This document shows, one piece after another, positions 1 to 38,246 of a stretch of 38,246 nucleotides of DNA. Source of the DNA: Chloroflexota bacterium (GTDB lineage: Bacteria > Chloroflexota > Limnocylindria > P2-11E); assembly GCA_005889295.1 (NCBI GenBank), contig VBEY01000235.1, forward strand, positions 1 through 38,246. The letters run 5' to 3'. The first letter of the stretch is position 1. Each line of letters opens with the position of its first letter. Below the pieces are notes generated by a model. The model worked only from the letters and a program-made list of their open reading frames with translations. It did not search any database and was not told the DNA's origin. Position numbers and translations under genes: made by a program.

Positions 1-5300
<5,300 letters not shown>

Positions 5301-5321
5301 CCACGGTCACGCGATCTTTCT

Positions 5322-5347
5322 GGAGGCCGCCCGAGGGGGCGGCCTCC
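5322..5347 (+). terminator. Strong rho-independent-type hairpin after rpoC
   Basis: A perfect 11-bp GC-rich stem (5322-5332 pairing with 5337-5347) with a 4-nt GAGG loop lies 22 nt after the rpoC stop. It is followed by a weak pyrimidine run (CTCTTGTCT) rather than a full T tract. It sits between two convergent genes, rpoC and the minus-strand SRPBCC gene ending at 5355, so it can serve both. The stem is clear in the sequence; termination is inferred. Confidence 0.8.
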
Positions 5348-5354
5348 CTCTTGT

Positions 5355-5798
5355 CTACCCCTGAGCCTCGACTCCCGCCTTCAGCTGTTTCAAGAGCCTC
5401 GGCCCTATCACCAGGCCAAGCATTAACGAGATTGGCATGGAGAGCAGGGCCATAACGCCAGGAGTGTCGTACGACTCCTCGAGCGTCATCCTGGTTCCGT
5501 CGCCCTCGTTCTCAAGCAGGTAGCTACCCTCTTTCGCCTTCACGGGACCGCTGTACGAGACATACGTCCAGGACATCCGCGTGGGCGGTTCGCAGCGGGT
5601 GACCTCAGTCAAATAGTCGCCGCTCGAGTTTGTGCCGCGGAACTTTGCGCCCTGGTGCGTTGGTTTTGGGTCAAGGCGCGTCACTTGTTTGATGAACGGC
5701 CGTCGCCAGATCGGATCGTTGCTCTCGTTGTCGAGATAGGACCACACCTGTTGGATCGGGCGGCCGATTACCACGCTCTTCCGCACGCGGATGCCCAC
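5355..5798 (-). CDS. SRPBCC (START-like) family protein
   Basis: This 147-residue protein fits the SRPBCC / polyketide-cyclase-like helix-grip fold. It has an N-terminal beta strand followed by a PIQQVWSYLDN helix, an IWRRPF turn, a run of alternating strands with WTYVSYSGP, a TRMTLEESYD strand, and a long amphipathic or hydrophobic C-terminal helix (MALLSMPISLMLGLVIGPRL). Such proteins bind hydrophobic ligands in a central cavity; the ligand here is unknown. Translation starts at GTG (complement of 5796-5798), preceded by a good GGAGG Shine-Dalgarno 6 nt upstream. It is the only convincing minus-strand gene and sits alone between rpoC and the str operon, so it is probably transcribed from its own promoter, which I cannot place firmly. 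Confidence 0.8.
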   Translation of the reverse strand: MGIRVRKSVVIGRPIQQVWSYLDNESNDPIWRRPFIKQVTRLDPKPTHQGAKFRGTNSSGDYLTEVTRCEPPTRMSWTYVSYSGPVKAKEGSYLLENEGDGTRMTLEESYDTPGVMALLSMPISLMLGLVIGPRLLKQLKAGVEAQG

Positions 5799-5946
5799 TC
5801 CGCACCTCCCCCACTTAGTGGCCGGAGCGCGCGAGAGTGTAGTGATACCTCCTGAGGAGACTCGGCGGCCGGTCTCTAGGCTGCCGACCTGGCATGGTCC
5901 CGCGATGGGGAGCCGCCCGCAGGGAGCCCGGGATTTGCGGAGGCGG

Positions 5947-5976
5947 TTGACCGTGCGGCACCAAGCCCGATAAACT
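5947..5976 (+). promoter_or_regulatory. Likely sigma70-type promoter of the str/S10 operon
   Basis: A TTGACC -35 element (5947-5952) and a TAAACT -10 element (5971-5976) are separated by 18 nt. It lies about 210 nt upstream of rpsL in the only sizeable gap before a very long same-strand run of ribosomal genes, which is where a main promoter is expected. The match to consensus is seen directly; activity is inferred. Confidence 0.6.
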
Positions 5977-6190
5977 CTTTATTCGGCCTGTCTTTCGAGA
6001 CGGTGACCGCCCTTCGGGGCGGTCATTTCGCGCATCGGCCCTCTCGCGATCTTGTGACTGCGGCCGCGCTGCGCCCGGGGACCTAGCCCATGCCGGGCGG
6101 GCTCTCCGGTCGGGGAGAGAACCAAGGCAACACGCCAAGTACTCGTCTGCGCATTACGTGCGCGCGCGAGTCACAAATAAAGGAGAGAAC
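5977..6190 (+). promoter_or_regulatory. Untranslated leader of rpsL with stable hairpins
   Basis: Together with the upstream bases from 5799 this is the largest gene-free stretch in the window. It holds a perfect 8-bp stem closed by a UUCG tetraloop (6005-6024) followed by ATTTCG, and a second stem CTCTCC/GGAGAG (6102-6107 with 6114-6119). GCCCGG and CCGGGC arms at about 6073-6098 could form a further stem. The leader ends in AAAGGAG just before the rpsL GTG. The first hairpin could act as an attenuator or a ribosomal-protein binding site. I do not recognise a known ribosomal leader family. Bases 5799-5946 show nothing definite beyond the ribosome-binding site of the minus-strand gene. Confidence 0.45.
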
Positions 6191-6625
6191 GTGCCCACGA
6201 TCTCGCAGCTGGTACGCAAGGGACGCAAGCCGCAGGGCAAGAAAGTCGACACACCGGCGCTCCGGACGACCTGGAACTCAAAAAAGGGTCGCCTCGTGGA
6301 GCTGCGCCGCGGCGCGCCCCAGAAGCGTGGCGTCTGCACGATCGTCCGCACGATGACCCCGAAAAAGCCGAACTCCGCGCTTCGGAAGATCGCGCGTGTC
6401 CGCCTGACCAACCACATGGAAGTCACGGCCTACATCCCGGGCATCGGCCACAACCTCCAGGAGCACTCCGTCGTGCTCGTCCGTGGCGGCCGGGTGCCGG
6501 ACCTACCCTCCGTGAAGTACCACATCATTCGCGGCACGCTCGACACCGCGGGCGTCAAGGATCGGAAGCAGGGTCGCAGCCTCTACGGCGCGAAGAACCC
6601 GAATCCCAAGAAGAAGGCCGGTTAG
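6191..6625 (+). CDS. rpsL: 30S ribosomal protein S12
   Basis: S12 (144 aa) lies at the decoding centre of the 30S subunit. The GTG at 6191 is chosen because it gives the universal N-terminus [11 protein letters not shown] and is preceded by an AAAGGAG ribosome-binding site. The frame is open 11 codons further upstream, but that extension is not S12-like. Conserved blocks [54 protein letters not shown] and [13 protein letters not shown] are intact, including the PNSA loop where streptomycin resistance changes map. Compared with the E. coli type (about 124 aa), roughly 18-20 residues are inserted after TPALR. First gene of the str operon, 3 nt before rpsG. Confidence 0.97.
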
Positions 6626-6628
6626 TCC

Positions 6629-7099
6629 ATGCCCCGTAGAGCACGACCGACTGACCGCAAGCGCCTGCCCGATCGCAAGTACGGGAACCCGACGCTGCAG
6701 CAGTTCAACAACAACGTGATGCGCAACGGCAAGCGCGCGACGGCCGAGGGCATCGTCTACAACGCGCTAACCCTCGCTGAGACCTCGACGCGCAAGCCGG
6801 GCATCGACGTCTTCGAGACGGCGATGCGCAACGCCATGCCTTTGATCGAGGTCAAGCCCCGGCGGGTCGGCGGCGCGACCTACCAGGTGCCGGTGGAGAT
6901 CCGCGCCGATCGCCGCACCTCGCTCGCGATGCGCTGGATCATCCAGGCCGCGCGCAAGCGTCCCGGCAAGTCGATGGCCGAGCGGCTCGCGGGCGAGCTC
7001 ATGGACGCGATGAACAACACCGGCGGCGCGGTCCGCCGCAAGGAAGAGACCCACAAGATGGCCGAGGCCAACAAGGCCTTCAGTCATTACAAGTGGTAG
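6629..7099 (+). CDS. rpsG: 30S ribosomal protein S7
   Basis: S7 (156 aa, the normal length) initiates assembly of the 30S head by binding the 3' domain of 16S rRNA. The sequence carries the standard N-terminus [19 protein letters not shown], the [21 protein letters not shown] block, and the C-terminal [14 protein letters not shown] segment. It starts 3 nt after rpsL stops and ends 2 nt before the chosen fusA start, so the three are likely translationally coupled. Confidence 0.98.
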
Positions 7100-7101
7100 C
7101 G

Positions 7102-9204
<2,103 letters not shown>

Positions 9205-9223
9205 GGACAAAGGGGAGGGTCAC

Positions 9224-10423
9224 ATGGCAAAGAAGAAGTTCGAGCGCACCAAGCCGCACGTGAACGTGGGGACGATCGGTCACATCGACCACGGCAAGAC
9301 CACGCTTACCGCGGCGATCACCAAGACCCTCTCGCTCAAGGGCGGCGCGGAGTTCCGCGCCTTCGACACGATCGACAACGCACCCGAGGAGCGCGAGCGC
9401 GGCATCACGATCTCGATCGCGCATGTCGAGTACGAGACCGACAAGCGCCACTACGCCCACGTCGACTGCCCCGGCCACGCCGACTACATCAAGAACATGA
9501 TCACCGGCGCCGCGCAGATGGACGGCGCGATCCTCGTTGTCTCGGCGGCAGATGGCCCCATGCCCCAGACAAGGGAGCACATCCTGCTCGCCCGCCAGGT
9601 GGAAGTGCCGCAAATCGTCGTCTTCCTCAACAAGGTCGACATGGTCGACGACGAGGAGCTCCTCGAGCTCGTCGAGCTGGAAGTCCGCGAGCTGCTGTCC
9701 AAGTACGGCTACAAGGGCGAGGAGGTCCCGATCATCCGCGGCTCCGCTCTCAAGGCACTCGAGAGCAATTCCAAGGACGTCAACGCGCCGGAATTCAAGT
9801 CGATCCTCGACCTCATGAACGCCGTCGACACGTACATCCCAACCCCCGTCCGGGCCAAGGACAAGCCGTTCCTCATGCCGATCGAGGACGTCTTCGGCAT
9901 CAAGGGCCGCGGCACCGTCGCGACCGGCCGCGTCGAGCGCGGAATCGTGAAGGTCGGCGAGGAGATCGAGATCGTCGGGATCCGTGACGCTAAGAAGTCG
10001 GTCGTTACGGGCGTGGAGATGTTCCGCAAGCTCCTGGACCAGGGCGAGGCCGGCGACAACATCGGCTTGCTCCTGCGAGGCCTCGAGCGCGACGACATCG
10101 AGCGCGGCCAGGTCATCGCGAAGCCCGGCAGCGTGAAGCCGCACACCACGTTCAACGCCGAGGTGTACGTCCTCTCAAAGGAAGAGGGCGGCCGGCACAC
10201 GCCGTTCTTCTCCGGGTACCGCCCGCAGTTCTATCTGCGGACGACCGACGTGACCGGCGAGGCCAAGCTCGCGCAGGGCACGGAGATGATCATGCCGGGC
10301 GACAACTCGACGCTCGAGGTCACCCTGATCACACCGATCGCGCTCGAGGAAGGCCTTCGCTTCGCGATCCGCGAAGGCGGACACACCGTCGGCGCGGGCG
10401 TGGTTACGAAGGTGATCGCCTAA
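9224..10423 (+). CDS. tuf: Elongation factor Tu
   Basis: EF-Tu (399 aa) delivers aminoacyl-tRNA to the ribosome as a GTP complex. Visible motifs are GHIDHGKTT (residues 19-27), the [14 protein letters not shown] effector region, [26 protein letters not shown] and the beta-barrel domains ending [12 protein letters not shown]. The start at 9224 is set by the [21 protein letters not shown]-terminus and a strong AGGGGAGGG ribosome-binding site. The longer open frame upstream is a shadow inside fusA. Its TAA overlaps the rpsJ ATG (TAATG). Only one tuf copy lies in this window. Confidence 0.98.
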
Positions 10424-10731
10424 TGGCCAAGCAGCGCATCCGGATCCGCCTCAAGGCGTACGACCACAAGCTCATCGACCAATCCGCTGCGCAGATCGTC
10501 GAGACCGCGCAGCGGACGGGCTCGACGGTCACCGGTCCGGTTCCGCTGCCGACACGCATCGAGAAGTTCACGGTCATCCGGAGTCCATTCATCTACAAGG
10601 ACTCGCGCGAGCAGTTCGAGATCCGTACGCACAAGCGGCTCATCGACATCAACGATCCATCGCAAAAGACGGTCGACGCTCTCATGAAGCTGAACCTTCC
10701 GGCGGGCGTCGATATCGAGATCAAGCTCTAA
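10423..10731 (+). CDS. rpsJ: 30S ribosomal protein S10
   Basis: S10 (102 aa, normal length) is a 30S head protein that also works with NusB in antitermination in other bacteria. The sequence is canonical: [58 protein letters not shown]. It begins within the tuf stop codon, so in this genome the S10 cluster is fused directly to str without a spacer. Confidence 0.98.
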
Positions 10732-10746
10732 GAAGGCCCAAAAAAG

Positions 10747-11430
10747 ATGAGCGACGAAACGAAAGTGGAAGAGAAGGACGAGCAGGCCGAGTCGAACGCT
10801 GCGCCGGCCCTGAAGAAGCCGGTGCTCCTCGGTCGCAAGCTGGGCATGCTTCAGCACTTCAAGGAAGACGGCTCGGTGGTCGCGGCGACGATCATCGTCG
10901 CCGAGGCGAACGTGGTGACGCAGGTCCGCACCAAGGAGCGGGACGGCTACAGCGCCATCCAGCTCGGCTTCGGGCGCGCAAAGAAGCCCGACCGCATGAC
11001 GAAGGCGGAGCTCGGTCACCTCAAAGATCTGCCCCCGATGCGCGTGCTCCGCGAGGTCCGGCTCGACGACATCGACGGCTTCGCGACGGGGCAGGAGATC
11101 GGCGTGGACCGCTTCACGCCGGGTGACAAGGTGCACGTGAGCGGCGTCTCCAAGGGCAAAGGCTTCCAGGGCCCCGTCCATCTGCATCACTTCACCCGAG
11201 GACCGAAGTCGCACGGCTCCGACCACCTGCGCCGTCAGGGCTCGGTGGGCTCGGGCACGACACCCGGTCGCGTCCTCAAGGGGCTCCGCATGGCGGCCCA
11301 CCAGGGCGCGGACAAGGTCACCGTTCGGAATCTCGAGATCCTGCGCTCCGATCCGGCGCGCGCGCTCCTCGTCATCGCCGGCGCGGTACCCGGTGGGAAG
11401 AACGGGATCGTCATGGTGAGAAAGGCCTGA
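10747..11430 (+). CDS. rplC: 50S ribosomal protein L3
   Basis: L3 (227 aa) starts 50S assembly and sits near the peptidyl transferase centre. The core runs from LLGRKLGMLQHF through VSGVSKGKGFQGPVHLHHF and GSVGSGTTPGRVLKGLRMA to PGGKNGIVMVRKA. About 23 acidic, Ala-rich residues precede the core, an extension absent from E. coli L3. The stop overlaps the rplD start (TGATG). Confidence 0.97.
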   Translation: MSDETKVEEKDEQAESNAAPALKKPVLLGRKLGMLQHFKEDGSVVAATIIVAEANVVTQVRTKERDGYSAIQLGFGRAKKPDRMTKAELGHLKDLPPMRVLREVRLDDIDGFATGQEIGVDRFTPGDKVHVSGVSKGKGFQGPVHLHHFTRGPKSHGSDHLRRQGSVGSGTTPGRVLKGLRMAAHQGADKVTVRNLEILRSDPARALLVIAGAVPGGKNGIVMVRKA

Positions 11431-12377
11431 TGGCAGACAAAGAAAAGGACCGGAAGAAAGCCACGCCGGTGGCAAAGAAAGCAGCCCCGGCGAAGGCCGT
11501 GTCAACAGCGAAGGCCGCGCCGACGAAGGCGGCGCCCCCGAAGGCGGCTGCAAAACCGGCTGTCCGGCCCGCCGCGGCGAAGGCCAAAGCGCCCGCGAAG
11601 CGCGCCGTCGCCCGGCCGGTCACGCGCGTCGTCCGCCCCGAGCCGCAGCGCGAAGAGCGCCGCGAACGTGAGGAGGAACGGCCTGAGGCCCCGCGTCCCC
11701 GACGCGAAGCGCGTCCGCTCCCGACGGCACCTGCCGGCCACGCGCCGGTGATCAAGGCCGACGGCAGCTCCGACGGTTCGGTCGAGCTCCCCGCGGCCAT
11801 CGTCTCACCGACGAAGCGGCGCGGCGTGCTGTTCCAGGCGCTCCTCGCGTCGCTCGCGAACGCGCGGCAGGGCACGAGCGCGACGAAGAATCGCTCGCGC
11901 GTGGCCGGCGGCGGCGCGAAGCCGTGGCGTCAGAAGGGCACCGGTCGCGCACGTCAGGGCTCGACGCGGTCGCCCCAGTGGCGGCACGGCGGAGTGGTGT
12001 TCGGTCCGAACGGCCGTCGCTACAAGCAGCGGATGCCGGCGAAGATGCGTCACGCAGCGTTTGCGCAGGCCCTCGCCGCACACGCCGCGAGCGGGCACAT
12101 GCTCGTCGTCGACGAGCTGCGGTTCGACGGCGAGCAGCTCCGCGCCCGCGAAGTCGTCGACTGGCTCGCGCGCGTGGGCGATACCGGCCGAGCCGTGCTC
12201 GTGACGGCGGAGACTGACGAGCGCGTCGGACGCGCCACGGCGAACCTCAAGGAATTCGATCTCCGCACCCCGGGAACGCTGCGCCTCGCGGACGTCCTGC
12301 GCGCGGAGACGGTCCTCGTCCTTCGGCCCGCGCTCGATGCGCTGGCCGCGCGCGCGACCGTCGGGAGCGCGGAATGA
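11430..12377 (+). CDS. rplD: 50S ribosomal protein L4 with long basic N-terminal extension
   Basis: L4 (315 aa, against about 205 in most bacteria) lines the peptide exit tunnel. The recognisable core begins near residue 115 and includes LANARQGTSATKNRSRVAGGG, KPWRQKGTGRARQGSTRSPQW and GGVVFGPNGRRY. Residues 1-105 are low-complexity, first AK/AP-rich like histone H1 tails (KAAPAKA, KAAPTKAAPPKAAAKPA), then Arg/Glu-rich (PEPQREERREREEERPE). The start overlaps the rplC stop, and no ribosome-binding site or ATG suggests a shorter form. A disordered rRNA-binding tail is the likely role, by inference. The end overlaps rplW (ATGA). Confidence 0.95.
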   Translation: MADKEKDRKKATPVAKKAAPAKAVSTAKAAPTKAAPPKAAAKPAVRPAAAKAKAPAKRAVARPVTRVVRPEPQREERREREEERPEAPRPRREARPLPTAPAGHAPVIKADGSSDGSVELPAAIVSPTKRRGVLFQALLASLANARQGTSATKNRSRVAGGGAKPWRQKGTGRARQGSTRSPQWRHGGVVFGPNGRRYKQRMPAKMRHAAFAQALAAHAASGHMLVVDELRFDGEQLRAREVVDWLARVGDTGRAVLVTAETDERVGRATANLKEFDLRTPGTLRLADVLRAETVLVLRPALDALAARATVGSAE

Positions 12378-12670
12378 GCTTTAAAGGCAACACGATCCTC
12401 ATCCGTCCAGTCATCACCGAGCGCTCGATGAGCCAGACGAACGCCCGGCGGTACACGTTCGCGGTCGCGAAGAGCGCGACCAAGCGTGACATCGCCGACG
12501 CCGTCTCGGATTCGTTCAAGGTCGACGTCGTCGCCGTGAACGTCATTCACGTGCCTGGCAAGACGCGGCGGCTCGGGCGGCGCATCGGCCATCGTCCCGA
12601 TTGGAAGAAGGCCGTCGTCACGATCGGCGAGGGCCAGCGCATCGAGAAGTACTTCGTGGAGGGCGTGTAA
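12374..12670 (+). CDS. rplW: 50S ribosomal protein L23
   Basis: L23 (98 aa, normal length) surrounds the exit-tunnel opening and docks trigger factor and SRP. The motifs ILIRPVITERSM, YTFAVAKSATKRDIADAV and the C-terminal KKAVVTIGEGQRIEKYF are typical. It overlaps the rplD stop by 4 nt. Confidence 0.97.
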   Translation: MSFKGNTILIRPVITERSMSQTNARRYTFAVAKSATKRDIADAVSDSFKVDVVAVNVIHVPGKTRRLGRRIGHRPDWKKAVVTIGEGQRIEKYFVEGV

Positions 12671-12673
12671 GAA

Positions 12674-13513
12674 GTGCCGCTGAAGCAATACAAGGCGACA
12701 TCGCCGGTGCGTCGCTTCCGCCAATCGGCCTCGTTCGAAGAGCTGACCAAAGGCAAGAAGCCGGAGCGCAGCCTCACTGAGCGCAAGCTGCGCCATGCCG
12801 GCCGCAACGCGCAGGGCCGCGTCACGACACGCCATCGTGGCGGCGGCGAGAAGCGGAACTACCGCATCGTCGACTTCAAGCGCGACAAGGACGGGATCCC
12901 CGCGAAGGTGACGGCGATCGAGTACGACCCGAACCGCTCGGCCCGCCTCGCGCTCATCGTGTACCGCGACGGCGAGAAGCGCTACATCATCGCGCCGAAC
13001 GACCTGCGGGTCGGCGACCCGGTCATCTCCGGACCGGACGCCGAGGCGCGCGTCGGCAACTGCCTGCCGCTCGAGCACATCCCCACCGGCACGCAAATCC
13101 ACGGCATTGAGCTCCAGCCCGGTCGCGGTGCGCAGCTCGTGCGCGCCGCCGGCGGCGCAGCGCAGCTCGTCGCGAAGGAAGGCGAATACGCGCAGATTCG
13201 TCTGCCTTCCGGCGGCATCCGCGTCGTCCACGTCCGCTGCCGCGCGACGATCGGGCAGATCGGCAACGTCGAGCACGAGAACCAGAAGGTCGGCGGCGCC
13301 GGGCACAAACGCCACATGGGCTGGCGCCCAGCCGTTCGCGGCGTGGTGATGTCACCGCGCGACCACCCTCACGGAGGCGGCGAGGCGAAGTCGCCCGTCG
13401 GTGGTCAGGCGCAGACGCCGTGGGGCAAGCCGGCGATGGGCCTTAAGACACGCAACAACCCGCGCACCGATCGGTTCGTGACCGAGCGGCCGCCGAAGAG
13501 GAAGTCCAAGTAA
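12674..13513 (+). CDS. rplB: 50S ribosomal protein L2
   Basis: L2 (279 aa, normal) is a core 50S protein needed for subunit association and peptidyl transferase function. It starts at GTG 12674 and shows the [20 protein letters not shown] block, [22 protein letters not shown] and the C-terminal [12 protein letters not shown] loop with the conserved histidine. The stop TAA at 13511-13513 overlaps the ATG of a micro-ORF inside the repeat element that separates it from rpsS. Confidence 0.98.
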
Positions 13514-13602
13514 TGAAACGAGCGAGGAGCGGCTTTGCCGCGACGAAGCGAGTCACTCCGCCTGGGGCGTGTCTCCCGGCGCAGCCGGAGATTGAGCAAT
13601 GA
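13512..13602 (+). repeat. Intergenic coupling repeat, copy A (rplB/rpsS)
   Basis: First of four related elements. It contains the shared block GAGCGAGGAGCGGCTTTGC, a near-duplicate GCGACGAAGCGAG, and the hairpin TCTCCCGGC-GCA-GCCGGAGA, whose right arm holds the GGAG (13587-13590) placed 8 nt before the rpsS ATG. A 29-codon micro-ORF starts at ATG 13513, overlapping the rplB TAA, and ends at TGA 13600-13602, overlapping the rpsS ATG. AATGA is present at both ends (13512-13516 and 13598-13602), like a target duplication. Relative to the other copies it has one extra A (GACGAAGCG) balanced by one base fewer near the end, which keeps the stop aligned with the rpsS start. Confidence 0.8.
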
Positions 13603-13961
13603 GCCGATCAGTAAAGAAGGGCCCCTTCGTCGAGAAGTCCCTCAAAGAAAAGATCGACATGCTGAACTCGCGAAACGAGAAGAAGGTCGTGAAGACCTGG
13701 TCGCGCCCGTCGATGATCCTGCCGATCATGGTCGGCCACACCATCGCGGTCCACGACGGCCGCCGTCACGTGCCGGTCTTCATCACCGAGAACATGGTTG
13801 GGCACCGGCTCGGCGAGTTCGCGGCCACGAGGAGCTTCCGCGGGCACGGGCGCGCGATCGCGGCGGCCGAGGCGGCGAGCGCGATTGTTGCGCCTGGGGC
13901 CACGCCGGCGGCGGGTGCCGGCACGCCCGAGCGCGCCACCAATGTGAGGGCAGGTGCCTAG
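13599..13961 (+). CDS. rpsS: 30S ribosomal protein S19
   Basis: S19 (120 aa) binds the 30S head near the A site. The core [48 protein letters not shown] and [17 protein letters not shown] is standard. About 30 extra Ala/Gly/Thr-rich residues follow the usual end. The ATG at 13599 is served by the GGAG within repeat copy A. The 3' end overlaps the chosen rplV start. Confidence 0.97.
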
Positions 13962-14301
13962 CGTGGAAGTGAAGGCGTCCGCCCGTTTTCTCCGGCTCTC
14001 CCCGAGGAAGGCTCGTCTCGTGACTGATCTCATCAAGGGGAAGAGTGCCGAGGAGGCCATCTCGATCCTTGAGAACCTCCCGAAGTCGACGTCGCTGCCG
14101 CTCGGCCGCGTCGTGCGCTCGGCGATCGCCAACGCCGAGAACAACTTCAACCTGACGCTCGAGAACCTGTACGTGAAGCGCGCCATCGCGAACGAGGGCC
14201 CGCGCATGAAGCGCGTGTGGTACCGCGGTCGCGGTCGTCGCGATCTCAAGGTGCACCGGATGGCGCACCTCGAGGTCGTGCTCGACGAGAGGGGAAGTTA
14301 A
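13954..14301 (+). CDS. rplV: 50S ribosomal protein L22
   Basis: L22 (115 aa) reaches from the 50S surface into the exit tunnel. [44 protein letters not shown] and [29 protein letters not shown] are typical. Two GTG starts are possible: 13954, overlapping rpsS by 8 nt, and 13963, just after the rpsS stop and giving [18 protein letters not shown] upstream could serve either. Confidence 0.95.
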
Positions 14302-14392
14302 GAATGGACCGAGCGAGGAGCGGCTTTGCAGCGACGAGCGAGTCAACCCGCCTGGGGCGCATCTCCCGGCGAAGCCGGAGATTGATCTAGTG
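14302..14392 (+). repeat. Intergenic coupling repeat, copy B (rplV/rpsC)
   Basis: Second copy of the element. It contains GAGCGAGGAGCG, the variable octamer GCTTTGCA, GCGACGAGCGAG, and the hairpin TCTCCCGGC-GAA-GCCGGAGA with GGAG at 14377-14380, 9 nt before the rpsC GTG. A 28-codon micro-ORF starts at ATG 14304, 2 nt after the rplV stop, and ends at TAG 14388-14390, overlapping the rpsC GTG (TAGTG). Its predicted product ends [11 protein letters not shown] flanking duplication is not clear here, unlike in the other three copies. Confidence 0.8.
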
Positions 14393-15121
14393 GGTCAGAA
14401 AACACATCCGATCGGGTTCCGCCTCGGTTTCACGAAGACGTGGAACGCGAAGTGGTTCGCGAACAAGAAGAACTACCCGGTGCTCCTCAAGGAGGACATC
14501 GGGATCCGGAGCGCGATCCGCAACCGTCTGCGGGACGCCGCGATCGCCCGGATCGACATCGAGCGCTCGGCGAACCAGGTGACCGTCACGATCCAGACGG
14601 CCAAGCCCGGCGTCGTCATCGGCAAGGGCGGCGCGAAAGTCGAGGAGCTGCGGCAGGTCCTCGGGAAGATGACCGGCAAGATGGTGAAGGTGAACATCTT
14701 CGAGATCCGGTACCCGGAGCTCGACGCATACCTCATCGCCGAGAACGTCGCGCAGCAGCTCGAGCGGCGCGTCTCCTTCCGAAAGGTGCTGAAGCAGACC
14801 GTGCAGCGCTCGATGAAGTCAGGCGCGAAGGGCGTTCGCGTGGCGGTCTCCGGTCGCTTGGGCGGCGCGGAGATGAGCCGTCGCGAGTGGGAGCGCGAGG
14901 GACGCGTGCCGCTCCATACCCTGCGGGGCGACATCGAGTTCGGACGGGCGATCGCGAAAACGACGTTCGGCACGATCGGCGTGAAGGCGTGGGTCTACAA
15001 GGGCGAGATCGAGCCGGCCCCGCGCCAGGTTACGCAGGCGAACGCACCTGCCGCCGCACCCCAGCGTCCGCCGGCTCCTCCAGCACCGGCACCCGCGCCG
15101 GCGCCGGCCAGGGTGAGCTAG
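14390..15121 (+). CDS. rpsC: 30S ribosomal protein S3
   Basis: S3 (243 aa) lies at the mRNA entry channel. It shows the N-terminus [20 protein letters not shown], the KH domain with GKGG at residues 78-81, and the C-terminal domain block [19 protein letters not shown]. After about residue 209 comes a Pro/Ala-rich tail (about 34 residues, repeated PA/AP), a low-complexity extension of the sort seen on several proteins here. It starts at GTG, directly after repeat copy B, and its stop overlaps the rplP start (TAGTG). Confidence 0.97.
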
Positions 15122-15564
15122 TGCTCCAGCCCAAGCGGCTCAAGCACCGCAAATTCCAGCGCGGCCGGATGAAGGGCGCGGCCCATCGTGGCAACAGGAT
15201 CACGAAGGGCGACTACGGGCTCAAGGCGATGGAACCGTGCTGGATGACGGCGCGCCAGATCGAGGCGGCCCGGCGAGCGGTCACGCACCACTTCAAGCGT
15301 GGCGGCGCGGTTTGGATCAACGTGTTTCCCGACAAGCCCGTGACCAAGAAACCCGCCGAAGTCCGGATGGGATCGGGCAAAGGCGCGCCCGACCACTGGG
15401 TCGCGGTCGTGCGACCGGGCCGGATCATTCTGGAGGTCGGCGGCGTCAACCGCGCGCTCGCGAAAGAGGCGCTGCGGCTCGCTGCGTACAAGCTCCCGAT
15501 AAAGACCCAGTTCATCGAGAGAGAGGAGGCACGGGCGGATGAAGGACATGCGGCGGCTGTCTGA
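15121..15564 (+). CDS. rplP: 50S ribosomal protein L16
   Basis: L16 (147 aa) sits at the A-site side of the 50S and helps organise the central protuberance. The GTG at 15121 overlaps the rpsC stop and gives the classic [21 protein letters not shown]-terminus. The open frame further upstream is an rpsC shadow. [44 protein letters not shown] and [14 protein letters not shown] match the family. The last 26 nt overlap rpmC, encoding a short Ala/Glu-rich tail. Confidence 0.96.
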
Positions 15565-15739
15565 TAACGAGATCGCGGACCAGCTGCGCGGCGCGCGTGA
15601 GGAGCTCTTCGACGCGAAGTTCAAGCTCGCCACCCGCCAGCTGAAGAACTTCCGAACCATGCCGCACGCGCGGCGAAAGATCGCCCGCCTGCTCACGGTG
15701 ATGCGCGAGCGAACCAGTGAGAGTGAGACCAATGGCTGA
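15539..15739 (+). CDS. rpmC: 50S ribosomal protein L29
   Basis: L29 (66 aa, normal length) is a small two-helix protein near the exit tunnel. The [31 protein letters not shown] and [15 protein letters not shown] segments are recognisable. It starts inside rplP (26-nt overlap) and ends inside rpsQ (8-nt overlap). Confidence 0.94.
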
Positions 15740-16334
15740 GAAGACCGAGAAAAAGACGGCGGCCAAGACCACGACGCGCGCGAAGGCGCCCGCGAAGGCC
15801 GCCCCGGCGCGTGCCGCCTCCGCGGCGAAGGCTCCGGCGAAGCCTCCGGCGAAGGCCGCGGTCGCGGCGCGCCCTGTTGGAAAGCGCACCGTCGCCCGCA
15901 AGCGAGTGGCGCCGGCGCAGGCCGCGGTCGGCGAGAAGGAGCAGTTCACGTGGCGCCGGCTGCGCCGCAAGACGAAGGTCGGTGTCGTGGTTTCCGCGAA
16001 GATGGCGAAGACGATCGTCGTCGAGGTCGGCCGCTTCCGCGAGCACCCGCTCTACAAGAAGATGATCCGGCTCCGCAAACGCTTCGCGGCTCACGACGAG
16101 AAGGGCGAGGCCAAGGCGGGAGACCTCGTGCGTATCCAGGAGAGCCGGCCGTTCAGCGCCACCAAGCGCTGGCGGCTCGTCGAGGTCATCTCGCGTGCCG
16201 GTGAGGCCGGGGCAGCGGCGCCGCGAGTCGCCGACATCGAGAAGGCGCTCGAGGAGCAGGAGGGCGTGACCGAGATCCTCACTCCCGAGCGTGGAGAGGA
16301 CGAGCAGGAGACGGAGGAGAAGGCGGAAGAGTGA
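15732..16334 (+). CDS. rpsQ: 30S ribosomal protein S17 with N- and C-terminal extensions
   Basis: S17 (200 aa, against about 85 usually) is a primary 16S rRNA binder. The family core is only about residues 78-155 ([64 protein letters not shown]). Residues 1-77 are Lys/Ala/Pro-rich with KAPAKA-type repeats like a histone H1 tail, and residues 156-200 are acidic ([13 protein letters not shown]). The ATG at 15732 overlaps rpmC. In-frame codons upstream would add five residues. The stop overlaps the rplN GTG (GTGA). Confidence 0.94.
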
Positions 16335-16699
16335 TCAGACCCTACACACGAGTTCGTTGCGCGGATAACACCGGTGCGCGTGAGCTCTCGGTGATCCGTG
16401 TGCTGGCGTCGTCCACCGGGACGACCGCGGAGATCGGCGACGTCTTCATCGCCGCAGTGAAGAACGCCATCCCGAACTCGGGTGTGAAGAAGGGCGAGGT
16501 CGTGCGCGCGGTCGTCGTGCGCCAGACGAAGGAGTACCGCCGCACCGATGGCTCGCTCATCCGGTTCGACGACAACGCGGCCGTCCTTCTGAACCCGCAG
16601 AACCAGCCGCGCGGGACACGGATCTTCGGTCCGGTCGCGCGCGAGCTTCGCGAGCGCAACTTCATGAAGATCGTGTCGCTCGCGCCGGAGGTCCTTTAG
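16331..16699 (+). CDS. rplN: 50S ribosomal protein L14
   Basis: L14 (122 aa, exactly the usual length) forms part of the intersubunit bridge. It shows [70 protein letters not shown] and a normal C-terminus. It begins at GTG inside the rpsQ stop codon and is directly followed by rplX with no spacer. Confidence 0.98.
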
Positions 16700-17038
16700 A
16701 TGGCTGGCGGCATACGCCTGCGCAAGGGCGATGAGGTCATGGTGATCACCGGCAAGGACCGCGGGAAGCGCGGCCGCGTCCAGGAGGTGCGGCCGCGCGA
16801 CCAGACCGTGGTCGTCGCCGGCGTGAACATCGCCAAGCACCACACCAAGCCGAACCCGGCCAAGAATCAAAAGGGTGGGATCGTCGAGCAGCCCATGCCC
16901 CTCGGGCTCGGGAAGGTCATGGTCATCTGCCCGCACTGCGGAAAGCCCACCCGCATCGCGCACCGCACCGAGGAGGACACCAAGGAGCGCGTCTGCAAGC
17001 GATGCGGTGAACCGATCGTCGTGGAGCAACCGGCATGA
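16700..17038 (+). CDS. rplX: 50S ribosomal protein L24, zinc-ribbon type
   Basis: L24 (112 aa) starts 50S assembly at the 5' end of 23S rRNA. A KOW motif occupies residues 7-30 ([20 protein letters not shown]), followed by [19 protein letters not shown]. Four C-terminal cysteines, Cys77/Cys80 (CPHCGK) and Cys99/Cys102 (CKRCGE), form a likely zinc ribbon, as found in many bacterial L24 proteins but not E. coli. It overlaps rplE by 4 nt (ATGA). Confidence 0.97.
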
Positions 17039-17583
17039 CGGCGGTACTCAAAGAGCGGTATGACAAGACGGTCAAGGATGACCTGCGGAAGCAGTTCAGC
17101 TACGGCAACGTGATGCAGATCCCGAAGGTCGAGAAGATCGTCGTCAATATCGGCATGGGCGAGGCCATTGGCAACGCCAAGGCGATGGACGCGGCGGCTG
17201 GCGATCTCGCGAAGATCACCGGACAGCGGCCGATCATCACGAAGTCGAAGAAGGCGATCTCGAACTTCCGGCTTCGCATCGGCATGCCGATCGGGCTGAA
17301 GGTCACGCTTCGCGGCGAGCGTATGTGGCACTTCCTCGAGAAGCTCGTGACCGTGGCGCTCCCGCGCATTCGGGACTTCCAGGGCGTGCCCGACAAGAGC
17401 TTCGACGGACGTGGCAACTACTCGCTCGGTCTCAAGGAGCAGCTCGTCTTCCCGGAGATCGAGTACGACAAGATCGACCGGCTGCGCGGCATGGAGATCA
17501 CGATCTGCACGACGGCGAGAACGGACGAAGAGGCACGCGCGCTGCTGCGCAACCTCGGGATGCCGTTCCGCACTGCGTCCTAA
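17035..17583 (+). CDS. rplE: 50S ribosomal protein L5
   Basis: L5 (182 aa, normal length) binds 5S rRNA in the central protuberance. The typical blocks are [78 protein letters not shown] and [20 protein letters not shown]. It starts in the rplX stop and is followed 10 nt later by rpsZ. Confidence 0.98.
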
Positions 17584-17593
17584 GAGGTAGAAG

Positions 17594-17779
17594 ATGGCCA
17601 AGAAGAGCCTCATCCTGAAATCGCAGCGCCCGCCCAAGTTCTCGGTGCGGGTGCACCACCGCTGCCAGGTGTGCGGACGGCCGCGAGGCTACCTTCGGAA
17701 GTTCGGCCTCTGCCGGATCTGCTTCCGCGAGCGCGCGCTGATCGGCGAGCTGCCGGGCGTCACGAAGTCGAGCTGGTGA
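17594..17779 (+). CDS. rpsZ: 30S ribosomal protein S14, zinc-binding (type Z)
   Basis: This 61-residue S14 is the short zinc form. It carries Cys24-x2-Cys27 and Cys40-x2-Cys43 (CQVCGRP and CRICFRE), the [15 protein letters not shown] signature and the C-terminal GVTKSSW. It binds the 30S head between S3 and S10. Being in the spc operon, it is likely the primary S14. A second zinc-free S14 is not in this window. Confidence 0.97.
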
Positions 17780-17780
17780 C

Positions 17781-17786
17781 AGGAGG
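17781..17786 (+). promoter_or_regulatory. Consensus Shine-Dalgarno AGGAGG deciding the rpsH start
   Basis: A perfect AGGAGG lies 6 nt before TTG 17793 and 3 nt before GTG 17790. A second purine stretch, AAGGGG at 17895-17900, lies 6 nt before an internal in-frame ATG (17907) that would give a normal-length S8. The sequence therefore supports either a long or a short product. Confidence 0.6.
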
Positions 17787-17792
17787 TTGGTG

Positions 17793-18290
17793 TTGACCGA
17801 AGAGATGACCGCGTTGCGCGAACAGCCTGCGGAGGCGGCGGACCGGTCCGAGCGACCGGCGCGTAAGCCTGCCCCCGCGAAGAAGGCGCGACCGAAGGGG
17901 ATCGGAATGCCGAACGATCCGGTCGCCGACCTCCTCACGCGTGTCCGCAACGCGGCGGGCGCTCGCCACGAAACCGTGTCGGTCCCGGCGAGCCGCATGA
18001 AGGCTGAGGTTGCCCGCATCCTGCGCGACGAGGGCTACATCTCCGGGTACGAGCAGCCGAATCCGCGCGAGCTGGTCCTGCGGATGAAGTACGTCGGCAA
18101 GCTCCCCGCGGTGTCCGGCTTGCGACGCATCTCGAAGCCCGGTCTCCGCGTGTACGCGCGCAAGAGCGAGATGCCGCGCGTGCTCGGCGGTCTCGGCGTG
18201 GTCATCGTCTCGACCTCGTCCGGTCTCATGACTGGCCGGGAAGCGCAGCGCAAGGGCCTCGGTGGCGAGGTCCTGGCTTACGTGTGGTGA
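17793..18290 (+). CDS. rpsH: 30S ribosomal protein S8 with N-terminal extension
   Basis: S8 (165 aa from TTG 17793; about 130 is usual) binds the central domain of 16S rRNA and represses spc translation in E. coli. The core starts at [16 protein letters not shown] and includes [41 protein letters not shown] and the C-terminal GGEVLAYVW. The first 38 residues are a charged, Pro/Ala/Lys-rich extension. The start is placed by AGGAGG at 17781-17786. An internal ATG at 17907 with its own AAGGGG would give a 127-aa S8, so two isoforms are possible. GTG 17790 and TTG 17787 are less likely starts. Confidence 0.93.
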
Positions 18291-18294
18291 TCGC

Positions 18295-18849
18295 ATGAGC
18301 CGAATCGGACGACTCCCGGTCACGATCCCGAGCGGGGTCGATGTCAAGATCGACGGCCAGACCGTGAGCGTGAAGGGCCCGAAAGGCCAGCTGACGCGGA
18401 CGTTCCACGAGAACATGAAGATCGATCGTCAGGACGGAAAGATCGCGGTGCAGCGCGCCGACGACTCGCAGGTGAATCGCGCGCTCCACGGTCTGACCCG
18501 GACGCTCATCGCCAATATGGTCGCGGGCGTGACGACGGGCTTCGCCAAAGACCTCGAGATCAGCGGTACCGGTTACCGCGCGGTGCTGCAGGGCAAGAAG
18601 CTTCAGCTCGCCCTCGGGTTCTCGCATCCGATCGAGATCGACCCGCCCGCCGGTGTCGCGTTCACGGTCGAGACGCCGCAGAAGCTCCGGGTCTCGGGCA
18701 TCGACAAAGAGGCGGTCGGGGAGGTCGCGGCGAAGATCCGCGGTCTCCGCGAACCTGACCCGTACAAGGCGAAGGGCGTGAAGTACGCGGGCGAATACAT
18801 CCGGCGCAAGGCGGGCAAGGCCGGTAAGGTCGGGGCGGCGAAGGCGTAA
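18295..18849 (+). CDS. rplF: 50S ribosomal protein L6
   Basis: L6 (184 aa, normal) binds 23S rRNA near the factor-binding site. [55 protein letters not shown] and [23 protein letters not shown] are all canonical. The ATG at 18295 gives the family N-terminus; the frame is open upstream within rpsH but not L6-like. It overlaps rplR by 1 nt (TAATG). Confidence 0.98.
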
Positions 18850-19202
18850 TGGCAAAGCAGACAAGACTCGAAAACAGGACGCGCCGTCATTCGCGCGTGC
18901 GCGAGAAGATCCGTGGAAGCGCGGGCCGTCCACGTCTCGCGGTCTTCCGCTCGATCACGCACATCTACGCGCAACTCATCGACGACGACTCGGGCCGGAC
19001 GCTGGTCGCCGCCTCGAGCGTCGAGGCGAAGGACGGAAAAGGTAAGAAGAGCGAGCGCGCGAAGACAGTCGGCACGATGATCGGCGAGAAGGCGAAGGCC
19101 AAGGGCATCGCCGAGGCGGTCTTCGATCGCGGCGGCTACCGCTACCACGGAAGAGTCAAAGCGCTGGGCGACGCAGCCCGAAGCGCCGGATTGAGGTTCT
19201 AG
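18849..19202 (+). CDS. rplR: 50S ribosomal protein L18
   Basis: L18 (117 aa, normal) joins L5 on 5S rRNA. It shows [84 protein letters not shown] with the ending typical of the family. It starts in the rplF stop codon. Confidence 0.98.
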
Positions 19203-19205
19203 TTA

Positions 19206-19742
19206 ATGCCACGAATTGACCCGAATCGCCTGGAGCTGACCGAGCGCGTGGTCCAGATAAACCGCGTGTCGAAGGTCGTCAAGGGTGGCCGGCGCTTCTC
19301 CTTTTCCGCGATCGTCGTCGTCGGTGACGGCCGCGGCCACGTCGGCGCGGGCCTGGGCAAGGCCGACGAGGTCCCTGGCGCGATCAACAAGGGCCGCGAA
19401 GACGCCAAGAAGCACTTGATGCTGGTGCCGCTCGTCGATCGCACGATCCCGCACCAGGTGGTGGCCGACTTCGGCGCGGCGCGAGTCGTGCTGCGTCCGG
19501 CATCGAAGGGCACGGGCGTCATCGCCGGCGGATCGGTCCGAGCAGTCGTGGAATCCGCCGGGATCAGCGACATCCTCTCGAAGTCACTCGGAAGCACCAA
19601 CCCGGTGAACGTGGTGCGGGCGACGATCAAAGCGCTTTCGCAGCTGCGGTCGGCCGAGACCGTTCGGCAGACGCGCGGGCTTCCGCCGCGCGAGCCGCGC
19701 GAGCCGCGCGAAGCGCGTGAGCCCGCCGGGGTGGCGTCGTGA
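19206..19742 (+). CDS. rpsE: 30S ribosomal protein S5
   Basis: S5 (178 aa) contributes to decoding fidelity at the 30S shoulder. The dsRBD-like N-terminal domain ([40 protein letters not shown]) and the C-terminal domain ([37 protein letters not shown]) are intact. The tail has a short tandem of Glu-Pro-Arg units ([12 protein letters not shown]). It overlaps rpmD by 4 nt (GTGA). Confidence 0.98.
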
Positions 19743-19933
19743 CGCGACTCGAGATCCGCCAGCACAAGAGCGCCATTGGCGAGAAGAAGGGCGCGAAGCA
19801 GACGCTGTCGGCGCTCGGCCTTCGGCGTCCCGGCCAGAGCGTGTCGCACGAGGACTCGGCGTCGCTCCGCGGAATGCTTCGTCGCGTGGCCCACCTCATC
19901 GTGGTCACTGACGAGAAGGACGGAAGCGGCTGA
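19739..19933 (+). CDS. rpmD: 50S ribosomal protein L30
   Basis: L30 (64 aa, normal) is a small peripheral 50S protein. The family pattern is visible: an N-terminal strand [11 protein letters not shown], the [20 protein letters not shown] segment, and [14 protein letters not shown]. It starts at GTG inside the rpsE stop and ends inside the rplO start (TGATG). Confidence 0.94.
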
Positions 19934-20385
19934 TGCGCCAGCACGAGGTCGCTCGACCGCGCGGCTCGCGCAAGCTGCCCCGGCGTCTCGGTCGCGGGAC
20001 GTCGCAGGGCCAGGGCAAGACGGCCGGCCGTGGCACGAAGGGACAGCTCGCGCGCACCGGCCCAGGGATTCCGGGCTGGTTCGAGGGCGGTCAGACCCCG
20101 CTGCACATGCGCGTCCCCAAGCTCCGAGGGTTCAAGAACCGCTTTCGGAAGACCTTCGTTGCCGTGAATGTCGGACGACTGGCCGACTACGCGGCCGAGG
20201 GAAAAGTCTCGCCGGATACCCTCGCCGCGAAAGGCCTCATCGGAAAGGACGCCCGCATCAAGGTGCTGGGCGACGGCGTCATCGGCACGAAGCTCGAAGT
20301 CCATGCCCATTCGGTGTCCGCGACGGCGCGCCAGAAGATCGAGTCCGCCGGCGGCTCCATCGTCATCATCACCCCGGCCGTCTAG
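19933..20385 (+). CDS. rplO: 50S ribosomal protein L15
   Basis: L15 (150 aa, normal) is a late 50S assembly protein. It has the Gly/Arg/Lys-rich N-terminal tail RRLGRGTSQGQGKTAGRGTKG, the PGWFEGGQTPLHMRVPKLRGF block and the C-terminal globular domain VKVLG-like (KVLGDGVIGTKLEVHAHSVSATARQKIESAGGS). It lies between rpmD (1-nt overlap) and secY (6-nt gap). Confidence 0.98.
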   Translation: MRQHEVARPRGSRKLPRRLGRGTSQGQGKTAGRGTKGQLARTGPGIPGWFEGGQTPLHMRVPKLRGFKNRFRKTFVAVNVGRLADYAAEGKVSPDTLAAKGLIGKDARIKVLGDGVIGTKLEVHAHSVSATARQKIESAGGSIVIITPAV

Positions 20386-20391
20386 CCGCGT

Positions 20392-21675
20392 ATGGGCATG
20401 TTCCAGGCGCTCATCGATGCGCTCCGCACCCCGGATTTAAGAAACAAGATCCTCTTCACGCTCGGCATGATCCTGGTTTTCCGCTTCCTCGCGCACGTGC
20501 CGCTGCCGGGCGTGAACCAGGCGCAGCTCACGGCGCTTCTCCAGAACAACCAGCTGATCAACCTGCTCGATCTCTTCTCCGGTGGCGGTCTCGCGCGATT
20601 CTCAATCGTCGCGCTCGGCGTGAACCCCTACATCAACGCGTCGATCATCATGACGCTCCTCAACCAGACGATCCCGGCCCTCGAACGCCTGTCCAAGGAA
20701 GGCGAGTACGGCCGCAACAAGATCAACCAGTACACGCGCGTCCTCACCGTTCCGCTCGCGCTCCTTCAGGGCATCGGCGTCGCGGTCTTCATGCAGCGCC
20801 AGGGCGTCCTGAACGCCTTCGGGCCCGACGCGCTTGCGCCCACCCTCTCGCTCCTCGCGTCGCTCACGGCAGGCACGATCATCCTCATGTGGCTCGGTGA
20901 GCTGATCAGCGAGCGCGGGATCGGGAACGGCATCAGCTTCATCATCTTCGCGGGGATCGTGGGTCGGCTCCCGAACACGGTCGAGCAGACCCTTCAGGTG
21001 CAGCAGAACGCGATCGCCCTGGTCTCGATCGCCGTGATCGCGGTCCTCGTCATCGCCGCGATCATCTTCATCCAGGAGGGTCAGCGGCGGATCCCGGTCC
21101 AGTACGCGAAGCGTGTCCGCGGCACGCGGATGTACTCCGGTGGCAGTACCTTCATCCCGCTCCGGGTGAATAGCGCCGGCGTCATCCCGATCATCTTCGC
21201 TATCTCGATCTTGCTGCTCCCGAGCCAGGTCGCGCAGTACTTCACGACGAGCGATACCGAGTGGCTGCGCAATCTCTCCACTGCGATCGTGGCGTTCTTC
21301 CAGAACCCGGTGTTCTATAACGCGACGTACTTCGTGCTCGTCGTAGCGTTCACGTTCTTCTACACGGCGTTCACGTTCGTGCCGAATGACGTCGCGGACA
21401 ACATCAAGCGGTACGGCGGGTTCATCCCGGGCATACGGCCGGGCCGACCGACGGCCGAGTTCCTGTCGCGGGTCGTGACGCGCATCACCATCGCCGGCGC
21501 GCTGTTCCTCGGCATCGTGGCGGTGATGCCGACACTCATCGGTGACATCACGTCGGTCCAGACCCTGCGGCTCGGTGGCACGAGCATCCTCATCGTGGTC
21601 GGCGTCGTCGTCGAGACGATGAAGCAGCTCGAGGCCCAGCTGCTCCAGCGAAGCTACGAGGGCTTCATCCGTTAG
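20392..21675 (+). CDS. secY: Protein translocase subunit SecY
   Basis: SecY (427 aa) is the channel-forming subunit of the Sec translocon in the cytoplasmic membrane. Multiple hydrophobic segments consistent with ten membrane helices are visible. Landmarks are the LRNKILFTLGMILVFRFLAH first helix, the plug region SGGGLARFSIVALGVNPYINASI, the GTRMYSGGSTFIPLRVNSAGVIPIIFA segment, and the cytosolic loop DVADNIKRYGGFIPGIRPGRPTAEFL that contacts SecA and ribosome. No clear ribosome-binding site precedes ATG 20392; a second in-frame ATG lies at 20398. The stop overlaps the adk GTG (TAGTG). Confidence 0.98.
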   Translation: MGMFQALIDALRTPDLRNKILFTLGMILVFRFLAHVPLPGVNQAQLTALLQNNQLINLLDLFSGGGLARFSIVALGVNPYINASIIMTLLNQTIPALERLSKEGEYGRNKINQYTRVLTVPLALLQGIGVAVFMQRQGVLNAFGPDALAPTLSLLASLTAGTIILMWLGELISERGIGNGISFIIFAGIVGRLPNTVEQTLQVQQNAIALVSIAVIAVLVIAAIIFIQEGQRRIPVQYAKRVRGTRMYSGGSTFIPLRVNSAGVIPIIFAISILLLPSQVAQYFTTSDTEWLRNLSTAIVAFFQNPVFYNATYFVLVVAFTFFYTAFTFVPNDVADNIKRYGGFIPGIRPGRPTAEFLSRVVTRITIAGALFLGIVAVMPTLIGDITSVQTLRLGGTSILIVVGVVVETMKQLEAQLLQRSYEGFIR

Positions 21676-22289
21676 TGACCGAGCGCGTGTCCGCACCTGA
21701 GACCTCCGGCGTCCGCGGCAGCGGTGGGGACCTCGTCGTCATGGGGCCGCCCGGGGTGGGGAAGGGGACGCAGGCGAAGGCGCTCGCGCAGGAGAGCGGC
21801 TGGATCCAGCTTTCGACCGGGGAGGTCTTCCGCGATCACATCCGTCGCCAGACCGAGCTCGGGCGTCGCGTGAAGACCTACCTTGACCAGGGCGCGTACG
21901 TGCCGGACGACGTGACCGTCGATCTCGTCCGCGACCGCCTGAGGAGCATCCCATCGTCCACGCGCGTCCTCTTCGACGGTTTCCCGCGCACCGTGGCGCA
22001 GGCCGAAGCGCTCGATCGGCTCCTCGCCGAGATGGGCCGAAGGGTCGCCGGAGTGGTGATCCTCGAGGCACCCCGCGACGAGCTCTACGCCCGCCTCTCC
22101 AGCCGGGCGATGGCGGAGCAACGCGCTGACGACACGCCGGAGGTGATCGCGAATCGCCTCGACGTTTACGACGAGCAGACCCGCCCGGTCATCTCGTACT
22201 ACGAGGATCGCGGACTGGTGAAGCGGGTGAACGGTGTGGGTCGGCGCGAGGACATCACCGCGAGGCTCCGCGAGGCGCTCGAATCGTGA
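21675..22289 (+). CDS. adk: Adenylate kinase, short-LID type
   Basis: Adenylate kinase (204 aa) interconverts ATP + AMP and 2 ADP. The P-loop GPPGVGKGT is at residues 24-32, followed by QLSTGEVFRDHI, an AMP-binding region with DGFPRTVAQAEAL, and the RLSSRAMAEQRADDTPEVIANRL segment. The LID domain is the short form without zinc cysteines. About 18 unusual residues precede the core strand DLVVMGPPG. It starts at GTG in the secY stop and overlaps map (GTGA). secY-adk-map is a common spc-operon end. Confidence 0.97.
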   Translation: MTERVSAPETSGVRGSGGDLVVMGPPGVGKGTQAKALAQESGWIQLSTGEVFRDHIRRQTELGRRVKTYLDQGAYVPDDVTVDLVRDRLRSIPSSTRVLFDGFPRTVAQAEALDRLLAEMGRRVAGVVILEAPRDELYARLSSRAMAEQRADDTPEVIANRLDVYDEQTRPVISYYEDRGLVKRVNGVGRREDITARLREALES

Positions 22290-23071
22290 TCACCCTCAAG
22301 ACGCCCGCGCAGATGTCGAAGATGCGCGAGGCCGGTCGCGTGGTGGCGGCGATGCTGGATGCCTGTCGCGCGTCGGTGCGCCCGGGGATCACGACCGCCG
22401 AGCTCGATCGGGTCGCTGCGGAGGTGCTCAAAAAGGCCGGCGCGAAAAGCTCGTTCCTCGGCTACAGCACTCCGCCGTATCCCGCGACGATCTGCACTTC
22501 GGTGAACTCCGAGATCGTCCACGGCATCCCCTCGCCGAAACGCAAGCTCCGCGAGGGCGACATCGTCGGCATCGACGCGGGCGCCATCGTCGATGGGTGG
22601 CACGCCGACGCCGCGATCACGCTCCCGATCGGGAAGGTCTCGGACGAGGCCGCGCGCCTCATCGCGGTCACGGAGGAGGCCCTCCGGATCGGCATCGCCA
22701 GTGCGAAGGTCGGTGGGCGGATCGGCGACATCGGCGCGGCGGTCGAGGAGTACGTGCGCAGCCAGGGCTTCAGCGTCGTGCACAACTACGTCGGGCACGG
22801 GATCGGTCGCGCCATGCACGAGGACCCGCAGGTCCCGAACTACCGGCCCACGAACGGCCAGCCCAACCCCCCGATCAGCGAGGGCCTCTGTATCGCCATC
22901 GAGCCGATGGTCAACATCGGAGGGCCGGAGACTCGGACGCTCGACGACCAATGGACGGTGGTGACCGCGGACCGGAGCCTTTCGGCGCACTTCGAGCACA
23001 CCCTGGCCTGCACCGCCGCCGGGCCGGTCGTGCTGACGCGGGCCGGCGAGGGCGCCGCGGTGGCGGCCTGA
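22286..23071 (+). CDS. map: Type I methionine aminopeptidase
   Basis: This enzyme (261 aa) removes N-terminal methionine from nascent proteins using a dinuclear metal site. The expected ligands are Asp97, Asp108, His171, Glu206 and Glu237, in IDAGAIVDGWHADAA, YVGHGIGRAMHEDP, IEPMVN and FEHT. His79 in SEIVHGIP corresponds to the conserved substrate-binding histidine. There is no N-terminal zinc-finger extension, so it is MetAP type Ia. It starts at GTG within the adk stop and ends just before the infA promoter. Confidence 0.97.
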   Translation: MITLKTPAQMSKMREAGRVVAAMLDACRASVRPGITTAELDRVAAEVLKKAGAKSSFLGYSTPPYPATICTSVNSEIVHGIPSPKRKLREGDIVGIDAGAIVDGWHADAAITLPIGKVSDEAARLIAVTEEALRIGIASAKVGGRIGDIGAAVEEYVRSQGFSVVHNYVGHGIGRAMHEDPQVPNYRPTNGQPNPPISEGLCIAIEPMVNIGGPETRTLDDQWTVVTADRSLSAHFEHTLACTAAGPVVLTRAGEGAAVAA

Positions 23072-23080
23072 TGCTGACGA

Positions 23081-23110
23081 TTGCCCGGGACTGGCCGGTC
23101 TTGGTACACT
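23081..23110 (+). promoter_or_regulatory. Probable extended -10 promoter of the infA-alpha cluster
   Basis: TTGCCC (23081-23086) and TACACT (23105-23110) are 18 nt apart. The -10 is preceded by TGG, an extended -10 (TGNTACACT). It lies in the only non-overlapping spacer of the spc/alpha region (map to infA, 87 nt) and about 50 nt before the infA start. Promoter function is inferred. Confidence 0.55.
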
Positions 23111-23158
23111 GTTATCTCCCGTGGGCTCATGCCGCGGGTCAGCCTGTGTCTGGAGAAG

Positions 23159-23392
23159 ATGGCGAGTAAACCAAGCAACAAAGAGGTCATCGAGGTGGAA
23201 GGGACGGTCGCAGAAGCCCTTCCGAATGCGATGTTCAAGGTCGAGCTCCAGAACGGGCATGCGGTCTTGGCACACATCAGCGGCAAGATGCGGATGAACT
23301 TCATCCGGGTCGTGCCGGGCGACAAGGTCCTGGTGGAGCTGTCGCCGTACGACCTAAAACGGGGACGAATTACAAGGCGAGTGAGGTACTAG
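23159..23392 (+). CDS. infA: Translation initiation factor IF-1
   Basis: IF-1 (77 aa) is an OB-fold protein occupying the ribosomal A site during initiation. The core [69 protein letters not shown] is canonical across its length. ATG 23159 is chosen because the upstream codons of the open frame overlap the promoter and are not IF-1-like. A GGAG lies unusually close (3 nt) to the ATG. The stop overlaps the rpmJ GTG (TAGTG). Confidence 0.96.
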
Positions 23393-23505
23393 TGAAGGTC
23401 CGCGCGTCAGTCAAAAAGCGTTGCGACAAGTGCAAGATCATCCGGCGCGAGCGGCAGATCCTCGTGATCTGCTCTGAGCCGAAGCACAAGCAGCGGCAGG
23501 GTTAG
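23392..23505 (+). CDS. rpmJ: 50S ribosomal protein L36, zinc type
   Basis: A 37-codon gene. The product begins [19 protein letters not shown] and ends KHKQRQG. Cys11, Cys14, Cys27 and His32 form the zinc site (C-x2-C-x12-C-x4-H) that defines the cysteine-containing L36 type. It starts at GTG in the infA stop codon and ends 4 nt before rpsM, the usual infA-rpmJ-rpsM order. Confidence 0.96.
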
Positions 23506-23509
23506 GGGC

Positions 23510-23893
23510 ATGGCCCGTATCGCTGGCGTCGACATCCCGCGCGAGAAGCGCGTCGACGTGTCGCTGCGCTACATCTTCGGCATCGGTGCGACGACCGCGC
23601 GCGAGGTGCTCGAGCAGGCGCGGATCGAGGGTGCCACGCGGGTGCGCGACCTTACCGAGCCTCAGGTCGCGAAGATCCGCGAGATCATCGATCGCGGCTT
23701 CACGGTCGAGGGTGACCTCCGCCGCGAGATCGCACTCAACATCAAGCGCCTGCAGGAGATCGGCAGCTACCGCGGTCTTCGCCACCGGCGCAATTTGCCC
23801 GTTCGCGGGCAGCGCACGCGCACCAACGCGCGCACGCGCCGCGGAACGCGCAAGACGGTAGCCGGAAGAAAGAAGGCGGTGTCTAAGACCTAA
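23510..23893 (+). CDS. rpsM: 30S ribosomal protein S13
   Basis: S13 (127 aa, normal) lies at the top of the 30S head and forms bridges to the 50S and P-site tRNA. It shows [26 protein letters not shown], the H2TH-like region, [27 protein letters not shown] and a basic tail. The stop overlaps the rpsK ATG (TAATG). Confidence 0.98.
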
Positions 23894-24366
23894 TGGCGCA
23901 AGAGCGAAAGCAGGAAAAGCAGGAGCGTCCCGAGAAGGGCGCGGACAAGGCGGAGAAGTCCGACGCGGAAGCAAGTGCCGCGGCCGAGGCCAAGCCGCGT
24001 CGCCGCCGCGAGAAGCGCGTCGTGCCACGCGGCGCGGCGCACGTGAAAGCGTCGTTCAACAACACGATCGTGTCGCTCACCGACCCCGCGGGAAACGTGA
24101 TCGCGTGGTCCTCGGCCGGCGCCGCCGGCTGGAAGGGCTCGCGCAAGAGCACGCCCTACGCGGCGCAGGTCGCCGCGGAGACGGCGGCTCGGAAGGCGCT
24201 CGATCTCGGCCTCAAGGTGGTCGAAGTGTTCGTACGCGGTCCGGGCGCTGGCCGTGAGGCGGCCATCCGCGCGCTCGAGGCGACCGGCCTCGAGGTGACC
24301 GCGATCACCGACGTGACGCCGATCCCTCACAACGGCTGCCGGCCACCGAAACGGAGGCGCGTCTAA
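23893..24366 (+). CDS. rpsK: 30S ribosomal protein S11 with charged N-terminal extension
   Basis: S11 (157 aa, against about 129) is part of the 30S platform. The core from about residue 45 is typical: [52 protein letters not shown]-like [15 protein letters not shown], and [15 protein letters not shown]. The first 44 residues are highly charged (Lys, Glu, Arg, Ala), a disordered extension. It overlaps both rpsM and rpsD by 1 nt. Confidence 0.97.
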
Positions 24367-24989
24367 TGGCTCGCTACACCGGCCCGGTGTGCCGGATCTG
24401 CCGCCGCGAGAGCATGAAGCTCTTCCTCAAAGGCGAGAAGTGCTTCACCAAGTGCACGTTCGAGAAGCGCTCGTCGCCGCCCGGCATGCATCAGCAGCGG
24501 CGACGCAAAGTCAGTGACTTCGCGCTCCAGCTTCGCGAGAAGCAGAAGGCGCGGCGCATGTACGGGGTGCTCGAGCGCCAGATGAAGAACACGTTCGACC
24601 GCGCCGCCGAAGTAACGGGCGCGACGGGCGAGACGCTCCTCATCAACCTCGAGACGCGCCTCGACAACACCGTGTACCGCTCCGGGTTCGCGAAGTCTCG
24701 CTCACAGGCGCGCCAGCTCGTGACCCATGGGCACATCACGGTGAATGGCCGCGAGACGAAGACCCCGAGCTACACCGTGAAGGCGGGCGACGCGATCGCC
24801 GTTTCCGAGAAGAGCCGCGGCTCGAACTACTTCAAGGAGATGACGGCCTGGGCAAAGACGCAGACCCGCCCGGGCTGGCTCGAAGTCGACCCCGACGCGT
24901 ACACCGCCAAAGTCCTCGCGGCGCCGAGCCGCGATCAGATCGAAGCACAGGTCAACACCCAGCTCATCGTCGAGCATTACTCGAGATGA
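24366..24989 (+). CDS. rpsD: 30S ribosomal protein S4, zinc type
   Basis: S4 (207 aa) nucleates 30S assembly and controls fidelity with S5 and S12. Four N-terminal cysteines, Cys9, Cys12, Cys26 and Cys30, indicate the zinc-binding form. RRKVSDFALQLREKQKARRMYGVLERQ and the S4 RNA-binding domain LETRLDNTVYRSGFAKSRSQARQLVTHGHITVNGR are clear. The gene ends 82 nt before rpoA. In the E. coli alpha operon S4 is the autogenous repressor; no matching pseudoknot was recognised here. Confidence 0.98.
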   Translation: MARYTGPVCRICRRESMKLFLKGEKCFTKCTFEKRSSPPGMHQQRRRKVSDFALQLREKQKARRMYGVLERQMKNTFDRAAEVTGATGETLLINLETRLDNTVYRSGFAKSRSQARQLVTHGHITVNGRETKTPSYTVKAGDAIAVSEKSRGSNYFKEMTAWAKTQTRPGWLEVDPDAYTAKVLAAPSRDQIEAQVNTQLIVEHYSR

Positions 24990-25071
24990 GGCGAGGCCTA
25001 ATCGAGAGCTGCGCTCGCGAAGCCGCAGCGCAGATACCAACGCGCTAGCCCCGCAGGAAGGAACCGAAGTC
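24990..25071 (+). promoter_or_regulatory. rpsD-rpoA spacer with alternative hairpins
   Basis: This 82-nt spacer contains two mutually exclusive 6-bp stems: GCTGCG/CGCAGC (25008-25013 with 25024-25029) and TGCGCT/AGCGCA (25010-25015 with 25027-25032). AGGAAGGA precedes the rpoA ATG at a wide spacing. A 20-codon open frame starts at ATG 24986, overlapping the rpsD stop (ATGA), but ends at 25048 and does not reach rpoA. It is not a copy of the coupling repeat. No T tract follows, so termination is unlikely. Confidence 0.35.
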
Positions 25072-26097
25072 ATGACCCTAGTAGAGCTTGAGTACCCCAA
25101 GATCGAGCGCATCGAGGGCGACGAGCGTTACGCGAAATTCGCGTGCGAGCCGCTCCCGCCCGGATACGGCACGACCCTTGGGAACTCGCTGCGTCGCGTG
25201 CTCCTGAGCTCGCTCCCAGGCGCCGCGATCACGGCCGCGCGCGTGCGTGGCGTCGCCCACGAGTTCTCCACCATTCCCGGCGTGAAGGAGGACGTCGTCC
25301 AGCTCGTCCTCAACCTGAAGCAGATCCGTCTCCGCTCGTTCGCGAGCGAGCCGGTGACGCTCACCCTCGAGAAGTCCGGTCCCGGCGAGGCGACCGCCGC
25401 GGACATCATGACCACGAGCGAGATCGAGATCGTCAACCCCGAGGCGAAGATCGCCACCCTTGAGCCCGATTCATCGCTCTGGCTCGAGCTGACCGTCGAG
25501 ACTGGCCGCGGATTCCACTCGGCCGATCGCCGCGAGGGCCTGCCGATCGGAGTCATCCCGATCGACGCGCTCTACAGCCCAGTCAAGAAGGTGAACTTCG
25601 CGGTCGAGAGCACTCGCGTCGGACAGGTCACGAACTACGACCGCCTCATCCTCGAGGTCTGGACCGACGGGACGACGACGCCCGACGACGCGGTCGCGCA
25701 GGGCTCGCAGATCCTCGTGCAGCAGTTCTCGCTCTTCGCCGGGCTCACCCGGTCGCAGACCGCGCTCGCGCAGCCCGAGCGGACGAACGGCTCGGCGCTG
25801 CCGGCCGCCATCGCGGACATGCCCATCGAGGACCTCGACCTCCCGCAGCGGGCCTTCAACTCACTGAAGCGGCACGGCATCACCAAGGTCGGTCAGCTCC
25901 TGCAGACCCCCGACGACGAGCTCCTCCGCATGCGCAACTTCGGCAAGAAGTCGCTTGACGAGATCAAGGAGCGCCTCGCGGCGCGCGGTCTCATCGAGGC
26001 GCCGGTACGCGACGAGTCGTCGATTGGCAGCGACGAGCCGGTGGCCGAGGATGAGGGCGAACCCGAGACGAGCATGACCGAGGGCGACGAGAGCTAG
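25072..26097 (+). CDS. rpoA: RNA polymerase alpha subunit
   Basis: Alpha (341 aa) dimerises to scaffold RNA polymerase and contacts UP elements and activators. The N-terminal domain carries YGTTLGNSLRRVLLSSLPGAAIT (residues 32-54), VQLVLNLKQIR and SPVKKVNFAVESTRVG. The C-terminal domain at about 251-309 shows LDLPQRAFNSLKRHGITKVGQLL and RNFGKKSLDEIKERL. The last 30 residues form an acidic tail longer than in E. coli. The stop TAG overlaps the GTG of a micro-ORF in repeat copy C. Confidence 0.98.
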   Translation: MTLVELEYPKIERIEGDERYAKFACEPLPPGYGTTLGNSLRRVLLSSLPGAAITAARVRGVAHEFSTIPGVKEDVVQLVLNLKQIRLRSFASEPVTLTLEKSGPGEATAADIMTTSEIEIVNPEAKIATLEPDSSLWLELTVETGRGFHSADRREGLPIGVIPIDALYSPVKKVNFAVESTRVGQVTNYDRLILEVWTDGTTTPDDAVAQGSQILVQQFSLFAGLTRSQTALAQPERTNGSALPAAIADMPIEDLDLPQRAFNSLKRHGITKVGQLLQTPDDELLRMRNFGKKSLDEIKERLAARGLIEAPVRDESSIGSDEPVAEDEGEPETSMTEGDES

Positions 26098-26192
26098 TGC
26101 GCAAGGTTGAGCGAGGAGCGGCTTTGCGGCGACGAGCGAGTCGATCCTGCCGGAGGCATGTCTCCGGCGGCAGCCGGAGATTAATCTAGTGC
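26094..26192 (+). repeat. Intergenic coupling repeat, copy C (rpoA/rplQ)
   Basis: Third copy. GAGCGAGGAGCG, the octamer GCTTTGCG and GCGACGAGCGAG match the other copies. The hairpin here is a perfect 8-bp stem TCTCCGGC-GGCA-GCCGGAGA, with GGAG at 26176-26179, 9 nt before the rplQ GTG. Uniquely, an upstream GCCGGAG can also pair with the same CTCCGGC, so two exclusive hairpins are possible, one hiding and one freeing the Shine-Dalgarno. CTAGTGC flanks the element exactly (26094-26100 and 26186-26192). A 30-codon micro-ORF runs from GTG 26097, overlapping the rpoA TAG, to TAG 26187-26189, overlapping the rplQ GTG; its product ends GGSRRLI. Confidence 0.8.
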
Positions 26193-26731
26193 CGCATCAA
26201 GTCCACGAGCGGAAATTCGGACGACGCACCGGTGCACGCCGGGGAATGCTTCGCAACCTGACGCTCTCGGTGCTTCGATACGAGCGCGTGAAGACGACCG
26301 AGGCGAAGGCCAAGGAGGTTCGTCTGTTCGTAGACCGGATGATCAACCTCGGCAAGGACGGATCCCTGGTCGCGCGGCGCCGCGCGCTGGCGTGGCTCCC
26401 TGAGCCCGTCATCGTCGAGAAGGTCTTTTCGGATCTCGCGATCCGCTGGCCCGACCGCGGCTCGGGATACGTGCGAATTACCCATATCGGCCGGCGCGTC
26501 GGCGATTCGGCGCCGCAGATGCTCCTCGAGCTCGTGCCCGCACCAGAGAAGCCGACGGCCGAGAAGCCGGATGCGGCAGAGGAGCCCAAGCCGCGTCGTA
26601 GGCTCGCCCTTCCGCGCCGGCGGGCGACGGCGGCCAAGAAGGAAGAGACGAAGGCCGAGGCGAACGCCAAAGCCGCGGCCAAGGCGACGGCACCCAAGAA
26701 GAAGAAGACGGCGAAGGGAGCAGCGACCTAA
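26189..26731 (+). CDS. rplQ: 50S ribosomal protein L17 with basic C-terminal tail
   Basis: L17 (180 aa, against about 117-127) is a 50S protein near the exit tunnel. The core (residues 1 to about 117) is typical: RKFGRRTGARRGMLRNLTLSVLRYERVKTTEAKAKEVR, MINLGKDGSLVARRRAL and YVRITHIGRRVGDSAPQMLLEL. The rest is a Pro/Lys/Ala-rich tail (KAEANAKAAAKATAPKKKK). It starts at GTG directly after repeat copy C and is followed 22 nt later by truA. Confidence 0.96.
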   Translation: MPHQVHERKFGRRTGARRGMLRNLTLSVLRYERVKTTEAKAKEVRLFVDRMINLGKDGSLVARRRALAWLPEPVIVEKVFSDLAIRWPDRGSGYVRITHIGRRVGDSAPQMLLELVPAPEKPTAEKPDAAEEPKPRRRLALPRRRATAAKKEETKAEANAKAAAKATAPKKKKTAKGAAT

Positions 26732-26753
26732 AACGCCACACTGGAAGGCGCGC

Positions 26754-27530
26754 GTGGCCTACGACGGAACGAGCTACGCGGGTTTCCAGGTGCAAGCGAA
26801 CGCGCGCACCGTGCAGGGAGAGCTCGAGCGAGCGCTCTCTCACGTGTGCGACGAGGCGGTGAGGGTCACCGGCGCGGGACGGACCGATGCCGGGGTGCAC
26901 GCGAGCGGACAGGTGATCGACTTCCGGACGGCGAGCGCGCTGGACGGAGTGACGATCGGCCGGGGGGTCAACGCCCTCCTGCCGGAGGACATCGCGGTCT
27001 CGGCGCTCGAGCCGGCGGCGGAGGACTTCCACGCCCGGTTCAGTGCGACGGGGCGGACATATGAATATCGGATCCGGCACGCGCCGGAACGCGACCCGCT
27101 TGAGCGGCGCCGCGAGCTCCAGATCGCGGGGCCCCTCGACCTCGCGGCGATGCGGGACGCAAGCGCACTGCTGGTGGGCCGACGGGATTTCTCGTCGTTT
27201 GCGGCGGGCCCGGGCGGAGTCCGGTCCGTGCGGCGCGCCGAATGGTGTCAGCCCGGGACGAGCCAGCTCCGTTTCGAGGTCGAGGCGGATGCGTTTCTGC
27301 GGGGCATGGTCCGCGCGATCGTCGGGACGCTGCTCTGGGTGGGCCGCGGAAAGATCGACGTACCGGGCTTTGAACGGATCGTCGCGGCGAACGACCGGGC
27401 GAGGGCGGGTCCGAGCGCACCGGCGAACGGGCTGTGCCTGATCGCCGTGGAATACCGACAGGACGCAGCTAACGCTGCGTCCGAAGAGGGGTTGCAGGGG
27501 ATACCTCCCCTGCGCGAAGAGGATGAATAG
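26754..27530 (+). CDS. truA: tRNA pseudouridine synthase A
   Basis: TruA (258 aa from this start) makes pseudouridine at positions 38-40 of the tRNA anticodon arm. The catalytic Asp45 lies in GAGRTDAGVHASGQV. Other family blocks are YDGTSYAGFQVQ, YEYRIRHAP, the FSSFAA motif and a C-terminal FLRGMVRAIVGTLLWVGRG. GTG 26754 is preferred because it follows the rplQ stop and has GGAAGG 5 nt upstream. It is slightly short at the N-terminus. The alternative ATG 26571 lies deep in rplQ and adds an Arg-rich shadow sequence. Confidence 0.93.
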   Translation: MAYDGTSYAGFQVQANARTVQGELERALSHVCDEAVRVTGAGRTDAGVHASGQVIDFRTASALDGVTIGRGVNALLPEDIAVSALEPAAEDFHARFSATGRTYEYRIRHAPERDPLERRRELQIAGPLDLAAMRDASALLVGRRDFSSFAAGPGGVRSVRRAEWCQPGTSQLRFEVEADAFLRGMVRAIVGTLLWVGRGKIDVPGFERIVAANDRARAGPSAPANGLCLIAVEYRQDAANAASEEGLQGIPPLREEDE

Positions 27531-27533
27531 GAA

Positions 27534-27974
27534 ATGAAGACGTACGCAACGAAGCAGAGCGAGATCACGCGGAGTTGGCGCGTCGTCGATGCCGACGGCG
27601 CGACTTTGGGTCGCCTCGCGACCGAGGTCGCCGCGATCCTCCGCGGGAAGCACAAGACGATCTTCTCCCCACACCTCGACACCGGCGATCCGGTCATCGT
27701 CGTGAACGCGGCGAAAGTGCGCGTCACCGGCAACAAGCTCAAGGCGAAGAACTACGTGCGGCACTCGGGGTACCCCGGCGGCCTGCGGTCGGAGACGCTG
27801 GAGCAGCTCCTCGCCCGCCGACCCGAGGAAGTCGTCCGCCGCGCGGTGCGCGGCATGCTCCCACGGAACCGCCTCGGCGAGCAGATGTCGCGCAAGCTGC
27901 ACGTGTACGCAGGCGCCGACCATCCCCACGCCGCGCAGAAACCCGAGCCGATGCGTAAGGAGTCCGAATCATGA
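27534..27974 (+). CDS. rplM: 50S ribosomal protein L13
   Basis: L13 (146 aa, normal) is an early 50S assembly protein. The sequence shows [76 protein letters not shown] and [36 protein letters not shown]. It follows truA by 3 nt and overlaps rpsI by 4 nt (ATGA). Confidence 0.98.
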
Positions 27975-28366
27975 AGGCGTTGCCGTATTTCCAGGGCACG
28001 GGACGTCGCAAGACATCGATCGCTCGCGTCCGCCTCGTTCCCGGTGAAGGCGCGGTCGTCGTGAACGGGAAACCGCTCGATGACTACTTCGCTCGCGACG
28101 GCGCGACCGACCAAGCCCTGCTGCCGTTCACAGTCACGAGCACCGCGCGCCGGTTCAACGCGATGGTCAAGGTCGAGGGAGGCGGTGTGAGCGGCCAGAT
28201 CGGCGCGATCGCGCATGGCATCTCGCGCGCACTCCTCCAGGTAGATAGAGAGCATCTCCCGGCGTTGCGGAAGGCCGGTCTTCTGACGCGCGACCCCCGC
28301 GCCAAGGAGCGCAAGAAGCCGGGTCTCAAGCGCGCCCGAAAGGCGCCTCAGTTCACGAAGCGCTAG
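27971..28366 (+). CDS. rpsI: 30S ribosomal protein S9
   Basis: S9 (131 aa, normal) reaches the P site with its C-terminal tail. It carries [54 protein letters not shown] and [28 protein letters not shown]. The final KR that contacts tRNA is present. It is followed by a 33-nt spacer with a weak 5-bp hairpin (28376-28388) but no T tract. Confidence 0.98.
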
Positions 28367-28399
28367 CCCGAAGGCGCGCTCGGAGCGCAGACTAGGGCG

Positions 28400-29626
28400 A
28401 TGGCTTCGAAAGACTTCAATTACCAGGTCGCGCTCAAAGAAGGGCTCAAGAGCCTCGAGCAAGGGCGCTTGCGCCAGGCCGAGCAGAGCTTCAAGTACCT
28501 GGTCGACAAGTTTCCGGGGGCCGAGGGCGGCTATCGCGGTCTGGCGAAGGTGCATTTCGAACAGGAGGATCGCGCGGCCGCCCTCAAGGTGCTCCGCGAA
28601 GGTGCCGCCGCACTCACCAAGTCCGGCGAGCGCTCCGGCGCTATCGGTCTCCTCCGCCAGGCCGTCGTCCTGGATCCGCGCGACCTCGCCACGCACCGCC
28701 GGCTCGCCGCAGGCCTTGCGCTGGCCGGCGACACCGACGCGTCCGTGCAGGAATACGCGCGCTTCATCCGCAGTCTTCGCGACAGCGGTGACACCGAGCG
28801 GGCGAAGAACGAGGCGGCGTTCGCGAAGGGTCAGCTTCGCGGCGTGACCGGCGTCACGGAGCTTGCCGCGATCGCGGACGGAACGCCATCGGTCGCCGAA
28901 GAGTCCGCGCCAGAGACGACACGCTTCTCCGAGCGAGAAGGGGGCAGCGCGCTCCGTCCGCAGCCCGTCGACCATTGGGCGGTTCCGCGAGCCGAGCCTG
29001 CGCAAGCGTTCACGCCGCCACCCGAGCCGCCGGCCGCCACATCACCCGACGACCCGTGGGCCGCGGCGCCCCCGACGACATATCCGCCGCCAAGCGCTTC
29101 CGAACAACAGGTGCGAGAGATCACGCTCGAGAACGACCCATGGGCGCCGCTCGCGCCCGCGCCGGCCGCGAGGTGGACGCCCGGGGCCATGGCCGACAAC
29201 GGGGCACCCGAAGAGGCTGCCGCGACCCTGCCGGTCGAAGTGAAGGCGGACGAGGCGTGGTCACCGGAGCCGCAAGCCGGCGATTCGGACGGGGAGCCGA
29301 CGACCGATGTCGATCCCGAGGGGGTCGAAGCCGCGGCGGCCCGGTATCTCGCGACGCGGGATCCCCGCGCCGCGGGCCTCGCACTTGAGGCCGCTCGGTA
29401 CTACATCGAAGAGGGCCACCTCGACGCGGCCTCGGATCTGCTCCTCCAGCTGATCGCGGCAGGGGTGGCGGATCACGATGCGCAGCGCCTTCTCGTCGAC
29501 GTCGTCCGCACGCTCGGCAAGCGCGAAGTCGCCAAAGCGAAGTGCGAGCTGCTCGTTCACGCGCTCCTCCTGGACGGTCGAAACGACCTTGCGGCGGAGG
29601 TCGAGGCCCTGGCGCTCACTGACTGA
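28400..29626 (+). CDS. TPR-repeat protein with Trp-motif linker
   Basis: A 408-residue soluble protein of unknown function. Residues 1 to about 150 form tetratricopeptide-like helical pairs (ALKEGLKSLEQGRLRQAEQSFKYLVDKFPGAEGGYRGLAKVHFEQ and similar). Residues about 160-310 are a disordered Pro/Ala/Glu-rich linker with recurring Trp motifs: VDHWAVPR, DDPWAAAPP, NDPWAPLAP and DEAWSPEP. The C-terminal 100 residues are again helical and repeat-like. No signal peptide or membrane segment is seen. Its stop overlaps the cdaA ATG (TGATG), so it is probably co-expressed with the c-di-AMP genes. A scaffold role is inferred only from architecture. Confidence 0.8.
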   Translation: MASKDFNYQVALKEGLKSLEQGRLRQAEQSFKYLVDKFPGAEGGYRGLAKVHFEQEDRAAALKVLREGAAALTKSGERSGAIGLLRQAVVLDPRDLATHRRLAAGLALAGDTDASVQEYARFIRSLRDSGDTERAKNEAAFAKGQLRGVTGVTELAAIADGTPSVAEESAPETTRFSEREGGSALRPQPVDHWAVPRAEPAQAFTPPPEPPAATSPDDPWAAAPPTTYPPPSASEQQVREITLENDPWAPLAPAPAARWTPGAMADNGAPEEAAATLPVEVKADEAWSPEPQAGDSDGEPTTDVDPEGVEAAAARYLATRDPRAAGLALEAARYYIEEGHLDAASDLLLQLIAAGVADHDAQRLLVDVVRTLGKREVAKAKCELLVHALLLDGRNDLAAEVEALALTD

Positions 29627-30468
29627 TGGACGCAATCCAGAAGCAGCTCACTGACCTTCTCAACCTGCTCACCAGGGGCCAGCCGTTCGGCTGGAACAAC
29701 GTGCTCGACGTGCTCATCGTCGCCGTCTTTGTCTACTACGTGCTCGCGCTCATCCGGGGCACCAGGGCTGTCCAGCTTCTGATCGGAGTCATGGTGCTCG
29801 TGCTCATCTACGTCGTTGCGACGTCGCTGCACCTCACCCTGACGACTCTGCTGCTTCAAGCGCTCTTTGCCGTCGCCTTGATCGCGCTCGTGGTGGTCTT
29901 CCAGCCGGAGCTGCGGCGCGCCCTCGGCCAGATCGGCCAGCTCGGCCCGCTCAACCGGCTCCTCACACCGGGTAGCGAAGAGGAGCTCGAGGGCATCGTC
30001 GATGAGCTGGTCCGGGCCGCTCTGCTCATCAGCGAGGCCAAGCACGGCGCCCTCATGGTTCTCGAAAGGGCAACCGGCCTACAGGACTACAGCGAGACCG
30101 GCGTTCCGGTGAACGGAAAGCTCACTGCCGAGCTCCTCGCCTCCATCTTCATGACGCGATCCCCGCTGCATGACGGCGCCGTGATCGTCCGCGGGGGACA
30201 GATCCTCGCCGCGGCGTGCCTCCTCCCGCTTGAGGAGAGCGCCGACCGTGGCGCACACCGTTACGGCATGCGACATCGCGCGGCGCTCTCGATCAGCGCG
30301 CAGACCGACGCGATCGTCGTGGTCGTGTCGGAGGAAACCCAGGCGATCTCGATCGCGGCGGGCGGTCGCATCATCGGCGCGCTGGACGAAGAGCGTCTTC
30401 GTCGGGTCCTCTCGTCGCTCCTCCGGAGTCGGATCCAGCCGCTTCCGTTCCGCAGCAAGGCGTCATAA
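29626..30468 (+). CDS. cdaA: Diadenylate cyclase CdaA (DAC domain)
   Basis: This membrane enzyme (280 aa) condenses two ATP into cyclic di-AMP. Three hydrophobic helices lie at about 25-44, 48-68 and 74-93, followed by a DAC domain. The catalytic motifs DGA (Asp183-Gly184-Ala185 in SPLHDGAVIV) and RHR (Arg216-His217-Arg218 in YGMRHRAAL) are both present, so it should be active. Together with the following YbbR-domain gene and glmM it matches the cdaA-cdaR-glmM operon known from Firmicutes, where CdaR and GlmM modulate CdaA. Confidence 0.96.
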   Translation: MDAIQKQLTDLLNLLTRGQPFGWNNVLDVLIVAVFVYYVLALIRGTRAVQLLIGVMVLVLIYVVATSLHLTLTTLLLQALFAVALIALVVVFQPELRRALGQIGQLGPLNRLLTPGSEEELEGIVDELVRAALLISEAKHGALMVLERATGLQDYSETGVPVNGKLTAELLASIFMTRSPLHDGAVIVRGGQILAAACLLPLEESADRGAHRYGMRHRAALSISAQTDAIVVVVSEETQAISIAAGGRIIGALDEERLRRVLSSLLRSRIQPLPFRSKAS

Positions 30469-30470
30469 CG

Positions 30471-31745
30471 ATGGCGCGCGTTCCCGCGCCGGCACGGCCG
30501 CTTTTGCCGCGCCGGCGTGTCGACCTCCGCAGGATCGCGACCGCGGACCTTCCGCTGAAGATCGTCGCGGTCCTCATCGCGATGATCTTCTGGGTTGTCT
30601 CCGTCCTCGGCGCCCCGCCGACCGAGGTCATACGGGATTACGGCGGCCGCGTCGCGGTCGAAAGGCCGCAGTCCGTTCCCGCCGGTTACGTGCTCCAGGG
30701 CCAGCTCGGAGACGTCGGCGTGAGGCTGCGGGGAGCCGAGGCCGCACTCGCGAACGTGGTCGCATCGGACCTTCACGCAACGCTCGACCTGCCCGCCGCT
30801 GACCTGCATCGTTCCGATCCGCAGGACGTGCCGGTCCGCGTCGAGGTGGCGACGGCTGGTGTGAAGGTGGAAAGCTACGCGCCGGCCACGGTGACGGTGC
30901 GCATCGAGCCGATCACCTCGCGCGACGTCGCGGTTCAGGCGCGCTTCGCGAACGACCCGCCCACGGGCACCGTCGCAGGCGACCCGGCGATCACGCCGAG
31001 CCAGGTCAGGGTGAGCGGCGCGGCGAGTCAGGTCGCGCGTATCGCGGCGCTCTACGCGACGGTGCGCTTCGGCGACGCGGTCACCGACCTCGTCTCGAGC
31101 GTGCAGCCGACCGCGGTCGACGCCTCGGGCGCGACCATCGAGGGCCTCACCGTGGACCCCGCGGTCGTTCAACTGACCGTCCCGGTGCTTCCGACGGCGA
31201 CCACGAGGACCGTGCCGGTGGTCCCTGCGCTGCGCGGCTCCGTCGCCGCCGGCTACTGGATCACACGCGTGACGAGCGATCCGACCGTGGTGACGGTACG
31301 CGGCGAAAGCGCGGCGCTGAGCGCGATCGACCAGGTCACGACGGCGGCGCTCGACGTGACCGGCCTCGGCGCCGACACGACCTTCCAGGTCGCGTTGCTA
31401 CTGCCAGCCGAGGGCACGTCGCTCATCAAAGCCGCCCAGGCGACGGTGACGGTATCGATCGCGCCTCTCACGGGCAGCCGGGCTTTTCCCCTCGTGGCGG
31501 TGCAAGCCTCGAGTCTCGGTAGCGGTTTCGTCGCGGAGTTCGACCCGCCGGCCATCAGCCTCGTCGTGGCCGGTCCCGTACCTGCACTCTCGGGAATCAC
31601 GACAGGACAGGTCGTCGCGACGGTCGACGCGACGGGCAAGGGACCGGGCACTTACCCGGTCGACGTGGTCGTCCGGACGCCCGCGGGCACGACGGCCCAG
31701 AGCGTGCAACCGACCCGAGTGACGCTCACCATACGAACGAGGTAA
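30471..31745 (+). CDS. cdaR: YbbR-domain protein, likely CdaA regulator
   Basis: A 424-residue protein with one N-terminal membrane helix (about residues 28-47, LPLKIVAVLIAMIFWVVSVLG) and an extracytoplasmic region of repeated beta-rich YbbR-type domains, marked by recurring patterns of P...V.V.G and I.VDPPTV-like strands. In Firmicutes the orthologue binds CdaA and adjusts c-di-AMP synthesis. The same role here is inferred from its position 2 nt after cdaA and 11 nt before glmM. Confidence 0.87.
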   Translation: MARVPAPARPLLPRRRVDLRRIATADLPLKIVAVLIAMIFWVVSVLGAPPTEVIRDYGGRVAVERPQSVPAGYVLQGQLGDVGVRLRGAEAALANVVASDLHATLDLPAADLHRSDPQDVPVRVEVATAGVKVESYAPATVTVRIEPITSRDVAVQARFANDPPTGTVAGDPAITPSQVRVSGAASQVARIAALYATVRFGDAVTDLVSSVQPTAVDASGATIEGLTVDPAVVQLTVPVLPTATTRTVPVVPALRGSVAAGYWITRVTSDPTVVTVRGESAALSAIDQVTTAALDVTGLGADTTFQVALLLPAEGTSLIKAAQATVTVSIAPLTGSRAFPLVAVQASSLGSGFVAEFDPPAISLVVAGPVPALSGITTGQVVATVDATGKGPGTYPVDVVVRTPAGTTAQSVQPTRVTLTIRTR

Positions 31746-31756
31746 TCAGGAACCGC

Positions 31757-33085
31757 TTGACGAGGCTCTTCGGCACCGACGGCGTCCGCGGCGTCGCGAA
31801 TCTCGACCTCACCCCGGAGCTCGCGCTTCGGCTCGGCCGGGCGGCCGGGCACGTCCTCGGCGGGCCGGGCCATTCGGTGGTCATCGGGCGTGACACCCGC
31901 CGAAGCGGCCGCATGCTCGAGAGCGCGCTCGCCGCGGGGCTGTGTTCGGTCGGCATGGAGGTGCGCCTGGTCGGGCATGTTCCAACACCCGGGCTCGCGT
32001 ATCTCGCGAAGACAGATCAGTTCGTGGCCGGTGCCGTCATCAGCGCGTCGCACAACCCCGCGCCAGACAACGGAATCAAGTTCTTCGATCACCGCGCGCA
32101 GAAGCTGCCGGATAGCGTCGAGGACCGGATCGAGGGTCTGATGACCGGAGACGACACCCTTCCTCGTCCCACCGAGGGCGGCATCGGCCTGGTCGGTGAC
32201 TCCAGGGGACTGGTGAAGGAGTACGAGAACTTTCTCGTGGGGAAGGCGCCGCGGCTCGACGGCATCCGTGTCGCGCTCGACTGCGCGAACGGGGCCACGT
32301 ACCGCGTTGCGCCGGCGGTCTTCGCACAAACGGGTGCGGAGGTCCTCGCGTACTTCGACAAGCCCGACGGCCAAAACATCAACGAAGGATGCGGGGCCAC
32401 CGCGCCCGAAGCGCTCCAGCGACTCGTCGTTGATAACAAGGCCGACGTTGGTTTCGCATTCGATGGCGACGGCGACCGCGTGATCGTTATCGACGAGCGT
32501 GGCCGCGCGCATAACGGCGATTTCGTGCTGGCCCTCGCGGCCCGCCACTTCGTACGCAACGGCAAGCTCAACCCGAAGATCGTCGTCGGGACGGTCATGA
32601 CGAACGGCGGCCTCGAGTACATGCTCGCTCGTGACGGTGTCCGGCTCGAGCGCACGCAGGTCGGGGACCGCTACGTCTGGGAAGCCATGGAACGGCTCGG
32701 CGCGCAGTTCGGAGGCGAATCGTCCGGACACGTAATCTTCCGCGAGTACTCGACCACCGGTGATGGCATCTTCACCGCGCTCGAGGTGTTGCATCTCGCG
32801 CGCGCGGAGGGGCGCACGCTCGGGGAGCTTGCCGACGAGATGAAGTTCTGGCCGCAGGTGACTCGCAACGTGAAGGCCGCGCGCCGCCGTGAGTGGGAGA
32901 AGAACGACGCCTTCCGTGCCGCGAAGCAGAGCGCCGAGGCGAGACTCGGGTCCACCGGGCGCCTCCTGGTTCGGCCATCGGGGACCGAGCCGGTCCTCCG
33001 GATCACTGTCGAGGCGCAGGACTCCACGGTGGCCAAGAGCACCGCGAACGAGCTCGCCCAGGTCGCCGCGAAGGAGCTCGTCTGA
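31757..33085 (+). CDS. glmM: Phosphoglucosamine mutase
   Basis: GlmM (442 aa, normal) converts glucosamine-6-phosphate to glucosamine-1-phosphate for peptidoglycan precursors. It has RLFGTDGVRGVAN at the N-terminus, the active-site phosphoserine Ser98 in SASHNPAPDNGIKFF, the Mg-binding FDGDGDRVIVID loop, and sugar-binding GGEQSGH-like GGESSGHVIF. RPSGTEPVLRITVE closes domain 4. It starts at TTG 31757, preceded by CAGGA at a spacing of 5 nt. Its TGA overlaps the ATG of the micro-ORF in repeat copy D (TGATG). Confidence 0.97.
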   Translation: MTRLFGTDGVRGVANLDLTPELALRLGRAAGHVLGGPGHSVVIGRDTRRSGRMLESALAAGLCSVGMEVRLVGHVPTPGLAYLAKTDQFVAGAVISASHNPAPDNGIKFFDHRAQKLPDSVEDRIEGLMTGDDTLPRPTEGGIGLVGDSRGLVKEYENFLVGKAPRLDGIRVALDCANGATYRVAPAVFAQTGAEVLAYFDKPDGQNINEGCGATAPEALQRLVVDNKADVGFAFDGDGDRVIVIDERGRAHNGDFVLALAARHFVRNGKLNPKIVVGTVMTNGGLEYMLARDGVRLERTQVGDRYVWEAMERLGAQFGGESSGHVIFREYSTTGDGIFTALEVLHLARAEGRTLGELADEMKFWPQVTRNVKAARRREWEKNDAFRAAKQSAEARLGSTGRLLVRPSGTEPVLRITVEAQDSTVAKSTANELAQVAAKELV

Positions 33086-33197
33086 TGAAAACGAGCGAGG
33101 AGCGATGCGCTTCGCGCCCAGGGGCCCCTCCCCCTGCCCGCGACGAGCGAGACAACCCGCTGGGGCGTGTCTCCCGGCGAAGCCGGAGATTGAGCTG

Positions 33198-33200
<3 letters not shown>
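33082..33200 (+). repeat. Intergenic coupling repeat, copy D (glmM/glmS), expanded
   Basis: Fourth copy. GAGCGAGGAGCG and GCGACGAGCGAG are conserved, but the 8-nt segment between them is replaced by 35 nt (GC-rich, containing GGGGCCCC), a net gain of 27 nt or nine codons. The hairpin TCTCCCGGC-GAA-GCCGGAGA carries GGAG at 33185-33188, 9 nt before the glmS ATG. CTGATG occurs at both borders (33082-33087 and 33195-33200). A 37-codon micro-ORF starts at ATG 33085, overlapping the glmM TGA, and ends at TGA 33196-33198, overlapping the glmS ATG; its product ends [10 protein letters not shown]. Confidence 0.8.
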
Positions 33201-35107
<1,907 letters not shown>

Positions 35108-35111
<4 letters not shown>

Positions 35112-35476
35112 GTTCGGAGGTGGGGATCGACATCATCGAGACGGGGCGGATCCGCAATGTGCTCGAGAAGCATCCGCGGCGCTTCCTCGATCGCGTGTAC
35201 ACGGAGTGGGAACAGATGTACTGCCGGACGAACATCCTGCATCTCTCCGGTCGCTGGGCCGCTAAGGAAGCCGTGTCCAAGGTCCTCGGGCTGGGCGTCC
35301 GCGGCGTCGGCTGGAGAGAGATCGAGATCCGGCGCACACGGGCCGGGCAGCCCACCGTCACGCTCCACGGCCGCGCCGAAGCGCGACGTGCAGCCATCGG
35401 ATTGAGGAGCCCTCTGTCGGTGTCGATATCCCACATCCGGGATCTGGCCGTCGCGGTGGCCGTAGGGCTGCGCTGA
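35108..35476 (+). CDS. acpS: Holo-[acyl-carrier-protein] synthase
   Basis: AcpS (122 aa, normal) transfers 4'-phosphopantetheine from CoA to a serine of acyl carrier protein. The Mg-binding residues Asp8 (VGIDII) and Glu54 (RWAAKEAVSKVLG) are present, as is the ISHIRDLAVAVAV C-terminal motif. It starts at GTG 35108 and ends at TGA 35474-35476, which overlaps the apparent CTG start of the next gene. acpS next to the NAD(P)HX dehydratase and alr is a frequent arrangement. Confidence 0.95.
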
Positions 35477-36369
35477 CCCCGCGGTCGGCGTCGACGGCGC
35501 TCGACGCTCGCGTCGTCCGCGCTGCGCTCAAGCCCCTCCCCAAGGATGCCGGTAAGGAGATCCGAGGTCGCCTGCTCATCGTCGGCGGCTCGCTGCGATA
35601 TCCCGGCGCCGCGCTCCTGGCATCGCGCGCGGCCCTCCGCTGCGGGGCGGGCGTCGTGACGATCGCCGCGGCGCGCACGGTCGTCGAGGCGATCGCCGGT
35701 GAGGATCCGAATGTCACTTTGTTTCCGCTCGCCGAGGCGCAGGCGGGGGTGGTCTCCGCGGCCGCGGCGGCTCAGGTTTCGACCGTGACCACAGAGCGGA
35801 CACGGGCGCTGCTGATCGGACCGGGCCTGGCGCACGCGCCAGGCACCGACGACTTCGTGATCGCGACGCTCCGCAACGCGCGCTCGATCACGACGGTCAT
35901 CGATGCCGACGGGCTGAACGCGCTTGCTCGCACCGAGGCCTGGCGCGACTCGCTGCCGACCAAGACGATCCTTACGCCACACGACGGCGAGGCCGCGCGC
36001 CTTGCCGGCAGTGTCGTACCGTCGGGAGCCGCGCGCATCGCGTTCGCGGAGCGACATGCGCGTGAGTGGGGCGCGGTCGTCTGTCTCAAGGGCGCTGTGA
36101 CCGTCGTGAGCGACGGGAAGAAGACGTACGTGCACGATCAGCCCAATCCCACGCTGGGCGTCGGTGGATCGGGCGACGTGCTTGGCGGCGCCATCGGCGC
36201 GCTCGTGGCCCGCGGGCTCGCACCGCTCGCCGCCGCAGCCTCGGGCGTGTGGGCACACGGACGCGCGGGTGCTCTGCTTGCGAGCGAGATCGGTGAGTCC
36301 GGGGCGCTGGCCAGTGAGATCGCGGACGCCCTTCCACGGGCGCTCCGTGAAATAGTCGAAGGAAGATGA
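35473..36369 (+). CDS. nnrD: ADP/ATP-dependent NAD(P)HX dehydratase, CTG start proposed
   Basis: This enzyme repairs hydrated NAD(P)H. The family core starts with RGRLLIVGGSLRYPGAALLA then SRAALRCGAGVVTIA, followed by LIGPGLA, VIDADGLNAL, TPHDGEAARLAG and NPTLGVGGSGDVLGGAIGALV with the catalytic Asp in GGSGDVL. No ATG, GTG or TTG lies in frame between acpS and this core; the first is GTG 35656, which would cut off the nucleotide-binding N-terminus. CTG 35473 overlaps the acpS stop (CTGA) and gives a 298-aa protein starting TPRSAS. The epimerase domain often fused N-terminally is absent. The start is an inference; the frame is certain. Confidence 0.85.
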   Translation: MTPRSASTALDARVVRAALKPLPKDAGKEIRGRLLIVGGSLRYPGAALLASRAALRCGAGVVTIAAARTVVEAIAGEDPNVTLFPLAEAQAGVVSAAAAAQVSTVTTERTRALLIGPGLAHAPGTDDFVIATLRNARSITTVIDADGLNALARTEAWRDSLPTKTILTPHDGEAARLAGSVVPSGAARIAFAERHAREWGAVVCLKGAVTVVSDGKKTYVHDQPNPTLGVGGSGDVLGGAIGALVARGLAPLAAAASGVWAHGRAGALLASEIGESGALASEIADALPRALREIVEGR

Positions 36370-37538
36370 CTGCCTCCGAGGCCATCCGCTCGACCGTGGC
36401 CGACGTGGACCTCGACGCGATCGCCTCGAACGTCGAGGCCATCCACACGCGGTCGAAAGCCGAGGTCATCGCCGTGGTGAAGGCCGACGCATATGGTCAC
36501 GGCGCCGAGGCGGTCGCCGAGACCTGCTTCGAGGCCGGCGCCGTCATGGTCGCCGTGGCCACGATCGAGGAGGGTCTGGCCCTCCGTGAGGGCGGCGTCA
36601 ACGGCCCGATCCTCGTGTTGCTCGGTTCGACCGAGTCGTCCGAGGTGGCCCACGCCGTCGCTCAGGAGCTCGTGCTCGTGGTCTGGGACGTCGAGCGCGC
36701 ACGCGCCATCAGTGAGGCCGCGGCCGCGCTTCGTCGGATCACCCGCGTCCACTTCAAGGTCGACACCGGACTCACACGGCTTGGCGCCCCGACGAACGAG
36801 GCGGCGGCGCGATATCGCTCGATCGCGTCGTTGCCGCATCTCGAGATCGACGGGATTTTCACGCACTTCGCTACCGCGGACGATCCCGATCCCTCGAACG
36901 ACCGCGCCCAGCTCGGGAGATTTCGGGACGTTCTGACATCGATCCCCGATCGCCCGCGTCTGGTGCATGCCGCCGCGAGCGCGGGCGTCGCCGCGTTCGG
37001 ACCCGTCGACGGCATGAACGCGGTGCGCACGGGTCTCGCGATCTACGGGCTGCACGCCGCCCCGCACCTCGCAGGGGCGCTGCCGCTCCGTCCCGCTCTC
37101 ACGTGGCGGTCGCGGGTGCATCGCATCGCGAGCGTTCCCGCTGGCACGGGGGTGTCGTACGGCCACGAGTACCGGCTTCCCCGCGATGGCCGGATCGCAA
37201 CGGTGCCGGTCGGGTACGGCGATGGACTGCCCCGCGTGGCGGGGAAACGCGGCGCCGTCCTGCTTCGCGGTCAACGGGTGCCGTTCGCGGGCCGCATCTG
37301 CATGGATCTGGTGATGCTCGACGTAACCGCCGTCGAGGGCGCCCGCGAGGGCGATGACGTGACGCTCATCGGCGCGCAGTCCGGCGCGAAGCAGACGGCG
37401 GAGGACCTCGCCGAGGCGTGCGGCACGATCAACTACGAGATCGTCACCGGCATCCGCCGGCGTGTCCCGCGGCGGTACTTTCGGGGCGGAAAGATCGTCG
37501 CGACGCGCACGCTCGCCGAGGGGTATCACGGCCGATGA
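36366..37538 (+). CDS. alr: Alanine racemase
   Basis: Alanine racemase (390 aa) interconverts L- and D-alanine for peptidoglycan with PLP. The PLP lysine is Lys39 in VVKADAYGHG and the second catalytic base is Tyr265 in GVSYGHEYR; both are in their standard places. FKVDTGLTRLG, GYGDGLPR, GRICMDLVMLDVT and EIVTGIRRRVPRRY complete the fold. It overlaps the dehydratase stop (ATGA) and its own stop overlaps the following lipoprotein start (ATGA). Confidence 0.97.
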   Translation: MTASEAIRSTVADVDLDAIASNVEAIHTRSKAEVIAVVKADAYGHGAEAVAETCFEAGAVMVAVATIEEGLALREGGVNGPILVLLGSTESSEVAHAVAQELVLVVWDVERARAISEAAAALRRITRVHFKVDTGLTRLGAPTNEAAARYRSIASLPHLEIDGIFTHFATADDPDPSNDRAQLGRFRDVLTSIPDRPRLVHAAASAGVAAFGPVDGMNAVRTGLAIYGLHAAPHLAGALPLRPALTWRSRVHRIASVPAGTGVSYGHEYRLPRDGRIATVPVGYGDGLPRVAGKRGAVLLRGQRVPFAGRICMDLVMLDVTAVEGAREGDDVTLIGAQSGAKQTAEDLAEACGTINYEIVTGIRRRVPRRYFRGGKIVATRTLAEGYHGR

Positions 37539-38246
37539 GGCGTCGCCGCTGGTTGACGCTCCTCGCGCTGGTCCTCGTCCTGAGCGGGTGCATTCCGCCT
37601 CAGGCGACACCAAGCCCATCGCCCACGGATTCCTTCAGCACACCGGTGCCGAGCACTCCGACGCCGCTCGCGTCGACGACGCTCACGACGCTCGACATGA
37701 CGGCTGCACTGCTCGCCAAGTCGCTGCCGTACGCCAACGGTTTCGAGCTCACGCGAACGGTCCGCGGCCGCTCGGGCCAGCCCGCGAACGGCTTTGAGCC
37801 GGTGCGTACCACGCCTCCTGTCGAGGACATCGGCAGCACTCACGATTTCTGGACGTACGACTTCGCGGCGAAGAAGAACGTCAGGACCACGGCGACGCTT
37901 CGTCTCCTCACCGATCACGCGAAGTGGTGGGTTGCGAACGACGCGAGCGTCGATTTGAACGGCCTGCGAACGACCGCATCCGCGTTTGAGGACAAGGTCT
38001 ATCCGACCGACCGGCGGCTCTACGGAGAGGAGTGGTCTCCCGGTATCGACGCCGACCCGCGCATCAACCTCGTTTTCGCGCGTCTCCCAGGGTCAGCGGC
38101 CGGGTACTTCAGCGGCTCCGATGAGGAGCCCGTCTGGGTGAACGAGTTCTCGGCCGAGCGCGAGATGATCTACATCAACACGCTCGGGGCGCGTCCGGGG
38201 TCGGCCGAGCTGAACAGGATCATCGCCCACGAGTTCTGCCACATGA
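37535..38246 (+). CDS. Lipoprotein zinc metallopeptidase (3' truncated)
   Basis: The open frame runs off the right edge (237 codons seen). The N-terminus RRRRWLTLLALVLVLSGC is a lipoprotein signal peptide with lipobox LSGC, so Cys19 is the likely lipidated residue, followed by a Ser/Thr/Pro linker. A mixed segment follows with HDFWTYDF, TLRLLTDHAKWWV, and INLVFARLPGSAAGYFSGSDE. HEFCHM at residues 232-237, at the very end, is an HExxH zinc-protease motif. Placement among M6-like surface peptidases is tentative. Its ATG overlaps the alr stop (ATGA). Confidence 0.8.
   Translation, partial: MRRRRWLTLLALVLVLSGCIPPQATPSPSPTDSFSTPVPSTPTPLASTTLTTLDMTAALLAKSLPYANGFELTRTVRGRSGQPANGFEPVRTTPPVEDIGSTHDFWTYDFAAKKNVRTTATLRLLTDHAKWWVANDASVDLNGLRTTASAFEDKVYPTDRRLYGEEWSPGIDADPRINLVFARLPGSAAGYFSGSDEEPVWVNEFSAEREMIYINTLGARPGSAELNRIIAHEFCHM

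Follow-up and report, generated by a model that had tools for sequence, protein, structure and literature searches.

Copy C, which lies between rpoA and rplQ at 26108..26186 (+) of the window, the whole 38,246-nt stretch of DNA analysed here, quite probably results from a single insertion of a small, structured interspersed repeat that has spread within a single Chloroflexota family and that brings with it micro-ORF coupling. The tiny reading frame that runs through this element probably keeps the translation of both genes linked. The original prediction dealt with competing hairpins around the Shine-Dalgarno of copy C, and it missed both the 5' tandem-G.A hairpin of the element and its insertion into a stop/start overlap.

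A dispersed repeat and its structure

The element is a structured repeat of ~80 nt to which all four copies in the window belong, i.e. copies A, B, C and D, before rpsS, rpsC, rplQ and glmS, respectively. Copy C was assigned by a CM match of 61.5 bits together with the alignment. About 13 good copies were counted in the source genome, which comprises 3.23 Mb in 339 contigs. The element was present in 28 of the 28 genomes searched in the family, with 1 to 27 matches each; named relatives include the Chloroflexi MAGs listed as isolates CF_86, CF_11, CF_8, UBA4730, and RIFCSPLOWO2_02_FULL_71_16. It was absent at E<=1e-4 from all 123 sampled genomes of the other families of the class. Rfam returned no match, either at the gathering threshold or at E<=3, ruling out a known RNA family, and the element is undescribed in the literature covered on small dispersed repeats, tandem G.A motifs and Chloroflexi repeats, a coverage outside which many subscription papers fall. 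In total, 106 copies were collected, 82 of which were aligned and 73 used in pair counts.

The 5' hairpin of copy C, HP1 (26108..26140, +), was defined by pair counts over the 73 copies and by covariation. It reads T + GA GC GA G GA GCGGC TTT GCGGC GA C GA GC GA G in copy C, with three tandem G.A motifs and one G.G mismatch, and its consensus is Y-GA-GC-GA-G-GA-GCGGC-UUU-GCCGC-GA-C-GA-GC-GA-R. Each of the six G.A cells is kept in 69 to 73 of the 73 copies, and the Watson-Crick pairs between them covary: the single pair is G-C in 49 copies and C-G in 18, and the others change from C-G to U-A and from G-C to A-U. Because the G.A cells themselves are near-invariant, we infer their pairing from the covariation of their flanks. 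The base just 5' of the element (base -1) pairs with the 3' foot of HP1 in 81 of 82 copies (C with G in 49, T with A in 24, T with G in 7 and G with C in 1), leaving one exception. The triple tandem-G.A hairpin is an unusual conserved motif that has no Rfam entry. In the family's other genera, a tandem-G.A HP1 is joined to a different 3' half (L051, L052 and L056), and HP1 may be a module common to several element subfamilies.

The small middle hairpin HP2 (TGCC GGA GGCA in copy C; 26148..26158, +; pair counts over 73 copies) has a GC/GC core in 72 of 73 copies and variable outer pairs. The 3' hairpin HP3 (26160..26181, + in copy C) is roughly 6-10 bp long, with a loop that is usually three bases, e.g. 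GAA. It is the downstream stem of the original prediction, which correctly gave it 8 bp in all four window copies; a single bulged C interrupts it in A, B and D, and only in C is it perfect. HP3 has a pair probability of 0.98 in copy C, and its covariation was reached in 0/500 shuffles. For the whole structure, examined in 24 nearly gap-free copies, nine pairs showed two-sided changes, amounting to 39 such cells against a shuffled mean of 10.6; this total was reached in 0/500 shuffles, and slid registers all scored far lower. As these same sequences served for drawing the structure by eye, the percent-paired figure is biased towards it, and the two-sided changes are less affected. Judged by these comparisons, the element contains two hairpins that covary, namely HP1 with its three tandem G.A motifs on the 5' side and HP3 on the 3' side.

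Copy D (33092..33195, +; HP3 33170-33189; CM match 33093-33194, 58 bits), upstream of glmS (ATG 33198), is a long-loop HP1 variant with an extra CAGGGGCCCCTCCCCCTG-like hairpin. This variant, which carries an inserted CAGGGGCCCCTNCCCCTG-like palindrome (33105-33137 in the window), also occurs in L008, L054, L128 and L143. The pairing of the segment upstream of HP3 is indeed weaker in D, as had been stated; decay was rejected as its cause because the variant recurs in these other genomes.

Insertion into stop/start overlaps

Copy C is flanked by an exact 7-nt repeat of the junction CTAGTGC (5' copy 26094..26100, 3' copy 26186-26192, +). In most relatives, the rpoA/rplQ junction is insert-free and forms a plain overlap or abutment (CTAGTGCC, GTAATGCC; TAGTG/TAATG), and CTAGTGC or TAATGC occurs there once, instead of twice as CTAGTGC does in the window. 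On the rpoA tree, the distribution of the rplQ copy requires at least two gains or losses. At the same junction, L076 (in genome G015) and L161 carry, after ATGA, other hairpin sequences that contain GCCGGAG and are partly repeated, which suggests other element families of the same habit. The site of copy A likewise has relatives with empty sites: most relatives have rpsS overlapping the gene before it (AAATGA or TAATG), and the junction is filled in the window and in one relative (G006). A genome of another genus (G018) has its own copy there (L279), apparently an independent insertion. In genome G001, the junction directly upstream of rpsS occurs twice (TAATGAGCAGCACTCATGAGTAG), and the two occurrences enclose no element (L282), possibly the footprint of a lost insertion.

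Further sites show the same arrangement. At L005, where a MerR-type gene overlaps a thiolase gene as ATGA, a perfect 12-nt repeat (AGGAGGCCAAAT) includes the native Shine-Dalgarno as well as the opening bases of this overlap, and at L116 rpsP and a KH-domain gene are split by the element in the same way, these four gene names coming from reading the translations. Repeats abutting the element at a score of >=8 were found at 8 of 59 independent sites, against 0.0 expected from mispaired flanks. The clear repeats are mostly 9-13 nt, and a recognisable one is kept at part of the sites only; missing repeats are accounted for by the divergence of old insertions. Comparison among relatives thus shows the element behaving like an insertion that duplicates about 9-13 nt of its target.

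The stop of the upstream gene falls within -15..+6 nt of the element at 42 of the 51 sites whose upstream gene is on the same strand, and 41 sites are sense to both neighbours versus 6 antisense to both, with gene strands called by frame GC content and no gene finder. The comparison of sites shows sense copies located at the upstream gene's stop, often where this stop overlaps the next start, and it shows the duplication leaving the upstream gene one intact stop and the downstream gene one intact start. Tandem copies occur at L102, L044, L050, L134 and L112, several of them with a period near 92 nt, corresponding to the element plus an about 12-nt repeat; by their sequences, they are the product of repeated insertion or of unequal crossing-over at one site.

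Micro-ORFs, the Shine-Dalgarno and competing explanations

All four window copies have a micro-ORF that begins at the duplicated start and whose stop overlaps the real start. In copy C, direct reading and translation gave a micro-ORF at 26097..26189 (+), the GTG of which overlaps the rpoA stop TAG (26095-26097) and the stop TAG of which (26187-26189) overlaps the rplQ GTG (26189). The micro-ORF of copy A (13519..13597, +; HP3 13572-13591), between rplB and rpsS (ATG 13599), spans 13513..13602 (+) and ends with a TGA overlapping the rpsS ATG; that of copy B (14310..14387, +; HP3 14362-14381), upstream of rpsC (GTG 14390), spans 14304..14390 (+) and ends with a TAG overlapping the rpsC GTG; and that of copy D spans 33085..33198 (+) and ends with a TGA overlapping the glmS ATG. 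The overlaps read CAATGA at rpsS, CTAGTG at rpsC and rplQ, and CTGATG at glmS. A conserved micro-peptide was rejected, because copies A, B, C, D and L005 read the element in different frames.

Across the family, 18 of 37 independent sites have a micro-ORF stop at the real start or adjoining it, compared with 1 and 4 in the other frames, and 27 of 50 copies have one within -2..+6 of the start, compared with 2 and 6. The distance from start to start is in phase 2 in 28 of 50 copies (p=8e-4), with lengths of 83, 86, 89, 92, 95, 98, 110 and 113 nt; once orthologous sites are collapsed, this excess weakens to 18 of 37 independent sites (p=0.04), the start codons having been picked by a heuristic. 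A coupled micro-ORF is missing from about half of the sites that could be tested, and coupling therefore does not extend to every copy.

The GGAG Shine-Dalgarno of copy C (26176-26179) lies in HP3, 9 nt before the rplQ GTG. GGAG in the 3' arm of HP3 was found in 20 of 27 copies with a start within 7 nt versus 12 of 70 others (p=2e-7), and, counted by site, at 13 of 20 start-abutting sites versus 10 of 48 others (p=8e-4). Because of this enrichment, HP3 is read as varying freely elsewhere and, where a start follows, as carrying the Shine-Dalgarno together with its partner arm.

In Escherichia coli and H. volcanii, an intergenic distance of about 20 nt almost abolishes coupling (PMC10666635). 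An 80-nt insert that left the genes uncoupled would therefore carry a cost and would cut rplQ off from rpoA. We propose the following scenario for copy C. Ribosomes ending rpoA would re-initiate at the first GTG and translate the 30-codon micro-ORF through the element, melting HP3, which covers the GGAG. Termination on the TAG that overlaps the rplQ GTG would then permit re-initiation at rplQ, helped by the GGAG, and HP3 would limit independent initiation at rplQ. The micro-ORF may in this way restore the rpoA-rplQ coupling otherwise broken by the 80-nt spacer. The hand-over of ribosomes and the melting of the stem are what we infer from the comparisons; they agree with the part of the original prediction in which the stem is opened by a ribosome finishing the micro-ORF, a part that gains comparative support from the position of the micro-ORF stops and from the GGAG enrichment.

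A neutral or selfish insertion, whose structure would be kept for mobility only and whose start-codon and Shine-Dalgarno patterns would reflect the few outcomes that are tolerated and not a device for coupling, is the strongest of the alternatives, though we consider it unlikely. Some copies are antisense or have no nearby start, tandem copies exist, a duplicated stop/start overlap would be tolerated regardless of what the element does, and an element plus a 12-nt repeat of about 92 nt in all yields phase 2 by itself. However, phase 2 is held across many different lengths, the GGAG enrichment is limited to copies abutted by a start, and the sense bias (41 to 6 sites) is strong, all of which argue against a neutral insertion. 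Less probable still is a cis-regulatory RNA, e.g. a protein-binding intercistronic regulatory or processing site, spread for regulatory use and with the tandem-G.A hairpin as the ligand site. Such a role would suit HP1, which is the best conserved part and is joined to other 3' halves in other genera, as well as the position of the window copies ahead of rpsS, rpsC, rplQ and glmS; the element also sits at unrelated genes, however, such as the thiolase (L005) and KH-domain (L116) genes, the occupancy of a given site differs among close relatives, and no Rfam family corresponds to it.

The translational switch of the original prediction is the least probable of these alternatives. In this switch, the left arm CTCCGGC (26162-26168) would alternate between an upstream GCCGGAG (26149-26155), leaving the Shine-Dalgarno free, and the downstream GCCGGAG (26173-26179), hiding it. 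All of these pairings exist in copy C, and in copies A and B the upstream segment pairs as claimed (GCCTGGGG/CTCCCGGC), with one mismatch and one G-T pair. The 7-bp upstream match of copy C is perfect, its isolated duplex is the more stable (-18.5 kcal/mol upstream versus -16.1 downstream), and it is retained at rplQ in three genomes (C, L035 and L064). The perfect match is otherwise confined to L111, however, and the upstream segment also forms a hairpin of its own, HP2, in which the upstream GCCGGAG lies. When copy C was folded in context, the partition function gave 98% downstream stem, the upstream stem being predicted to be rare (0.02). The covariation test over 73 copies divided the two stems in the same way: the downstream stem covaries strongly and is formed in nearly all relatives, whereas the upstream stem does not rise above shuffles in either register. 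In the C register, 44.6% of cells were paired (34/500 shuffles as high) and two-sided pairs were fewer than in shuffles; in the A/B register, 69.5% were paired, and 358/500 shuffles were as high. Arms of the same copy were hardly better matched than arms of different copies for the upstream stem (-8.27 versus -8.05 kcal/mol, sd 0.16), in contrast to HP3 (-13.98 versus -9.83 kcal/mol, sd 0.23). Compensatory changes were thus found in one of the two stems that a switch would need, and covariation, the mispairing test and the partition function together led us to reject the two-stem switch; as far as comparison and modelled folding indicate, copy C has no functional second conformation that competes with HP3.

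Mobilising enzymes and comparison with known systems

Family genomes appear poor in the usual transposition enzymes. The Y1 (RAYT) transposase (PF01797) was found in 0 of the 28 family genomes, with control genomes positive, and the reverse transcriptase RVT_1 in 1 of the 28, which are drafts of 66-97% completeness, a distribution that does not fit SINE-like movement. DDE_Tnp_1, the only DDE family searched in these incomplete drafts, was present in 6 of the 28 and in none of the window's genus. REP/RAYT, retroposon and IS4-type mobilisation were rejected, the partner genes being missing from most genomes; going by these searches, reverse transcriptase, Y1 and DDE_Tnp_1 do not account for the movement of the element. 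A broader reading, which we hold only tentatively, is that of a mobile family that prefers stop/start overlaps and duplicates them, each insertion carrying a micro-ORF and a stem-embedded Shine-Dalgarno that preserve coupling; its mover would be related neither to reverse transcriptases nor to Y1 or IS4-type transposases and would perhaps recognise the tandem-G.A hairpin HP1, either as single-stranded DNA or as RNA. Where genes overlap in essential operons, invasion seems impossible, and the element shows a way in, namely duplicating the overlap and bridging the gap by a micro-ORF whose end lies on the next start. The rplQ and rpsS sites offer natural before/after pairs for the loss and regain of translational coupling.

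The closest functional parallel is termination-reinitiation at ATGA/TGATG overlaps (PMC6728339, PMC10666635), which likewise involves a stop overlapping a start, a range of a few nucleotides and variable help from the Shine-Dalgarno. The native rpoA-rplQ and rplB-rpsS junctions are of this overlap type, and a stop that overlaps or touches the next start is seen at both TAGTG overlaps of rpoA/micro-ORF/rplQ and at the 18 of 37 sites; unlike in those systems, a mobile insert sits in the junction here, and coupling would be relayed via a micro-ORF with an overlap of its own. REP/BIME/REPIN sequences with RAYT (Y1) (PMC3116915) resemble the element in being repeated, short, hairpin-forming, extragenic, often intergenic and occasionally in tandem, whereas the element has target duplications, a low copy number, two different hairpins and a strong sense orientation, with no Y1 in the 28 genomes. 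The enterobacterial ERIC/RU repeats (PMC2759123) are likewise about 100 nt, non-autonomous, intergenic, MITE-like and readable as open frames. The element shares with MITEs a target site duplication, of 9-13 nt, but differs from them and from ERIC/RU in having no terminal inverted repeats, its consensus ends YGAGCGAGGAGC... and ...GAGATTGAGC not being reverse complements by inspection; it also differs from ERIC/RU in that its peptide is not conserved across the different frames and in being tied to stop/start overlaps. Mitochondrial genomes harbour mobile GC clusters and repetitive hairpin-forming elements (PMC2800124), which are likewise small and able to spread and have no known mobilising enzyme; the present element differs in residing on a bacterial chromosome, in its 9-13-nt duplications, and in its association with a Shine-Dalgarno and a micro-ORF.
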